63,249 nt of DNA, taken from positions 1 through 63,249 of the forward strand of contig CANSPQ010000005.1 in assembly GCA_947648915.1 (NCBI GenBank), in the 5' to 3' direction. Each line of letters begins with the position of its first letter. Position 1 is the stretch's first letter. A program made the position numbers and the translations under genes. This DNA is from an uncultured Caryophanales bacterium. GTDB taxonomy: Bacteria; Bacillota_I; Bacilli_A; RF39; UBA660. Positions 1 to 63,249 of the stretch are shown piece by piece. The notes below the pieces were generated by a model, which saw only the letters and a list, made by a program, of their open reading frames with translations, was not told the origin of the DNA and ran no database searches.

Positions 1-73
1 TTTAAATATATAGTTGTCAATACTTTTTTCTTATTTTCTTCATGTTTTTATCCTGGTTACAATTTTGTGTATA

Positions 74-102
74 TTGTCAAAATAAGAAATTCGTGGTAAT
101 AT
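74..102 (+). promoter_or_regulatory. Predicted sigma-A-type promoter of the pilin-like gene
   Basis: TTGTCA (74-79) and TAATAT (97-102) are separated by exactly 17 bases. A start near position 109 would place the structured leader at 130-193 early in the transcript. Confidence 0.6.
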
Positions 103-129
103 AGAATTATTAAAATGAATCATAGAAAA

Positions 130-193
130 ATAGTTTACAGGTAGAATTATACAAGTTAACTATTTGTAAACGAGGGGGGAAATACTCTCTTTT
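130..193 (+). ncRNA. Structured leader RNA, copy A (predicted pseudoknot plus terminator-like hairpin)
   Basis: ATAGTT (130-135) can pair with AACTAT (158-163), and GTTTAC (133-138) with GTAAAC (166-171). The 1-2-1'-2' order makes an H-type pseudoknot, or two mutually exclusive helices, because the 5' arms share GTT. A G-run, a short loop and CTC followed by a T-run (172-193) form a weak terminator-like element. Related copies lie at 46512-46576 and 62274-62333. All three precede a prepilin N-terminus, and the first helix shows compensating or wobble changes between copies. I do not recognise it as a known riboswitch class. That it controls the gene is inferred. Confidence 0.6.
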
Positions 194-217
194 ATATTAT
201 AGGAAGGAATGATTGGT

Positions 218-2149
218 ATGAAAAGAAGAGGATTTACATTAGTAGAATTATTAGCAGTAATTGTAATACTAGCAGTAATTGCGATTATAGCAACACCAAT
301 GATTATGGATGTGATTGAAAAGTCTAGAATGGGAGCATTTAAAGATAGTGTATTAAGTGCATTTCATCAGGTGGATTACTATTTAGTAGAAAATGAGTTA
401 GGACAGGTCCCAGAAGAAGGGTTGGACGTTACTAAGATAGGACTTCAAAAGAGTCAATTTAAGTATGGTGAATTCTATCAAAGAGAAGAATTAGAAGTTG
501 TAAATATAAGTGATGGAAGATTTTGTGCAATCGGAGGAATGGAAAATCTGCAAGTATTTAAAGGGGAATGTGATTTCACTACACCAAGATGTGAATTAAG
601 AATAGAGGGAGAAAAGGGAGTAGGTGAATGGTATAATAAAAATCCAAAGGTAGTGATGGAAACAAGTGAAGCATTAACAGGCGGACTTACTTTTGGAATC
701 GGTAAAACAGAAAACTATAATAATGAAGTAAAGCAAGGAAATATAGGAAAAGCTGAATATCAAACAACAGAGACTACAACAACAAGAGTTTATTGTTATG
801 TCAAAAATGTGGGAGATAATAGGGGAAGTAATTATATTGATGTAAAAATTGATCAAACATTCCCAGAAGAAGCAACATTTAGTTATACAACAACAAGTAA
901 GAGTATAAGAGTGATTGCAAGTGGAAAAGACCAACAAAGTGGGATTACAAGATATCAATTTAGTAAAGATAATGGAGCAACATGGAGTGAAATACAACAA
1001 AGTAATAGCTATACATTTGATAACCTACAAACGGGCGAATACCCAATAAAAGTAAGAGTATATAATGGAACATATGTAGATAGTTTAAAAGAAAATAATT
1101 TATATAAAGAAAGTGAAACAAAAGTAGTAAAAACAGAGGATTTAATTGTTCCAACTTATGAAGTGAATCCAAAAGGATGGACTACTGGAGATGTAAAAGT
1201 AACCATAAAATATGGAGATCAAGGAATAAAACTATTGAAAACGACAGTAAATGTAACAAGTAATTTAAGTGCAACAAGATGTAGCAATGTGTATAATGGA
1301 ACATATACGTGTGATGGAGAAAGCACTAAGAATATAGAAGCAGGAGTCTGGTATTTAGTAGATTCCGATGTAGAACTTACATATGGTGAAAATGGAAGTG
1401 TAATTGCACAAGTAGTTGATGGTGTCAATTATAAAAGTGGAAGTAGTATAGTAATTGGTACAATTGATAAGGTAGATCCATCAGTTTATGTCGAAGTTAA
1501 TAAAAAAATTGCAACATTTACATTAGAAGATAATTCTGAATTAGTAGGGTATTCAGTTATGTCTCAAATGGAATTACCAGACGATTGGGTACCTATAAGT
1601 GGGAAGCAATCAATTGTGACATGGGAGGCTAGTCAAGCAGGAATATACTATGTATATGTAAAGGATATTGCTGGAAGAATATCTTCTGCAACATTTGAAA
1701 TGGCACAAACTTCTTTCTCCTATGAAGCTACAAAATCAACATATGCAGCAACGGATATTGGGCATAAGCATACGGGAAATAGAAACTCTGGGGGAGGATG
1801 TTATACAGTTCAAAAACAGTCATGTCAAACTTGTACTATTACAACAGTAGAATTGTCAACATCAATTAATTCGGATGGAACGTATAATTGGATTCGTTCT
1901 ACGAGACATTCTAGATGTGGCCAAGCGAATTCAGATTCATCCATTGGTAGAAGGAATTATTCTGGAAGCAATCAAGTTGGGTCATCATCACATTCTTATG
2001 GTTGTTCCACTTATTATGAATTAGGTTGTGGAAAATCAGAAACAACTGTTTATACATGCCCAAATGGTGGTACTTTAAATGGAACTACTTGTACATTATA
2101 TACATGTCCAAATGGCGGAACTTTAAGTGGAACAACTTGTAGGTATTAA
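218..2149 (+). CDS. Large prepilin-like (type IV pilin/pseudopilin) surface protein
   Basis: The N-terminus reads MKRRGFTLVELLAVIVIL: a short basic leader, the Gly-Phe prepilin peptidase site, Glu at mature position 5 and a hydrophobic helix running to about residue 30. This is the class III signal processed by PilD/ComC-type peptidases. About 640 residues is far longer than ordinary pilins (about 150). The middle holds Ig-like segments (for example SGITRYQFSKDNGATWSE). The end is Cys-rich, with two tandem TCPNGGTLxGTTC repeats. The start at 218 is chosen over 209 because AGGAAGG (201-207) lies 10 bases upstream of it but only 1 base from 209. No pilus assembly genes are nearby, so the protein may use a distant pilus or secretion machine. 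Exact role unknown; surface location inferred. Confidence 0.8.
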   Translation: MKRRGFTLVELLAVIVILAVIAIIATPMIMDVIEKSRMGAFKDSVLSAFHQVDYYLVENELGQVPEEGLDVTKIGLQKSQFKYGEFYQREELEVVNISDGRFCAIGGMENLQVFKGECDFTTPRCELRIEGEKGVGEWYNKNPKVVMETSEALTGGLTFGIGKTENYNNEVKQGNIGKAEYQTTETTTTRVYCYVKNVGDNRGSNYIDVKIDQTFPEEATFSYTTTSKSIRVIASGKDQQSGITRYQFSKDNGATWSEIQQSNSYTFDNLQTGEYPIKVRVYNGTYVDSLKENNLYKESETKVVKTEDLIVPTYEVNPKGWTTGDVKVTIKYGDQGIKLLKTTVNVTSNLSATRCSNVYNGTYTCDGESTKNIEAGVWYLVDSDVELTYGENGSVIAQVVDGVNYKSGSSIVIGTIDKVDPSVYVEVNKKIATFTLEDNSELVGYSVMSQMELPDDWVPISGKQSIVTWEASQAGIYYVYVKDIAGRISSATFEMAQTSFSYEATKSTYAATDIGHKHTGNRNSGGGCYTVQKQSCQTCTITTVELSTSINSDGTYNWIRSTRHSRCGQANSDSSIGRRNYSGSNQVGSSSHSYGCSTYYELGCGKSETTVYTCPNGGTLNGTTCTLYTCPNGGTLSGTTCRY

Positions 2150-2162
2150 AAGGAGAATGAAA

Positions 2163-2555
2163 ATGAGAAAAACAATATATGTCATTATAATAATACTTTG
2201 TACAATAGTAACAACAACAGGTTGTGGAAAGAGAATAGAGCCTGAGGAAAATAGTAAAACGAATACATCCGCAAGTGTATTCCAAGATCAAATCGTAGAG
2301 ACATTTGAATTTACTAATACATCACTTATATATGAAGAGGGAAAAACAAAATTGCAAACAACGGTAACCAATATAAGTGGCAAGATCTCCTATTTATCAG
2401 AGTTTAAAATCCATGTTAAAGTTGAAAATGAAATAATAGATTTGATTGGATTTGTGGGAGAAGAGTTGCAACCAAAAGAAAGTCGAGTCATAATGAGCTA
2501 TAGTATAGAGGATTTAACAAATGCTTCTTCTATCTCTTATGAAGTTGTCCGATAA
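2163..2555 (+). CDS. Small lipoprotein, function unknown
   Basis: A basic N-terminus, a hydrophobic stretch and a lipobox ending TTTGC near residue 20 indicate a signal peptidase II substrate anchored to the membrane by lipid. The mature part (about 110 residues) looks beta-rich, resembling small FxLYD/DUF-type lipoproteins, but I recognise no family. It follows the pilin-like gene by 13 bases with AGGAG at 2151-2155, so the two are very likely cotranscribed. This suggests an accessory surface or assembly role, which is inference. ATG 2163 is preferred to 2157 on ribosome-binding-site spacing. Confidence 0.75.
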   Translation: MRKTIYVIIIILCTIVTTTGCGKRIEPEENSKTNTSASVFQDQIVETFEFTNTSLIYEEGKTKLQTTVTNISGKISYLSEFKIHVKVENEIIDLIGFVGEELQPKESRVIMSYSIEDLTNASSISYEVVR

Positions 2556-2577
2556 GTAAGCATAGCTTACTTTTTTT
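2554..2577 (+). terminator. Rho-independent terminator after the pilin-lipoprotein pair
   Basis: AGTAAGC, a three-base loop and GCTTACT form a perfect 7-bp stem followed by a run of T. It closes the pilin-lipoprotein transcription unit. Confidence 0.85.
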
Positions 2578-2663
2578 GCAAATAAATTCTAATATATTCT
2601 AGTTTTGTCGAAATGATTTTCAGTTCATTTTGTTTGTGCTAAAGTAAAATAGCGAGGTGAAAT

Positions 2664-3011
2664 ATGTTAGAAACAACATTAGAATTTCGAAAGGGGATTT
2701 TATTTGTAAGATTGAATGGTGAATTGTCAAAAAAAACAACAAGTATTTTACAAACAGAAGTAACAGATACCATTTTGCAAAATGGAATTCAAAATGTAGT
2801 ATTCAATATGGAGCATTTAAAAGGTATTGATATGAAAGGAATGAGTTCATTATTATACCATTATGAAATTTGTAAAAATAGAAAAGGAAATTGTTATATC
2901 TGTAACATTTCTGATGAGTGGGTGTATATGAAACTCAAAAAAAATAGAATTCTAAATTATTTGCATGAAATGGATAATGAATTAACTATTTTGCAAGCTA
3001 TTACTATATAG
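2664..3011 (+). CDS. STAS-domain protein, SpoIIAA-like (anti-sigma factor antagonist)
   Basis: The 115 residues match the length and pattern of SpoIIAA/RsbV STAS proteins: an N-terminal beta strand, GELSKKT, then VVFNMEHLKGID and a helix. It lies 9 bases upstream of a sporulation-type sigma gene, the spoIIAA-sigF arrangement. Two things are odd. The D-S-S-G phosphorylation motif of SpoIIAA reads D56-M57-K58-G59, so neither serine is present. The gene for the partner anti-sigma kinase SpoIIAB, normally between the two, is absent. In known spore-formers dephosphorylated SpoIIAA frees sigma-F from SpoIIAB; this copy cannot be switched that way. Family assignment is firm; its role is uncertain. 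Confidence 0.75.
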   Translation: MLETTLEFRKGILFVRLNGELSKKTTSILQTEVTDTILQNGIQNVVFNMEHLKGIDMKGMSSLLYHYEICKNRKGNCYICNISDEWVYMKLKKNRILNYLHEMDNELTILQAITI

Positions 3012-3020
3012 GAGGAAAGA

Positions 3021-3674
3021 ATGACAAATGAAATGATAGTGATGTATGACAATTATATTTATTATATTATATCTAAATATTATAGCAGATATCCTAGTCC
3101 CGAAGATTTATTTCAGGCAGGAAGAATGGGGCTTGTTAATGCATATAAAAAATTTGATCCATCTTATGGAGTTCAATTCAAGACATATGCATTTGAATTT
3201 ATTAAAGGAGAAATGTCTAAATTTATTAGACAAGATCGCCCTGCGAAATATAGCCGTAATGTTACCAAATTAAAATATTTAATTGAAAAAGCAACTGCAA
3301 TTATGACACAAGAATTGATGCGTGCTCCAACTGTAAGTGAACTTGCTAGTTATCTAGGGGAACCAGAAGAAAATATTATAGAAGCGATGCAGACGATTTA
3401 TCAAATGCAAAGTATACAATCATCAATTATGCAAGAAGAAAAAGAAATTACATTAGAGGATAATATTGCATCTCCACAGGCGGATATAGATACTATGATT
3501 GCCTTTAGGGATTCCCTACAATCATTATCCTCATTTGAACAAGAACTAATCAAAAGAAGGTATATTTATGGCCAGACACAATCTGAAATCGCAGAAGATA
3601 TGGGAATTAATCAGGTACAGGTCTCTAGAAAAGTAAAAAAAATTGGTGAAAAAATCCACCAAAATGTTGCCTAA
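3021..3674 (+). CDS. Sigma-70 family factor, SigF/SigG-like
   Basis: The 217 residues carry region 2 (PSPEDLFQAGRMGLVNAYKK, FKTYAFEFIKGEMSKFIR), region 3 (RAPTVSELASYLGEPEENI) and region 4 with a helix-turn-helix (QTQSEIAEDMGINQVQVSRK). The pattern fits the sporulation sigma-F/G/B group, slightly shorter than Bacillus SigF (about 255). It sits directly behind a SpoIIAA-like gene and near spoVA, supporting a forespore sigma factor. It could instead be a general-stress-type factor. AGGAGGAAAG just upstream of ATG 3021 supports the start, and a hairpin terminator follows. Confidence 0.8.
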   Translation: MTNEMIVMYDNYIYYIISKYYSRYPSPEDLFQAGRMGLVNAYKKFDPSYGVQFKTYAFEFIKGEMSKFIRQDRPAKYSRNVTKLKYLIEKATAIMTQELMRAPTVSELASYLGEPEENIIEAMQTIYQMQSIQSSIMQEEKEITLEDNIASPQADIDTMIAFRDSLQSLSSFEQELIKRRYIYGQTQSEIAEDMGINQVQVSRKVKKIGEKIHQNVA

Positions 3675-3699
3675 AAGAACGAGTTGTTCTTTTTCTTTT
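3674..3699 (+). terminator. Rho-independent terminator after the sigma gene
   Basis: AAAGAAC and GTTCTTT form a 7-bp stem with a 5-base loop, followed by a T-rich tail. Confidence 0.8.
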
Positions 3700-4372
3700 A
3701 TATAGATTTTCCTTTATTTGAAAAAGAATCTTCATTTGACAATATATTGTTTTGTCTTGTTTCAATATAGAATTTGATGAAAGGGTAAAGAAAAGAGGCT
3801 ATGTATCTTTCCGTTTGTTCCAGTAAAAGTTTGCTACTTCTCCAAGTCAATCTGCTTATGCTATCTTCTTTATCTATATCTTTTTCTTCTACCATTATTA
3901 GAGGATTTATCTTTTTTTTATTTTTTATCATTACAAGCTTTTCTTTTTTTAAAAACTTTTTAAAGATAGTATCCATATAGCGCTTTATCGCTTGTTCATA
4001 CCCATCCATCGGTGTTAATGAAATTGCCCCATTTTCTATTTTATAATCATAAAATTTACCACCTATGTAAATATGATTTGGAATAACTAATTTTTCTTCA
4101 ATTGGAATACAGTAGTATTCTAAAATAAAATGATATGGTTTTTTATTTTGTAAAACTTGTTGTTTGATTTCGTTTTCTGTTAAAACAATTCTATATTGTA
4201 TATGACATGGCATATTCACTGTCCTTGGTAGATACTTTTCTAGAGTAGGAATAATCTCTTCAATTGTAAATCCAGCCTGTTTTTTCCAATATTCTGCAAT
4301 TTCTGATGTAAACTCTGGAAAATCTTTTTTGTATTGTTCTATTTTTTTTCTCTCTAAATCATAATTAAACAT
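3698..4372 (-). CDS. Hypothetical protein (224 aa)
   Basis: I recognise no family. The protein is soluble-looking, rich in Lys, Ile, Glu and Tyr, without a signal peptide or clear membrane helix. It lies antisense to its neighbours, between the sigma gene and the spoVA cluster, convergent with the former. The start at 4372 (ATG) has only a weak AAGGGG-type Shine-Dalgarno sequence upstream. Context hints at a sporulation link, but nothing in the sequence shows it. Confidence 0.6.
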   Translation of the reverse strand: MFNYDLERKKIEQYKKDFPEFTSEIAEYWKKQAGFTIEEIIPTLEKYLPRTVNMPCHIQYRIVLTENEIKQQVLQNKKPYHFILEYYCIPIEEKLVIPNHIYIGGKFYDYKIENGAISLTPMDGYEQAIKRYMDTIFKKFLKKEKLVMIKNKKKINPLIMVEEKDIDKEDSISRLTWRSSKLLLEQTERYIASFLYPFIKFYIETRQNNILSNEDSFSNKGKSI

Positions 4373-4480
4373 AGTATTCCCCTTTTCATTTAAGCTATTA
4401 TACTTTATTTTGCAAAGAAGTCAAGTTCAAAAATGTATAAAAAAAAACTTTATTTCCATAATAATCCTAGGAGGAAAAAC

Positions 4481-4927
4481 ATGGAAAAAAATAAATATAA
4501 TGATTTGGTTACAAAATATACACCAAAAGAGAATCGATTAAAGAATGGTTTACTTGCCTTTTTTATCGGTGGAATCATGGGTGTAATTGGAGAATTTTTA
4601 GTAGAAATATGGTCTTATTATTTAAATATTCCAACGAAAGAAGCGGGAACATTTATGATTATTACACTTATTTTTGCTGGGTGTCTACTTACCTGTTTTG
4701 GATTTTTTGATAAGTGGGTCAATTTTGCGAAAGCTGGGTTGTTTGTTCCGATTACTGGATTTGCGCATGCGATGATGAGTGCCGCTTTGGAATATCGAAA
4801 AGAAGGCTTTGTTACTGGATTAGGTGCTAGTATGTTTAAATTATCTGGTTCTGTTATTATATTTGGAGTTGTAAGCGCTTATGTATTTGGTTTAATACGA
4901 ATTCTTTTATTTGGAGGGCAAATATGA
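4481..4927 (+). CDS. spoVAC: Stage V sporulation protein AC
   Basis: An integral membrane protein of the SpoVA channel, which moves dipicolinic acid and Ca2+ across the inner forespore membrane during sporulation and germination. The 148 residues include several hydrophobic helices and family landmarks (FFIGGIMGVIGE, GLFVPITGFAHAMMSAALEYRKEGF, GASMFKLSG). AGGAGG at about 4469-4474 fixes ATG 4481. The stop overlaps the spoVAD start by 4 bases (ATGA), so the genes are translationally coupled. The minimal C-D-E set is typical of clostridia and relatives that lack spoVAA-AB. Confidence 0.92.
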   Translation: MEKNKYNDLVTKYTPKENRLKNGLLAFFIGGIMGVIGEFLVEIWSYYLNIPTKEAGTFMIITLIFAGCLLTCFGFFDKWVNFAKAGLFVPITGFAHAMMSAALEYRKEGFVTGLGASMFKLSGSVIIFGVVSAYVFGLIRILLFGGQI

Positions 4928-5913
4928 CATTTCAATATAAAAACGTATATATTAACGAAACTGCTACCGTAACTGGTCCCTATGAACAAAAAGGACCTTT
5001 AGGTCAGTATTTTGATAAAGGACATGATGAGCTTTATTTTGGAACAAAAACATGGGAGAATGCAGAAAGTAAATTAATTGAAGAAAGTGTTGATATTTTG
5101 CTTACTAAAAGAGGTTGTACGAAATTTGATATTGATTTATTTATTTCAGGTGATTTACTCAATCAAACTGTAGCTTCTAATTATGCTGCAAGTCGTTTAG
5201 GGATTCCTTTTATGGGTGTTTATAATGCATGTGCAACCAGTGTAGAGGGATTGATTTTGGGTGCTAATATGGTGGAGGCAAAACAGATTCAAAATTGTAT
5301 CTGTGCCGCTTCTTCTCATAATAATGCAGCAGAAAAACAATTTCGTTATCCTGTTGAGTATGGTGGACCAAAACCGAAAACGACGACATTTACTACAACT
5401 GGATGTGCAAGTGCCTATTTGAGTAGTGAAAAGTCGGGTATTCGAGTTGAAAGTGCAACAGTTGGGACCGTAACAGATATGGGAATTAAAGATGCCTATC
5501 ATATGGGAGCAGTAATGGTTCCTGCCTGTGCAGATACCATTTATCATCATTTGATGGATACCAAAAGAGAGATTGGATATTATGATTTGGTTTTAAGTGG
5601 GGATTTGGGTGTTTATGGTGAGAATATCTTAAAAGATTATATGAAAACAGAATATGGAATTACATTAGAAAATTATGATGACACAGCCACAATGATTTTT
5701 GATGTGGAAAGTCAACCTGTATATGCAGGTGGAAGTGGACCAGCATGTGCTCCTTTAGTTACTTATAGTTATATTTTTGATCAAATGAAAAAGAAAGAAT
5801 ATAAGAAAGTTTTACTCGTGGCAACAGGTGCCTTGATGTCTACTACAATGGTGAATGAGAAAATGAGTATTCCAAGTATTGCACATGCAATTAGTTTGGA
5901 GGTTACCCTATGA
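4924..5913 (+). CDS. spoVAD: Stage V sporulation protein AD
   Basis: A thiolase-fold protein that binds dipicolinic acid as part of the SpoVA channel. The 329 residues agree with the family, including GVYNACATSVEGL, TTTGCASAYL, TVTDMGIKDAYHMGAVMVPA and GDLGVYG. It is coupled to spoVAC and spoVAE by ATGA overlaps on both sides. Together with the membrane subunits it indicates the organism makes dipicolinate-containing spores. Confidence 0.95.
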   Translation: MTFQYKNVYINETATVTGPYEQKGPLGQYFDKGHDELYFGTKTWENAESKLIEESVDILLTKRGCTKFDIDLFISGDLLNQTVASNYAASRLGIPFMGVYNACATSVEGLILGANMVEAKQIQNCICAASSHNNAAEKQFRYPVEYGGPKPKTTTFTTTGCASAYLSSEKSGIRVESATVGTVTDMGIKDAYHMGAVMVPACADTIYHHLMDTKREIGYYDLVLSGDLGVYGENILKDYMKTEYGITLENYDDTATMIFDVESQPVYAGGSGPACAPLVTYSYIFDQMKKKEYKKVLLVATGALMSTTMVNEKMSIPSIAHAISLEVTL

Positions 5914-6260
5914 TTTATATCAATGCTTTTCTTTTTGCAGGGTTGGTTTGCTTATTAGGACAAATCATATTAGACAATACGAAATTGACTGCAGGTCATG
6001 TTACTACCATTTTTGTGGTATTAGGTGCATTTTTAGATATTTTTAGTATTTATGATAAATTTGTATTATGGGCTGGTGGAGGTGCTTTGGTTCCAATTAC
6101 GAGTTTTGGGCATTTGTTGATTCATGGTGCATTAGAAAAAGCCCAAGATTTTGGTCTCATTGGACTTGCGATGGGGATGTTTGACTTAACATCATCTGGT
6201 ATTATTTCAGCAATTGTTATTTCTTTCTTTCTATCTCTTATTTTTCAGCCAAAAGATTAA
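5910..6260 (+). CDS. spoVAE: Stage V sporulation protein AE
   Basis: A small (116 aa) membrane protein with about four hydrophobic helices, related to SpoVAC. Landmarks are GGGALVPITSFGHLLIHGALEKA and GIISAIVISFFLSLIF. It starts 4 bases before the end of spoVAD and completes the SpoVAC-VAD-VAE channel operon. A hairpin terminator follows at once. Confidence 0.92.
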   Translation: MIYINAFLFAGLVCLLGQIILDNTKLTAGHVTTIFVVLGAFLDIFSIYDKFVLWAGGGALVPITSFGHLLIHGALEKAQDFGLIGLAMGMFDLTSSGIISAIVISFFLSLIFQPKD

Positions 6261-6286
6261 AACCAGATTATCTGGCTTTTCTTTTT
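6259..6286. terminator. Bidirectional hairpin between spoVAE and the convergent small gene
   Basis: CCAGAT and ATCTGG pair around one base, with flanking A-rich and T-rich sides, so the hairpin could stop transcription from both directions. It overlaps the stop codon of the minus-strand gene. Confidence 0.7.
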
Positions 6287-6546
6287 GCTGTTACAAATGC
6301 AACTTCTCCATTTAAAGGATAAGTTATTTGAAAATTTATTCCTTGTTGCTCCAATGAATTTTTAAATTCTCTACATTCGATAGGATCTAAATGACCTACG
6401 ATAATGTCATGATAGCTTTCATCTTTTTGATTACCGTTATAATCTGTAGAGTAATATTTTTCTAATTCTGGATTTCGTAAGGAATAGAAACAAATAATAC
6501 GATTTTCTATATCACGGAGTTTTGCAATTTTTTCACTCTTTTCCAT
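6268..6546 (-). CDS. Small hypothetical protein (about 92 aa)
   Basis: A soluble, charged protein with no recognised domain. Visible features are DIENRIICFYSLRN near the N-terminus and a basic C-terminus (TAKRKAR). It is convergent to spoVAE and divergent from smc. AGAGGGGGGAA-like sequence precedes adjacent ATG codons at 6549 and 6546, so the start is ambiguous by one residue. Confidence 0.6.
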   Translation of the reverse strand: MEKSEKIAKLRDIENRIICFYSLRNPELEKYYSTDYNGNQKDESYHDIIVGHLDPIECREFKNSLEQQGINFQITYPLNGEVAFVTAKRKAR

Positions 6547-6663
6547 CATAATTTCCCCCCTCTTCGGTTCTCTATTATAGCAAAATCCAATAATTTGTCA
6601 AATTTGCTAGCTTTCTTCTAGCATTTTATAGTATAATGGAAAAGCAAATGTATGGTGATGAAT

Positions 6664-9612
6664 ATGTATTTAAAAAAGATGATTGCAAGTGGATTCAAAT
6701 CGTTCGCAGATAAAATAACCATTGATTTTACTAAAGGAATTACAGGAATTGTCGGACCAAACGGGTCTGGGAAGAGTAATGTAGTGGATGCTGTTAGATG
6801 GGTGCTTGGAGAACAATCTGTCAAATCTCTTAGAGGAGATGGCAATATGACAGATGTTATTTTCTCTGGAAGTAAATCAAGAAATGCTCTCAATGTAGCG
6901 TCTGTAACACTTGTTTTTGATAATACGGATCAATATCTTCCAATCCAGTTTGATGAAGTGTCCATTCAAAGAAGAGTATATAAAGATGGTACCAATGAAT
7001 ATGCCATTAACAATGAAAAATGTAGACTCAAAGATATAGTTGATATTTTGCTCGATAGTGGTATGGCAAAAGAAAGTTTTAATATCATTTCACAAGGAAA
7101 AATTGAAGAAATTATCAGTAGTAAACCAACAGACCGTAGGGTTATTTTTGAAGAAGCAGCCCAAGTTTTAAAATATCGAAGAAGAAAAGAAGAGGCACTT
7201 CGTAAACTAGAACGTACACATGAGAATATGACTCGTGTAGACGATATTTTACACGAATTAGAAGAACAAGTAGAACCTTTAAAAAAACAACATGATGAAG
7301 CGATTGTTTACCAAGAAAAAATGGCAGAGCTAGAAAAAGTAGAAGTTGCTTTAACAGTAAAAGATATTACCGATATTAACTTTGCTTATCAAAATAATAA
7401 AAAACAAATTTCGGATTTGAATGAAGAACTTTTGCGTATTACGACAGGAAATAGTACAAATGAAGCAAAAATTGAAGAATATAAAATTAAAATTCAAAAA
7501 TTAGATGAGGAAATTTCTAATAGTACAAAAGAATTATTAGAAAAAACAACCCAAGTGGAAAAAAAGAGTAGTGAGAAAAATATTCTATTAGAACGTAAAA
7601 AATATGAAGTAGAAGATCAAAAATTACATGATAATCTATTGCAATTAAAAGAACAACAATTGAAATTAGAAAGTGATATTCATACATTAGAAGCAGAAAT
7701 CGCATCTTATGAAAGTGAAATGAAAACAAAAGAAGCTACTGTTCAATTGTCAGAACAAAATTATCATACTCATAAAATGGAAAGAGAACAGATAGAAAAA
7801 AAATTAACAGGGTTACTACGGGAAAAAACTACATTGGAGTATACCATTCATAATTTACAAGAAAGTATTGAAAGTGGAAGTACACTTCCTTATGCTGTTC
7901 GTTCTATCCTAGAATCCCCTAAATTACGTGGAATTCATAACGCAATTGGAAATTTAATCGAAGTAGAAGAAAAATATGCGACGGCGATTACAACCTCTTT
8001 AGGATATGCGACTACTTATTTAGTGGTTGATGACGAACAGGTTGCAAAGGAAGCAATTCTTTATTTAAAGCAAAACAATATTGGAAGAGCAACTTTCTTT
8101 CCTATTTCTGTAATTGCTCCAAAAGAAGTAGATTCTAGTACATTACAAATATTACAAAAGCAAGCAGGTTTTATTGGAATTGCCTCTGATTTAATCAAGT
8201 ATGATCATACATATGATTCCATTATGAAAAATCAACTTGGAAATGTCATTGTTGCAGAAGACATTGATGTTGCGAACCAAATAAGTAAAAAAATCAATTA
8301 TCGCTATAAGATTGTTACGTTAGATGGAGAACTGTTACACGTAGGTGGTTCTTTGACAGGTGGAAATGCAAAAAATACAAAGAGTATTTTAACGGAAAAA
8401 TATGAATTGGAACGTACTTTGCAACAACAAAATACTTTAGTGGAACAAGTCAAAACATTAGAAAATAAGATCAATGAGATGGATGAAAATAGTCGTTCTT
8501 TAGAAGATAAATTATATCTAGAAAATAAAGAATTTTTGACATTAAAAGAAATCAAAGAACAAAAAACAAATTTATTACAAGAATTTCAAGGCCACTTATT
8601 ACAGATTGAACAAGAAATTCGTGGAACCAATCATTTATTGGATGGTAGTTTGAGCAAAGAAGAGGAAACAGTACTTGCTTCCTATTATCAAGCTGTAGAA
8701 GAAATGAAAAAAGAAGAGCTTCATTTACACGAATTACAAAATCAAAAAGAGGGCTTTTCTACAGATTTAAAAGATTTTGAATTCTCACTTCGTCAAGAAA
8801 ATAGCGCTTTCTATAACAAGAATAAAGAATTAAAAGAACTTGAAATTGAAGTCAACCGAATGGATGTTAAATTAGATCATTTACTATCAAAATTGAACGA
8901 GACTTATAGTATGACTTATGAAAAAGCGACTACATTATATACACTTGATTGTGATGTAGAGGAAGCAAGAGAACGAGTAAGTACCTTAAAACGTATTATT
9001 CGTGATTTGGGTACTGTTAATTTAGGCGCAATTGAGGAATATGAGCGTGTGAATGAACGATATACATTCCTAAATCATCAAAGAGAAGACTTGACGAAAG
9101 CAGAAGATACCTTATTAGAAATCATTCAGGAAATGGATTCGGTTATGGAAACAGAATTTGCCAAAACATTCCAAACCATTAATGAGAATTTTTCTAAAAC
9201 ATTCCAAGAATTATTTAAAGGTGGAACTGCTTCTTTGAAACTGACAGATCCAGATAATTTACTAGAAACTGGAATTGAAATTGTTGCATCCCCACCAGGT
9301 AAGAAATTAACGAGTATTTCTTTATTATCTGGCGGAGAAAAAACATTTACAGCCATTAGTTTATTGTTTGCGATTTTAAAATCGAGACCTGTACCTTTCT
9401 GTATTTTGGATGAGGTAGAAGCTGCCTTAGATGAAGTCAATGTGGATAGTTTTGGTGAGTATTTAATGCATTTGAAGGATAAAACGCAATTTATTTTAAT
9501 TACTCATAAAAAAAGAACAATGGAATATGCAGATGTTCTTTATGGAATTACAATGCAGGAGTCAGGTGTTAGTAAACTAGTTAGTGTGAAATTAGAAGAA
9601 ATTCAAAAGTGA
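6664..9612 (+). CDS. smc: Chromosome segregation ATPase SMC, compact form
   Basis: The core subunit of the SMC-ScpAB condensin that organises the nucleoid. The N-terminal head has Walker A (GPNGSGKSNVVDAVRWVLGE). Two coiled coils flank a hinge at about residues 405-530 ending near GGSLTGGNAKNTKS. The C-terminal head has the signature LLSGGEKTFTAISLLFAIL and Walker B PFCILDEVEAALDE. At about 983 residues it is some 200 shorter than Bacillus Smc (about 1186), and the loss lies in the coiled-coil arms. Start 6664 is chosen for GGTGATG just upstream; 6652 is also possible. The usual neighbours rnc and ftsY are not here. Confidence 0.95.
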   Translation: MYLKKMIASGFKSFADKITIDFTKGITGIVGPNGSGKSNVVDAVRWVLGEQSVKSLRGDGNMTDVIFSGSKSRNALNVASVTLVFDNTDQYLPIQFDEVSIQRRVYKDGTNEYAINNEKCRLKDIVDILLDSGMAKESFNIISQGKIEEIISSKPTDRRVIFEEAAQVLKYRRRKEEALRKLERTHENMTRVDDILHELEEQVEPLKKQHDEAIVYQEKMAELEKVEVALTVKDITDINFAYQNNKKQISDLNEELLRITTGNSTNEAKIEEYKIKIQKLDEEISNSTKELLEKTTQVEKKSSEKNILLERKKYEVEDQKLHDNLLQLKEQQLKLESDIHTLEAEIASYESEMKTKEATVQLSEQNYHTHKMEREQIEKKLTGLLREKTTLEYTIHNLQESIESGSTLPYAVRSILESPKLRGIHNAIGNLIEVEEKYATAITTSLGYATTYLVVDDEQVAKEAILYLKQNNIGRATFFPISVIAPKEVDSSTLQILQKQAGFIGIASDLIKYDHTYDSIMKNQLGNVIVAEDIDVANQISKKINYRYKIVTLDGELLHVGGSLTGGNAKNTKSILTEKYELERTLQQQNTLVEQVKTLENKINEMDENSRSLEDKLYLENKEFLTLKEIKEQKTNLLQEFQGHLLQIEQEIRGTNHLLDGSLSKEEETVLASYYQAVEEMKKEELHLHELQNQKEGFSTDLKDFEFSLRQENSAFYNKNKELKELEIEVNRMDVKLDHLLSKLNETYSMTYEKATTLYTLDCDVEEARERVSTLKRIIRDLGTVNLGAIEEYERVNERYTFLNHQREDLTKAEDTLLEIIQEMDSVMETEFAKTFQTINENFSKTFQELFKGGTASLKLTDPDNLLETGIEIVASPPGKKLTSISLLSGGEKTFTAISLLFAILKSRPVPFCILDEVEAALDEVNVDSFGEYLMHLKDKTQFILITHKKRTMEYADVLYGITMQESGVSKLVSVKLEEIQK

Positions 9613-9685
9613 AATTTGTGTGAAAATATTGTCAAATATTGAATATTTAGTTAAACCATGTTAGACTGTTAAAGGAGGTTATTGT

Positions 9686-10216
9686 ATGAAAGATAAAAAT
9701 GTAGATTATAGTAGCATATTAAATAAAATTGTATATTGCTTATATGTCGTAATTGCGCTACTTATTTTAAATAGTATCTTACTGACTGTATCCATTGGAA
9801 CAAAAGGAACAACAAATACAAATAATAGCAATAATGAACAAGAGGAATTACCTTATGATGTAAGCCAGTTTACGGAAATGACAACAGATCAAGCAATGGC
9901 AGCAATTGAGGCAGGCGGAATTCAAGTCTTCTATATTGGACATTCTAGCTGTGGTTTCTGTAGAAGATATGTTCCAGTATTACAAGAAGCACAAAAAGCA
10001 TATGGCTTTAAAACACTCTATATTGATACGGATAAGTTAACGAGTGCAGATGTTGAAAAATGGAATGCATTAGATGACTATGTAAAAGAAAGTTTCGGTT
10101 ATACGCCTTTGACTATTATTACGAAAGATGGCAAATACTTAGATGGACAACTTGGATATATGGACTATAATGCATTAAAGACCCTTTTAGAAAAAAATGG
10201 GTTTCAAGCAAAATAA
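9686..10216 (+). CDS. Membrane-anchored thioredoxin-like protein
   Basis: An N-terminal hydrophobic helix (about residues 12-34) is followed by a thioredoxin-type fold with the redox pair in SSCGFCRRYVP (CxxC) and FGYTPLTIITKDGK carrying the expected cis-Pro region. It resembles extracytoplasmic thioredoxins and bacteriocin-transport accessory proteins. Likely role is thiol-disulfide exchange outside the membrane. It has its own strong ribosome binding site (AAAGGAGG) and is closed by a hairpin terminator. Specific partners are unknown. Confidence 0.8.
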   Translation: MKDKNVDYSSILNKIVYCLYVVIALLILNSILLTVSIGTKGTTNTNNSNNEQEELPYDVSQFTEMTTDQAMAAIEAGGIQVFYIGHSSCGFCRRYVPVLQEAQKAYGFKTLYIDTDKLTSADVEKWNALDDYVKESFGYTPLTIITKDGKYLDGQLGYMDYNALKTLLEKNGFQAK

Positions 10217-10237
10217 GAGTGAGAGCTCTTATTTTTT
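10214..10237 (+). terminator. Terminator after the thioredoxin-like gene
   Basis: TAAGAG and CTCTTA form a stem around a 6-base loop, followed by six T. Confidence 0.8.
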
Positions 10238-10293
10238 GCATTTTTAAAAGGAAATGAAGAAAAGAATCACTATGTTAATAGTGAGGTGATTAT

Positions 10294-11139
10294 TTGAAAA
10301 AGTTTTATAATGGGTGTTATGACATCGTATTTAAAACAGTTATCTGTGATGAGAATAACCCCCATATGTTAAAAACATTCTTAGAGCATATTTTGAAAAT
10401 AGAAATAGATGAAATAGAGTTTCTACAGAATGAACTCTCTGTAAGTGATGTGGGTGAACGAAAGAAAACAGTGGACTTATTAGTAAAGTCAAAGAATAAA
10501 TACATTCATATTGAATTAAATCAAAGTCATAAAGATTATCTACATATTCGGAACTTTTGTTTCTTTACCAATCTATATTCTAAGAATACAAGAAAAGGAA
10601 AAGAATTTGATTTAACAAGTGAATTTGTGCATATTGATTTATCGTATGGGAAAAAAGATGAATTAGAAAAAAGAACTTATTATGTGATGGATGAAGATGG
10701 CTATTTGTATATAGAAAATATGAAAATCATAGAGTACAATATGGACAGGATAACCGATTTTTGGTATTCTAAAAACAAAGAGAAGATAGAAGAATATAAA
10801 TATCTTATTATGTTAGGACTTGATAGAACTTCACTCAATGAAATAGCTAAGGGAGATAAATATATGGAAGAATATACAAAGAAAGTAGAAGAATTGAATG
10901 ATAGGGATGCATTTACCAGCTGGATTACCCCAGAAGAAGATGCAGAGATGATACTGAATACGGAAAAGCATATTTCTTATGATGAAGGAAAAACTAAAGG
11001 AATCGATATTGGATTAGAACAGGGAAAATTAAACGAGAAATTAGAAATTACTAGAAACATGTTAAAGAAAAATATAGATATTTCAATGATTTCTGAAATA
11101 ATAGGTTTTACGAAAGAACAGATAGAAGAGATAAAATAA
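10294..11139 (+). CDS. Rpn-family PD-(D/E)XK nuclease/putative transposase, copy 1
   Basis: The N-terminus DIVFKTVICDENNPHMLKTFL and the core VDLLVKSKNKYIHIELNQ fit the Rpn (recombination-promoting nuclease, PF12784-type) fold, with Asp and the ExN pair as likely catalytic residues. The C-terminus has the family's Glu/Lys-rich helical tail. A TTG start is supported by GAGGTGA five bases upstream. A nearly identical gene with the same leader lies at 45612-46433. Relatives encourage RecA-independent recombination or act as selfish or defence-like nucleases; which applies here is unknown. This copy is 8 residues longer in the tail (GIDIGLEQ). Confidence 0.8.
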   Translation: MKKFYNGCYDIVFKTVICDENNPHMLKTFLEHILKIEIDEIEFLQNELSVSDVGERKKTVDLLVKSKNKYIHIELNQSHKDYLHIRNFCFFTNLYSKNTRKGKEFDLTSEFVHIDLSYGKKDELEKRTYYVMDEDGYLYIENMKIIEYNMDRITDFWYSKNKEKIEEYKYLIMLGLDRTSLNEIAKGDKYMEEYTKKVEELNDRDAFTSWITPEEDAEMILNTEKHISYDEGKTKGIDIGLEQGKLNEKLEITRNMLKKNIDISMISEIIGFTKEQIEEIK

Positions 11140-11235
11140 TTTTTTAAAATACAAAAATTGAATTGTATCGCCATTTTGTGTTTTGCAAAACTATAAAACT
11201 ATGATAAACTAATTAGAGCAGAAAATGGTGATAAT

Positions 11236-12831
11236 ATGTTAAAAGTAAATGATGTAAGTTTAAGATTTCAAACAAGGGTTTTATTTGACCATGTAAATCT
11301 TGAATTTAAAGACGATAATTGTTATGGAATTATTGGTGCGAATGGTGCAGGGAAATCTACATTTCTAAAGATACTAAGTGGTGAGATTGAATCTACAAAA
11401 GGTGAAGTCATTATTGGAAAAGGGGAACGAATCTCTGTTTTAAGACAAAATCATAATGAGTTTGATGAATATGGTGTTCTAGAGACTGTTATTATGGGGG
11501 ATGCTGAACTATATCAAATTATGAAAGAAAAAGAAGCTATCTACATGAAACCAGATTTTTCAATGGAAGATGGAATGCATGCAGCGGAATTGGAAGCACG
11601 ATTTGAAGAAAAAAACGGTTGGCAGGCAGAAAGTGATGCGGCTGTTTTATTGGTAGGATTAGGTCTTTCGAATGATTTACATAATAAAAAAATGAGTGAA
11701 TTAGAAGATCGAGATAAGGTAAAGGTTTTATTAGCTCGTGCCTTATTTGGAAATCCAGATATACTCCTTTTAGATGAACCAACCAATGGTCTAGATGAGA
11801 TAAGTATTTTATGGTTAGAAGAATTTTTAATCAACTTTAAGAATACTGTTTTGGTAGTATCCCATGATCGTCATTTTTTAAATAAAGTATGTACTCATAT
11901 GTTAGATATTGATTTTGAAAAAATAACATTATTTGTTGGAAATTATGATTTTTGGTATCAGTCTAGTCAATTAATTCAAAAACAAATGCGTGATTCCAAT
12001 AAACGAAAAGAAGAAAAAATAAAGGAATTAGAAGATTTCATTCGTCGTTTTAGTGCGAATGCATCGAAATCAAAGCAGGCAACTTCTCGTAAAAAATCAT
12101 TAGAAAAAATTGTATTAGAAGATATCAAACCTTCTAGTAGAAAATATCCTTATATGCAGTTTGAGTTAGAAAGGCCTCTTGGAAAAGAAGTTATTACATT
12201 AGAAAAAATCAATTATAGTATGGATGGTAAAACTATTTTACAAAACTTAAATTTAACCATACGTCCTAATGATAAGATTGCATTAATTGGAAATAATGAG
12301 ATTGCGAAAACAGCACTACTTAAGATTTTAGCAGGTGAATTAAAACCAGATAGTGGGACGATTAAAATTGGCTCTAGTGTAAAGGTCTCTTATTTTGCCA
12401 AAAACCATGATGCTTATTTTGAAAACCCTGTATCTTTGGTTGAATGGTTACAAAGTTATTCTGAGGTAAAGGATGAGAGCTTTGTAAGAGGATTTTTAGG
12501 AAGAATGCTATTTTCTGGCGAAGAATCTTTGAAACAGGTTACCGTCTTATCAGGAGGAGAAAAGGTAAGGGCTATGTTTTCCAAAATTATGCTAGAAAAG
12601 GGGAATGTTTTATTATTAGATGAACCAACCAATCACTTGGATATTGAATCGATTACTGCTTTAAATGAAGGATTGGATAAATATAGAGGTGCTTTGATAT
12701 ATGCAACCTTTGATCAAGAACTCATTCAAAGTATCAGCAATCGTTTGATTGAAATTTTAGAAGATGGAACCATTCGTGATAAACAAATGTCTTATGAAGA
12801 TTATTTACAAAAATATAGTAGCGTGAACTAA
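11236..12831 (+). CDS. ABC-F family ATP-binding protein (YbiT/YkpA-like)
   Basis: A soluble protein with two ABC domains and no membrane part, 531 residues. Domain 1 has Walker A GANGAGKSTFLKIL and Walker B LLLDEPTNGLDE. A charged linker (about 255-300) joins domain 2 with LSGGEKVRAMFSK and LLLDEPTNHLDIES. The second Walker A is altered (GNNEIAKTAL instead of GxxGxGKS/T) and the first signature is degenerate (ELEDRDKVK), as seen in the YbiT/YkpA subgroup. ABC-F proteins bind the ribosomal E site and relieve stalled or antibiotic-blocked translation. No resistance can be inferred. Confidence 0.88.
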   Translation: MLKVNDVSLRFQTRVLFDHVNLEFKDDNCYGIIGANGAGKSTFLKILSGEIESTKGEVIIGKGERISVLRQNHNEFDEYGVLETVIMGDAELYQIMKEKEAIYMKPDFSMEDGMHAAELEARFEEKNGWQAESDAAVLLVGLGLSNDLHNKKMSELEDRDKVKVLLARALFGNPDILLLDEPTNGLDEISILWLEEFLINFKNTVLVVSHDRHFLNKVCTHMLDIDFEKITLFVGNYDFWYQSSQLIQKQMRDSNKRKEEKIKELEDFIRRFSANASKSKQATSRKKSLEKIVLEDIKPSSRKYPYMQFELERPLGKEVITLEKINYSMDGKTILQNLNLTIRPNDKIALIGNNEIAKTALLKILAGELKPDSGTIKIGSSVKVSYFAKNHDAYFENPVSLVEWLQSYSEVKDESFVRGFLGRMLFSGEESLKQVTVLSGGEKVRAMFSKIMLEKGNVLLLDEPTNHLDIESITALNEGLDKYRGALIYATFDQELIQSISNRLIEILEDGTIRDKQMSYEDYLQKYSSVN

Positions 12832-12847
12832 GTTTACGTTTTTTTGT
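12822..12847 (+). terminator. Terminator after the ABC-F gene
   Basis: CGTGAAC and GTTTACG pair (one G-U) around three bases and are followed by seven T. The stem includes the final codons of the gene. Confidence 0.7.
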
Positions 12848-12894
12848 AGACAATTTATTACAATTCCATAAAATAAGATAAAGGGGGTTTATGT

Positions 12895-13083
12895 ATGAAT
12901 GGTAGAGTGAATTATCGTCCTGGGTTTCGGCCAGGCTTTGGAAGACCTGGATTCGGGCGGCCTATTAACAATGGATTTGGTTTTGGAGTTCCATTTTTAT
13001 TAGGAGCAGCAACTGCCACAGTTTTAACACCATACTTTTATAGACCATATCCATATTATGGTTATCCAGTATATTATTATTAA
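12895..13083 (+). CDS. Small Gly/Pro/Arg/Tyr-rich protein, coat-like
   Basis: The 62 residues consist of a PGFRPGFGRPGFGRP repeat, a short hydrophobic alanine-rich segment (LLGAATATVL) and a Tyr-rich end (YPYYGYPVYYY). Such composition is common in small spore-coat or spore-surface proteins and their cross-linked relatives, but no precise family is recognised. AAGGGGG precedes the ATG and a terminator follows, so it is a single-gene unit. Confidence 0.7.
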   Translation: MNGRVNYRPGFRPGFGRPGFGRPINNGFGFGVPFLLGAATATVLTPYFYRPYPYYGYPVYYY

Positions 13084-13085
13084 GA

Positions 13086-13109
13086 AAAGACACCTGAAAG
13101 GTGTCTTTT
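13086..13109 (+). terminator. Terminator after the small coat-like gene
   Basis: AAAGACACC and GGTGTCTTT form a strong stem with a short loop and terminal T. The last bases overlap the stop codon of the minus-strand peptide. Confidence 0.85.
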
Positions 13110-13188
13110 ATGCATAATAATAGATAAGAAAGGAACAAATACAAGCCAGTAAAATGAGTAAAATTACTTGAAATATTACTTTTTTCAT
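13108..13188 (-). CDS. 26-residue membrane peptide downstream of def
   Basis: An ORF MKKVIFQVILLILLACICSF, continuing to a short Tyr-rich tail and a stop, preceded by a perfect AGGAGG in the right place. It has a basic start and a single hydrophobic helix, like many tiny membrane proteins. It lies 8 bases after the def stop, so it is probably cotranscribed. It could be a small holin-like or regulatory membrane peptide; no family recognised. Confidence 0.5.
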   Translation of the reverse strand: MKKVIFQVILLILLACICSFLIYYYA

Positions 13189-13196
13189 ATATCCTC

Positions 13197-13745
13197 CTAT
13201 ATTAATCGAATTTCATGTTCGGAAAAGAAAGGTTTATTTTTATTGATACGATCAAAGAATAGAATTCCATTTAAATGATCAATTTCATGTTGAAAGGCAA
13301 TGGATAAGTCTTCTCTCGCCCTTACCCGAATGAGATTACCATCTTCATCATAACCTTCGACAGTAACACGTGCATATCTTGGAACATGTCCTTCTACCTC
13401 TCTATTGACACTTAGGCATCCTTCACCTGCATCTGCCGCAATGATTTCGGTGGAATTGCTTACAATAACAGGATTGATTACTACGTAATTATCAAATTTT
13501 CCTTCTTCGTATTCTTCTACAATTACAATAATACGTTTGTTGATTCCAAGTTGTGGAAAGGCAAGTCCCATACCTGGACGCAAATTATATTTTTCTGCTT
13601 TTTCTTCAATTTGACTGAATGTTAAATGATCAATCATTTGTTGAATCAGCTTTTTTTCTTCTTTGCTAAGTGGAAAAGTTGCATCTTTACTAATGGCGCG
13701 TAAACGTTTATCTTTTTCATCTAATATATCTAAAGGTTTAAACAT
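13197..13745 (-). CDS. def: Peptide deformylase
   Basis: Removes the formyl group from the N-terminal Met of new proteins; a metal-dependent hydrolase. The three family motifs are present: GMGLAFPQLG (motif 1, normally GxGxAAPQxG, so one Ala is Phe), EGCLSV (metal Cys) and QHEIDHLNG (HExxH metal site). The size (about 182 aa) and N-terminal lead fit the Gram-positive type 2 form. ATG 13745 is preferred to an upstream TTG at 13760 because GGAG precedes it; the margin is small. Confidence 0.93.
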   Translation of the reverse strand: MFKPLDILDEKDKRLRAISKDATFPLSKEEKKLIQQMIDHLTFSQIEEKAEKYNLRPGMGLAFPQLGINKRIIVIVEEYEEGKFDNYVVINPVIVSNSTEIIAADAGEGCLSVNREVEGHVPRYARVTVEGYDEDGNLIRVRAREDLSIAFQHEIDHLNGILFFDRINKNKPFFSEHEIRLI

Positions 13746-13817
13746 ACGTATCAACTCCAATTGACTTTATTTTAACACAAATATTCGAATTTAAAAAGCA
13801 AATTTTTAAATTCAAAC

Positions 13818-13840
13818 AAAAAAGAAGAGAAAACTCTTCC
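13818..13840 (-). terminator. Terminator of the YjcZ-like gene
   Basis: Read on the minus strand, GAAGAG and CTCTTC pair around four T and are followed by six T. Confidence 0.8.
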
Positions 13841-13845
13841 TTACA

Positions 13846-14016
13846 TTAGTTACCCCAAGCTCTAGCACCGATGATGATAACTAATAAGATAAATAGAACT
13901 AGAATGATAGCAGCACCATATCCAGCACCGTATCCGTATCCACCAGTAGGGTAGCTACCTCCACCACAGCATGGATTTCCACAGCCATACCCTTGGTATC
14001 CTCCGTAATAATACAT
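13846..14016 (-). CDS. Small YjcZ-like sporulation/coat protein
   Basis: A 56-residue ORF: a Gly/Tyr/Cys-rich head (MYYYGGYQGYGCGNPCCGGG) followed by one hydrophobic helix and ARAWGN at the end. This matches the general design of the YjcZ/YtrH-like small sporulation proteins (Gly-rich head plus C-terminal membrane helix). AGGAGGGA precedes the ATG and a terminator follows. Spore association is inferred from composition and from the sporulation genes in the window. Confidence 0.7.
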   Translation of the reverse strand: MYYYGGYQGYGCGNPCCGGGSYPTGGYGYGAGYGAAIILVLFILLVIIIGARAWGN

Positions 14017-14158
14017 AATGTTCCCTCCTATCTAGGTCTAATATATTGTATTAAAGAGTAGTAAATGTGTTAATGAAAAAGTCCTAATTTAGAAAATTTT
14101 TTCTATTGGGATTGAAAGTCTAATTTGGATTATGGTATGATAAGAATAAGGTGAGAAT

Positions 14159-15322
14159 ATGAATATGCCAAAAAGATTTCGTGATTTGCTTCACGATATG
14201 GATAAACCTTTATTTTTTGTAACAACTGCGTTGTTTATTTTTGGCTTACTCAATATTGTCACTGCTTCTAGTCAAGCCTCTGTTTTAAAATACAATGCTT
14301 CATTATATGGCTTTTTTTATAAACAACTTATCTTTTTATTATTGGGATTGTGTGGATTTTTATTTATATTAAGAGAGCCTACGAAGCATTATCGTTTTTG
14401 GGGTCTTGTTTCCTTTATTGGTGTAACGGGGCTAATGCTTTATCTTACCCTGTTTGGAGATTACAACAAAGGTTCTTTGAACTGGATTCGAATTGGTTTT
14501 TTCTCTATTCAACCAAGTGAATTTGCGAAACCAGTCATGATTATGTGTTTATCCATTGCATTTGAGTTGTTCTATAAAAAATTACGCGCAAAAAATCAAA
14601 ATCATTATGATATGATTGGGATTATTTTGTTGATTGGGTGTTTATTTCCAATTTTCGTATTTTTTCAAAAAGATTTAGGAACAATGACTATTTTATTTAT
14701 TCTTTTTGTTAGTATGTTTTTGGCTAGTCCCATTTTACGGATTGATAAAATCAAAACAATTGCTTTGGGTGCCATTTTGGTATTGTGCGTAAGTTCTATT
14801 TTGATTGCAAAAACAGGACATTTGTTAACCAAAACACAACTCAGTCGTTTTGATTTCTTTGATCCCTGTTCAGATTATGAAAGTGGTGGCTATCAAATTT
14901 GTAATGGTTTTATCGCAATTAATGATGGTGGCTTATTTGGGGTAGGAATTGGCAATAGCAAACAAGTTTCCTATATTCCAGAATCTCATACGGACAGTGT
15001 ATTTGCAATTATCGCAGAAGAATATGGTTTTCTACAAGCAACAGTTATTTTTATTGCTTATGTTATTATCTTATATCGCATTTTAAGACTTTCAATGCGT
15101 GCTAATACGATACGTGGTAGATATATTTGCTTTGGGGTAGCTGTTTATATATTCTTACATATCGTAGTTAACTTAGGAGGACTTTTCGGTGTCATGCCTC
15201 TTACTGGAGTTCCATTACCCTTCTTAAGTTATGGAGGCTCATTTACATTATCCTTAATTGTTTCTCTAGGAATGGTACAGCGGGTTCATATTGAAACGCA
15301 AAATCAAAAAGTGAATGTTTAA
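14159..15322 (+). CDS. FtsW/RodA/SpoVE family peptidoglycan polymerase (SEDS)
   Basis: A polytopic membrane protein (387 aa, about 10 helices) that polymerises lipid II with a class B penicillin-binding protein. SEDS landmarks are GSLNWIRIGFFSIQPSEFAKPVMI, KDLGTMTILF, YQICNGFIAINDGGLFGVGIGNS and GVPLPFLSYGGSF. Whether it is FtsW (division), RodA (elongation) or SpoVE (spore cortex) cannot be decided here; the lack of a dcw neighbourhood leaves it open. GGTGAGAAT precedes ATG 14159; ATG 14165 is an alternative. Confidence 0.88.
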   Translation: MNMPKRFRDLLHDMDKPLFFVTTALFIFGLLNIVTASSQASVLKYNASLYGFFYKQLIFLLLGLCGFLFILREPTKHYRFWGLVSFIGVTGLMLYLTLFGDYNKGSLNWIRIGFFSIQPSEFAKPVMIMCLSIAFELFYKKLRAKNQNHYDMIGIILLIGCLFPIFVFFQKDLGTMTILFILFVSMFLASPILRIDKIKTIALGAILVLCVSSILIAKTGHLLTKTQLSRFDFFDPCSDYESGGYQICNGFIAINDGGLFGVGIGNSKQVSYIPESHTDSVFAIIAEEYGFLQATVIFIAYVIILYRILRLSMRANTIRGRYICFGVAVYIFLHIVVNLGGLFGVMPLTGVPLPFLSYGGSFTLSLIVSLGMVQRVHIETQNQKVNV

Positions 15323-15353
15323 AAAAATACATCATTTTGCAGATGTATTTTTA
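15320..15353. terminator. Bidirectional terminator between the ftsW-like and FkbM genes
   Basis: AATACATC and GATGTATT pair around 8 bases, with A-runs on one side and T-runs on the other. It overlaps the stop of the minus-strand gene. Confidence 0.8.
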
Positions 15354-16282
15354 TTTGGAATTGCAAGTAATACGATTTCGGTAGGAAAGATACCTCCGCC
15401 ATAACCTCTCAAATAAAAATGATAGGTATCTGGACACATTTCTTCAATCATCGTAGGAATTTTCCATAAATCCACTAAATTGTGATAAACAGAAATGAGT
15501 AATTTAGGATGTTCTTTTTGAATATGATTTTTCGCGCCCAACAATGCTTGTTGTTCACTTCCTTCTATATCCATTTTAATCATCGTAATGGGTTCTTCAA
15601 TATTCAAATCTAGACTTGTTGTTTCTACTTCTTGTGTTCCTGACGCTTCCACAGTATTTGCAGATGCATCTATACTATTTTCACCTAAATACATGGTAGA
15701 AATTTGGTCAATGACCGCTTTGGTTCGAATTTCAATATTGGGATATGATTTGGTATTTTGTTTTAAATACTCTATTGTATCTTTTGAAATTTCATAAGCA
15801 TATATTTTTTTATAGCAATCTTTTCCATAGGTATTGATAAAATCTAATACTGTATCTCCTATGTAAGCACCCAAATCTACCATTACTTCATCTTTACATG
15901 AAATCAAATCTAAATCAAAATAATGGGGATAATTTTTTTCTTGAGAACTGGCTAGTGTTTTAAAATCATATTGATACCAGTTATTTAAAATAGCAAATAA
16001 TAGTTTTTTAGAACGATAATCTTCTAACTTATCATACAACCAATTTAGCTCATTTAAATGTTCAGATAATGTTTCTGCTTTTAAATGAAAATGTTCATAT
16101 TCTTCATTTTTACAATCTAGTTTTCCCCAATATGGAAATTTATGAAAGTAATCTTCTATTGAATTTTGAATTTGTGGGTCAACATTCATAAATGCATTTT
16201 TTGTTTGTTCAAAGATTTCGTCTTTTGTAAAACTTTTTAAATGATTGACTAAGGTTTGAAAATTTTGATCAATGTAATTCAA
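15332..16282 (-). CDS. FkbM family SAM-dependent methyltransferase
   Basis: The C-terminal half has the FkbM pattern: MVDLGAYIGDTVLDFINTYG (SAM site), YAYEISKDTIEYLK, and MIKMDIEGSEQQALLGAKNHI with PKLLISVYH. The N-terminal 130 residues are unassigned. Substrates of such O-methyltransferases are often sugars or secondary metabolites; none is indicated here. Start TTG 16282 is chosen because AGAGGTGA lies five bases upstream, matching other TTG starts in the window; a GTG at 16291 would overlap that site. Confidence 0.8.
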   Translation of the reverse strand: MNYIDQNFQTLVNHLKSFTKDEIFEQTKNAFMNVDPQIQNSIEDYFHKFPYWGKLDCKNEEYEHFHLKAETLSEHLNELNWLYDKLEDYRSKKLLFAILNNWYQYDFKTLASSQEKNYPHYFDLDLISCKDEVMVDLGAYIGDTVLDFINTYGKDCYKKIYAYEISKDTIEYLKQNTKSYPNIEIRTKAVIDQISTMYLGENSIDASANTVEASGTQEVETTSLDLNIEEPITMIKMDIEGSEQQALLGAKNHIQKEHPKLLISVYHNLVDLWKIPTMIEEMCPDTYHFYLRGYGGGIFPTEIVLLAIPNKNTSAK

Positions 16283-16360
16283 ATAAATCACCTCTTTAAT
16301 AATATATGTTCTTTTGCGCTCTCATGAACTAAAATAGCGGAAAAAAGGGCTATATTTCAA

Positions 16361-16389
16361 TTGACAATAAATATAAAAAAGATTATACT
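16361..16389 (+). promoter_or_regulatory. Sigma-A-type promoter of rubrerythrin
   Basis: A perfect TTGACA (16361-16366) and TATACT (16384-16389) are separated by 17 bases. This suggests strong expression of the rubrerythrin gene. Confidence 0.75.
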
Positions 16390-16424
16390 TATCATGTAAG
16401 TAGTGAGTAGAAAGAAGGTATTTT

Positions 16425-16958
16425 ATGGAATTAAAAGGAACACAAACGGAACAAAATTTATGGACTGCATTTGCAGGAGAAAGCCAAGCGAGAAATAAAT
16501 ATACATATTTTGCAAGTGTAGCAAAAAAAGAAGGTTATGAACAAATTAGAGCCATTTTTGAAGAAACTGCCAATAATGAAAAAGAACATGCCAAAATGTG
16601 GTTGAAAGAATTAGGTGGAATTGGAACAACCGCTGAAAACTTAAAAGCAGCAGCGGAAGGTGAAAACTACGAATGGACCGATATGTATGAAGGATTTGCT
16701 GCAACGGCCAAAGAAGAAGGTTTTGACCGTATTGCATATCTATTTACAGAAGTTGCGAAAATTGAAAAGGAACATGAAGAAAGATATCGCAAGTTACTTC
16801 AAAATGTAGAAGATGGAACGGTATTCAAAAGTGAACAACCTAAAATGTGGATTTGTCGTAACTGTGGGCACATTCATTTTGGAGAGGAAGCACCTAAAGT
16901 TTGTCCAGTATGTGCACATCCACAAAGCTATTTTGAACAAAGAGCAGAAAACTATTAA
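16425..16958 (+). CDS. Rubrerythrin
   Basis: A non-haem iron peroxidase that reduces hydrogen peroxide in anaerobes. The first about 135 residues are a ferritin-like four-helix bundle with di-iron Glu/His motifs ([41 protein letters not shown]). The last 40 are a rubredoxin domain with two CxxC knuckles ([14 protein letters not shown]). The 177-residue size is usual. It has its own strong promoter and terminator. With PFOR immediately downstream it indicates an anaerobic, oxygen-coping metabolism. Confidence 0.95.
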
Positions 16959-16970
16959 TTTTATAGAAGG

Positions 16971-16997
16971 AAAAGACAAAAATGGTCTTTTTTCTTT
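16971..16997 (+). terminator. Terminator after rubrerythrin
   Basis: AAAAGAC and GTCTTTT pair around a 7-base loop, followed by a T-rich tail. Confidence 0.8.
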
Positions 16998-17034
16998 TGG
17001 GTGTATGATATAATGATACTAAGGATGTGAACCT

Positions 17035-20000
17035 ATGAAAAAGACAATTACCGTGGATGGAAACGAGGCATGTAGTAGAACAGCTTATTATTTCACAGAA
17101 TTATCGGGAATTTATCCGATTACACCATCTAGTCCTATGGCAGAACATATGGATGAATGGAGTCATCAAGGGGTAAAAAATTTATTTGGCGACACTGTAA
17201 AGGTAGTAGAAATGCAAAGTGAAGCGGGAGCTGCTGGCATGATTCATGGTGCCCTACAAGCAGGAACACTCGCGACGACTTTTACAGCGAGTCAAGGACT
17301 TTTATTGATGATTCCGAATATGTATAAAATGGCAGGAGAAATGTTACCATGTGTCATGCATGTTGCTGCGCGCTCATTATCCACCCATGCACTTAGTATA
17401 TTTGGAGACCATCAGGATATTTATGCGGTGAGAGCAACCGATTTTGCAATGCTTGCTTCTTCCAATGTCCAAGATGCGAGTTATTTGTCAGCAGTTGCGC
17501 ATCTTTCTGCGATTGAAGCAAGTATGCCCTTTCTACATTTCTTTGATGGCTTCAGGACTAGTCATGAAATCCAAAAAATTGAAGTGTTAGAACGTGAAGA
17601 CTATGCACCACTACTCAACCAAGATGCTTTATCGCAATTTCGAAAAAAGGCATTACAACCCAGTCATCCTGTTACTCGAGGAACCAATCAAAATGATGAC
17701 ATCTATTTTCAAATGATGGAAGCAAGAAATACAAATTATAATCAATTGCCAGATATGGTTGCTTCTTATATGGAAAAAATCAATGCACTAGCAGGTACTC
17801 ATTATGCTCCTTTCAACTATTATGGAAGTGAACATGCCAAAAAAGTAATTGTTGCGATGGGTTCTGTTTGCGATACGATAAAAGAAACAATCGATCAAAT
17901 GAATGAAGAAGTAGGTATGGTAGAAGTCCATTTGTACCGACCTTTTAGTGCAGAATATTTAAAGAAAGTATTACCGAAAACCGTAGAAGTAATTGCCGTA
18001 CTAGATCGTACCAAAGAAGCTGGTAGCAATGGGGAGCCTTTATATTTAGATGTTTTTAGTGTACTAGGAAAAGAATTTACTGTAGTAGGTGGAAGGTATG
18101 GTCTTTCTAGTAAAAATACAACACCAGATCAAATTAGAGCAGTTTATAAAATGTTAGATCATCCAAGACATAATTTTACAATTGGAATTGAGGATGATGT
18201 AACGAATCTTAGTTTAAAAGTGGATGAAGTTAGGATAGAAGATCCTAATTCTTATCTCATCTATGGATATGGTAGCGACGGTATGGTGAGTGCCGGAAAA
18301 TCACTCATTCAAATGATGGGTGAATGTACAGAACAGTATGTACAAGGCTATTTTGAATATGATTCCAAAAAATCAGGTGGTGTAACCGTTGGACATCTTC
18401 GTTTTTCAAATGAAAAAATTCGGAAACCTTACTATGTAGAAAATCCTAGGGTAGTGGTTGTTACAAAAGATAGCTATTTAACAGAATTTGAATTATTTGA
18501 TTCAATTCAAGAAAATGGAATTTGTCTCATTCAGACGAGTTTAACAGGATCAGATCTTATGAAACGTATCTCACCATATAATTTAAAATGCTTGCAAGAA
18601 AAACATGTTCAAATATATGTGGTTGATGCTTCTAAAATCGCAAGAACCTATGGTTTAAACAATAAGATTAGTATGATTATGGAAATGGCGATTGTTTCTG
18701 TTTCTCATATGATAAATATGGATATTGCAAAAAAATTTATGCAGAACTATATCACACATAAATTTGCCAAAAAAGGGGATGCCATTGTCAAAGCCAATTT
18801 GGATGCAATTGAAGCAGTAGAGGGTGCAATTTCACAAATGGAAATAACAGAGTTTGTAGATGGGAAACCTTATATTTCCTCTAATATTTATGACATGATG
18901 CAAAAAAGAAAAGGGAATCAATTAAAAGTATCGGCTTTTTTAAAAAATATAGATGGTACGTTTACGAGAGAGACAGCTGGAAATGAACGTGGTATTAGTG
19001 AATTTGTACCAAAGTGGTTGAACCATAACTGTATTCAGTGTAACCAATGTTCTTTTGTCTGCCCTCATGGCGTTATTCGCCCTTTTCTACTGAGTGAAGA
19101 AGAATACCAAAAAGCACCAGATATTGTAAAATCCAAATGCGTAAAACCAATCAATCCGAAACTCAGTGAATATTATTACGTAATTACCATCGCAATTAAA
19201 AATTGTACAGGTTGTGGAGTTTGTTTGAATACATGTCCGGGTCTTAAGCAAGAAAAGGCGCTTATTATGGATACATTAGAGAAGCAAACACTTAGCCAAG
19301 AACAAGAAATATTTGATTATGTGAGTACCCATGTTACCAATAAAAAAGTGCTGCCAGATACAACTGTGATTGGAAGTCAATTGGAACAACCAAAATTTGC
19401 TTTTCATGGAGCGTGTGCAGGTTGTGGAGAAACGGCTTATATCAAATTATTAACCCAACTTTTTCCAAATAACCTTATGATTGCGAATGCAACAGGTTGT
19501 TCTTCTATATATGGTGGAAGTGTTCCATCTTTCCCTTATGATGTACCTTGGGCAAGTTCTTTATTTGAGGACAATGCAGAATATGGATATGGAATGTTAA
19601 TGGGAAATCAAGTCATTCACCATCATATGATAGCGCTAATTGAACAAAACAAGGAACATGAGTTGTATCCAATTTTAAAAGAATGGATTGCATGTATGGA
19701 TAATTATGATGCTTGTAAGACCATTATGGAAAAATTAGATGGAAAAGAATTGCCTGAAACATTAAAACCTTATCAAGAATATTTTCTTCCCAAAACAATT
19801 TGGACAATTGGTGGCGATGGTTGGGCTTATGACATTGGTTTTGGTGGCATTGATCATGTACTTTCCACCAATGATGATGTTAATATTTTGGTATTGGATA
19901 GTCAGGTCTATTCCAATACAGGCGGACAATCTTCTAAAGCGAGTCCTAAGGGTGCGATTGCTTCTTTCGCAACCAGTGGTAAGGAAACAGCAAAAAAGGA

Positions 20001-20442
20001 TTTGGCACGTATGTTACTTGCTTATCCACATGTTTATGTTGCAACTATCTCTTTAGGTGCGAATATGGCACATGTCATTAAGATACTAAAAGAAGCAGCG
20101 GCTTATAAAGGACCATCGATTGTAATTGCTTATACACCTTGTATCTCTCATGGTATTGAAGGTGGAATGGAAAATAGTGTTTCTATGGAGCGGCTTGCTA
20201 CAGAATGTGGATATATGCCTATTTTCCACTACCATCCCGAAACAAAGAAATTTTACTTAGATAGCAAAGAACCTAATTTTGATTTATACGAGGAATTTTT
20301 GCAGAAGCAAACTCGGTATAAGATGTTAGAAAAAGTAAATGCCAAAGAGGCAAAACAATTGTTAGCTGAAAATAAAGAACAGGCGATGGAACGATATCAA
20401 TATTATAAAATGTTGAGCGAACAAAATGGAGGTATGTTATGA
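17035..20442 (+). CDS. nifJ: Pyruvate:ferredoxin (flavodoxin) oxidoreductase
   Basis: A homodimeric TPP/iron-sulfur enzyme turning pyruvate and CoA into acetyl-CoA, CO2 and reduced ferredoxin. Domains in order: pyrimidine-binding domain (GIYPITPSSPMAEHMDEW), gamma domain, a two-cluster ferredoxin region at about 660-740 (CIQCNQCSFVCPHGV, CTGCGVCLNTCPG), the CAGCGET cluster motif and the TPP core (GGDGWAYDIGFGGIDH, NTGGQSSKASPKG). The 1135 residues fit a single-chain form. A TATAAT box and AAGGATGTGA precede it. Its stop overlaps the next ATG (ATGA). Confidence 0.96.
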   Translation: MKKTITVDGNEACSRTAYYFTELSGIYPITPSSPMAEHMDEWSHQGVKNLFGDTVKVVEMQSEAGAAGMIHGALQAGTLATTFTASQGLLLMIPNMYKMAGEMLPCVMHVAARSLSTHALSIFGDHQDIYAVRATDFAMLASSNVQDASYLSAVAHLSAIEASMPFLHFFDGFRTSHEIQKIEVLEREDYAPLLNQDALSQFRKKALQPSHPVTRGTNQNDDIYFQMMEARNTNYNQLPDMVASYMEKINALAGTHYAPFNYYGSEHAKKVIVAMGSVCDTIKETIDQMNEEVGMVEVHLYRPFSAEYLKKVLPKTVEVIAVLDRTKEAGSNGEPLYLDVFSVLGKEFTVVGGRYGLSSKNTTPDQIRAVYKMLDHPRHNFTIGIEDDVTNLSLKVDEVRIEDPNSYLIYGYGSDGMVSAGKSLIQMMGECTEQYVQGYFEYDSKKSGGVTVGHLRFSNEKIRKPYYVENPRVVVVTKDSYLTEFELFDSIQENGICLIQTSLTGSDLMKRISPYNLKCLQEKHVQIYVVDASKIARTYGLNNKISMIMEMAIVSVSHMINMDIAKKFMQNYITHKFAKKGDAIVKANLDAIEAVEGAISQMEITEFVDGKPYISSNIYDMMQKRKGNQLKVSAFLKNIDGTFTRETAGNERGISEFVPKWLNHNCIQCNQCSFVCPHGVIRPFLLSEEEYQKAPDIVKSKCVKPINPKLSEYYYVITIAIKNCTGCGVCLNTCPGLKQEKALIMDTLEKQTLSQEQEIFDYVSTHVTNKKVLPDTTVIGSQLEQPKFAFHGACAGCGETAYIKLLTQLFPNNLMIANATGCSSIYGGSVPSFPYDVPWASSLFEDNAEYGYGMLMGNQVIHHHMIALIEQNKEHELYPILKEWIACMDNYDACKTIMEKLDGKELPETLKPYQEYFLPKTIWTIGGDGWAYDIGFGGIDHVLSTNDDVNILVLDSQVYSNTGGQSSKASPKGAIASFATSGKETAKKDLARMLLAYPHVYVATISLGANMAHVIKILKEAAAYKGPSIVIAYTPCISHGIEGGMENSVSMERLATECGYMPIFHYHPETKKFYLDSKEPNFDLYEEFLQKQTRYKMLEKVNAKEAKQLLAENKEQAMERYQYYKMLSEQNGGML

Positions 20443-21374
20443 AAGAACGATTGATTATCACTTCTGGTAAAAAGTATATTGATATAGATGCCTATGCTGG
20501 AATATTTGCCTATAAAAAATTATTGCAGAGTTTAGGTTATGATGCCTATGCATATAATGTAGCTCCAGAAAATGAAAGTGTTTGCCCAATGATTAAGGAC
20601 ATGCATTTTAGATTTGATGATATTGCAATTTTACCAACTGATCAATTTATTGTACTAGATGTATCCAATCCTGATTTTTTTAGTGAAGGTGTTTTAATGG
20701 AAAACGTGGTAGAAATCATTGATCATCATACGGGGTTTGAAGACTATTGGCGCCAGAAACAAGCAAATAGCCAAATCGAATTTATTGGTTCTATTTGTAC
20801 AATTATTTACGAACGATATACTGAGCTTCATAAAGAAGCATTACTAGATACGAATCTTTGTAAATTGCTGATTGCAGGAATTTTAGACAATACATTAAAT
20901 TTAAAAAATAGTATTACAACTGAACGTGATATCAAAGCATACCAAGATTTAAAAAGAATTGGGAATATAGAAGACGCCTTTCGAAATGAATACTTTGAAT
21001 CCTGTTATCAAAATGTGGATAGTTGTTTAAAGGAAATGATTGCAAATGATATTAAAATTGAATTTGTAAGTAATTTGTTACCAGAGGTATTTGGACAATT
21101 GATTGTACTTGACGCTAATATTGTTTTAAATCAATTGGAAATCGTAAATTCTGCTTTTGATACGTACAGTGAATGGATGTTAAATGTGATGTCATTAAAT
21201 GATGGAAAAAGTTATTTGATATTTCATTCAGATATTGTGAAAGAAAAACTAGAAACTTTATTTGAGAAAAAAGCAGAAGATAATTATTTGGTTTTAGATG
21301 ATTTTTTACTGAGAAAACAAATTATGAAATTAGCAAGAGAAAAAGAAAATGAAATAAAATTATTCAAAATGTAA
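20439..21374 (+). CDS. DHH family phosphoesterase-like protein
   Basis: DIDAYAGIFAYKKLL (D-x-D), VLDVSN and EIIDHHTGFEDYW supply the metal-binding motifs of the DHH superfamily (family II pyrophosphatase and nanoRNase relatives). The 311-residue length resembles manganese-dependent inorganic pyrophosphatase (about 310). It is translationally coupled to nifJ by ATGA, so the two are expressed together. Whether it splits pyrophosphate or another phosphoester cannot be told; the C-terminal DHHA2 region is not clearly recognisable. Confidence 0.75.
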   Translation: MKERLIITSGKKYIDIDAYAGIFAYKKLLQSLGYDAYAYNVAPENESVCPMIKDMHFRFDDIAILPTDQFIVLDVSNPDFFSEGVLMENVVEIIDHHTGFEDYWRQKQANSQIEFIGSICTIIYERYTELHKEALLDTNLCKLLIAGILDNTLNLKNSITTERDIKAYQDLKRIGNIEDAFRNEYFESCYQNVDSCLKEMIANDIKIEFVSNLLPEVFGQLIVLDANIVLNQLEIVNSAFDTYSEWMLNVMSLNDGKSYLIFHSDIVKEKLETLFEKKAEDNYLVLDDFLLRKQIMKLAREKENEIKLFKM

Positions 21375-21394
21375 AATGAAGTTGATTCATTTTG
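21372..21394 (+). terminator. Hairpin after the DHH gene
   Basis: AAAATGAA and TTCATTTT pair around 4 bases. The T-tail is short, so it may be an incomplete terminator. Confidence 0.5.
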
Positions 21395-21529
21395 TAAAAT
21401 ACAATATATTTTAAATATTATAATGAATTTCATTTATTCGTTTATCGAAACATGAAAAGTTTGATGTCAAGTTGTGTCAAATTTAAAAAATAGAGAGAAA
21501 TAGCTATATTTCTTTTTATTTTCATATGA

Positions 21530-21684
21530 TATACTGTGATTGTAGGTTAGGTAATAAAAATGTTTCTTTATGGTATGAGAACAGGCATGAAAGAAAAAAA
21601 GGGGAAACTGTCTTCCGAAAAACAGTTTGATAAATGTGAAAAGCCTAACCAATCATTAATAGCACCATAAAGGTGTTATTTTTT
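21530..21684 (+). promoter_or_regulatory. Structured 5' leader with attenuator ahead of a GNAT gene
   Basis: A TATACT box (21530-21535) is followed by a probable transcript in which GGTTAGG (21545-21551) pairs with CCTAACC (21644-21650). These enclose two hairpins, one of them AAACTGT/ACAGTTT (21605-21628). Just downstream AATAGCACC and GGTGTTATT with a T-run (about 21657-21684) form a terminator directly before the ribosome binding site. The layout is that of a riboswitch or attenuator. No T-box sequence or known riboswitch core is seen. Confidence 0.55.
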
Positions 21685-21696
21685 GGAGGAATTGAT

Positions 21697-22167
21697 ATGA
21701 AGAAAGCAGAAATTGTCATTCAAAATTTGGCAGATGTTCCAGAATGGATAGAAGAAGTGAGCCAATGTCAATATACAGAATGGGGAATTGCAGAAGGAGA
21801 CACATTAGAAGGTGTCATTTATCGTACAAAACATGCAATGTCTAAAACCGATATCGCGCAAACATTCGTTGCTATCTATCAAAATAAATTGATAGGAACA
21901 GTTGCTTTATGGCGAAATGATTTATGCGCAAGACAAGATTTATATCCATGGATGGCTTGTCTGTATGTCAAGGAAGAATATCGTCACTTTGGAGTTGGAA
22001 CGCTATTACAAAATAAAACAATGGAAGTTGCCAAACAACTTGGATATTCGCATATTTATTTGATAACGCAACATGATAATCTATATGAAAAAAATGGTTG
22101 GATATTTGTAGAAGAAGCACCTCATGGGGATGGAACAATGACAAAAATATATGAACATTTATTATAA
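21697..22167 (+). CDS. GNAT family N-acetyltransferase
   Basis: The 156 residues have the GNAT acetyl-CoA motif A (LYVKEEYRHFGVGTLLQNKTMEVAKQLGY, with the R-x-x-G-x-G-type loop) and the usual final strand NGWIFVEEAPHGDG. The shape resembles aminoglycoside 6'-type or general small-molecule acetyltransferases. GGAGGA six bases before ATG 21697 fixes the start. The attenuator-like leader suggests induction by a small molecule or translation stress, which would fit a resistance role, but that is inference; the substrate is unknown. Confidence 0.75.
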   Translation: MKKAEIVIQNLADVPEWIEEVSQCQYTEWGIAEGDTLEGVIYRTKHAMSKTDIAQTFVAIYQNKLIGTVALWRNDLCARQDLYPWMACLYVKEEYRHFGVGTLLQNKTMEVAKQLGYSHIYLITQHDNLYEKNGWIFVEEAPHGDGTMTKIYEHLL

Positions 22168-22175
22168 AACAAAAA

Positions 22176-22270
22176 GAAACTGTCCCCCTGAGAACAGTTT
22201 CATAAAAGAATAAAAAGGGGTTGGCTAGTGTGATACTAGCACCAATCCGGTTTTCCGAATTGGTGCTTTC
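22176..22270 (+). terminator. Two hairpins after the GNAT gene, the second a strong terminator
   Basis: AAACTGT/ACAGTTT (22177-22200) repeats a hairpin found in the gene's own 5' leader. It is followed by CTAGT/ACTAG and a long stem (22238-22267: AGCACCAAT with ATTGGTGCT plus CGG/CCG) ending in T. The last stem is a convincing terminator. The first two may be part of a small structured RNA. Confidence 0.7.
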
Positions 22271-22379
22271 TATACTAACTTAAAAAGTTTGAAATGTCAA
22301 GTTTTTTTTTCTTGAAATCAGAAAAAGTGATTTGATACGGTTTTAAAATAGGGTATAATAAATTTAGGATGTGATACAA

Positions 22380-23546
22380 TTGAAAAGTTTAAGTCATTAT
22401 TTTCCTGAGTTTGGAACAGGTTGTGTTGCAAAGGTTGCTCGAGTGCAAAATGATGCTATCGTGATAGATACTTTGGTAGAGGGATATGCACAAGTAAAAC
22501 CTTATCCAATTGAAATGGAAGAAGATTGTTTATTTGATATTGCCTCTTTAACCAAGACATTCACTGCTATTTTGGTACATAAAGCGGTAGAAAGAAACCT
22601 ACTTTCTTTAAACGATACGATTGCCACTGTTGATGACCGGTTTTCCCATTTAAAAAATGTAACCATATCCGATTTATTAATGCATGCAACAGATATTTGG
22701 ACAGATGGATACCTTGGAGATGCAAAGAGCAAAGAAGAATTTTATCATATATTATTTTCCTCTTATGTAAAGGACAATTCTCGTAGGTATGTAGATGTTC
22801 ATTATATGATACTTGCTACGATATTGGAAAAAATATATGGAATTTCTTATCGGGAAATTGTAACGCGTGATATTATCGAACCACTAAAGTTAACCCATAC
22901 CAAGTTTGAAGTGGGGAATCAAGACAAACTCGTATCTTGCAATTATCAGATGGTGGATGGAAAAGAAGTAACTGAAATTGTAAATGTGCCACATGATACC
23001 AAAGCTAGGATTGCTTCTAAATATGCCTTTACAACAGGGCATGCAGGTATTTTTACCACTGCCTCAGACTTTATGAAAATACTCATTAGTTTGATGGATC
23101 AAAAAGAAATTTTATTGAAACAAGAAACGATTGATAGAATGTTATCTCATGAAGATTATGGAGTTTATTTGAATGCATGTATTTTAAATTATGCCAAAGA
23201 ACATGGGATTCCAATGATTCGTACCAGTGATGTCCAATTATTATTGAAACATTTACTTTCTCATATACAAAATCCGAACGATTTTTTAGATAAAATCGTG
23301 AAACCATATAACTATGCAGGTATGCGTTACCAAAATCCATATAAAGAGATTGTAACAATTCCATTTGATACGAGTGAGCATACTGTAATATTTAGTGGCT
23401 ATACAGGTCCTATTTATCTCATGGATTTAGAAAAACAAATTATTATATTAGTTATGACGAATGTCTGTCATGTATCTACAAAAGATAGAAAAGAGAGGCT
23501 GCGCGCTATTCTACATATGGTAGAAGAATTATATGAGGAAATGTAA
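22380..23546 (+). CDS. Beta-lactamase/penicillin-binding-fold serine hydrolase
   Basis: DIASLTKTFTAILVHKAVER holds the catalytic S-x-x-K. The second motif is Y-V-D in place of Y-x-N (RRYVDVHYMILATILE). Class C-like landmarks include ISDLLMHATDI and TTGHAGIFTTASDFMKI. No signal peptide is seen, unlike exported DD-peptidases, so it may be a cytoplasmic esterase or amidase of the family. A TTG start at 22380 is chosen because AGGATGTGA, the same site used by the PFOR gene, lies five bases upstream; GTG 22371 would overlap it. Confidence 0.75.
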   Translation: MKSLSHYFPEFGTGCVAKVARVQNDAIVIDTLVEGYAQVKPYPIEMEEDCLFDIASLTKTFTAILVHKAVERNLLSLNDTIATVDDRFSHLKNVTISDLLMHATDIWTDGYLGDAKSKEEFYHILFSSYVKDNSRRYVDVHYMILATILEKIYGISYREIVTRDIIEPLKLTHTKFEVGNQDKLVSCNYQMVDGKEVTEIVNVPHDTKARIASKYAFTTGHAGIFTTASDFMKILISLMDQKEILLKQETIDRMLSHEDYGVYLNACILNYAKEHGIPMIRTSDVQLLLKHLLSHIQNPNDFLDKIVKPYNYAGMRYQNPYKEIVTIPFDTSEHTVIFSGYTGPIYLMDLEKQIIILVMTNVCHVSTKDRKERLRAILHMVEELYEEM

Positions 23547-23691
23547 TAGAAACCGTTTTCTTTTTTTGCATATAATGTATAGACTACTTTATTTCATCCG
23601 AAAAGATAAAAAAATGGTTTTCTTTTTTTCTAAAGTGTGTTAAAATGAACTATAGAATGAAAACATAGGAAAACTAGAGGAGGAATACAAA

Positions 23692-24102
23692 GTGGGAATA
23701 CTAAAAAAATGGTTAAGTGGCGATGATGATGTTTTCGCCAATGATATATCTGGTGATGAATATTACGATTTAAAACCAGAAGAGGCACTACAAGAAAATG
23801 ATGGCCAAAGTAAAATGATTTTGCTAGAACCACGTGCTTATTCAGAATCCCAACAAATTGCAGATCATTTAAAAATGAGAAATACAGTTGTTGTTAACTT
23901 AAAAAGAGTTACATCAGACCAAGCAAAGAGAATTGTCGATTTCTTAGCAGGTACAATTTATGCGATTGGCGGGGATTTACAAAAAATTGGTGGTGGTATT
24001 TTCTTATGTACTCCAAATAATATCAATGTACAAGGAAAGATTACAGAGGAGACAGAAGGAAAAGATATCCACGACAATGACGATATTAATATTGAGTGGT
24101 AA
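23692..24102 (+). CDS. sepF: Cell division protein SepF
   Basis: An FtsZ-binding membrane anchor of the divisome. The N-terminal MGILKKWL is the amphipathic membrane helix, and the C-terminal domain (about 40-120) has RTVTSDQ-like and [25 protein letters not shown] typical of SepF. The 136-residue length is normal. The start is GTG with GGAGGAA upstream. The divIVA gene follows, as in Bacillus, but the ylm genes between them are missing. Confidence 0.92.
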
Positions 24103-24162
24103 AAAGCTTGAAATAGAAAAAATTGTGTGCTACAATATGGCGTAGTGCCAAGAGGTGATGGG

Positions 24163-24663
24163 ATGGAAAAATTTACAAGAACACTTCGTGGCTATGACCC
24201 TGATGAAGTCAATGCTTTCTTAGATAAAATTATTGGTCAAGTAGAAGGCATGGTATCTGAAATCAAAGAAAAAGATAAAAAAATTGCAGAACAAAATCAA
24301 AAACTTGTTCAGCAAAATAAAAGAATTTCAGAACTTCAGGGCTTAGAAGAGGAAAATAAAAACTTAAAACAAAAGGCAGAACAATTTGGACGGATGGAAG
24401 CAACAATGAGTAAGGCAATTGTAATGGCACAAAAAACATCTGAACAACTTCGTGTTTCCGCGCAAAGAGAAAGTGATGCTATGGTAGATGAGGCAAAGAA
24501 AAATGCCAACCGTATCATTAATGAAGCATTACTCAAAGCAGAAAAAACCGAAAGAGAAGCCAATACGTTAAGAAGAAATATCAATATCTTCAAGCGTAGA
24601 GTCAAAGATATTGTAGAAGCACAATTAGAAGTAGTCAATGAATTAGATGAAGTAGAATTATAA
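24163..24663 (+). CDS. divIVA: DivIVA domain protein
   Basis: A coiled-coil protein that recognises curved membrane at poles and septa. FTRTLRGYDPDEVNAFLDKII is the N-terminal DivIVA lipid-binding domain, followed by an almost continuous coiled coil to the end. AGAGGTGA at 24151-24158 sets ATG 24163. It sits between sepF and the ileS T-box leader, the same order as in many Bacillota. It may be transcribed through into the T-box, since no terminator separates them. Confidence 0.9.
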   Translation: MEKFTRTLRGYDPDEVNAFLDKIIGQVEGMVSEIKEKDKKIAEQNQKLVQQNKRISELQGLEEENKNLKQKAEQFGRMEATMSKAIVMAQKTSEQLRVSAQRESDAMVDEAKKNANRIINEALLKAEKTEREANTLRRNINIFKRRVKDIVEAQLEVVNELDEVEL

Positions 24664-24666
24664 AAC

Positions 24667-24880
24667 AGATGACAGAGACGGTAATCAATAGGAAGTTTAG
24701 AGAGTTCGTGGTTGGTGCAAACGAAACAAGACTATGATTATAGATCACTCTCGATGTGTTTTTCTGAACATTAGGAAAAACCGAATTACTTACGTTACAA
24801 GTATTGAGTGTATGATTGGTTCATAAATTAAGGTGGTACCACGGATTTAAATTCGCCCTTAAGTTATGGACTTTTTATTT
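24667..24880 (+). promoter_or_regulatory. T-box leader of ileS (specifier AUC, Ile)
   Basis: AAGGTGGTACCACGG (24830-24844) is the T-box that binds the uncharged tRNA acceptor end. The specifier loop ahead of ACTCTC offers ATC (24744-24746), an Ile codon followed by a purine. The competing terminator pairs CATAA/TTAAGG with CCTTAA/TTATG and ends in T (about 24822-24876). Uncharged tRNA-Ile should stabilise the antiterminator and switch on ileS. Confidence 0.93.
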
Positions 24881-24897
24881 TGAAATGGAGGATTATT

Positions 24898-27800
24898 ATG
24901 AAGCAATTTAAAGAATTAGACAAACGACCAGTGAGTCAAGTAGAAAGTGCTATTTTGGAGTCTTGGGGTAGTATGAACAAAATGCATGATGCGCAAGTGA
25001 AAAAAAATGAAAACCATGAGACTTTTGTTTTTTATGATGGACCAGCTTTCGCAAACGGTTTTCCAGGATTACATCATATGGTAGCCAAAAATCTAAAGGA
25101 TTGTATTACCAAATATCATGTGATGAATGGAAAAAAAGTCATTCGTAAAATTGGATGGGATACCCATGGGTTACCAATTGAAAACCACGTAGAAAAGAAA
25201 CTAGGAATTTCTTCCAAAAAGGAGATTGAAACCTTAGGAATTGAAAAATTCAATCAAGAATGTCGTCATAGTGTAAGGGAAAATGAAGATGCATTTACAA
25301 GATTAACTGCGAAAATGGGACAATTTTTTGATGTTGAAAATCCTTATTTAACTTATAAGAATGAATATATTGAAACCGAGTGGTGGATATTAAAGCAGAT
25401 GTTTGAACAAAATAAGTTTTATGAAGGAACGAGAGTAGTACCATATTGTCCACATTGTGGTACTGGTTTAGCAACTCATGAAGTTGCTCAAAATTATCAA
25501 ACCGATACAGCGATTACGGTATATGTGCCATTTAAGAAGAAAGACGAAGATGTCTATTTCTTGGTATGGACAACAACTCCTTGGACCTTAATTGCCAATG
25601 TTGCTTTGTGTGTCAATCCAGAAGAAACATATGTATTAGTAGAATCGAAAGGAACTAAATTTGTTTTAGCACAAGCCTTAGTGGAAAAGGTATTTGGCGA
25701 AGAAGTAACTGTGTTAGAAACTTATTTAGGAAAAGAATTAGAATATCAAGAATATGAACAGTTAATTCCTTCTTTATCAGTCGATAAGAAAGCATTCTAT
25801 GTCACTTGTGATTCCTATGTAACCATGGAAGATGGAACGGGTACTGTTCATATCGCACCAGCGTTCGGTGAGGATGATGCCAATGTTGGAAAAAAATACG
25901 ATTTACCATATTTGAATCCAGTTGGAAAAGATGGATGTTACACAGAAGGTTTATGGACTGGAAAATTTGTCCACGATGTCAATGAAGAAGTAGTCGATTA
26001 TTTAAAGGAAAATGGGAAATTATTTAAGAAACAAAAATTAGCGCATGAATATCCACATTGTTGGCGTTGTGATACTCCGCTTTTATATTATTCAATGCCA
26101 AGTTATTATATTAGGGTAAGTGAAATGACAGATCAATTAGTGGAAGCCAATTCTAAAGTCAATTGGTATCCTGCCTATGTTGGTGAGAAACGTTTTGCCA
26201 ATTGGCTAGCCAATGCCCGTGATTGGAATGTATCCCGTAGTCGTTATTGGGGAAGTCCAATTCCTTACTTTAAGTGTGAATGTGGGCATGCGCATATGGT
26301 AGGGTCAATTGCGGAATTAAAAGAGTTAGCAGTTGAAGAAATTGGTGAAGATTTTGATTTACATAAACCATACATTGATAACATTCACTTGACATGTCCA
26401 GATTGTGGTGGACAAATGACACGTATTCCAGATGTCTTAGATTGTTGGTTTGATTCTGGAGCAATGCCGTTTGCGCAATATCATTATCCATTTGAAAATA
26501 AAGAATTATGGGAATCACAATTTCCAGCGGATTTCATTTGTGAAGGAATTGATCAAACAAGAGGTTGGTTCTATACATTAATGGTCATTTCTACTTTTGT
26601 AAAGGGATGTTCTCCATTTAAAAATGTATTAGTCAATGATTTGTTGTTGGATGCAGAAGGAAAGAAAATGTCCAAATCTCGTGGTAATATTGTAGAGCCA
26701 TTTACAACGATTGATGAATATGGCGCAGATACGGTAAGATTTTATTTACCATATGTATCACCTGTATGGACTCCATTAAAATTTGATATTGAAGGATTAA
26801 AAGAAGTATATTCCAAATTCTTCAATCCACTCAAAAATACGTATAGTTTCTTTGCTATGTATGCAAATATCGATGAAATTGATACAGAAGTATGTAATAT
26901 TCCATATGAAGATAGAGAAGAAATTGATAAGTGGTTATTATCCAAATACAATCGTTTGGTTCAAAATGTGCGAGAAGCTTTTGATGAATATGATTTGAAT
27001 AAAGTAGTTCATTATTTATCTACCTTTGTTTCAGAAGAACTATCGAACTGGTATATTAGAAGAAACAGAAATCGTTTTTGGGGGAGTGAACTGAATAATT
27101 CGAAAAAATCAGTTTATATGACAACTTATGAAGTACTGGTTGGGTTATCCAAATTGATGGCTCCTGTTACGCCTTTCTTGGCTGAAGAATTATATCGTAA
27201 TTTAACCGGTTTGGAATCTGTTCACTTGGAAGAATATCCAGAAGTAAACTATGATGTAATCAATGAGCAGATTGAAACGAAAATGGATCTAGTAAGAAAT
27301 CTTATTTCGATTGGTCGTTATGTGAGAGAAGAAACAAAAATTAAAGTACGTCAACCCCTTGCAGAAGCACTACTTGATGGAAAAAACAAAGCGTTAATTG
27401 CGGACTTAGTTCCTTTGATTGAAGAAGAGTTAAATATTAAGAAAATTATCTTTACGGATAATTTAAATGATTATATGAATCTTTCTGTTAAACCAAATTT
27501 TAAAGTAGTAGGAAAAGTATTTGGACCTTTGATGAAAGAGTTTCAAACAAAATTGGAAATGTTATCTACTAGTGAAGTAACAGAATTACAAAATGGAAAT
27601 GCAATTATGATGAATATTGGTGAGGAATCAAAAGAAATCACACCAGATATGGTTGAAATTCGCATTGCTTCTAAAGAAGGTTTCGATGTAGGTATGGAAA
27701 ACAACCAGTTTATTATTCTAGATACAACTTTAACCGATGAATTGCTTGCAGAAGGAATTGCGCGTGAAATTGTCTCAAAAGTTCAAAATTTAAGAAAACA

Positions 27801-27993
27801 AAAAGATTTCAATATTGTAGACCGCATTCATTTATATTATAGTGGCGATGAAGAAGTAAGAAATGCAATTGCATGTCATAAAGAATTTATAGAGAAAGAA
27901 ACACTTGCAGAAACAATAGAAGAAAAAGTAACAGCAGAAACATTTGATATTAATGGACATGAGGTTACATTAGATCTTGTTGTAGCAAAATAA
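24898..27993 (+). CDS. ileS: Isoleucyl-tRNA synthetase, IleRS2-like with GXHH signature
   Basis: Charges tRNA-Ile. The 1031 residues contain a class I Rossmann core, the CP1 editing domain (WTTTPWTLIANVAL, GTVHIAPAFGEDD), zinc-type CxxC pairs, KMSKS (KKMSKSRGN) and an anticodon-binding C-terminus. The normal HXGH signature is replaced by G57-L58-H59-H60 (FANGFPGLHHM). This GXHH form is known from type 2 IleRS enzymes with very strong resistance to mupirocin. GGAGG six bases before ATG 24898 fixes the start. The gene is under the Ile T-box. Confidence 0.95.
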   Translation: MKQFKELDKRPVSQVESAILESWGSMNKMHDAQVKKNENHETFVFYDGPAFANGFPGLHHMVAKNLKDCITKYHVMNGKKVIRKIGWDTHGLPIENHVEKKLGISSKKEIETLGIEKFNQECRHSVRENEDAFTRLTAKMGQFFDVENPYLTYKNEYIETEWWILKQMFEQNKFYEGTRVVPYCPHCGTGLATHEVAQNYQTDTAITVYVPFKKKDEDVYFLVWTTTPWTLIANVALCVNPEETYVLVESKGTKFVLAQALVEKVFGEEVTVLETYLGKELEYQEYEQLIPSLSVDKKAFYVTCDSYVTMEDGTGTVHIAPAFGEDDANVGKKYDLPYLNPVGKDGCYTEGLWTGKFVHDVNEEVVDYLKENGKLFKKQKLAHEYPHCWRCDTPLLYYSMPSYYIRVSEMTDQLVEANSKVNWYPAYVGEKRFANWLANARDWNVSRSRYWGSPIPYFKCECGHAHMVGSIAELKELAVEEIGEDFDLHKPYIDNIHLTCPDCGGQMTRIPDVLDCWFDSGAMPFAQYHYPFENKELWESQFPADFICEGIDQTRGWFYTLMVISTFVKGCSPFKNVLVNDLLLDAEGKKMSKSRGNIVEPFTTIDEYGADTVRFYLPYVSPVWTPLKFDIEGLKEVYSKFFNPLKNTYSFFAMYANIDEIDTEVCNIPYEDREEIDKWLLSKYNRLVQNVREAFDEYDLNKVVHYLSTFVSEELSNWYIRRNRNRFWGSELNNSKKSVYMTTYEVLVGLSKLMAPVTPFLAEELYRNLTGLESVHLEEYPEVNYDVINEQIETKMDLVRNLISIGRYVREETKIKVRQPLAEALLDGKNKALIADLVPLIEEELNIKKIIFTDNLNDYMNLSVKPNFKVVGKVFGPLMKEFQTKLEMLSTSEVTELQNGNAIMMNIGEESKEITPDMVEIRIASKEGFDVGMENNQFIILDTTLTDELLAEGIAREIVSKVQNLRKQKDFNIVDRIHLYYSGDEEVRNAIACHKEFIEKETLAETIEEKVTAETFDINGHEVTLDLVVAK

Positions 27994-27994
27994 A

Positions 27995-28018
27995 GCAGGA
28001 ATGATATCCTGTTTTTTT
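27995..28018 (+). terminator. Terminator after ileS
   Basis: CAGGA and TCCTG pair around six bases, followed by seven T. Confidence 0.8.
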
Positions 28019-28064
28019 GTTCCAAAATATGGTATACTGAAAAGGAATTATAGTGGGTGATGAT

Positions 28065-30551
28065 ATGAAAAAACAAGACAAACGATATATTTTGATTATG
28101 GGACTACTCGTTTTCATATTAGGTGGAATCTTTTTCTTTTCTCCATATATCTTTGGATCAAAAACAGATTGGTTAGGGCAACATATTGCCTTTCCAGATT
28201 ACTTTAGAAATTTATTTTATCAGACAGGTGAATTATTTCCATCTTTCTCCATGCATTTGGGTGGAGGACAAAATATTTTCAACTTTTCTTATTATGGATT
28301 ATTCAATCCCATTATATTGGTATCTTACTTACTACCTTTTGTTTCTATGAAAGACTATATTATAGTGACTAGTTTACTGGGAATATTCGTTTCTATGGTT
28401 TTACTTTATCACTTCTTAAAGACAAAATTGAACCAATCTATCTCTTTTATATGTTGTTTACTTTATTTTCTTGCTTGTCCTGTAATTTTCCACGCGCATC
28501 GTCATATTATGTTTGTAAGTTATATGTCATTTTTGATTTGGGGTCTGATTGCAGTCGATCGCTACTTCAAAGAAAAAAAGACATTAGGTCTTACCTTGAG
28601 TGTATTTCTCATGATATTGACTAGTTACTATTATAGCATTGGTGGAATTTGCGTTCTTGTCATTTATGGAATTCATTGTTGGCTGAAGGAAAATAAATTC
28701 AAAACTTCAAAATTTATCAAAGAAGGACTTCAATTTTTACTTCCTATTATCTTTGGAGTTTTAATATCTGCTTTCTTTTTATTACCAACTGCATATTGCT
28801 TACTAAGTGGAAGAGAGGGAAGTCCAAAAGAAATCTCTTTCCTTTCCTTATTTCTACCCAATTTCAATTTAAATCAGTTACTCTACACATCTTATTCCCT
28901 TGGGTTAACGAGTATTTTTATACTTGCATTACTATCTTCTATTTGTCATAAAAAAAGGGAAAATAAATGGTTGGGAATTATTTTATTTATGATATGTTTC
29001 TTTCCTATTTTCATCTATCTTTTAAATGGGACACTCTATGTACGAGCAAAATCATTGATACCCTTTTTACCCTTGGCAATTTATTTGATAGGCCTATTTT
29101 TAGAAGATATCTTTGCGCATAAAGCTTCTTATTTCCATTTTGGTATTTTGCTTTTCATCTTTCATCTCATTGCTCTTTTCAGTGGATTTCATTCAGTTGC
29201 CTATTATGTAGATTTACTTATTATGTTAGTGTCACTTTACCTTTTCCATAAATATCATAAAGATTGGCTTTTCTATGTTCCTTTAGTGGTGACTGCATTT
29301 GTTGTTATGATTGCCGCAAATGTAAAAGATGACTATGTCAAAAAAACTTACTCAGATTCGAATATAGAAAAATTAATAAGAAAAATTCCTACTACAGATT
29401 CTTTATGGAGAACAAGTATTCAGACCAATACCTTATATGGCATCAATCAAATTTATAGTTCCAATCATTATAGTACTTCTTTATATTCATCTGTTTACAA
29501 CAATGAATATTCTAACTTTTTTAAGAATACCTTTGAAAACGCTTTACCTTACCGCAATCGTCTTATTTTAGGGACGACTAGTAATCTTCCTTTTCAAGTA
29601 TTCATGGGAGAGAGGTATCTTATTAGTACCTGTCAAAAGGATTTTATTGGCTATACCAAAATAGCATACCAAGACGATGTTTGTTTATATGAAAATAATG
29701 ATGTTTATCCGCTTGGATATGGCAGTAGTAATATTTTATCGCAAAAAGATTTTGACAATTTATCGTATCCATACTCTATGGAAGTACTTTTCAATGCCAT
29801 TATTGTATCGGATGCTTCTACTACAAAAATCAAAAATTTGATACATGAAATTCCCTTTGCATATGAAACAAAAGAAGTAGGCAAAAATCTTATGATCGAA
29901 CAAGAAACAAATGGATATACGGTAACGGCAACAGACAAGGACAAAATTATTTATACATTAAAAGAACCGTTACAAAACCAATTGTTACTGATTGATTTCA
30001 ATGTAGTGGAAGAACCTTCTTGCAATGACGGAGATTTAACACTTACGATGAATGACATTACCAATAAATTGACCTGTTCTAGTTGGGAATATAAAAACCA
30101 AAATCATCGTTTTACTTATATTCTTTCGGAAAATAATTTAGACAAATTGGAGATTACATTTTCAAAGGGAACTTACAGGTTAGAAGATTTTCATATTTAT
30201 ACGTGGGATTATGCAGACGTTGTAATGGCAAAAGATACACTATATCCATTTGTAATAGATAGGAAAGAGTCAAAAGGGGATACAGTTGTTGGTGATATTC
30301 AAATGGAAGAAGATGGCTACTTTGCATTATCAATTCCCTATGATGAAGGTTTTGCTATAAAAGTGGATGGAAAAAGAATATCTTATGAAAAGGTCAATAC
30401 TGCTTTTTTAGGTTTTCCATTAGAAAAAGGAAATCATCTAATTGAAATTGTATATGAAGCACCTTATTATAATCTTGGTAAAATTGTAAGTAGTTTTACA
30501 TTGGTAATTTTACTCGTTTACTCTATTTATCAAAAAAGGTATCAGAAATGA
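28065..30551 (+). CDS. YfhO family membrane protein
   Basis: About 828 residues with 12 or more hydrophobic helices in the first 430, then a large extracytoplasmic region and a final C-terminal helix. The opening (DWLGQHIAFPDYFRNLF) and the C-terminal GYFALSIPYDEGFAIKVDGKR are typical of the YfhO family, GT-C-type proteins linked to glycosylation of lipoteichoic acid or other envelope polymers. ATG 28065 is chosen over an in-frame GTG at 28053 because GGGTGAT lies directly upstream. The acceptor is unknown. Confidence 0.85.
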   Translation: MKKQDKRYILIMGLLVFILGGIFFFSPYIFGSKTDWLGQHIAFPDYFRNLFYQTGELFPSFSMHLGGGQNIFNFSYYGLFNPIILVSYLLPFVSMKDYIIVTSLLGIFVSMVLLYHFLKTKLNQSISFICCLLYFLACPVIFHAHRHIMFVSYMSFLIWGLIAVDRYFKEKKTLGLTLSVFLMILTSYYYSIGGICVLVIYGIHCWLKENKFKTSKFIKEGLQFLLPIIFGVLISAFFLLPTAYCLLSGREGSPKEISFLSLFLPNFNLNQLLYTSYSLGLTSIFILALLSSICHKKRENKWLGIILFMICFFPIFIYLLNGTLYVRAKSLIPFLPLAIYLIGLFLEDIFAHKASYFHFGILLFIFHLIALFSGFHSVAYYVDLLIMLVSLYLFHKYHKDWLFYVPLVVTAFVVMIAANVKDDYVKKTYSDSNIEKLIRKIPTTDSLWRTSIQTNTLYGINQIYSSNHYSTSLYSSVYNNEYSNFFKNTFENALPYRNRLILGTTSNLPFQVFMGERYLISTCQKDFIGYTKIAYQDDVCLYENNDVYPLGYGSSNILSQKDFDNLSYPYSMEVLFNAIIVSDASTTKIKNLIHEIPFAYETKEVGKNLMIEQETNGYTVTATDKDKIIYTLKEPLQNQLLLIDFNVVEEPSCNDGDLTLTMNDITNKLTCSSWEYKNQNHRFTYILSENNLDKLEITFSKGTYRLEDFHIYTWDYADVVMAKDTLYPFVIDRKESKGDTVVGDIQMEEDGYFALSIPYDEGFAIKVDGKRISYEKVNTAFLGFPLEKGNHLIEIVYEAPYYNLGKIVSSFTLVILLVYSIYQKRYQK

Positions 30552-30562
30552 TATCTTTTTCT
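30534..30562 (+). terminator. Terminator overlapping the yfhO 3' end
   Basis: GGTATC and GATATC (one G-U pair) pair around 6 bases, with a T-rich tail. Confidence 0.65.
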
Positions 30563-30609
30563 TGTAGCGAACAAAAATTCGTGTTATAATGAGAAAAAGT
30601 TGGTGAGCT

Positions 30610-32604
30610 ATGAAACAATTGGAAGAACTAAAAGGACTTGGACCTAAGGGATTGCGCTTATTAAACCAGTTAGGAATTCATACGGTAAATGATTTAATTC
30701 ATTATTTTCCTTTTCGATATGATATTTTAAAACGGAGTGATTTAAATAGTGCAGCTAAGGATGACAAAGTAATTGTAGATGGTGTGGTAGAAAGTGTACC
30801 ACGTGTATTTCATATCAATCGTAAAATGGACAAAATGGATTTTAAGATAAATGCACAAAATCATTTATTAAATATTACAATCTTTAATCGCGGTTTTTTA
30901 AAATCACAATTACCAATCGGAAAAGAGGTAACAGTTATTGGAAAATATGATCCTATTCATAGTCATATTGTTGCTTCAGAATTACGGATTGGTACATTAG
31001 AAAAGGAAACGATTGAACCTGTTTATCATACCATATATGGCATTTCCAGCAAGCAGTTATCGCACTACATTAGCCTTGCATTAAAGGAAAAAGTAGATAC
31101 AGAAGATTATGTACCCATGATTTATCAAGAAAAATATCAGTTTCCTTCTAAAGAAACTAGTATTCGAATTGTACATCAACCAACCAATGAAGAGGCTTTA
31201 AAAAAGGCAGAGGAAAGAATTAAATATGAAGAGTTATTTTTGTTTATGTTAAAGATGAACTATTTAAAAAATAATAAACAAAATAAAATTGGTTTAAAAA
31301 GAAATGTAGATTATCGAAAAATACAGGAGTTTATTGATACCTTACCTTATTCTCTTACAGAAAATCAAGAGAAAAGTGTGCAGGCGATTTATCAAGATTT
31401 GATATCTCCAAATCGAATGAATCGTTTGTTACAGGGAGATGTTGGTAGTGGGAAGACAGTAGTTGCCTTGATTGCAAGTTACATTAACTATTTAAGTGGA
31501 TATCAAACAGCTCTAATGGCACCAACTGAGATACTAGCAGAACAGCATTATCAAACTGCACTTTCTCTTTGTAAGGATACAGGAATGCGAATTGGTCTTT
31601 TAACAGGGAAGATGAAAGCAAAGGAGAAAAAAGAGATTTATTCAGCTATAAAAAACGGAGATATTGATCTTATTATTGGAACGCACGCATTGTTTACAGA
31701 TACTGTGGAGTACATAAATTTAGGGTTTGTGATAACAGATGAGCAACATCGTTTTGGGGTCAACCAAAGAAGTAGTTTAAAAAATAAGGGAATTACGCCA
31801 GATATTTTATATATGAGTGCAACACCAATTCCAAGAACTTATGCACTTACGTTATATGGAGATATGGATATTTCGAGTATTAAAACAGTTCCGAGGGGAA
31901 GGAAACCAGTTATTACGACAGTTGCTTCTAATCGTGAGATGAAACAGGTATTGGAAGCCATGTATGAACAAATTAAACAGGGACATCAGATTTATGTAAT
32001 TGCGCCTCTTATTGAAGAAAGTGATAAAAGTGATTTTGAAAATGTCAATGAGCTTTCAGAAAAAATGAATAAGGCATTTGGTAAAATATGCCAAATAGGT
32101 ACATTACATGGAAAAATGAAATCTGCTGAGAAAGAAATAGTTATGAATCAATTTGCGAATAACGAAATACAAATTTTGATTAGTACAACTGTAGTAGAAG
32201 TAGGAGTAGATGTTCCGAATGCAACAATGATGGTAATTTTTGATAGTTACCGTTTTGGTTTATCTGCATTACATCAATTGCGCGGACGTGTTGGAAGAAA
32301 TGATTTACAATCTTATTGTATTCTAGTAAGTGAGAGAGAAACAGAGCGACTTCACATTTTAACCAAGACCAATGATGGGTTTAAAGTGAGTGAAGAGGAT
32401 TTTTTACTGCGAGGTAGTGGAGATTTGTTTGGTGCAAAACAAAGTGGAGATATGGTATTTCAAATGGCGAATTTAAAAAATGATTTTTCAATTTTATTAA
32501 ATGCAAGACAAGATAGTGAAGACTTTTTAGAACAATTAGATTGTAAAGATTCTTTATCGAATAAAATTATAAATTTGATTGAAAAATCAATGGATTTGGA
32601 TTGA
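30610..32604 (+). CDS. recG: ATP-dependent DNA helicase RecG
   Basis: Remodels stalled replication forks and Holliday junctions. The wedge/OB domain occupies about 1-230. Helicase motifs follow in order: LLQGDVGSGKTVVALIA (Walker A), APTEILAEQH, DEQHRFGV (DExH), SATPIPRT and, in the second lobe, STTVVEVGVDVPNAT and LHQLRGRVGR. The 664 residues are near the usual length (about 680). It has no obvious partner in the neighbouring genes. Confidence 0.96.
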   Translation: MKQLEELKGLGPKGLRLLNQLGIHTVNDLIHYFPFRYDILKRSDLNSAAKDDKVIVDGVVESVPRVFHINRKMDKMDFKINAQNHLLNITIFNRGFLKSQLPIGKEVTVIGKYDPIHSHIVASELRIGTLEKETIEPVYHTIYGISSKQLSHYISLALKEKVDTEDYVPMIYQEKYQFPSKETSIRIVHQPTNEEALKKAEERIKYEELFLFMLKMNYLKNNKQNKIGLKRNVDYRKIQEFIDTLPYSLTENQEKSVQAIYQDLISPNRMNRLLQGDVGSGKTVVALIASYINYLSGYQTALMAPTEILAEQHYQTALSLCKDTGMRIGLLTGKMKAKEKKEIYSAIKNGDIDLIIGTHALFTDTVEYINLGFVITDEQHRFGVNQRSSLKNKGITPDILYMSATPIPRTYALTLYGDMDISSIKTVPRGRKPVITTVASNREMKQVLEAMYEQIKQGHQIYVIAPLIEESDKSDFENVNELSEKMNKAFGKICQIGTLHGKMKSAEKEIVMNQFANNEIQILISTTVVEVGVDVPNATMMVIFDSYRFGLSALHQLRGRVGRNDLQSYCILVSERETERLHILTKTNDGFKVSEEDFLLRGSGDLFGAKQSGDMVFQMANLKNDFSILLNARQDSEDFLEQLDCKDSLSNKIINLIEKSMDLD

Positions 32605-32684
32605 TATCATAATCATGTACTTTTTAATTGTTCTATTTTGTGGTATGATAAAATCAATCAGTTGTTAGTTGTTAAGAGGGTTTA

Positions 32685-32951
32685 ATGGAGTATAAAATAT
32701 ATTATAAAATAGCTCATAATATGGAATATCAATATGTTCAGACAGTGTCAAGGCAATTATTAGATGCATTTATCTTGGAATGTTTTTCTGATGAATCTAT
32801 TCAACTGTTAATTATAGGGCACGATATAGAAAAAGATACCGATATATTCTATTTTCAGGGTGATTTTAAGCAATACTTGAGTACAAAGCAGAATAGTAAT
32901 GTAACAGAAAAACAAAAGGAAAAGACGAGTAAATTAGATAGAAGGTATTAA
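32685..32951 (+). CDS. Small hypothetical protein coupled to the U32 peptidase
   Basis: The 88-residue protein has no recognised domain. It is soluble, with SRQLLDAFILECFSDESIQLLIIGHDIEKDT in the middle and a Lys-rich tail. Its TAA stop is directly followed by the ATG of the U32 gene, indicating a two-gene operon, and AAGAGGG precedes its start. It could be a small regulatory partner of the U32 protein; that is inference. Confidence 0.65.
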   Translation: MEYKIYYKIAHNMEYQYVQTVSRQLLDAFILECFSDESIQLLIIGHDIEKDTDIFYFQGDFKQYLSTKQNSNVTEKQKEKTSKLDRRY

Positions 32952-35144
32952 ATGAAAAAGCCAGAATTACTAAGCCCAGCTGGGAATATGGAATGCTTAA
33001 AAGCAGCAATACAAGGTGGTTGTGATGCTGTTTATTTAGGTGGTTATGCATTTGGTGCAAGAAGCTTTGCTGGAAATTTTTCCAATGAAGAAATTGAAGA
33101 AGCGATTTCCTATGCACATCTTTATGGAGTAAAAGTATATGTGACGGTAAATACATTGGTATATGAAAACGAAGTAGAACTATTTTTACATTATATCGAT
33201 TTTCTATATCAAAATAATGTGGATGCGATTATTATACAAGATTTGGGAATGATGGATCTGATCAGACAGACTTATCCTGATTTAGAGATGCATGCTTCTA
33301 CCCAGATGCATATTCATAATATGGAGGGTGTTAAATTTGTAGAACAAATGGGGTTATCACGGGTTGTACTTGCGCGTGAAACTGATATTGAAACAATTCG
33401 TAACATCAAACAAGACTCTAATATTGAATTAGAAATCTTTGTTCATGGTGCATTATGTTTCAGTTATTCTGGTCAATGTCTTATGAGTAGTATGATTGGC
33501 GGTAGAAGTGGGAATCGTGGTACTTGTAGTCAATGTTGTCGTATGCCTTATACACTTTATGATCAAGAAAAAATGTTGAATAAAGAATCCTATGTTTTAA
33601 GTCCAAAGGATTTAAATACATTGGAACACTTAAAACCTTTAATGGAAATTGGTGTAGATAGTTTTAAAATAGAAGGACGGATGAAACGTCCTGAATATGT
33701 ATATTATGTTACAAAACTTTATAGGCGTGCAATTGATGCTTATGCGAATAATCAATCATTTATTCTTTCTAAACAGGAAGAAGATACTTTAAAAAAGTTA
33801 TTCCATAGAGAATTTACAAAGGGATATTTATTTCAAGAGAAAGATCAAAATTGGCTAAATCCATACCGACCAAATCATATTGGAATAAAAGTGGGAGAGG
33901 TTGTTTCCTATAAAAATGGGATTGTAACTTGTAAATTGTTCTATCCCATTCATCAAAATGATGGTATTCGTATTTTAGGACGTTTTGAGGATAACGGTTG
34001 TATACTGAATAAACTTTATCATGATAATAAACTAATCAGTCGGGGAAACATTGGTGACTTTATTTCTTTTTCTTTAAAAGGAAAATTTGTGCCGAAAGAT
34101 GTTCTCGTTTTGACCAGTGATCAAAGTGAGTTGGAAATGATTCGAAACGAAATCAAAGAAAATCCAAGAAAGATTTTCATACAGGGAAAAATAAAATGCA
34201 AAATTGGAGAATGTATTCAGTTTCAAGTAACAGATGGTAAAAACCAAGTAACAGTTATGGGAGAAGTCCCTGTTATGAAAGCACAAAAAGCACCTCTTTC
34301 AAAACAAAGAATAGAAGAACAACTTCAAAAATTAGGAGATACGGTTTATGCATTACAAACGTTAGAAGTGGATATTGATGATTCTGTTTTTGTTCCAATA
34401 CAGGAATTGAATCAAATTCGAAGAAAAAGTGTAGCGTTACTCAATCAAAAAAGACAATATCAAATTCCTTATCATAAAGAGACATACTATCGTGAAATGC
34501 CTACTTTTAAGGAAAAAAGAGGTTATGCAATTCGAATTCACGAGGAAAAGACATATTTTGATATTAGAGAAAAATCATTCAAACAAATTTATGTGGAAGA
34601 TAAAGAATTGTATCATAAATTAAAAGAGGATTCTAGAGTTGTTCTCTTATTACCTAGAGTCATGGATCATTTTGAACATGAACTAGGAAAAGTAATGGTG
34701 GGGGAACTAGGTAGTATAGCGTATTATTGTGCTTGTTATTCTGATTTTTCACTTAATGTAACGAATTCTTATACAGTTGCCTTTTTGCATGCGATGGGAA
34801 TTGAACGTGTTACACTCTCCTTGGAACTAAGTGAACAACAGATAGAAGCACTTGTAACTGCATATCAAAATCGATACCATAAAACTCCCAATTTAGAATA
34901 TTTTATTACATCTTATCCAGAAGTAATGATTAGTAAATTGAAACTTCCAAGCTATTATCATACATCAAATGTGCTTACCATGAAAGATCAAAATGGACAT
35001 CAGTTTTTGATTCAGGAATATAAAAATTATACAAAAATTTATTATTGTAAAGATACTAAATTGAAGGTAGAAGATTATTTTAGTCACGTTAATACCGTTT
35101 GCTTCACAGATTTGAATGAAGATTATAAACAATATCTTATTTAA
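32952..35144 (+). CDS. Peptidase U32 family protein (RlhA-like)
   Basis: The 730 residues include the U32 signature region (EIFVHGALCFSYSGQCLMSS and GNRGTCSQCCRMPY, with the conserved Cys residues) in an N-terminal TIM-barrel-like domain, then a long C-terminal extension. Long U32 proteins include RlhA and TrhP, which take part in hydroxylation of 23S rRNA or tRNA, so RNA modification is more likely than proteolysis. Assignment to one or the other cannot be made from sequence alone. Confidence 0.87.
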   Translation: MKKPELLSPAGNMECLKAAIQGGCDAVYLGGYAFGARSFAGNFSNEEIEEAISYAHLYGVKVYVTVNTLVYENEVELFLHYIDFLYQNNVDAIIIQDLGMMDLIRQTYPDLEMHASTQMHIHNMEGVKFVEQMGLSRVVLARETDIETIRNIKQDSNIELEIFVHGALCFSYSGQCLMSSMIGGRSGNRGTCSQCCRMPYTLYDQEKMLNKESYVLSPKDLNTLEHLKPLMEIGVDSFKIEGRMKRPEYVYYVTKLYRRAIDAYANNQSFILSKQEEDTLKKLFHREFTKGYLFQEKDQNWLNPYRPNHIGIKVGEVVSYKNGIVTCKLFYPIHQNDGIRILGRFEDNGCILNKLYHDNKLISRGNIGDFISFSLKGKFVPKDVLVLTSDQSELEMIRNEIKENPRKIFIQGKIKCKIGECIQFQVTDGKNQVTVMGEVPVMKAQKAPLSKQRIEEQLQKLGDTVYALQTLEVDIDDSVFVPIQELNQIRRKSVALLNQKRQYQIPYHKETYYREMPTFKEKRGYAIRIHEEKTYFDIREKSFKQIYVEDKELYHKLKEDSRVVLLLPRVMDHFEHELGKVMVGELGSIAYYCACYSDFSLNVTNSYTVAFLHAMGIERVTLSLELSEQQIEALVTAYQNRYHKTPNLEYFITSYPEVMISKLKLPSYYHTSNVLTMKDQNGHQFLIQEYKNYTKIYYCKDTKLKVEDYFSHVNTVCFTDLNEDYKQYLI

Positions 35145-35278
35145 ACTAGAGATAGCTTCTTTATTTGAATGTGGGCTATCTTATTCTTTAATTTTAGTTT
35201 ACATATTCCTATAGTATTGCTTATAAAATACTATATTTTTTGATGAAATTGGCTTATAATAATACTAGAGGTGGAACT

Positions 35279-37411
35279 ATGAAGGAACAAATATTAGAAC
35301 TTCTGAGGCAAGAAAAAAAAGCGTTATCTGTAACTGAAATCAACGATGCATTGGGTTATCAATCTGTAGAAGATTTTAAGGCATTATTAAGAGAACTTAA
35401 CGCAATGGAAGATGCGTTATTGTTATATCGTACTAATAAGGATAATTATATGTTATTTAATAATAGTCATTTGAAATTAGGTCGTATGATGGCAACAAAA
35501 AAAGGGTATGGCTTTGTTGATATAGAAGGTGACGAAGATGTTTTTATTCCACCAAATGCCATGAATAATGCAATTCATGGCGATAAAGTGATTGTTGAAA
35601 TTACTTCTAAAAAGGGAACTGATTTGGAAGGACGTATTGTCAAAATTGTTGATCGCCAACTTAAACTTATGGTAGGAGAATATAGCATAAGAAAAGGTGT
35701 TGGAACTATTATTTTAGATGACGAGAAAGTAAAACTTGATATCGTCATTCCAAAAGAACATAGTATGGGTGCGATGGAGGGTCATAAGGTACTTGTAAAA
35801 ATTACCAATAAACTAAAAAATAATAGTTACAATGGTGAAATTGTAAAAATCATTGGTCATAAAAATGATCCAGGAGTTGATATTTTATCAATTGTCAATA
35901 AATATGGTATTCATGATACATTTCCATCTGAGGTGATGGATGAATTAGATATGATTCCAGATTATGTAAAACCCGAAGAAATGGAAGGAAGAAGAGATTT
36001 ACGGGATCAAGAAATCTTTACAATTGATGGGGACGATACTAAAGATATTGACGATGCCATTTCAATTGCTCAATTAGAAAATGGAAATTATGAGTTGGGC
36101 GTTCATATTGCAGATGTGAGTTACTATGTAAAAGAGGGTACTAAGTTAAATGAAGAAGCTTATGCAAGGGGTACAAGTGTCTATTTAGCAGATCGTGTTA
36201 TCCCCATGTTACCTCATAAATTATCGAATGGGATTTGTTCTTTGAATCCTTTAGAGGATCGCCTTGCGGTATCTTGTGTAATGGAAATTGACGCAAAAGG
36301 TGAAGTTGTTTCCTATGATATTTTTGAAAGTGTCATCCGTTCTCGTAAACAAATGACGTATAAGAAAGTCAATCAAATTTTAGAAGAGAATATTGTTCCA
36401 GAAGGCTATGAACCTTACCAAGAATCTTTATTAAAAATGAAAGAGCTTGCTTCCATTTTAAGAAAAAATAAGGAAGAAAAAGGGTATATTGATTTTGAAC
36501 TTGATGAATCTAAGATCATCGTAAATGAAAAGGGAGAAGCAATCGATGTTGTTTTAAGAGAGCGTGGTACAGGTGAAAAGTTGATTGAGGATTTTATGAT
36601 TGCTGCGAATGAAACGGTTGCGACATGCGTCTATTTTATGGAACTTCCTTTCGTATATCGTGTTCATGGAGAACCAAATGAAGAGAAAATTACTAATTTT
36701 CTAAATTTTGTGAATAGCCTAGGATATCATGTTAAGGGTGACATAAAAAAAATGCACCCTAAAATGTTACAGGATATATTAAAACAATTGAGCGATAAAA
36801 AGGAATTTCATATATTATCTTCTTTATTGTTAAGAAGTATGCAAAAAGCTATCTATGATTCTATCAATATTGGACATTTTGGGCTTGCAAGTAAATGTTA
36901 TACACATTTTACATCTCCAATTCGAAGATTCCCTGATACAACTGTACATCGTCTTCTTCGTAAATATTTATTTAAGCATCAAGTCGATAAAGATACAGTT
37001 TCATTTTGGGAAAAGGAGTTACCTGTTTTATGTGAGCATACTTCACAGACAGAGAGGGATGCAGTTGATTGTGAGCGAGAAGTTGACGATATGAAAAAAG
37101 CAGAATATATGTTAAAACATATTGGAGAAGAATATGAAGGAATGATAAGTAGTATTATGAGTTTCGGAATGTTTATTGAACTTCCTAATTTGGTAGAAGG
37201 TTTAGTACGTGTGGAAGATTTAACAGATGATCATTATTTATATGATGAGTCTACACTTACCTTGCGTGGTATCAACAATAAAAGAGGTTATCGTTTAGGA
37301 GATAAGATTTCTGTGATTGTAAAATCGGCAAATAAAGAATTAAGAACAGTTGATTTTGTAATTGCAAATGATGTTAATAGGGAAAAATACGGAAAGAAAG
37401 AATTGGGGTGA
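35279..37411 (+). CDS. rnr: Ribonuclease R
   Basis: A 3'-to-5' exoribonuclease that degrades structured RNA and, with tmRNA and SmpB, faulty mRNA. Order: N-terminal winged helix (about 1-60), cold-shock domains, RNB catalytic domain with [14 protein letters not shown] (metal Asp residues) and a C-terminal S1 domain ([25 protein letters not shown]). About 710 residues. ATG 35279 follows AGAGGTGG; an upstream ATG at 35240 lacks a site. The gene is followed 4 bases later by smpB, forming a trans-translation group with ssrA. Confidence 0.95.
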
Positions 37412-37415
37412 TTTC

Positions 37416-37856
37416 GTGATAGAAATCAACAATCGTAAAGCAAGATATGATTATGAAATATTAGATACTTATGAATCGGGAATTGTCTTAACAGGTACGG
37501 AAATTAAATCGATTCGGAATGGGAATGCCAATTTAAAAGACAGTTATGCCATTTGCAAAAATGGAGAAGTTTTTTTATTAGGTATGCATATTAGTCCTTA
37601 TAAGGAAGGTAATCAATTTAATCATGATGAACTACGTACAAGAAAATTATTATTACATAAAAAGGAGATTTGGAAGATAAGGGATTTTTTAGAATTGGAT
37701 GGATATACTTTAGTTCCTATCAAGCTATATTTCAAAAAAAACAGAGCTAAAATATTATTAGGAATTGCTAAAGGTAAAAAAACATATGATAAAAGAGAAA
37801 GCCTAAAAAAAAGAGATATGGAAAGAGAAATTAGAAAGCAATATAAAACTTTCTAA
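37416..37856 (+). CDS. smpB: SsrA-binding protein SmpB
   Basis: Binds tmRNA and brings it to stalled ribosomes. The 146 residues include [32 protein letters not shown], the OB core, and the basic tail [16 protein letters not shown], which occupies the empty mRNA channel. A GTG start (37416) is supported by GGGGTGATTTC upstream and by the family N-terminus; it lies just 4 bases after rnr. The tmRNA gene follows within 75 bases. Confidence 0.95.
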
Positions 37857-37893
37857 TTTTTAGATTTCCTTTTAATTAGGCATAAAAAATGAA

Positions 37894-37922
37894 TTGCTTT
37901 CATAGAAAAGTTGTGCTATAAT
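37894..37922 (+). promoter_or_regulatory. Promoter of ssrA
   Basis: TTGCTT (37894-37899) and a perfect TATAAT (37917-37922) are 17 bases apart, and the RNA 5' end follows 9 bases later. Confidence 0.8.
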
Positions 37923-37930
37923 CTGTTCAC

Positions 37931-38310
37931 GGGGCTGCTTTGGTTTCGACGGGAGTGTTCCGCTTTCAGTTGCAAGTGGGAGGTACACCTTATGTACAAA
38001 CAAAAATTAAACGGAAATAAATTAAAAAATGCATTTGCTACTTTATTCAATAAGAATACTGTAGCCTTCGCCTAATCGAATTTAAGGAATGCAGCTTTCT
38101 TTTATTCTTTTCCTACGGGAATTTAAGAAGGCACGATTGAGTAGGATATATTGTTATTGGGCTCAGCAATAACAATGAATGATTTGAGCTTACTAAATTA
38201 TGGGTTGTTGGTTACTAACATAGTTTAGGAAATGAAATAATCAACTAAACTTGTAGATACTGTTGGTAGGGTATTTTCGGACAGGAGTTCAATTCTCCTC
38301 AGCTCCACCA
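37931..38310 (+). ncRNA. ssrA: Transfer-messenger RNA (tmRNA)
   Basis: The 5' end GGGGCTGC pairs with the 3' GCTCC before an encoded CCA. TTTGGTTTCGACGGG is the conserved 5' tRNA-like part and GAGTTCAATTCTCCTC is the T-arm. The tag frame ends in NKNTVAFA and TAA, with the hydrophobic degradation end read by ClpXP. Several pseudoknot-like pairs lie between. Rescues stalled ribosomes with SmpB, encoded immediately upstream. The resume codon cannot be fixed by eye. Confidence 0.95.
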
Positions 38311-38369
38311 TGTGGTTATAAAACAAATTAAAAGTTTGTAGTGATATAAAGATTGATTTGTCAAACGGA

Positions 38370-38405
38370 AAAACGATTACGTATACTTAATCGTTTTATT
38401 TTTTA
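38370..38405 (+). terminator. Terminator after ssrA
   Basis: AAACGATTA and TAATCGTTT form a 9-bp stem followed by a T-rich run. Confidence 0.85.
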
Positions 38406-38464
38406 TGAGTAATTATGGAGTAAATTTATCAAATTCTTACAAGATGAATTTTTCATTTTAATAA

Positions 38465-38572
38465 ATGCAACGATTGATAAATGATGTATATGATGAAGAT
38501 ATAATTGATGATAATGAAATTGATATTATTCAAAATAACAAAGACGATGAAAAAGGTGATTTAGAAAGATAG
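38465..38572 (+). other. Possible small acidic ORF or gene remnant in the ssrA-downstream region
   Basis: A 35-codon frame beginning MQRLINDVYDEDIIDDNEID, strongly acidic, with no ribosome binding site. It may be the tail of a decayed gene in the insert after ssrA. The rest of the 330 bases between ssrA and the next gene holds only the terminator and AT-rich sequence. Confidence 0.25.
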
Positions 38573-38640
38573 TAAAAAAAGTCCATTTATAGTATAATTT
38601 AAACAAGAGATATTACAAAAAGAAAATGAGGTATTAAATT

Positions 38641-39603
38641 ATGAATAAAATCTGTGTGATTGGTAATGAAGTTCATGCAACACAAAATATAATTCCATCT
38701 ATGAGAGAACTTAATATTGATATTGATGCAATAGCAAGTGAATATTTAAATAATCAAAATGAATTTGATGGAATTAAATGCTATTCTGACTACAAGGAAA
38801 TGTTAGAAAAAGAACAACCTAATATTGTGTTAGTATGTAAAACAGCAGAAAATCAATATAGAATTGCTAAAGATTGTTTGAATTTTGGAATACAAAAGTT
38901 ATTTGTAGAAAAACCAATGGGAATGAATTCTATAGAAGCAAAAGAACTTCAAGAACTTGCTGAATCTAAAAATTGTCAAGTTATGGTTGGATTTATGAAA
39001 AAGTTTAGTCCTTGTTACTTAAAAATGAAAGAAATAATGAGTAGTTCTGAATTTGGTAGAGTGAAACAATTTAACGCAGAATTTTATATTACTTCTGGTA
39101 GGGTTGGTTGGAATAACGAAATTTTTTTAAAAAAAGGTGGAATCCATTTTGTTAATTTACTACTATGGTTATTTGGAGAAGTAGAAGAAGTAAAATCATT
39201 CTCTAGTTCTGTAGATAATAATGTTAGTTTAACTTCTATTATTAAATTTAAAAATGGAATAGTTGGAAACATTAATTTTGTAGGATTAACTTCTTGGAAA
39301 GGAAAAAGAGAAAGAATTACAATAACAGGAGAAAATGGTTATGTTTACAATGATGGTGTAAAAGAAGTTCATTATCATTTAGATCAAAATATTACAAGAA
39401 GTAATCGTTGGCAAACATTAGATGAAGAAGAAATTACTATAAAACCATATTTAACAAGTGCATCAGGTGGAGTACAAGATTTATATTTACATGGATATAT
39501 TGGGGAAATCAAAAGCTTTATTGAAGGCAATAGATTTATTAAAGATAATGTTGCTACTATGGAGTTGATTGATTTAATACTAGATTCTTTAAATGATTTA
39601 TAA
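38641..39603 (+). CDS. Gfo/Idh/MocA family oxidoreductase
   Basis: The 320 residues show the two-domain NAD(P)-dependent sugar oxidoreductase pattern: an N-terminal Rossmann fold, KLFVEKPMGMN (the EKP motif) at about 95 and KGGIHFVNLLLWLFGEVEEV (the catalytic H-x-x-N/D region). The usual GxGxxG is weak (VIGNEVHATQNI), so cofactor binding may be altered. It pairs with a radical SAM gene 72 bases downstream and lies just after ssrA, where accessory DNA often inserts. The substrate is unknown. Confidence 0.8.
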   Translation: MNKICVIGNEVHATQNIIPSMRELNIDIDAIASEYLNNQNEFDGIKCYSDYKEMLEKEQPNIVLVCKTAENQYRIAKDCLNFGIQKLFVEKPMGMNSIEAKELQELAESKNCQVMVGFMKKFSPCYLKMKEIMSSSEFGRVKQFNAEFYITSGRVGWNNEIFLKKGGIHFVNLLLWLFGEVEEVKSFSSSVDNNVSLTSIIKFKNGIVGNINFVGLTSWKGKRERITITGENGYVYNDGVKEVHYHLDQNITRSNRWQTLDEEEITIKPYLTSASGGVQDLYLHGYIGEIKSFIEGNRFIKDNVATMELIDLILDSLNDL

Positions 39604-39675
39604 AATAAAAGCCATACTTTACAAATTATTATTAAAAGTTTATAATAGGAAACTATTAAAGAAAGGGGCGAGAAT

Positions 39676-40479
39676 ATGAGTACAAATAATGATTTATATA
39701 AAAGAGAATTTGCATCTTTTTCGGGGAAATGCCCATATGCTTGTTTACATTGTTATACTTTCACTCCAAATTATCAAACAATGGGTGAAGATAATATTTC
39801 TAAAATAGTTGGTCGTTTAGATGGAAAAAATCCAGATGTTATTTATATTTCTGGACATAAAGAAAATTTTCTTAATCCAGCCCAAGGATTAGAACTTAGT
39901 GAAAAACTATTTGATGCATATCATTGTGATATTTTAATGACTACTAGAAATGTTTTTAATAAGGAAGATGTAAGTAGATTATCAAAATTTAATCTTAGAA
40001 TGAAAAATGAAGGTAAGAATTTATTCTTCTGTGTTTCTATTCCGGCATTAGATTCTTACAAAAAATTAGAAAGTAACCCAATTATTCCAACGCCACAACA
40101 AAGAATGGAATTTTTATCTGAAGTTTATGCTAATGGGATAGACACATTTCTAACTATTAAACCCTTGTGTCCTAATGAATTTATTCCAATTGATGAAGCA
40201 TTAGAGATTATAGATAGATGTAGGGATTATTCAACAGTTGTATTATCAAGTGGAATTGTAGTTGATAATCATATTTTAAAAAGATTGAAAGGGTTTCCAA
40301 TTGATTATAAATCTGAACAAGCACCATTAATGGAATGTTTGGAAAACGATATATCATTTCAATATGTTGATGTATCAAAAGAATTAAATCAAATTGAAAC
40401 TTTATGTGATGAATATAGTCTTCCATTTTTTCAACATAGTATGCCAGCAATTCAATATGTAAAAAAATTAAAGAAATAA
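39676..40479 (+). CDS. Small radical SAM protein
   Basis: FSGKCPYACLHCYTF holds the C-x3-C-x2-C iron-sulfur/SAM motif (Cys19, 23, 26), with GRLDGKNPDVIYISGHKENF after it as the first beta-alpha repeats. At 267 residues it has only the core barrel and no SPASM-type extra cysteines. AAGGGGCGAG precedes the ATG. Encoded next to the Gfo/Idh/MocA gene, it may act on the same, unidentified, metabolite. The AT-rich 298 bases after it hold no convincing gene. Confidence 0.75.
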   Translation: MSTNNDLYKREFASFSGKCPYACLHCYTFTPNYQTMGEDNISKIVGRLDGKNPDVIYISGHKENFLNPAQGLELSEKLFDAYHCDILMTTRNVFNKEDVSRLSKFNLRMKNEGKNLFFCVSIPALDSYKKLESNPIIPTPQQRMEFLSEVYANGIDTFLTIKPLCPNEFIPIDEALEIIDRCRDYSTVVLSSGIVVDNHILKRLKGFPIDYKSEQAPLMECLENDISFQYVDVSKELNQIETLCDEYSLPFFQHSMPAIQYVKKLKK

Positions 40480-40777
40480 TTTAAGAAAGAAAAATAACCA
40501 AAAAATATAGCACTATTAGTAAAATAGTATATAATTTAGATATGAAGTCAGTACCTATATGTACTTGATTACTTAATTTTGCGAAAAGTTGTAGACAACT
40601 ATCACTATCGCACCAAATTGATATGAAATGGCTTCGAAAAGTTAAAAAAAAGAATGTATAATAAAAGTATATTCTTAACTTGAAAGGAGTCTTTTTATAT
40701 ATAATTTATTTAAAGCGTGACATAAATCGATTTCTTTTTTGATTTAATTTTATTATAGTACTAAAGAGGGTAATATT

Positions 40778-41983
40778 ATGGAGAAAATAAAGATATTTAT
40801 AGCTTGTATAATATTATGTATTTTTTTACTTTTAAATTTTGTTAATATAGAAAAAAACATAGAAAATAAAGCTATTCAAATGGATAACAAAATTAAAACA
40901 GAAGTAGAACAACAATTAGAAAGTATGACATTAGAAGAAAAAATTGGTCAAATGCTGATTACTTATTACCGCAAAGAAACAGTTGATGATCAATTTAAAG
41001 GAGAATTAGAGAAATATCAACCTAGTGGATTTATTTTGTTTCGCGAAAATTTTACGAGTTATGATGGCACACTTCAATTGATTGAAACAATTAAAAATAC
41101 AGCTAAAATTCCGCTATTTATTACAATTGATCAAGAAGGTGGTAGAGTACAGAGATTAAAAGAATTAACAGATTCTTATGTGACGCAAATTCCTTCAATG
41201 GCAGAATTAGGCAATACCAATAATTTAACATTGGCATATGATGTAGGCAAAGTAATTGCAGAAGAGTTGCAAGTGTTTGGAATTAACATGGATTTTGCCC
41301 CAGTATTGGATATTGTGGATAATGTACAAAATCGAGTAATTGGAGATAGAAGTTTTGGATCTAATGCCGATCTTGTTTCCAAGATGGGAATTTCTTTGGC
41401 AAAGGGATTAGAAGATAATGGAGTTATTGCAGTATATAAACATTTTCCAGGACATGGAAGCACCATATTAGATTCCCACTATGATTTACCGGTTATTGAG
41501 AAAACCAAAGAGGAACTCTTTTCTTCTGATTTAGTTCCTTTTAAACGTGCGATTGAATCTGGTGCTGAAGTCATCATGATAGGGCACTTGGCGGTTCCTA
41601 GTATTACAAAGAGTGAAATACCTGCTTCACTTTCCAAAGAATTGATTACCGGACTATTGAAACAGGAAATGGGATATAATGGTTTAATCGTTACCGATGC
41701 GCTTAATATGGATGCTTTAACAAAGCATTATTCTGAAAAAGAAATTTATGAACTTGCAATTAATGCGGGGGTTGATCTTTTATTAATGCCTAGTAGTTTA
41801 TCAAGTGCAGTTACTTATATCAAACAAAGTATCGCAGAAGGAAAAATAACAGAGGAACAAATTAATGAATCTGTCCATAAGATTCTTACACTAAAATATA
41901 GAAAGTTATCGCTGGAAAAACGAGATAGAGCATTATTGGGAAGTGAATCACATATCGCAATTGTAAAACGAATACAACCATAG
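40778..41983 (+). CDS. nagZ: Glycoside hydrolase family 3, beta-N-acetylhexosaminidase (NagZ-like)
   Basis: An N-terminal membrane anchor or uncleaved signal (about residues 5-25) precedes a GH3 barrel with TIDQEGGRVQRL, the NagZ-specific loop KHFPGHGSTILDSHYDLP (His acid/base) and VTDALNMDALT (nucleophile Asp). It releases GlcNAc from muropeptides; in Gram-positives it acts outside the cell in wall turnover. The 401 residues lack the second GH3 domain of larger enzymes. AAAGAGGG lies upstream of ATG 40778. Confidence 0.9.
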   Translation: MEKIKIFIACIILCIFLLLNFVNIEKNIENKAIQMDNKIKTEVEQQLESMTLEEKIGQMLITYYRKETVDDQFKGELEKYQPSGFILFRENFTSYDGTLQLIETIKNTAKIPLFITIDQEGGRVQRLKELTDSYVTQIPSMAELGNTNNLTLAYDVGKVIAEELQVFGINMDFAPVLDIVDNVQNRVIGDRSFGSNADLVSKMGISLAKGLEDNGVIAVYKHFPGHGSTILDSHYDLPVIEKTKEELFSSDLVPFKRAIESGAEVIMIGHLAVPSITKSEIPASLSKELITGLLKQEMGYNGLIVTDALNMDALTKHYSEKEIYELAINAGVDLLLMPSSLSSAVTYIKQSIAEGKITEEQINESVHKILTLKYRKLSLEKRDRALLGSESHIAIVKRIQP

Positions 41984-42039
41984 TTTAAAAAATCAATATT
42001 TATGTTTTAAATTATGTTATAATGGTTAAGGTGATTATA

Positions 42040-42312
42040 ATGAAAAATAAAACAACCTTAGAAATTGTAAATTCAGATGGTCAAAAACAAACAGTAGAAA
42101 TAATTTTAGCCTTTATATCTGAAAAAACAAATAAGCAGTATATTGTATATACACAAAATGAAAAGAACGATGAAGATATGATTATACTATATGCATCTGT
42201 TATGATAGAATCAAATGATAAGATTGTTCTTGAAGATATTTCTGATGATGAATGGAAAATTGTAAAAGAAAAAATGCGTGACTTAATGCACCAAAAAGGG
42301 GAAGATAAGTAG
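42040..42312 (+). CDS. DUF1292 family protein (YrzB-like)
   Basis: About 90 acidic residues with the DUF1292 pattern (TLEIVNSDGQKQTVEII, KQYIVYTQNE, ILYASVMIE, EDISDDEWKIVKEKMRD). The family is widespread in Bacillota, of unknown function. ATG 42040 is chosen because AAGGTGAT lies upstream, in place of ATG 42022. The stop overlaps the next GTG by one base. Confidence 0.8.
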   Translation: MKNKTTLEIVNSDGQKQTVEIILAFISEKTNKQYIVYTQNEKNDEDMIILYASVMIESNDKIVLEDISDDEWKIVKEKMRDLMHQKGEDK

Positions 42313-43349
42313 TGAATAATGTAGATCAGATTATGAATGATACATTGCAATCAATTGGGAAAGATGTTAGTTATATAGTTGAATTAAGGGGAAGACGTAC
42401 TTGTTTGATTTCTAAAAAATGGAAAGAATTTTTGGCTTCTTTAGGTTATATACATATTTATCATACATTTGAACAGAACATGACTGATTATGATATGCAA
42501 ATAAAGGATGAACAAGAGGATCTTATAGCATGGGAAAAACTATATAGTACTTTATCTACCGAAAAAGAGCAAGAAAACGCAAAGCAAAAAATGCAATGGT
42601 ATCAAGAAAGAATTCAACAGTTCAATTTTTTAAAACAGAAGCTATCAGATAAAAAAAGTCGCTATGATAGAGATATTAATGTGAACAAAGTCTTAAAAAA
42701 CAACGTAGAAACATTATCACAGTTATATGAAGTGAATTACTCAAATGCACTCGCTAAAATAGAAACTGAAATGGAAGAAGAAAGAAAATTATATGAAGAT
42801 TTTATAAATGCAGAGGGAAAACATCATCAACATGATTCTGCAATATTACTTGAGGCATTAGCTAGGGATGATGAAGAAATCCTTAAAAAACTAAGAGAAG
42901 ATCAGGATCATTTTAAACAAAAACATTTTGATAGAATGAATGATTTAGCAAATCGTAAACAACAATTATTGGCTGAATTAAAGGCCAATTCAAAGCAAAA
43001 GGTTAAATTGTTCCTTGTTACTTCAACACCATTTGTATTTGCGAAAGGACTTCTTAATGTTGTTACCGCACCTATCATAGATTTCAAAAGTTTTATGAAT
43101 AAAAACAAAATGATGAAAAAACGACAATTGATAACCAAGACAGCTGTTTCTCCTGCATCGGATTCTTTTAACATAGATTCAAATCAAGAAAGTGCAGTAA
43201 TAATTCAAAAATTAGTTAGTGAAATTCTACAAAAATCCGATAATAATCCAATTGTACGGGAACAATTCATAGGTTTACTAAAGTCTTTTCAAAACATGTG
43301 TGGTTATGCAACAGAAGATATAGAGGAAGATATCGGAAAAAGAAAATAA
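42312..43349 (+). CDS. Coiled-coil protein of unknown function
   Basis: The 345 residues have long charged helical stretches (about 60-225) likely to be coiled coil, then a possible short hydrophobic segment (FLVTSTPFVFAKGLLNVVTAPII at about 237-259) and an acidic end. No family recognised. GTG start; translational coupling to the DUF1292 gene suggests shared function. A short hairpin with T-run follows at about 43350-43367. Confidence 0.6.
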   Translation: MNNVDQIMNDTLQSIGKDVSYIVELRGRRTCLISKKWKEFLASLGYIHIYHTFEQNMTDYDMQIKDEQEDLIAWEKLYSTLSTEKEQENAKQKMQWYQERIQQFNFLKQKLSDKKSRYDRDINVNKVLKNNVETLSQLYEVNYSNALAKIETEMEEERKLYEDFINAEGKHHQHDSAILLEALARDDEEILKKLREDQDHFKQKHFDRMNDLANRKQQLLAELKANSKQKVKLFLVTSTPFVFAKGLLNVVTAPIIDFKSFMNKNKMMKKRQLITKTAVSPASDSFNIDSNQESAVIIQKLVSEILQKSDNNPIVREQFIGLLKSFQNMCGYATEDIEEDIGKRK

Positions 43350-43424
43350 GAAATTCTTTTTTTTATAGATAATTTGGTTGTATTTTGAAAATGTCAATAG
43401 TATAATTTAAGTAGGTGATGATTT

Positions 43425-43844
43425 ATGTTTTATATTTGGATTGCAATTATTATTCTGCTGACAATTGTAGAAATTATGACAATCAATTTAACCACAATTT
43501 GGTTTGTTGTAAGCGGGTTACTTGCTTTAGCACTCTCTTTCATAAATGATAATTTTATGTTACAAGTAGGTGTATTCTGCGTTGTTGGAATTTTACTTTT
43601 AATTACAACCCGACCAATACTTCAAAAATGGCTTTCTGGCAAAAAAGAAAATACCAATTTAGATCGTATTATTGGTATGAAGGGAATTGTAACAGAGGAA
43701 ATTTTAAAAAATGGTACAGGAGAAGTAAAAGTGGATGGTAAAAAATGGACTGCTTTTGCGGATCAAAAAATTAAGGTTGATAGTACTGTAAAAGTATTAT
43801 TAATAGATGGTGTAAAGATTAAAGTAGAAGAGTGGGAGGATTAA
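43425..43844 (+). CDS. NfeD family membrane protein
   Basis: Short (139 aa), with membrane helices at about 1-65 and a C-terminal OB-like domain (GMKGIVTEEILKNGTGEVKVDGKKWTAFAD), the NfeD arrangement. It is directly linked to an SPFH/stomatin gene, its usual partner in membrane microdomains. GGTGATG precedes the ATG. Confidence 0.87.
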   Translation: MFYIWIAIIILLTIVEIMTINLTTIWFVVSGLLALALSFINDNFMLQVGVFCVVGILLLITTRPILQKWLSGKKENTNLDRIIGMKGIVTEEILKNGTGEVKVDGKKWTAFADQKIKVDSTVKVLLIDGVKIKVEEWED

Positions 43845-43846
43845 CT

Positions 43847-44734
43847 ATGGAAATTTTTATTACTTTACTTATTCTTGTAGCGGTACTGGTAATACCAAAT
43901 ATTAAAGTGGTACCACAGGCAAGAACTTATGTATTAGAGCGTTTAGGTTCTTATTCACAAACATGGCAACATGGATTACATTTTAAAATACCATTTGTAG
44001 ATCGTATTGCAAATACAGTTACATTAAAAGAAATCGTAAAAGATTTTGCACCACAACCTGTAATTACGAAAGATAATGTAACGATGCAAATTGATACAGT
44101 TGTATATTATCAAATCACAGATGCAAAATTATATACTTATGGTGTAGAACATCCAATTAGCGCAATTGAAAATTTAACAGCAACTACTTTACGTAACCTA
44201 ATCGGAGAATTGGAACTTGATCAAACTTTAACATCAAGAGATATTATCAATTCTAAAATGCGTTCTATTCTAGATGAAGCAACGGATCCATGGGGAATCA
44301 AGGTCAATCGTGTGGAAGTAAAAAATATTATACCACCAAGAGATATCCAAGAAGCTATGGAAAAACAGATGCGTGCAGAACGTGAACGTCGCGAAAAGAT
44401 TCTGCAAGCGGAGGGAGAAAAGAAATCTAATATCTTAATTGCTGAAGGGGAAAAGGAAAGTGCAATTTTAAGAGCTGAAGCGAAAAAAGAAGCCCAAATT
44501 CGTGAAGCGGAGGGAGAAGCCGAAGCAATTTTGAAATTAAAAACTGCGGAAGCAGAAGGAATTAAGTTATTAAAAGAAGCAAAGGCTGATAATGCAGTAC
44601 TAACTCTTAAGAGTTTTGAAGCCTTAACCAATGTAGCAAATGGCCAATCAACCAAAATTATTGTTCCATCAGATTTACAAAACATTGCAACAATTAGTAC
44701 TACAATATCAGAAATGTTTAAAAAGGAAAAATAA
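43847..44734 (+). CDS. SPFH/Band 7 (stomatin-like) membrane protein
   Basis: An N-terminal helix is followed by the SPFH domain (VPQARTYVLERLGSYSQTWQHGLHFKIPFVD) and an Ala/Glu-rich coiled coil with repeated EGEKES/EAEGEAEAI. Such proteins form large oligomers at membranes and are often co-expressed with NfeD. GGGAGGA sets ATG 43847, just past the nfeD stop. The stop overlaps the next ATG. Confidence 0.93.
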   Translation: MEIFITLLILVAVLVIPNIKVVPQARTYVLERLGSYSQTWQHGLHFKIPFVDRIANTVTLKEIVKDFAPQPVITKDNVTMQIDTVVYYQITDAKLYTYGVEHPISAIENLTATTLRNLIGELELDQTLTSRDIINSKMRSILDEATDPWGIKVNRVEVKNIIPPRDIQEAMEKQMRAERERREKILQAEGEKKSNILIAEGEKESAILRAEAKKEAQIREAEGEAEAILKLKTAEAEGIKLLKEAKADNAVLTLKSFEALTNVANGQSTKIIVPSDLQNIATISTTISEMFKKEK

Positions 44735-45540
44735 TGAATCGTTCCTATTTTGGAAAAGTGATTCGTATTTTGATTTGGCCTATCCTAGTTGGAATAGGTC
44801 AATTTTTAATTGTTGCGATCTTATCCTTTATTTTTATGCAAAAACAAGTAGATCAGATGAAATTAGCATATCCATCTGAAACGGAACAACAGATTATAGA
44901 ACGTGTGAATCAGCTTGATTTAAGTGTTCCATTAAATGCATATATAGAATCGCATATGATTTATGTGATTCTTGTAAACTTAGTTTTTATCTTGCCGATT
45001 TTAATTCATCAATATCGTAAGTATATGATAAAAAAGAAAAATATTAAAGTTAGTTTTCCAATTCTTTTGTTTTTTGCTCCAATTGTATTTTGCTTGTTAT
45101 TTCATATTCCACTCATATGGTTAGGTGTCCGTTATGAAGTAACGTTTACTTCTTATTTCTGGATTTTAGTATTGAGTGAAGGAGTCATTGGACCTATCAT
45201 AGAAGAATATTTATTTCGTGGTATTGTCTATTATAAATTAAAAGAATTATACCCTAAAAAAAATGCGATGCTATTTTGTACTATTTTATTTGCTATATTT
45301 CATGGCAATTGGATACAAATCGTTTTTGCCCTTTTATTAGGTACTATTTTGATTTTACTATATGATCAATATCAAAATATTAAAATACCAATTCTATTTC
45401 ATAGTGTTGTAAATCTTACATCTCTTTTGTTGATTCCTTATTTACAAAATATATACGTTCCTATTACAGTGTTAATCTTTATTATAGGTGGAATTATATT
45501 TTATGTATTTTTTCTTACACAGTGGAGAAAAAGGTCTTGA
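44734..45540 (+). CDS. CPBP/Abi family intramembrane metalloprotease
   Basis: A polytopic protein (268 aa) with GPIIEEYLFRGIVYYKL (EExxxR glutamates), ILFAIFHGNWIQ and ILFHSVVN, the three metal-binding motifs of CAAX-protease-like enzymes. It overlaps the SPFH stop by one base, so the three genes nfeD-SPFH-CPBP form one operon. Relatives take part in membrane protein processing or bacteriocin self-immunity; its target here is unknown. Confidence 0.85.
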   Translation: MNRSYFGKVIRILIWPILVGIGQFLIVAILSFIFMQKQVDQMKLAYPSETEQQIIERVNQLDLSVPLNAYIESHMIYVILVNLVFILPILIHQYRKYMIKKKNIKVSFPILLFFAPIVFCLLFHIPLIWLGVRYEVTFTSYFWILVLSEGVIGPIIEEYLFRGIVYYKLKELYPKKNAMLFCTILFAIFHGNWIQIVFALLLGTILILLYDQYQNIKIPILFHSVVNLTSLLLIPYLQNIYVPITVLIFIIGGIIFYVFFLTQWRKRS

Positions 45541-45611
45541 AAAAGATTTTTTTTTGATGTTTTAAAAGGAAATGGAGAAAAGAATCACTATGTTAATAGT
45601 GAGGTGATCAT

Positions 45612-46433
45612 TTGAAAAAGTTTTATAACGGATGTTATGACATCGTATTTAAAACAGTTATCTGTGATGAGAATAACCCCCATATGTTAAAAACATTCTT
45701 AGAGCATATTTTGAAAATAGAAATAGATGAAATAGAGTTTCTACAGAATGAACTCTCTGTAAGTGATGTGGGTGAACGAAAGAAAACAGTAGACTTATTA
45801 GTAAAATCAAAGAATAGATATATTCATATTGAATTAAATCAAAGTCATAAGGATTATCTGCATATTCGGAATTTCTGTTTCTTTACCAATTTATATTCCA
45901 AAAATACAAGAAAAGGAAAAGAATTTGATTTAACAAGTGAATTTGTGCATATTGATTTATCGTATGGGAAAAAAGACGAATTAGAAAAAAGAACCTACTA
46001 TGTGATGGATAAAGATGGCTATTTGTATATAGAAAATATGAAAATCATAGAATTCAATATGGACAGGATAACTGATTTTTGGTATTCTAAAAACAAAGAG
46101 AAGATAGAAGAATATAAATATCTTATTATGTTAGGACTTGATAGAACTTCACTCAATGAAATAGCTAAGGGAGACAAATATATGGAAGAATATACAAAGA
46201 AAGTAGAAGAGTTAAATGATAGAGATGCCTTTACCAGTTGGATTACTCCAGAAGAAGATGCAGAGATGATACTCAATACGGAAAAGCACATTTCTTATGA
46301 TGAGGGAAAAAATGAAGGAAAATTAAACGAGAAAATAGAAATTACTAGAAATATGTTAAAGAAAAATATGGATATTTCAATGATATCTGAAATAACGGGT
46401 TTAACGAAAGCGCAAATAGAAACTTTAGGATAA
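45612..46433 (+). CDS. Rpn-family PD-(D/E)XK nuclease/putative transposase, copy 2
   Basis: Almost identical to the gene at 10294-11139 over about 260 residues, with the same catalytic stretch (VDLLVKSKNRYIHIELNQ), TTG start and leader including GAGGTGA and the CACTAT/ATAGTG hairpin. It lacks the GIDIGLEQ insertion and differs at the C-terminus (ITGLTKAQIETLG). The identity extends at least 40 bases upstream, showing recent duplication or conversion. It lies before the second pilin-leader locus. Confidence 0.8.
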   Translation: MKKFYNGCYDIVFKTVICDENNPHMLKTFLEHILKIEIDEIEFLQNELSVSDVGERKKTVDLLVKSKNRYIHIELNQSHKDYLHIRNFCFFTNLYSKNTRKGKEFDLTSEFVHIDLSYGKKDELEKRTYYVMDKDGYLYIENMKIIEFNMDRITDFWYSKNKEKIEEYKYLIMLGLDRTSLNEIAKGDKYMEEYTKKVEELNDRDAFTSWITPEEDAEMILNTEKHISYDEGKNEGKLNEKIEITRNMLKKNMDISMISEITGLTKAQIETLG

Positions 46434-46456
46434 TTATGTAAAGTGTTTTAAAATGC

Positions 46457-46486
46457 TTGAACTTTCTTTTTTATCTTTGCTATGAT
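46457..46486 (+). promoter_or_regulatory. Predicted promoter of leader copy B
   Basis: TTGAAC (46457-46462) and TATGAT (46481-46486) are 18 bases apart, so transcription could begin just before the conserved leader although its pilin gene is broken. Confidence 0.5.
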
Positions 46487-46511
46487 AAAACTGTCAAAAA
46501 TAAAACATAAA

Positions 46512-46576
46512 ATAGTTTGCGAGTAGGAAATGGACGCGTTAATTATTTGTAAACATAGGGAGGTACCCCTTTTTTT
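46512..46576 (+). ncRNA. Structured leader RNA, copy B
   Basis: ATAGTT (46512-46517) pairs with AATTAT (46541-46546, one G-U), and GTTTGC (46515-46520) with GTAAAC (46549-46554, one G-U). AGGG and CCCT with seven T form a clear terminator (46557-46576). It shares ATAGTTTGCGAGTAGGAA with copy C. A broken prepilin gene follows. Confidence 0.6.
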
Positions 46577-46601
46577 AAATGATTTATAGAAAGAATAGGG
46601 A

Positions 46602-46730
46602 ATGTTAAAAAGAAGAAACGAGGATTTACATTAGTAGAATTATTAGCAGTAATCACATTGGAATCAACCACAATGATAATAAACGCAATAGAAGGAAGTA
46701 AAAATGAACATTTTATTGAAATGCTTGTCT
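46602..46730 (+). pseudogene. Broken prepilin-like gene
   Basis: KKRGFTLVELLAVITLESTTMIINAIEGSK can be read with the pilin frame, but the upstream ATG (46602) is out of frame by one base in an A-run. About ten codons of the hydrophobic helix are missing (AVI continues directly to a part resembling the region after it), and a stop follows at codon 42. The end overlaps the 3' end of the convergent spoVB-like gene. Confidence 0.75.
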
Positions 46731-48002
46731 GATATGCTTTGCTTGATGGATTGTAACTATAGTTATATTACATGCGGTTGCAATCACAAGTCCCCACATT
46801 CCAATTTTTAAGCAACATCCAATCCAAAGTGTAATGGTTCTTACAACTACGCCTAATAGAGTTCCGTTCATTGCTTCTTTTGCCTTTCCCATTGCTTGTA
46901 AACTACTGGTAAGTGGAGATTGAATATAGTGTAATAAACAGATAGGGGCTAATACTCTTAAATAATTTACTCCCTCTGTTGTATTGTATATAAATTTAAG
47001 CGGAATATTTGGTAATAATAAGAAAAGAATGGTAACAGGTATTCCAATCATAAGAGAAAAAAAGATAGCTTGCTTGATTTTGGAAGACGCATAGTGATAA
47101 TGATGATTTGCGTAGGATTTGCTAATAACTGGAATTAATGCTTGTGAAATTGCCATAGTAAAAAATGATGGTAATAATAATAATGGCATAACATACCCAC
47201 TGACAATTCCATATTCTGTTACGATGAATTCATTTGAATAACCCATCCTTAGTAAAACAAACGTTAAAATAATTGGCTCCAAAAAATAGCCTATATTACC
47301 AATAATACGACTTCCTGTTGTAGGAATGCTGATATTAAGTACATCTTTAATGTTCTCTTTTTGGGGAACGAAATCCTTTTTATTTATTTTAAAATTTTTT
47401 GGTAAAAATAAGAATAAAACTAAAATAGAAGTGAGTTCACTTAAAATATTAGATATTATAATGAATGCAACTGCAAATTCAATTCCCCTTACGATAAAAA
47501 GGGGAATTCCAATGATAAGTACAGTCAATCGGACGATATCTTCTGTAACATTTGATACCACATGCGGTATCATTTTTTCTTTTCCAAAAAAGTAACCTCT
47601 CAGAATGGATGAGATACTAATAAATGGTAAAACAAATCCAATGCAGATTATACCCAATGTTGTTCTGCTTTCGTGTAATAAATTTGTAGAGATTGTACTT
47701 GCAAAAAATAACAATAATACCATGATAAGAATATTTAAAATCAAAGAAATGGGAATAATAGAAAACACTAAATTTTTATTGTTTTTTTTATCTTCGGCAA
47801 CTAATTTACTAATTGCAACGGGAAAACCAAGTTGTGCTAAGGCAATTAACAATGAAAAAGTAGGCATTAATAGCATATAAATACCAATACCTTCTGTTCC
47901 CATCAATCTAGTCATGACAATTCTGATAACCATACCTAATATTTTTGTAATAAATCCACCAATAATTAGTATAATTGTAGATCTTATAAATTTGCTTTTC
48001 AT
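46713..48002 (-). CDS. SpoVB-like lipid/polysaccharide flippase (MOP superfamily)
   Basis: A membrane protein of 429 residues with about 12 helices. STIILIIGGFITKILGMVIRIVMTRLMGTEGIGIY and YPVAISKLVAE-like LGFPVAISKLVAEDK are typical of SpoVB, required for spore cortex synthesis and related to lipid II flippases. It is shorter than Bacillus SpoVB (about 518), though the ending (IHQAKHIRQAFQ) looks natural. Tail-to-tail with the broken pilin gene. Role in cortex synthesis or in capsule export is uncertain. Confidence 0.82.
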   Translation of the reverse strand: MKSKFIRSTIILIIGGFITKILGMVIRIVMTRLMGTEGIGIYMLLMPTFSLLIALAQLGFPVAISKLVAEDKKNNKNLVFSIIPISLILNILIMVLLLFFASTISTNLLHESRTTLGIICIGFVLPFISISSILRGYFFGKEKMIPHVVSNVTEDIVRLTVLIIGIPLFIVRGIEFAVAFIIISNILSELTSILVLFLFLPKNFKINKKDFVPQKENIKDVLNISIPTTGSRIIGNIGYFLEPIILTFVLLRMGYSNEFIVTEYGIVSGYVMPLLLLPSFFTMAISQALIPVISKSYANHHYHYASSKIKQAIFFSLMIGIPVTILFLLLPNIPLKFIYNTTEGVNYLRVLAPICLLHYIQSPLTSSLQAMGKAKEAMNGTLLGVVVRTITLWIGCCLKIGMWGLVIATACNITIVTIHQAKHIRQAFQ

Positions 48003-48165
48003 ACATTCACCTTAATTTAATGTATGATATTTTCCACTAAATTATTATGTATATAAATATATGCAAAATATGCAAAGTTTTTATAACAAACCCGTTTACG
48101 AAAACATTTGTTCGTGATAAAATATAAATAAATAATAATTTACTTTGGTTTGAAAAGGTGATAGT

Positions 48166-49383
48166 ATGGAACGAGTTATCATGCATATTGATGTCAATAA
48201 TGCCTTTTTATCATGGAGTGCGGTTGACTTACTGAATCAGGGATTTGGATATGATATTAGAAATAGCTATGCCGTAATTGGTGGAGATGAAAAAACAAGA
48301 AGAGGGATTGTGCTAGCGAAGAGCCCACTTGCAAAAAAAATGGGAATTCAAACGGGTGAAACTTTATATAGTGCTAGAAAAAAATGCAGAGCCTTGCGCA
48401 CCTTTCCACCTAATTATCTTTGGTATCAAAAAATGTCCAAAAGTTTATTTCAGTTATTAAGTAAATATACTTGTGATATTGAAGTGTTTTCGATTGATGA
48501 ATGCTTTTTGGATTATGGAAAAGTACAAAATTTATATGGTGATCCTTATCTGTTTGCACAAAAAATAAAAGATGAAATTGAAAATACTTTAGGCTTTACT
48601 GTCAATATAGGAATTGCCAATAATAAGTTATGTGCAAAAATGGCATCAGATTTTAGTAAACCCAATCAGATCCATACATTATATGAAGCAGAAGTACGAG
48701 GGAAAATGCACCCTTTACCTATTGGTGATTTATTTGGTGTTGGTAAAAAAAGTAGCGAGAAATTAAAAAAAATAGGAATTAAAACGATTGGTGATCTTGC
48801 TCATACCACACCACAACATTTATACCCATATTTTAAAAATCAGTCTATAAAACTCATAGAAATGGCAAATGGAATTGATATGAGTGAAGTGATTTCTGCC
48901 AAAGAAGAGAATAAAGGAATTAGTAATTCTACCACTTTAGAAAAAGATGTTACTTCTAAAGTCGAACTCTATCAGGTATTAGAATCGATATCCAATAATG
49001 TTGCACTAGAATTAAGGAGACAAAATAAATATACTTGTGTTATTTGTGTACAATTAAAAGATCAATATTTTAGAAGTTACTCTCATCAAAAAAAATTAAA
49101 AAATGCAACCAATTTAACCAAAGAAATTTTTGAGATATCAAAACTATTATTAGATGAGATGTGGGAGGGTGAACCTATTCGGTTAGTCGGAATTCGTTTA
49201 GATCATTTCACCTCAACTAGTTTACATCAAGTTTCTTTATTTGAAACAGTAGAAAAAAGAGATCAAGATGTTACCTTAGAACGTACACTGGACTCTTTAA
49301 AAGAAAAGTATGGATACCGAGTAATTGACACGGCATCTTTATTGGATGGAAAAAAAGTAGGCTTTAAAAAATCAAGACATTGA
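48166..49383 (+). CDS. dinB: DNA polymerase IV (Y-family)
   Basis: A low-fidelity translesion polymerase. MHIDVNNAFLSWSA carries the first catalytic Asp and VFSIDECFLDYG the SIDE motif. PIGDLFGVGKKSSEKLKKIGI is the helix-hairpin-helix thumb region, followed by the little-finger domain. The 405 residues fit UmuC/DinB family length. GGTGAT lies just before ATG 48166. Confidence 0.92.
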   Translation: MERVIMHIDVNNAFLSWSAVDLLNQGFGYDIRNSYAVIGGDEKTRRGIVLAKSPLAKKMGIQTGETLYSARKKCRALRTFPPNYLWYQKMSKSLFQLLSKYTCDIEVFSIDECFLDYGKVQNLYGDPYLFAQKIKDEIENTLGFTVNIGIANNKLCAKMASDFSKPNQIHTLYEAEVRGKMHPLPIGDLFGVGKKSSEKLKKIGIKTIGDLAHTTPQHLYPYFKNQSIKLIEMANGIDMSEVISAKEENKGISNSTTLEKDVTSKVELYQVLESISNNVALELRRQNKYTCVICVQLKDQYFRSYSHQKKLKNATNLTKEIFEISKLLLDEMWEGEPIRLVGIRLDHFTSTSLHQVSLFETVEKRDQDVTLERTLDSLKEKYGYRVIDTASLLDGKKVGFKKSRH

Positions 49384-49406
49384 TATTTATATAACGAAAA
49401 TTTGAA

Positions 49407-49483
49407 AAATCCAATGCATATAGAAATTCTCATTTCTGCGAGGATTTTATTACAGATTTTTAAAATCTGTAACATTATTTTTT
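49407..49483 (+). terminator. Hairpin plus terminator after dinB
   Basis: A long stem with internal loops (AAAATCC with GGATTTT, and AGAAAT with ATTTCT, 49407-49447) is followed by a perfect TTACAGATT/AATCTGTAA stem (49450-49472) and a T-run. The second is a convincing terminator. Confidence 0.75.
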
Positions 49484-49507
49484 CCTTTGTAAAATAAGCT
49501 GAAAATA

Positions 49508-49536
49508 TTTACTAATAGTCCAATAAATAGTATAAT
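49508..49536 (+). promoter_or_regulatory. Predicted promoter of the small membrane peptide
   Basis: TTTACT (49508-49513) and a perfect TATAAT (49531-49536) are 17 bases apart; a start is expected near 49543. Confidence 0.6.
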
Positions 49537-49611
49537 GAATATAGGAATACAAGACTTTGTTGGGTGTTTGCCGAACTTCCAATCAATTGGATAGAGGGGA
49601 GGCTTGAGATT

Positions 49612-49704
49612 ATGAAAAAAAGAGTTTTTACTTTAAAAGTTCTAAATAACATTATTCTCATTTTGTTCCTTCTACTTTTATTAGTAGCCGAAATAAAAAA
49701 ATAG
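49612..49704 (+). CDS. 30-residue membrane peptide, candidate type I toxin
   Basis: The ORF starts MKKRVFTLKVLNNIILILFL, continues with a leucine-rich run and ends VAEIKK: a basic head, one membrane helix and a charged tail, as in TxpA/BsrG/Fst-type toxins. GAGGGGAGG precedes the ATG with good spacing. Its own promoter lies upstream and a perfect promoter faces it from downstream. An inverted 14-base repeat (49559-49572 with 49742-49755, one mismatch) would pair the ends of the mRNA, as in known type I toxin mRNAs. Toxicity is unproven. The first residues also faintly resemble a prepilin start, but without the Gly and Glu. Confidence 0.55.
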   Translation: MKKRVFTLKVLNNIILILFLLLLLVAEIKK

Positions 49705-49806
49705 CACCCTAATTCAGTGAATTAAGGTGTTTAACCTTTATGGCTAACACCCAACTTTGCTACAAGTCAAGTGTTCCATTTTTATTGTATGGAATTTCTT
49801 CCATCT
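49695..49806 (-). ncRNA. Predicted antisense RNA opposite the membrane peptide's 3' end
   Basis: A consensus promoter on the minus strand (TTGCAT at 49841-49836, TATAAT at 49818-49813, 17-base spacer) would start near 49806 and run towards the peptide gene. The shared hairpin (CACC..GGTG, 49705-49729) is followed on this strand by a T-run, giving an RNA of about 110 bases complementary to the 3' part of the peptide mRNA. No ORF is present, which fits an RNA antitoxin. Confidence 0.5.
49705..49730. terminator. Shared hairpin between the convergent peptide and antisense units
   Basis: CACC/GGTG and TAATTC/GAATTA pair with one mismatch. T-rich sequence follows best on the minus strand, so it would terminate the antisense RNA. 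Confidence 0.6.
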
Positions 49807-49911
49807 ATATACATTATACTAAATTCTTTAATTTTATGCAAGTTTCCGATTTGAAAATTTTTTGCTGAACTCAGTCTTTTTCATGATTTATTATAAATTT
49901 GTAATATTATT

Positions 49912-50724
49912 CTACTTTTTTACCAATGTATATCTCTTTTTATCGAACATTTGCCATGGTGCAAATTGATAACCTTCTGTATGACCTGAAATAGCAAAAT
50001 TAGTGAATCCATAACTTGCTAAAATATCTTCATTTTTTTCTAATTTCTTAAGAAGGTTTCTAATTACACTTAACCATATGAAATTTGGTATTGCTTGATA
50101 GTTTTCTGGAATATAGGAAGAAAATACACTTGGATTTAACCCAATAGATTTTAAAAATTGTATTCTTTCGCTTCTAGTCATTTGATAATCTGCATTACTA
50201 ATTTGGAATGTTTGATATTCTTTCAAATTACCGATACTAATTTTTCTTAAATCATACCATGGAATAAAATATCTTTCATGAGTACAAATACTTTTTGACA
50301 CTTCTCTTCCATCAAAACCTTTTGAAACAGCATCTATAAAAACATCTTTGCCCAAATCAACTCCTACCGATATTCCAGCATATCTTTCGTATCTTTCGGA
50401 AGGCTCATTAGTTATATTAAATAAAACTAACACTCCATGTGGGTCCTTTTCTTTTACCTTTATTAGGGTATTATAGAAACTGTTACTTTTTCCCGAATTT
50501 TCTATACCTAAAATTGGAGTTCTACCTTTTAGAGTATCAACTCTGTTCTGATCAAAATTATTTAAAAAATCCTGATAGTTTAGATAATCATCTTCATTTT
50601 CTACAATAGTTAAATCTCTAACAGGACTTAGTTGTGGAAAAAAATATAATAAATTCAACATATCACTTGTTCTATAATATTCCATCATTCTCTGCATATC
50701 ATTCATATTTTTTATGCTTAACAC
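49912..50724 (-). CDS. Hypothetical protein (270 aa)
   Basis: No family recognised. A soluble protein with TPILGIENSGKSNSFYNTLIKV (a GKS sequence but not a clear P-loop), ISVGVDLGKDVFIDAV and HERYFIPWYDLRKI. A GTG start at 50724 is supported by GGATGGAGAG upstream. A perfect promoter (TTGACA, 17 bases, TAGAAT at 50785-50757 on the minus strand) precedes it. It is convergent towards the toxin-like locus. Single-gene unit of unknown role, possibly accessory. Confidence 0.6.
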   Translation of the reverse strand: MLSIKNMNDMQRMMEYYRTSDMLNLLYFFPQLSPVRDLTIVENEDDYLNYQDFLNNFDQNRVDTLKGRTPILGIENSGKSNSFYNTLIKVKEKDPHGVLVLFNITNEPSERYERYAGISVGVDLGKDVFIDAVSKGFDGREVSKSICTHERYFIPWYDLRKISIGNLKEYQTFQISNADYQMTRSERIQFLKSIGLNPSVFSSYIPENYQAIPNFIWLSVIRNLLKKLEKNEDILASYGFTNFAISGHTEGYQFAPWQMFDKKRYTLVKK

Positions 50725-50756
50725 AAACGACTCTCCATCCTTTCAATATGCTTGTT

Positions 50757-50785
50757 ATTCTATATTAAAATAGTATGTTTGTCAA
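50757..50785 (-). promoter_or_regulatory. Promoter of the 270-aa hypothetical gene
   Basis: TTGACA (50785-50780) and TAGAAT (50762-50757) on the minus strand, spaced by 17. The rest of the 316-base gap to pyk holds the pyk promoter's TATAAT (51018-51023) and otherwise no feature I can support. Confidence 0.65.
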
Positions 50786-51040
50786 ATTATTTCCATAGAA
50801 AAAAATAGACACTCCTAGATATAATGATAAAAGAAATATATGCTTAAAGAATTAACCTTAAAATTTTGTATATATTCCTAAAATAATGGACTTCTATCAA
50901 ATATTATTGTTTTGTGGATAAAATAAGACGTTATTAACTGACTCAAGAAACCGTAATTATCATCTATAATTTTCAAAAAAATCAAAGAAAGACCTTTTTA
51001 TTCTTCTTAAAAATTGATATAATCAATAATAGGTGAGAGT

Positions 51041-52456
51041 ATGAAAAAGACGAAAATTATCACAACGATTGGACCAGCAAGTAAAGATGAAGAAATATTA
51101 AAAGGTTTAATTTTAAGTGGTATGAATGTAGCGCGTATCAATTTGACACATGCCAGTCATGAATTCTGTAAAGACATTATTACAAAAATTAGACGATTGA
51201 ATGAAACATTGCATACTAATGTTGCAATCATGTTGGACACCAAAGGACCAGATGTTACAGTCGGAAAGTTTGAAAGTGGAAGTGCATATTTGAATACAGG
51301 TGATAAAATTCGTGTCTATATGAATCCTATTTTAGGAGACTCTACAAAATTTTCTGTTTCTTACCCTCGACTAATTCACGATGTCAAAGTAAATGACACG
51401 ATTAAAATAAATGATGGACTAATTGAATTAACAGTATTGGATAAGGGAATTGACTATTTGTTATGTGAAGTGGTAACAGGAGGATTTGTAGAAGACCATA
51501 AGGGAATTAATGTAATTGGTGTTAGATTGAATATGCCTTTTTTAAGTAAAGAAGATGAAGAAGATATTGCTTTTGCGAATGAAATGGATGTCGATTTTTT
51601 AGCTTTAACACATGTTTCAAATGCAGAAGATGTATTAGAAATTAATGATATTTTAATTAACTTAGGAAATGATCATATCGCAATTATTCCAAAAATCGAA
51701 AATGAACGTGCGGTGGATGCGATTGATGAAATCATTGATATTAGCGATGGTGTGATGATTGCGCGTGGGGATTTGGGTGTAGAACTTCCTTTTGAACGAG
51801 TTCCTGGTATTCAAAGAACAATTATCAGTAAATGTCATCGTGCGGGAAAGGTAAGTATTGTCGCAACAGAAATGATGGCATCTATGGAAAATGCAGCTCG
51901 TCCAACACGTGCTGAAGTATCCGATGTTGCCAGTGCAGTAACAGATGGTGTAGATGCAGTTATGCTATCGGGAGAAACTACAATTGGAAAGTATCCCGTT
52001 CAAACAGTTGATATCATGAGTAAAATTATCGAAACAGCAGAAGAAGATGTCAATTATTATGAATTACTAGATAAAGCAATGCGTACTGAAAAACAGGATA
52101 CCACAGGTTCTATCGCATATAGTGTAGTAGAGTGTGCAAGTAGATTAAAAGCAAATGCGATTGTCACACCAACTATGAGTGGTTATACTGCAAGGAAGAT
52201 TAGTCGTTTTCGTCCATCTTGTCCAATTCTTGCCATTAGCCCTGATGAAAAAACGGTAAGAAATTTGACAATTTACTATGGAATTTATCCAGAAACTATC
52301 AAGCCAATTAAATCATTTGATGAAATGATGGAACGATCAAAAGAAGTTTCAAAACAAATTACCAAAGCAGAGGTAGGAGACCGTATTGTGATAACGGGTG
52401 GATATCCATTCAAAGAAGTGAAACATACAAACTTCATGAAAATAGAAGATTTATAA
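51041..52456 (+). CDS. pyk: Pyruvate kinase
   Basis: Converts phosphoenolpyruvate and ADP to pyruvate and ATP. Landmarks: KIITTIGPASKD, NLTHASHE, MLDTKGPDVTVGKF, IIPKIENERAVDAIDEII (catalytic Lys), MIARGDLGVELPFERVPGIQR and ATEMMASMENAARPTRAEVSDVASAVTDG. At 471 residues it has the three core domains but no extra C-terminal PEP-utiliser domain found in Bacillus. It follows AGGTGAGAGT. Supplies pyruvate used by PFOR. Confidence 0.95.
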   Translation: MKKTKIITTIGPASKDEEILKGLILSGMNVARINLTHASHEFCKDIITKIRRLNETLHTNVAIMLDTKGPDVTVGKFESGSAYLNTGDKIRVYMNPILGDSTKFSVSYPRLIHDVKVNDTIKINDGLIELTVLDKGIDYLLCEVVTGGFVEDHKGINVIGVRLNMPFLSKEDEEDIAFANEMDVDFLALTHVSNAEDVLEINDILINLGNDHIAIIPKIENERAVDAIDEIIDISDGVMIARGDLGVELPFERVPGIQRTIISKCHRAGKVSIVATEMMASMENAARPTRAEVSDVASAVTDGVDAVMLSGETTIGKYPVQTVDIMSKIIETAEEDVNYYELLDKAMRTEKQDTTGSIAYSVVECASRLKANAIVTPTMSGYTARKISRFRPSCPILAISPDEKTVRNLTIYYGIYPETIKPIKSFDEMMERSKEVSKQITKAEVGDRIVITGGYPFKEVKHTNFMKIEDL

Positions 52457-52473
52457 GAAAAGGGGTGGTAAGT

Positions 52474-54879
52474 GTGTACAATCTAGGAGAACAATTTAAA
52501 ATGGATTATACATTAGCCAAAGCCAATCCAGAGAATGTGATTCAAGGTAAATATTATCGTTTTACCATTCTAAGTGAACGTGTCATTCGGATGGAATATA
52601 ACAAGGAAGGATTATTTGAAGATAGACCAACAACCTTAATTTGGTATCGTAACATGGAACCTGTTCCTTTTACTAAAAAAGAAACAGACCGTGTATTAGA
52701 AATTAAAACCAAATATTTTCATCTTCGTTATGTGAAAGAAAAACCATTTGATGGTGGAAGACTGAACGCAATGGCAAATTTAAGAGTAGAACTATTAAAT
52801 TCCAATCGAATTTGGTACTACAATCATCCAGAAGTTAGAAATTATGGAGCACCCGGAATGTCTTTAGATGCCTATGATAAAAAAATGAAATTGAAAAAAG
52901 GCCTATTTTCTACAGATGGTTTTGCGACAATTGACGATGCGGAACATATGATTTTAACAGAAAATGGAACCTTAGAAGAACGTAGTATTGCAGAAATAGA
53001 TATTTACTTATTTATGTATTTAAAGGATTTTGGATATTGTTTACAGGATTACTTTGCATTGACAGGGCAACCTGCTTTATTGCCACGTTATGCGCTTGGT
53101 AACTGGTGGGGCAAAGAAGAAGCGTATAATGATCAAACCCTATCGGAGTTGATTGGAAAATTCAAAGATAAGGGAATTCCTTTATCTATCCTTTTGTTAA
53201 GTGAATCGTGGCATTTACAAGATTACAATGGTAAAAAAAGGGAATCTGGATTTACATGGAATCACAATCAATTTGTAAATCCAGAAACAACAATTGAATT
53301 TCTACATCGAAATGGTATTCGTTTAGGATTAAATATCAAACCATTACATGGATTTCTTCCTTATGAAGAAAATTATGAAAAAATAAAGGAAAAAATTCAA
53401 CCAGATAAGAATGGAGTTATCCCTTTTCAAGTATTCAATCCTGAAACACTTGATTTGTATTTCAAGTTATGTATCCATCCACTCGATCAAATGGGGGTTG
53501 ACTTTTATTTTCTAGATGAAAAACCAAAAAATCCAACAGAATTATGGGCATTAAATCATTATCATTATTTGGATATGCAAAAAGATTATAAAAGAAGAGC
53601 AATGGTTTGTACGAGAAACGCTATGGTGGCCCCTCATCGTTATCCAGTTTTGTATTCTGGAAAAAGTATTGTTAGTTGGGATACTTTAAGAATGATACCT
53701 TTTTATAATGGTAATGCAACGAATATAGGAATTAGCTATTGGAGTCACGATATTGGTGGATATTATAATGGAATCGAAGATAGCGAACTCTATATTAGAT
53801 ATGTGCAACTAGGGGTACTTAGTCCTATTTTAAAACTGGGTTCAGAAGATGGAAAGTACTATAAAAGGGAACCATGGCTTTGGGATTATAAAACCTATAA
53901 AATCGTAAAGGATTATATGACATTGCGTCATCGTTTGATTCCATATATTTATACAGAGGCCTATAAATATCATAAATATGGGATGCCAATCATAACACCA
54001 ATTTATTATAAATTTCCAGAAATGTATGATGATATAAACTATCGTAATGGATACTATTTTGGAAGCGAATTATTTGTTTGTCCAATTATCAATAAAAAAG
54101 AACCGATTATGAATCGTGTTATTCATAAGTTCTTTTTGCCATCAGGGGTATGGTATGACTATGTAACAGGTAAGAAGTTTCCTGGTGGTAAAAAATATAT
54201 TTCCTTCTTCAAAGATGAAGATTATCCAGTATTCGCAAAAGCAGGATCTATTATTGTGCTAGGAGACCATGAAAATATCAATGATACAACTCCCCCAGAA
54301 AAAATGGAGATTCAAATTTTTCCAGGTAGAAGTAATTCTTATGATTTATATGAAGATGATGGTGTAAGTGAATTATATAAAAAAGAGTATTGTCTCATTA
54401 CTAATATTGATTACAATTATATGCCAAATAATTACACTGTTATTATGCGCCCTATTTCTGGAAAGACGGGCATTGTTCCAGAATATCGAGATTACAAATT
54501 TGTTTTCCGTAATACCAAAGAAGCGGAAGATGTGATTGTTTATTTTAACGACCAAAAAATAGAGGCAAATTCTTATGTAGAAGATACCAATTTTATTGTA
54601 GAAGTAAAACATGTGTCAACATTAGGACAACTTACTTTAAACTGTAAGGGTAAAGATATTGAGATAGATGCAGTGCGTATCATCAATGATGATATTGAGT
54701 CTATTATTTCCGATTTACCAATTGAAACAGAAATGAAAAGTAGGATTGATGCCGTTATGTTTAGTGATGATTCCATCAAGAAAAAGCGAATTGGTATTCG
54801 CAAATTAAGCAATCATAGGTTGGAACGAAAATATATCAAGTTATTCTTGAAATTACTTGACTATATCAAAGAAGTATAA
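52474..54879 (+). CDS. Glycoside hydrolase family 31 (alpha-glucosidase/alpha-xylosidase-like)
   Basis: An alpha-glycosidase of about 801 residues: an N-terminal beta domain, a (beta/alpha)8 barrel with LPRYALGNWWGKEEAYND, a candidate nucleophile in GVDFYFLDEKPKN, candidate acid/base in SGKSIVSWDTL, and GISYWSHDIGGYYNG. C-terminal beta domains follow, then a charged extension of about 85 residues after the usual end. GTG 52474 is chosen with AGGGGTGG upstream. No signal peptide, so it acts on imported oligosaccharides or glycogen. Lies 17 bases after pyk, probably cotranscribed. Confidence 0.88.
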   Translation: MYNLGEQFKMDYTLAKANPENVIQGKYYRFTILSERVIRMEYNKEGLFEDRPTTLIWYRNMEPVPFTKKETDRVLEIKTKYFHLRYVKEKPFDGGRLNAMANLRVELLNSNRIWYYNHPEVRNYGAPGMSLDAYDKKMKLKKGLFSTDGFATIDDAEHMILTENGTLEERSIAEIDIYLFMYLKDFGYCLQDYFALTGQPALLPRYALGNWWGKEEAYNDQTLSELIGKFKDKGIPLSILLLSESWHLQDYNGKKRESGFTWNHNQFVNPETTIEFLHRNGIRLGLNIKPLHGFLPYEENYEKIKEKIQPDKNGVIPFQVFNPETLDLYFKLCIHPLDQMGVDFYFLDEKPKNPTELWALNHYHYLDMQKDYKRRAMVCTRNAMVAPHRYPVLYSGKSIVSWDTLRMIPFYNGNATNIGISYWSHDIGGYYNGIEDSELYIRYVQLGVLSPILKLGSEDGKYYKREPWLWDYKTYKIVKDYMTLRHRLIPYIYTEAYKYHKYGMPIITPIYYKFPEMYDDINYRNGYYFGSELFVCPIINKKEPIMNRVIHKFFLPSGVWYDYVTGKKFPGGKKYISFFKDEDYPVFAKAGSIIVLGDHENINDTTPPEKMEIQIFPGRSNSYDLYEDDGVSELYKKEYCLITNIDYNYMPNNYTVIMRPISGKTGIVPEYRDYKFVFRNTKEAEDVIVYFNDQKIEANSYVEDTNFIVEVKHVSTLGQLTLNCKGKDIEIDAVRIINDDIESIISDLPIETEMKSRIDAVMFSDDSIKKKRIGIRKLSNHRLERKYIKLFLKLLDYIKEV

Positions 54880-54880
54880 G

Positions 54881-54909
54881 TTTACAAGCAGGTTTATTTC
54901 CGGTATAAT
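54881..54909 (+). promoter_or_regulatory. Promoter ahead of the frameshifted small gene
   Basis: TTTACA (54881-54886), 17 bases, perfect TATAAT (54904-54909). It starts a unit beginning at ATG 54936. Confidence 0.65.
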
Positions 54910-54935
54910 CAATGTAATGAAGGAAGGATATTAAG

Positions 54936-55252
54936 ATGCAAGAAAATCAAACTTTAGATTTCAAAAACAACAAATGCAAGTAAGAATTCAAAATTTGGAG
55001 GTTCTACTTCACAAGTATCATAATATAATACAAGATGCCAATGACTTTCAAACATTAATGGAAGCGCAGAATTTAATACTACAGATTAAACCAATTTTAG
55101 AATCCTTACAACAGTTGCAATATCGTTGTGCATCATATGTTGCAATTGTTGTAAGGAGAAAGACAAAAATAGTTGCATTCTCTCATATTTTATATTATAC
55201 TAATAACAGAAAAACGAAGAAGAAGAGTAGTAATTTTGAGATGTCATATTAG
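54936..55252 (+). pseudogene. Small helical protein gene with an apparent frameshift
   Basis: GGAAGGA leads to ATG 54936 (MQENQTLDF), but this frame stops after 15 codons. The next frame, from about 54957, continues as FQKQQMQVRIQNLEVLLHKY with a long helical stretch (QTLMEAQNLILQIKPILESLQQLQ). One missing or extra base near 54957 joins them into a 100-residue coiled-coil-like protein. The last third overlaps the T-box promoter (55173-55201) and may not be coding. Either a decayed gene or a sequencing slip. Confidence 0.45.
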
Positions 55253-55400
55253 AGACAAAGTGGTTGGTGAAAACTTTGGGATGAACAAAATGAACTTGCT
55301 TTGGAGTTCCTAAAAGGCGTAGACATGCGTTAAATGTAAGAGAGCATAAGTATTATGAATTAAGGTGGTACCGCGGATATTCCGTCCTTAAACATAATGC
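55173..55400 (+). promoter_or_regulatory. T-box leader (specifier CUU, Leu) with its promoter
   Basis: The promoter TTGCAT (55173-55178) and TATACT (55196-55201) has a 17-base spacer. The leader has the T-box AAGGTGGTACCGCGG (55362-55376), and a specifier CTT (55295-55297, Leu, then a purine) just before the CTTTG arm of stem I. The terminator pairs TTATG/TTAAGG with CCTTAA/ATAAT, followed by T (about 55354-55396). Controls the membrane protein gene and leuS together. Confidence 0.9.
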
Positions 55401-55424
55401 TTTTTTGTGTGAAGAGGTGAATTT

Positions 55425-55778
55425 ATGAAAGAAATGTTATTTTATGGAATTGTTTTTATCATTCTTTATTTGAGTTATGTTTTATTTGTGATTATTCGTA
55501 AAAAGAAATTGACCCAATTTCGTAACAATACCTATGTCAAATATTTAGAAAATGTATATCATTTAGATATGAGTACCATATCTATCAAGGGACTCGCACA
55601 TGTGATTGCCTTAGCGAATGCAACCATTATTACTGTAACTTTGTGTGTTGTTGGAATGACAAATAATCTATTACTTAAAATGTTACTTGCTTTTGCGGTT
55701 TTAATTCCGTTTCAATTATTGGTATATCATATCATTGGAAAAAGTTATCAAATCAAACATAAAAGGAAGGAAGATTAA
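55425..55778 (+). CDS. Small membrane protein in the leuS operon
   Basis: The 117 residues have three likely membrane helices (about 5-24, 57-76 and 80-105), a basic stretch ([12 protein letters not shown]) and a Lys-rich tail. No family recognised. It lies between the leucine T-box and leuS, 2 bases before the leuS start, so its synthesis should rise when leucine is scarce. A role in leucine or peptide uptake is conceivable but not shown. Confidence 0.65.
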
Positions 55779-55780
55779 TT

Positions 55781-58597
55781 ATGTATAATTTTAAAGAAAC
55801 TGAAAAAAAGTGGCAAAACTATTGGGAAGAAAATGAAACATTCAAAACCGATGTATGGGATTTTTCAAAACCAAAATTCTATGCATTAGATATGTTTCCT
55901 TATCCATCAGGCGTAGGGTTACATGCAGGGCATCCAGAAGGATATACGGCAACTGATATTGTAACACGTATGAAAAAAATGCAAGGATATAATGTGTTAC
56001 ACCCAATGGGCTGGGATGCTTTTGGTTTACCTGCAGAACAATATGCAATTAATACAGGAAATCATCCAGAACAATTTACACTTGATAACATTAAAACATT
56101 TAAGGGACAATTAAAATCACTTGGTTTTGCCTACGATTGGAAAAGAGAAATATCGACAACTGATCCAACTTACTATAAATGGACACAATGGATTTTTAAG
56201 CAACTATATTTAGATGGTTATGCCAAGTATATTGATATGCCTGTTAATTGGTGTGAAGAATTAGGAACTGTGCTATCCAATGATGAAGTGATTGATGGGA
56301 AAAGTGAACGTGGTGGATATCCAGTTGTTCGTAAGAATATGAAGCAATGGGTTATGGATATTCCTGCCTATGCGGAAAAATTATTGAATAACTTAGATGA
56401 TCTAGATTGGCCTGAATCTACCAAAGAAATTCAAAGAAATTGGATTGGAAAATCAGTGGGTGCTTTAGTAGATTTTAAAGTGGCGAATACCCATCACACA
56501 TTTACTGTATTTACAACACGCTGTGATACTTTATTTGGAGCAACTTATTGTGTCTTATCTCCAGAACATAAAATTGTAAATGAAATTACAACAGAGGAAC
56601 AAAAAGAAGCGATAGAAGAATATCAAAGAATCTGTGCGACCAAATCAGAATTAGAAAGAACAGAACTGAATAAAGATAAAACAGGTGTATTTACAGGAGC
56701 TTATGCAATTAATCCTGTGAACAATAAAGAAATTCCTATTTGGATTTCAGACTATGTACTCGCAGCTTATGGAACAGGAGCCATTATGGCGGTACCTGCA
56801 CATGATGATAGAGACTATGAATTTGCGAAAAAATTCAATATTCCAATCATTCAAGTTCTTGAAGAGGAAACAGGAGAGACAAAAGAAAATGAATCTCAAA
56901 AAAATAGTATTGTTGCGATTGTGCATGATCAGGAAACGGATCAGTATTTAACCATTAATTGGCATCAATTGGGTGGACGATTATTTATAGGTGGAACGAT
57001 AAAAGAAGGAGAAACACCATTAGAATGTGCGCTTCGTGAAGTTGCCGAAGAAACTGGATATACAGATATTGAACAGTTAAAAGAAACTTTTAAAATTAGA
57101 CATCATTATTATGCACATAATAAAGATAAGTATTTTCAAATTGAATGTACAGGTTTTCTATTTGAATTAAAAAGTCATAATAAACAAACTCAAAATCTGG
57201 ATGATGATGAAGAATTTGATGTAGAATGGGTTTCTAAGGATGTAGCACTTGAAGAAATCAAGGATGCATTGCATCTCAAAACATTTGAATATACCGAAAA
57301 TGGTGGTGCGATGACAGGGGATGGAATTCACATCAATTCTGAATTTTTAAATGGACTTTATAAAGAAGAAGCAATCCAAAAAATGATTGCTTGGTTAGAA
57401 GAACACCATGTTGGAAAAAAACAGATTAATTATAGATTGAGAGATTGGATTTTTGCTCGTCAACGTTATTGGGGAGAACCAGTTCCAATTGTGCATATGG
57501 AGGATGGAACAGATCACGTCTTAGAAGATGAAGAACTTCCATTAATATTACCAAAGATGGATGATTATAAGGGTAGAAATGGCAAAGCGCCTTTGGAGAA
57601 TGCAGAAGAATGGAAACATGTTGAAATAGATGGGATAGAAGGTATTCGGGAAACATCTACTATGCCAGGAAGTGCTGGTTCTAGTTGGTATTTCTTAAGA
57701 TACATTGATCCAAATAATGAAGATGCAATCGCAGATCCTAAACTTTTGAAACACTGGTTACCAGTTGATTTATATGTTGGTGGTCCAGAACATGCGGTTG
57801 GACATTTATTGTATTCAAGATTTTGGAATGAATACTTGTATGATAAAGGAATTGTTCCAGTGAAAGAACCATTCCAAAAATTAGTACATCAAGGTATGAT
57901 TTTAGGAGCTAATGGAATCAAGATGGGAAAAAGATATCCTGAATATGTAGTGAACCCAAGTGATGTAGTGGAAAGTCATGGTGCAGATGCCTTACGTTTG
58001 TATGAAATGTTTATGGGGCCATTACAAGCAGATAAACCTTGGAGTCAAACGGGATTAGACGGTTCTAAAAAATTCTTGGATAGAGTTTATCGTATTTTTG
58101 AAGAAGGAAAAATGGTGGAAGAAACTACACCTGAATTAGAAAAAGTCTATCATCAAACCGTTAAGAAAGTTACCAATGATTATGAGACACTTAACTTTAA
58201 TACTGCAATTAGTCAAATGATGATTTTTATCAATGCAGTATATAAAGAAGATAAAATATCAAGAGAATATGCAGAAGGTTTTATTCAATTACTAAATCCA
58301 GTTTGTCCACATATGACAGAAGAAATATGGCATACATATTTAGGTCATGATGAAACAATTGCAGTTTCCACTTGGCCTACTTATGAGGAATCAAAAACAG
58401 TGGAAGATACCTATGAAATGATTGTGCAAGTAAATGGAAAAGTAAGAGGAAAAATAGAAGTATCTACAAGCACTACGAAAGAAGAAATGGAAACACTTGC
58501 AAAAGATATCCCGAATGTCAAAATACATTTAGAAGATAAAGAAATTATAAAAGTAATTACGGTTCCTAAAAAGTTAGTTAATATTGTTGTGAAGTAA
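55781..58597 (+). CDS. leuS: Leucyl-tRNA synthetase with an embedded Nudix domain
   Basis: Charges tRNA-Leu. HIGH appears as HAGH ([16 protein letters not shown]) and KMSKS as KMGKR ([10 protein letters not shown]). The CP1 editing domain is marked by [19 protein letters not shown] and [22 protein letters not shown]. Directly after this, at about residues 366-505, a Nudix domain is inserted, with a complete Nudix box at 405-427 (Gly405, Glu411, Arg419-Glu420, Glu423-Glu424, Gly426). The normal LeuRS sequence resumes at [16 protein letters not shown]. Length is 938 compared with about 805 for Bacillus. Under a leucine T-box. Confidence 0.95.
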
Positions 58598-58724
58598 TAA
58601 TAGTAAAAAATGAACGAAAGAGGAAAAAAGTCCTCTTTCTTTCTTGAATTAAGTAAAATTAAATAGTATACTATAGGTAAGGTAGTTGAATACGTAATAG
58701 ATGTATTCCAATAAGGAGGAACAA

Positions 58725-59066
58725 ATGAAAAAACAAATAATTATAATTGTAACATTTATCACATTAGCAGGCATACTAACAGGATGTGGGAAGAAAGAAT
58801 CAAAAGAAGAATTGATTGGAAAGTGGACAACAAAATATGAACTGGGAATGTATGGCGAAATTACTCAGACATATGAATTCCAAAAAGACAAGACATGCAA
58901 GAAAACATTGATTACAGATATGGTAATTGAAAACAGTTGTACCTATGAGAAAAAGGATAATACAATAGAAATTACATATAGTGATGGAAAAACAGATTCC
59001 CTTAATTATCGAATGGAAGAAGATAAATTAATCCTTGGTGGATATACACATACAAAAGAAGATTAA
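58725..59066 (+). CDS. Small lipoprotein
   Basis: 113 residues with a signal ending in LTGC and GKKESKEELIGKWTTKYELG, the beginning of a lipocalin-like or DUF5640-type beta domain. AAGGAGGA precedes ATG 58725. Own unit between leuS and trmB. Function unknown. Confidence 0.75.
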   Translation: MKKQIIIIVTFITLAGILTGCGKKESKEELIGKWTTKYELGMYGEITQTYEFQKDKTCKKTLITDMVIENSCTYEKKDNTIEITYSDGKTDSLNYRMEEDKLILGGYTHTKED

Positions 59067-59178
59067 ATTATGTTAAGGAACAGATTACAATCTGTTCTTT
59101 CCATTTTTGACTAATTCATTTTTTGGAAAAAAGGAATAATTATGGTATACTAGTTATGGTTAATTAAGGAGGATTAAA

Positions 59179-59808
59179 ATGCGTTTACGAAATATAAAAG
59201 GTGCGAAAGAAACTGTATTGCAATCTCCTTATATTGTAGAAAATCCTACATTGCATTGTAGAAATTGGGCTTCTTGTTTTTCAAATGACAATCCAATTCA
59301 CATAGAAATCGGAATGGGTAAAGGAAAATTTCTAATAGAAAAGGCAATTCGTTACCCCAATATTAATTTTATTGGAATTGAAAAATATTATAGTGTATTA
59401 GTTAAGGCAGTTCATCAGTTAGAACTACAAAAACTCCCTAATTTAAAAATAATTTCTATGGATGCAAAAGATATTGATCAGATATTTGATAAAGAGATAG
59501 AAACTGTTTATCTAAATTTCTCAGATCCTTGGCCTAAAAATAGACATGAAAAAAGAAGATTAACGAGCTTTCATTTTTTAAAAGAATATGATTCCATTTT
59601 CAAAGAGAAAAAACATATTATTATGAAAACAGATAATCGAAAACTATTTGAATATTCTATTATATCTTGTACAAATTATGGATATCAAATTAGACAGATT
59701 TCCCTTAATTTATATGATGATAAATTAGAAGATAATATTGCAACTGAATATGAGATTAAATTTTCAAACAAAGGCTATCCTATTTATCAAATGGAAATTG
59801 AAAAATAG
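59179..59808 (+). CDS. trmB: tRNA (guanine-N7-)-methyltransferase
   Basis: Methylates G46 of tRNA using SAM. The 209 residues contain HIEIGMGKGKFLIEKA (SAM loop), NFIGIEKYYSVLVKAV, LNFSDPWPKNRHEKRRLTS (the catalytic and signature region) and TEYEIKFSNKGYPIY at the end. AAGGAGG lies before ATG 59179. The length and all motifs are regular. Confidence 0.95.
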   Translation: MRLRNIKGAKETVLQSPYIVENPTLHCRNWASCFSNDNPIHIEIGMGKGKFLIEKAIRYPNINFIGIEKYYSVLVKAVHQLELQKLPNLKIISMDAKDIDQIFDKEIETVYLNFSDPWPKNRHEKRRLTSFHFLKEYDSIFKEKKHIIMKTDNRKLFEYSIISCTNYGYQIRQISLNLYDDKLEDNIATEYEIKFSNKGYPIYQMEIEK

Positions 59809-59892
59809 CTTTACAATAAGTAGACGTCATTTTTGAAAAATACTTTTGCAAATTGAAATAATTTGATATACTGATAGTAAGAGTGGTGAAAG

Positions 59893-60513
59893 ATGAAAAA
59901 ATTAATAATTTTACTCCTGTGCATATTGGCAACAGGTTGCACAATTGTTAGAATCGATACGAGTAGTATTGATAATATTTTGTCTGTAGTACTCTCAAAG
60001 GAAAATAATTTATATAATCAAGTTGGAAAAGGATATAAATACTATGTTCCAAGAGGTGTATCCTATATGGATACAGATGAACTCAATGATAAATTATATT
60101 CAAATGGAGTGTATTATTACCTTTATATTGATGCAGTTTCCTATTTTTATAAAATAAAAATGGATTACCAAGAGAAAGATAATTTATATTATTCGAAAAA
60201 GATAGAAGGTTCAAAAGAAGGTTATTTAGAAATTACAAAAGAAAATGACAAATATCGCATTGATTTTATGTATAATTATGCAAAAATAGAAGCATTAGTA
60301 AATAAGAATGAGATAGAAAATGTTATTTTAAATGCATCTTATATTTTATCTACTGTAAAATTTAATGATAATGTGATTGAACTAATGTTACAAGAAGATT
60401 ATCTTACGAATCGTGAGGAAAAATATGATATATTTGCTTCCAAGAATCCCGAGTCATCAATTACAGGTGAAACATATGATGCGGATATAGAAGCAGAAAA
60501 TAATGAAAATTAG
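59893..60513 (+). CDS. Lipoprotein of unknown function
   Basis: 206 residues: a hydrophobic signal with a lipobox LATGC at residue 16, then a soluble mixed alpha/beta domain rich in Tyr (YYLYIDAVSYFYKIKMDY). No family recognised. It is followed 12 bases later by a GTG-started gene, and the run to YtxH (62265) looks like one operon with an envelope role. GAGTGGTGAAAG is a weak ribosome binding site. Confidence 0.7.
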   Translation: MKKLIILLLCILATGCTIVRIDTSSIDNILSVVLSKENNLYNQVGKGYKYYVPRGVSYMDTDELNDKLYSNGVYYYLYIDAVSYFYKIKMDYQEKDNLYYSKKIEGSKEGYLEITKENDKYRIDFMYNYAKIEALVNKNEIENVILNASYILSTVKFNDNVIELMLQEDYLTNREEKYDIFASKNPESSITGETYDADIEAENNEN

Positions 60514-60525
60514 AGGTGATGTATA

Positions 60526-61548
60526 GTGGGTTTAATGGATAAATTTAAAAATCTATTTACGGAGGAAGTTGAAGAGGAAGACGTAAAACCGATTAAAAAA
60601 GAGGTTAGACATGTAGAGATTCCTTCTCCAAAAAGGGAAACAAGGGAGATTAAGACAGCATCAGTTAGTGAAAAGATATCTGATAGTGTTGCTGTTAATA
60701 AAGAAGAGAAAATTTCTTTTCCTCTTTATTTTGATGATAAAGATTTTGATGATTTAGAAAAACCAAAAAAGGAGCAAAGCCCTGTTAAAAAAGAAATACC
60801 AAAATCAGGAGCTTATCAGGGAGCAAAGATTCAAAAGGTGGAACAACGCAGATTTGAAGCTTCCCCAATTATTTCACCAGTATATGGAGTTTTAGATAAA
60901 AACTATAGAAAAGAGGATATTCCTACACGTAAAGAACAACCAGATGATTATACTAGAAGACCCAAAAGAATAACAGTGGACGATATTCGCAATAAAGCTT
61001 TTGGTACATTAGAGGATGATTTAGAGGATACTTTATTTGGAAATAAATCTATTTTGTTTAATGACATAGAAGAATCTGCAATCGAAAAGCCAGTAGAAAC
61101 AGGAATTGATATATTTGGCGAATTGCAATATGAAGAAGAATCTAAATCAACTATAGAAGATAATGATATTGTAAAGAATGCTATATTAGAAGATACTCAA
61201 GATTCTAGTAGCAATGGTTCATTTGCACCCAATGAAGAAGATATGGATGAAGATACCATACTACTTGCAAAACAATTAGAAGAACAAAAGAAAAAGTTAG
61301 AAGAGATTAATGAGTATATCAATGAAAGTTCTGCAGAAGATATTATAGATGAAATTCAAATGAAACATGCGGAGGAACAAACAATAAAAGAAGAAAAACC
61401 TGTTGTTGAAGAACCATTAGAGGAAACAAGTAAAGAAGAATCAAAACAAGTGAATGAACAACTAGATGAAGAAACATCGGAAGATTTAACTGAAAGTGAA
61501 TTACTGAATTTAGTAGATGCAATGTATGAGAAAAGGGATGAAGAATAA
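60526..61548 (+). CDS. Acidic, largely disordered protein with an amphipathic N-terminus
   Basis: 340 residues. MGLMDKFKNLFTEE resembles the SepF-type membrane-binding amphipathic helix. A conserved-looking block (RRFEASPIISPVYGVLDKNY) lies at about 106-126, and most of the rest is Glu/Asp/Lys-rich and likely disordered, with a helical segment (LLAKQLEEQKKKLEEINEYI) near 243. No family recognised. A GTG start at 60526 follows AGAGGTGATG. It overlaps the next ATG by one base. A membrane-linked scaffold for division or envelope is a guess. Confidence 0.65.
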   Translation: MGLMDKFKNLFTEEVEEEDVKPIKKEVRHVEIPSPKRETREIKTASVSEKISDSVAVNKEEKISFPLYFDDKDFDDLEKPKKEQSPVKKEIPKSGAYQGAKIQKVEQRRFEASPIISPVYGVLDKNYRKEDIPTRKEQPDDYTRRPKRITVDDIRNKAFGTLEDDLEDTLFGNKSILFNDIEESAIEKPVETGIDIFGELQYEEESKSTIEDNDIVKNAILEDTQDSSSNGSFAPNEEDMDEDTILLAKQLEEQKKKLEEINEYINESSAEDIIDEIQMKHAEEQTIKEEKPVVEEPLEETSKEESKQVNEQLDEETSEDLTESELLNLVDAMYEKRDEE

Positions 61549-61847
61549 TGGAATGTGTTAATACAGTATTTCCAATCATATTATATATACTAGGTGCAGT
61601 ACTATTAATTGTTCTAATTATATTTATAATTAAATGTATGGGTACCTTGAAAAAAATCAATACAGTTGTAGATGATGTCAGTAATAAGGCGGGAAAATTG
61701 GATGGTGTATTTAGTTTAATTGATAATACAACAGATGTGATTTCCAATGTTGGTGATAAAGTGATTGATTTTATTACTGGAGCTGTTACTGGGTTATTTT
61801 CTCATAAAAGAAAAAAGAAAGTGGAGGAGGAAGAAAATGAAGAATGA
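61548..61847 (+). CDS. DUF948 (YtxG-like) membrane protein
   Basis: 99 residues: one N-terminal helix (about 7-28), then KKINTVVDDVSNKAGKLDGVF, the DUF948 pattern of short helices. Usually found next to YtxH, as here. The stop lies inside the start region of the YtxH gene (10 bases of overlap), so translation is coupled. Confidence 0.8.
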   Translation: MECVNTVFPIILYILGAVLLIVLIIFIIKCMGTLKKINTVVDDVSNKAGKLDGVFSLIDNTTDVISNVGDKVIDFITGAVTGLFSHKRKKKVEEEENEE

Positions 61848-62265
61848 TAAACAAACGAAAAGGAAAAAAGGAGTTGGAAAGTTACTAGCTGGAGTTGCAA
61901 TTGGAGCTGGGTTAGGTGTTTTATTCGCACCAAAAAAAGGTTCTGATACTAGAAAAGAATTGAAACAAAAATTTGATGAAATGTTAAAAAAAGTGAAAGA
62001 TTTAGACAAAAAAGAAGTGAAAGAAAATATTGAGAACAAAATCTATGAAATTAAAGAGAGTTTGTCTGAGTTAGATAAGGAAAAAGTAGTTAAAATTGCA
62101 AAGAAGAAAGCAAAAGATATTCAAAATATGGCTGAAGAATTGGTAGAGTATGCAGTGGAAAAGGGAACGCCAGTTTTAGAAAAAGCAGCAGAGGCAATTC
62201 GTGAAAAAGCAATTGATGTAACAAAAGAAGTATTAAATAGATTAGAAAAAACAGAAGAAAAATAG
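61837..62265 (+). CDS. YtxH domain protein
   Basis: 142 residues: KGVGKLLAGVAIGAGLGVLFAPKKGSDTRKELK is the YtxH domain (glycine-rich helix plus APKKGSDTR), followed by a Lys/Glu-rich helical tail. GGAGGAGG just before ATG 61837 supports the start over an earlier in-frame codon. In Bacillus ytxG-ytxH belong to the general stress regulon. Ends 8 bases before leader copy C. Confidence 0.85.
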   Translation: MKNDKQTKRKKGVGKLLAGVAIGAGLGVLFAPKKGSDTRKELKQKFDEMLKKVKDLDKKEVKENIENKIYEIKESLSELDKEKVVKIAKKKAKDIQNMAEELVEYAVEKGTPVLEKAAEAIREKAIDVTKEVLNRLEKTEEK

Positions 62266-62273
62266 ATTATAAA

Positions 62274-62333
62274 ATAGTTTGCGAGTAGGAAGTGTTAGCT
62301 ATTTGTAAACGAGGGAGGGGTAACCCTCTTTTT
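62274..62333 (+). ncRNA. Structured leader RNA, copy C
   Basis: ATAGTT (62274-62279) pairs with AGCTAT (62297-62302, one G-U) and GTTTGC (62277-62282) with GTAAAC (62305-62310, one G-U). Immediately after, GAGGG and CCCTC with five T form the best of the three terminators. Compared with copy A the loop between helices is shorter. It directly follows the YtxH gene and precedes a stub of a pilin gene. Confidence 0.6.
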
Positions 62334-62439
62334 AGTGGTGTAAAGAAAGGAGTAAAAGAATTGAAAGTAGGAAAATAAAGTGATAGACTAAGTATAAGAA
62401 AGAATAAAGAAATACAAAATAGAATAAGGAGTGAATAAA

Positions 62440-62475
62440 ATGAAGAAAAAAGGATTTACACTCTCAGTCAGATAG
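62440..62475 (+). pseudogene. Stub of a prepilin-like gene
   Basis: AAGGAGTG and ATG lead into MKKKGFTLSVR and a stop after 11 codons. GFTL is the prepilin processing region, but the hydrophobic helix and all else are gone, and the spoVS terminator begins where it should continue. With copy B it shows the family has lost members by deletion. Confidence 0.65.
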
Positions 62476-62505
62476 CAAAAAATCCTCCAAATAATGGGGG
62501 ATTTT
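62476..62505 (-). terminator. Terminator of spoVS
   Basis: Read on the minus strand, AAATCC-CC and GG-GGATTT pair (one mismatch) around seven bases and are followed by T. It abuts the pilin stub. Confidence 0.8.
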
Positions 62506-62511
62506 GAATAT

Positions 62512-62772
62512 TTATCTAGCTTCTACAATTAATTTAATTGCAGTTCTTTCTTCTCCATCAATTACAATATCTGTAAATGCTGGAATACATACTAAATTTT
62601 TACCACTTGGTGCCACAAATCCACGTGCAATGGCAATTGCTTTAATTGCTTGATTAAGTGCTCCTGCGCCAATTGCTTGAATTTCAACAGATCCTTTTTC
62701 TCTAAATACATTTGCGAGTGCTCCTGCAACTGAATTTGGATTTGATTTTGCTCCAACTTTAAGTGTTTCCAT
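62512..62772 (-). CDS. spoVS: Stage V sporulation protein S
   Basis: A small Alba-like protein of 86 residues, almost identical in pattern to SpoVS throughout (LKVGAKSNPNSVAGALANVF, IGAGALNQAIKAIAIARGFVAPSG, IPAFTDIVIDGEERTAIKLIVEAR). It acts in spore coat or septation timing in Bacillus and likely binds nucleic acid. AAGGAAG precedes the ATG on the minus strand. A terminator follows. Confidence 0.97.
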   Translation of the reverse strand: METLKVGAKSNPNSVAGALANVFREKGSVEIQAIGAGALNQAIKAIAIARGFVAPSGKNLVCIPAFTDIVIDGEERTAIKLIVEAR

Positions 62773-62893
62773 AAATATATCTTCCTTTCTGATTACATTA
62801 AATTCTATGAAGAGAAAACTAAAATATGTATTGTTTTAAAATGAAATAATAAAAATAGGAAGAACATTATGAAACTGTGTTATTTTGTAGATT

Positions 62894-63240
62894 TTAACTA
62901 AGTTTTCTGTAAACGATTTCTTTTGCTCTATAAACTTGTTCATTTGTTATAGAATCTAATAGATTTACGGGATTTTCATTATTTTTATTTATTACTATTC
63001 TGCTAAAATATTCTATTAATTCTTTATGGAAACCTATACTTTCTAAATAATTTAAATAATTATAGAATTTATCTATGCTTAAATTATTAATATTACAACC
63101 ATATAAATAATTTAATATTATTATAATATAGCAATATATATCTGTATTTTCATCTGCTACTATGTGAGCTGATACATCATCTTTTACTATTTTATAGTTA
63201 GTGTAGAATAAGTGTGGAGATATAGAACCTAAAAAATAGA
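62894..63240 (-). pseudogene. Reading frame without start at the window edge
   Basis: About 115 codons run on the minus strand (FYFLGSISPHLFYTNYKIVK to EQVYRAKEIVYRKLS) with a normal stop, but an in-frame TAA lies just upstream at about 63241-63243 and no start codon is found between. It is therefore the end of a broken gene, or a frameshifted one continuing beyond the window. No family recognised. Confidence 0.4.
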
Positions 63241-63249
63241 ATTATAACT

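Follow-up and report, generated by a model that had tools for sequence, protein, structure and literature searches.

G-tract terminator leaders upstream of prepilin and surface genes in an uncultured Caryophanales bacterium: candidate phase-variation sites

Results

Three copies of a leader element precede prepilin starts

Three elements lie in the window (the whole 63,249-nt stretch of DNA analysed), at 130-193 (copy A), 46512-46576 (copy B) and 62274-62333 (copy C). As the original prediction described, all three share one order of parts, in which two short complementary motif pairs alternate and are followed by a G-rich hairpin and a T run, and all three proved to be real members of a multi-copy leader. 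Their parts and neighboring genes are as follows.

74..102, + strand: promoter-like site of copy A (TTGTCA-17-TAATAT, with TG before the second hexamer); weak alone, as a consensus scan found 2 sites against 3.6 expected in shuffles
118..132, + strand: conserved single-stranded 5' flank of copy A (AUCAUARAAUA motif), from alignments
133..171, + strand: hairpin I of copy A (GUUUACAGGUAG..CUAUUUGUAAAC), from RNAfold and covariation
172..192, + strand: G-rich terminator hairpin and start of the T run of copy A (GAGGGGGGAAATACTCTCTTT), from the terminator scan
209..2149, + strand: open reading frame of a 646-aa prepilin-like gene after copy A, likely start at 218 (MKRRGFTLVELLAVIVIL), with a PF07963 N_methyl match
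46515..46554, + strand: hairpin I of copy B, from sequence and RNAfold
46555..46576, + strand: degraded terminator of copy B (ATAGGGAGGTACCCCTTTTTTT), from RNAfold and not called by the scan; GGGAGGGGATAACCCTC in the G145 orthologue
46607..46660, + strand: prepilin N-terminal remnant after copy B, from PF07963
62277..62310, + strand: hairpin I of copy C, 12 bp, from sequence and RNAfold
62311..62333, + strand: terminator of copy C (GAGGGAGGGGTAACCCTCTTTTT), from the terminator scan; GAGGGGGTAACCCTC in the G145 orthologue
62361..62389, + strand: possible second promoter 3' of the copy C terminator (TTGAAA-17-TAGACT), a consensus match
62440..62474, + strand: truncated prepilin start after copy C (MKKKGFTL, then stop), from sequence

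Each copy is followed by the expected GFTL prepilin start, which is intact after copy A, a decayed remnant recognizable by PF07963 after copy B, and cut off directly after GFTL in copy C. In the close relative G145, the orthologue of copy B still begins a prepilin (MKEKGFTLVELLAVIVIL) and that of copy C has the intact start MKRKGFTLVEL. The predicted hairpin plus T-run terminator stood for copies A and C, where terminator-like sites were called against 0.0-0.1 in shuffles, and failed for copy B, where the scan made no call and the site looks degraded. Three calls were made in the copy C stretch, one being the element itself and two belonging to a separate hairpin at 62479-62505.

A PD-(D/E)XK family transposase gene (PF12784) occupies 45612-46433, just upstream of copy B, and the G145 match to this region breaks off around that gene. 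Elsewhere in the window, an ordinary tmRNA (37931-38310) and two T-box leaders (24660-24863 and 55208-55392) were recognized. The first ~50 bases (1-54) recur at the start of another contig of the source genome (C31, L037), before a prepilin that has no element.

The element is repeated within the genus and matches no Rfam family

Across the whole source genome (G000), ATAGTTTRC-N-WATTTGTAAAC is found 11 times, and the same pattern read backwards 0 times. A family-wide search with the exact pattern returned the source genome and one coding match only, so that a covariance model was needed to look further. Built on 12 copies and run on related genomes, as had been proposed, this model found 20 copies in the source genome and 16-35 copies per genome in five genomes of the source genus, together with weaker matches of convincing architecture in the genera G001 and G063. 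A match in G006 (L106) was set aside as chance since no terminator is present there, and a viral origin was likewise rejected, as both viral pattern matches are chance occurrences inside coding sequence. No Rfam family matched the element, in line with the expectation that it belongs to no known class.

Hairpin I is a nested helix that covaries

The best RNAfold structure of the element is one nested hairpin of ~8-12 bp (hairpin I, GUUURCGAGUAG..CUAUUUGUAAAC), directly abutted on its 3' side by a G-rich intrinsic terminator hairpin. All copies tried gave one nested hairpin, in which CUAU mostly pairs with an inner GUAG, under a method that cannot predict pseudoknots. The sequence of the apical loop is not fixed, and its length runs from ~3 nt (in G001) up to ~25 nt. 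The 5' flank AUCAUARAAUA(G) is conserved and single-stranded in the alignments, and is found in G001 and G063 as AUAAUAAAAUG.

The second of the two helices originally proposed, GTTTRC:GYAAAC (GTTTRC:GTAAAC in the window copies), was borne out as a genuine helix with compensatory changes. An alignment of 68 copies, drawn from the genus together with G001 and G063, has 96.6% of its cells paired; it was fitted to the structure, and its counts are thus biased in the structure's favor. Two-sided changes affect 6 pairs and 11 cells of this alignment, above both shuffled and slid controls; the shuffled mean is 2.8, and none of 500 shuffles reaches 11. When the pairs were instead read inward from the hairpin ends, without fitting to the structure, outer pair 5 appeared as G-U, G-C or A-U, pair 6 as C-G or U-G, and pair 7 as G-U or A-U, while pair 3 becomes G-C in G001. 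A possible closing helix, formed by the 5' flank and the sequence beyond the U run, is not general (mean z -0.73, with 11 of 69 copies below 0.05), and is strong in a few copies.

The pseudoknot and riboswitch readings are not supported

It had been proposed that the first helix, AUAG:CUAU, interleaves with the second to give an H-type pseudoknot or alternates with it as a switch. The two helices have GTT in common, so full formation of both is impossible. Of 61 distinct copies, a set that under-represents the congener G138, 42 retain all four core pairs of AUAG:CUAU, and the helix is broken in most G138 copies (CUUU, CUAA, CCAU) and absent or broken in the neighboring genus G001. Within the source species the helix is kept. 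Given the shared GTT, the nested fold and these broken copies, the pseudoknot is not supported. Mutually exclusive helices were rejected as a general feature, since AUAG:CUAU is not retained beyond the source species group; a competing helix may form in the source species.

A riboswitch of the preQ1 or c-di-GMP type fared no better. A loop as short as ~3 nt in G001 argues against an aptamer, no conserved aptamer core can be seen in a loop so variable in length and sequence, and the genes downstream are diverse.

Promoters and downstream genes

A -10-like box lies at a fixed upstream distance from 71 of 93 copies, as compared to 23 of 88 control windows. The usual layout is promoter, hairpin I, terminator and ribosome-binding site, with 15-110 nt usually separating the T run from the start codon. 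Where the start codon is ~100 nt away, as in copy C, a second promoter may lie 3' of the terminator; transcripts from it would bypass the terminator, and attenuation there would be only partial.

Within the genus, the downstream genes are mostly prepilins (GFTL..LLAVIVIL) or members of a pilin-like GFATSAILYTLL class, and others encode Fic proteins, a Spo0A_C-like protein, a sugar transferase and MRERIK-type membrane-anchored proteins. The anticipated steady link to prepilin genes thus describes most copies and is breached by these other classes. As only some of the 18 prepilin loci in the source genome have the element, it marks an expanded subfamily rather than pili in general.

The terminator arm is a G tract that differs between close relatives

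In most prepilin leaders the 5' arm of the terminator is a pure G8-G12 tract, mostly G9-G10 in copies before prepilins, and runs of ~10 Gs are retained although the genome is AT-rich. The original prediction passed over this homopolymer. The tract is short or interrupted in all three window copies and in some others. Between orthologous leaders of G000 and G145, whose flanks are 92-97% identical, the tract differs in length or purity at several loci, examples being G10/G9, G11/G10, G3AG6/G12 and GGAG7/G11. Repeat-tract length therefore differs between close relatives, as at a contingency locus, with the proviso that MAG assemblies can misstate the length of a homopolymer; one genome per species was compared, and slippage is read from differences between species. 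The predicted terminator energy shifts gradually, by ~0.5 kcal/mol per G, with no switch point, and a switch based on terminator stability was rejected on this ground.

In three contigs (C30 and C48 of G000 and C36 of G138; L111, L112 and L098) the end falls in or just beside a G tract, where an assembly would break if it met repeats or a mixture of tract lengths.

Poly-G tracts recur in other layouts across the family

Tracts of G7 or longer abut TATAAT in 19 of 145 family genomes, the backwards control matching almost nowhere, and TTGACA lies 18-20 nt upstream of several such sites. These sites look like phase-variable promoters, present on a large scale. Some gene classes have homologues with the poly-G tract in the leader in one genus and in the promoter in another: behind poly-G promoters in other genera lie the GF(A/V)xSA pilin-like class, MRERIK/MKKWKF-type proteins and an ABC ATPase. 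For the ATPase, whose relatives are 64.5% identical over 299 aa, the link is looser, as the leader is 235 nt away. In a third layout, a prepilin frame in G053 (L169, ~1263, minus strand) contains G10 just after its ATG; as the frame reads, G9 or G12 would join the ATG to GFTLIELL and G10 stops early. The poly-G tract is the common factor across leader, promoter and coding layouts, which points to slippage-based phase variation.

Individual genomes with G7-G10 before TATAAT, often with a surface-type gene behind, include G133, G132, G060, G119, G024, G027 and G090, among others (L164, L173, L277-L285). Two further poly-G tracts (L177 and L168) lie inside apparent acetyltransferase-like frames, where frame-shift phase variation is possible.

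Discussion

On balance, the element is probably an attenuator-type leader that acts as a contingency (phase-variation) site of pilin and surface genes. More tentatively, and at somewhat less than even likelihood, the hypermutable homopolymer would be the 5' arm of the terminator itself, with replication slippage directly resetting how often transcription reads through into many pilin and surface genes at once. A sigma-70-type promoter would produce a short AU-rich leader that folds into hairpin I, followed immediately by the intrinsic terminator. With a 5' arm of ~8-12 Gs, many transcripts would stop before the gene, and read-through would mean expression. Slipped-strand changes in the G tract would modify the terminator, or move it relative to hairpin I, which may itself help the terminator to fold cleanly, so that tract length would set expression stochastically, cell by cell. 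Because the predicted energy changes only gradually with the number of Gs, such an effect would need hairpin spacing, folding kinetics or polymerase slippage. From the computed copies, helix, terminator signature, -10 enrichment, gene classes and orthologue tract differences we infer termination in vivo, any switching that depends on G number, and what the element does biologically. Phase variation is the best-supported reading and is unproven, and the contingency-attenuator model leaves the conserved 5' flank AUCAUARAAUAG unaccounted for.

That flank is central to an unlikely alternative, in which an antiterminator protein or small molecule reads AUCAUARAAUAG together with hairpin I, the loci form a regulon and the G tract is merely a terminator arm. 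Conservation of the flank into G001 and G063 despite the changed hairpin sequence is consistent with such a responsive attenuator, as is the regulon-like presence of the same element at many unlinked loci. However, the loop of 3-25 nt has no conserved sequence or aptamer core, no alternative pairing that sequesters the G arm was found, and both the purity of the G8-G12 tracts and the promoter poly-G of other genera are left unexplained.

Quite improbably, the leader and the conserved prepilin start might serve as a cassette boundary, providing homology for swapping leaders or pilin bodies, with the G run perhaps a break or hot spot. The same coiled-coil gene, 94% identical between G000 (L100) and G145 (L260), has different leader types in the two genomes, as if leaders had been exchanged, and in copies B and C the prepilins were lost or cut at the conserved N-terminus that their orthologues keep. 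While the exchanged leader and truncated prepilins suggest recombination at these loci, they are also compatible with the attenuator model, and the covariation reflects selection on RNA pairing, which is unexpected for plain DNA homology. Unrelated genes, moreover, also have the leader.

It is very doubtful that the element is a leader-peptide attenuator like that of Streptococcus gallolyticus. On such a reading, a ribosome translating a small frame across the G tract would disrupt the terminator in some frames only, and the number of Gs would switch expression by frame. In 86 of 94 copies an in-frame start codon opens a frame that enters the G tract, G138 copies have a common GUAUGC with its ATG in frame, and leaders in G053 have an ATG before the poly-G. 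Against this, an SD-like sequence precedes the start in only 10 of 94 copies, other copies have TAG, AAC or TTG at the position of the G138 ATG, and insertions and deletions in the loop are not multiples of three. Least probable of all is a plain terminator that regulates nothing and multiplied as the prepilin family duplicated: most copies do precede one paralogous family and copy C lies directly after its upstream gene, but unrelated genes also have the element, its layout is kept in other genera despite changed hairpin sequence, and ~10-G runs persist in an AT-rich genome.

If the contingency-site reading is true, uncultured gut Bacilli possess a contingency system of up to ~35 parallel loci per genome, and mixed G-tract lengths with patchy pilin expression are predicted within the populations of one host. 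It takes the place of a riboswitch reading that was plausible but unsupported. The element does resemble preQ1-I-type pseudoknot riboswitches in being a short structured 5' leader followed by an intrinsic terminator, but it differs in having no supported pseudoknot, conserved aptamer core or Rfam match.

Phase variation by poly-G/C tracts in promoter spacers has been reviewed for Campylobacter and Neisseria. Those tracts, like the promoter tracts of other genera in this family, are poly-G/C runs of ~7-12 that control surface genes; they sit between the -35 and -10 boxes, whereas the tract described here lies after the transcription start, in the terminator arm. A literature search for repeats located within terminators gave only S. 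gallolyticus and unrelated work, and a simple-sequence repeat placed in the terminator arm was not found described in the literature searched.

In function, the S. gallolyticus pil1 leader appears to be the closest known system. The pil1/pil3 system demonstrates that a leader combining a repeat and a terminator can phase-vary pili, with GCAGA repeats lengthening or shortening a translated leader peptide that lies ahead of the terminator (PMC3894217). As in that system, the 5' leaders of pilus genes contain a simple-sequence repeat and, before the gene, an intrinsic terminator, here a predicted one. No translated leader frame crossing the repeat was recognized, given the scarcity of SD-like sequences and an unconserved start codon, and no conserved leader peptide was found; the repeat here, instead, is the run of Gs making up the terminator arm. 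The pili differ as well, being of the sortase type in S. gallolyticus and of the prepilin-peptidase type here.
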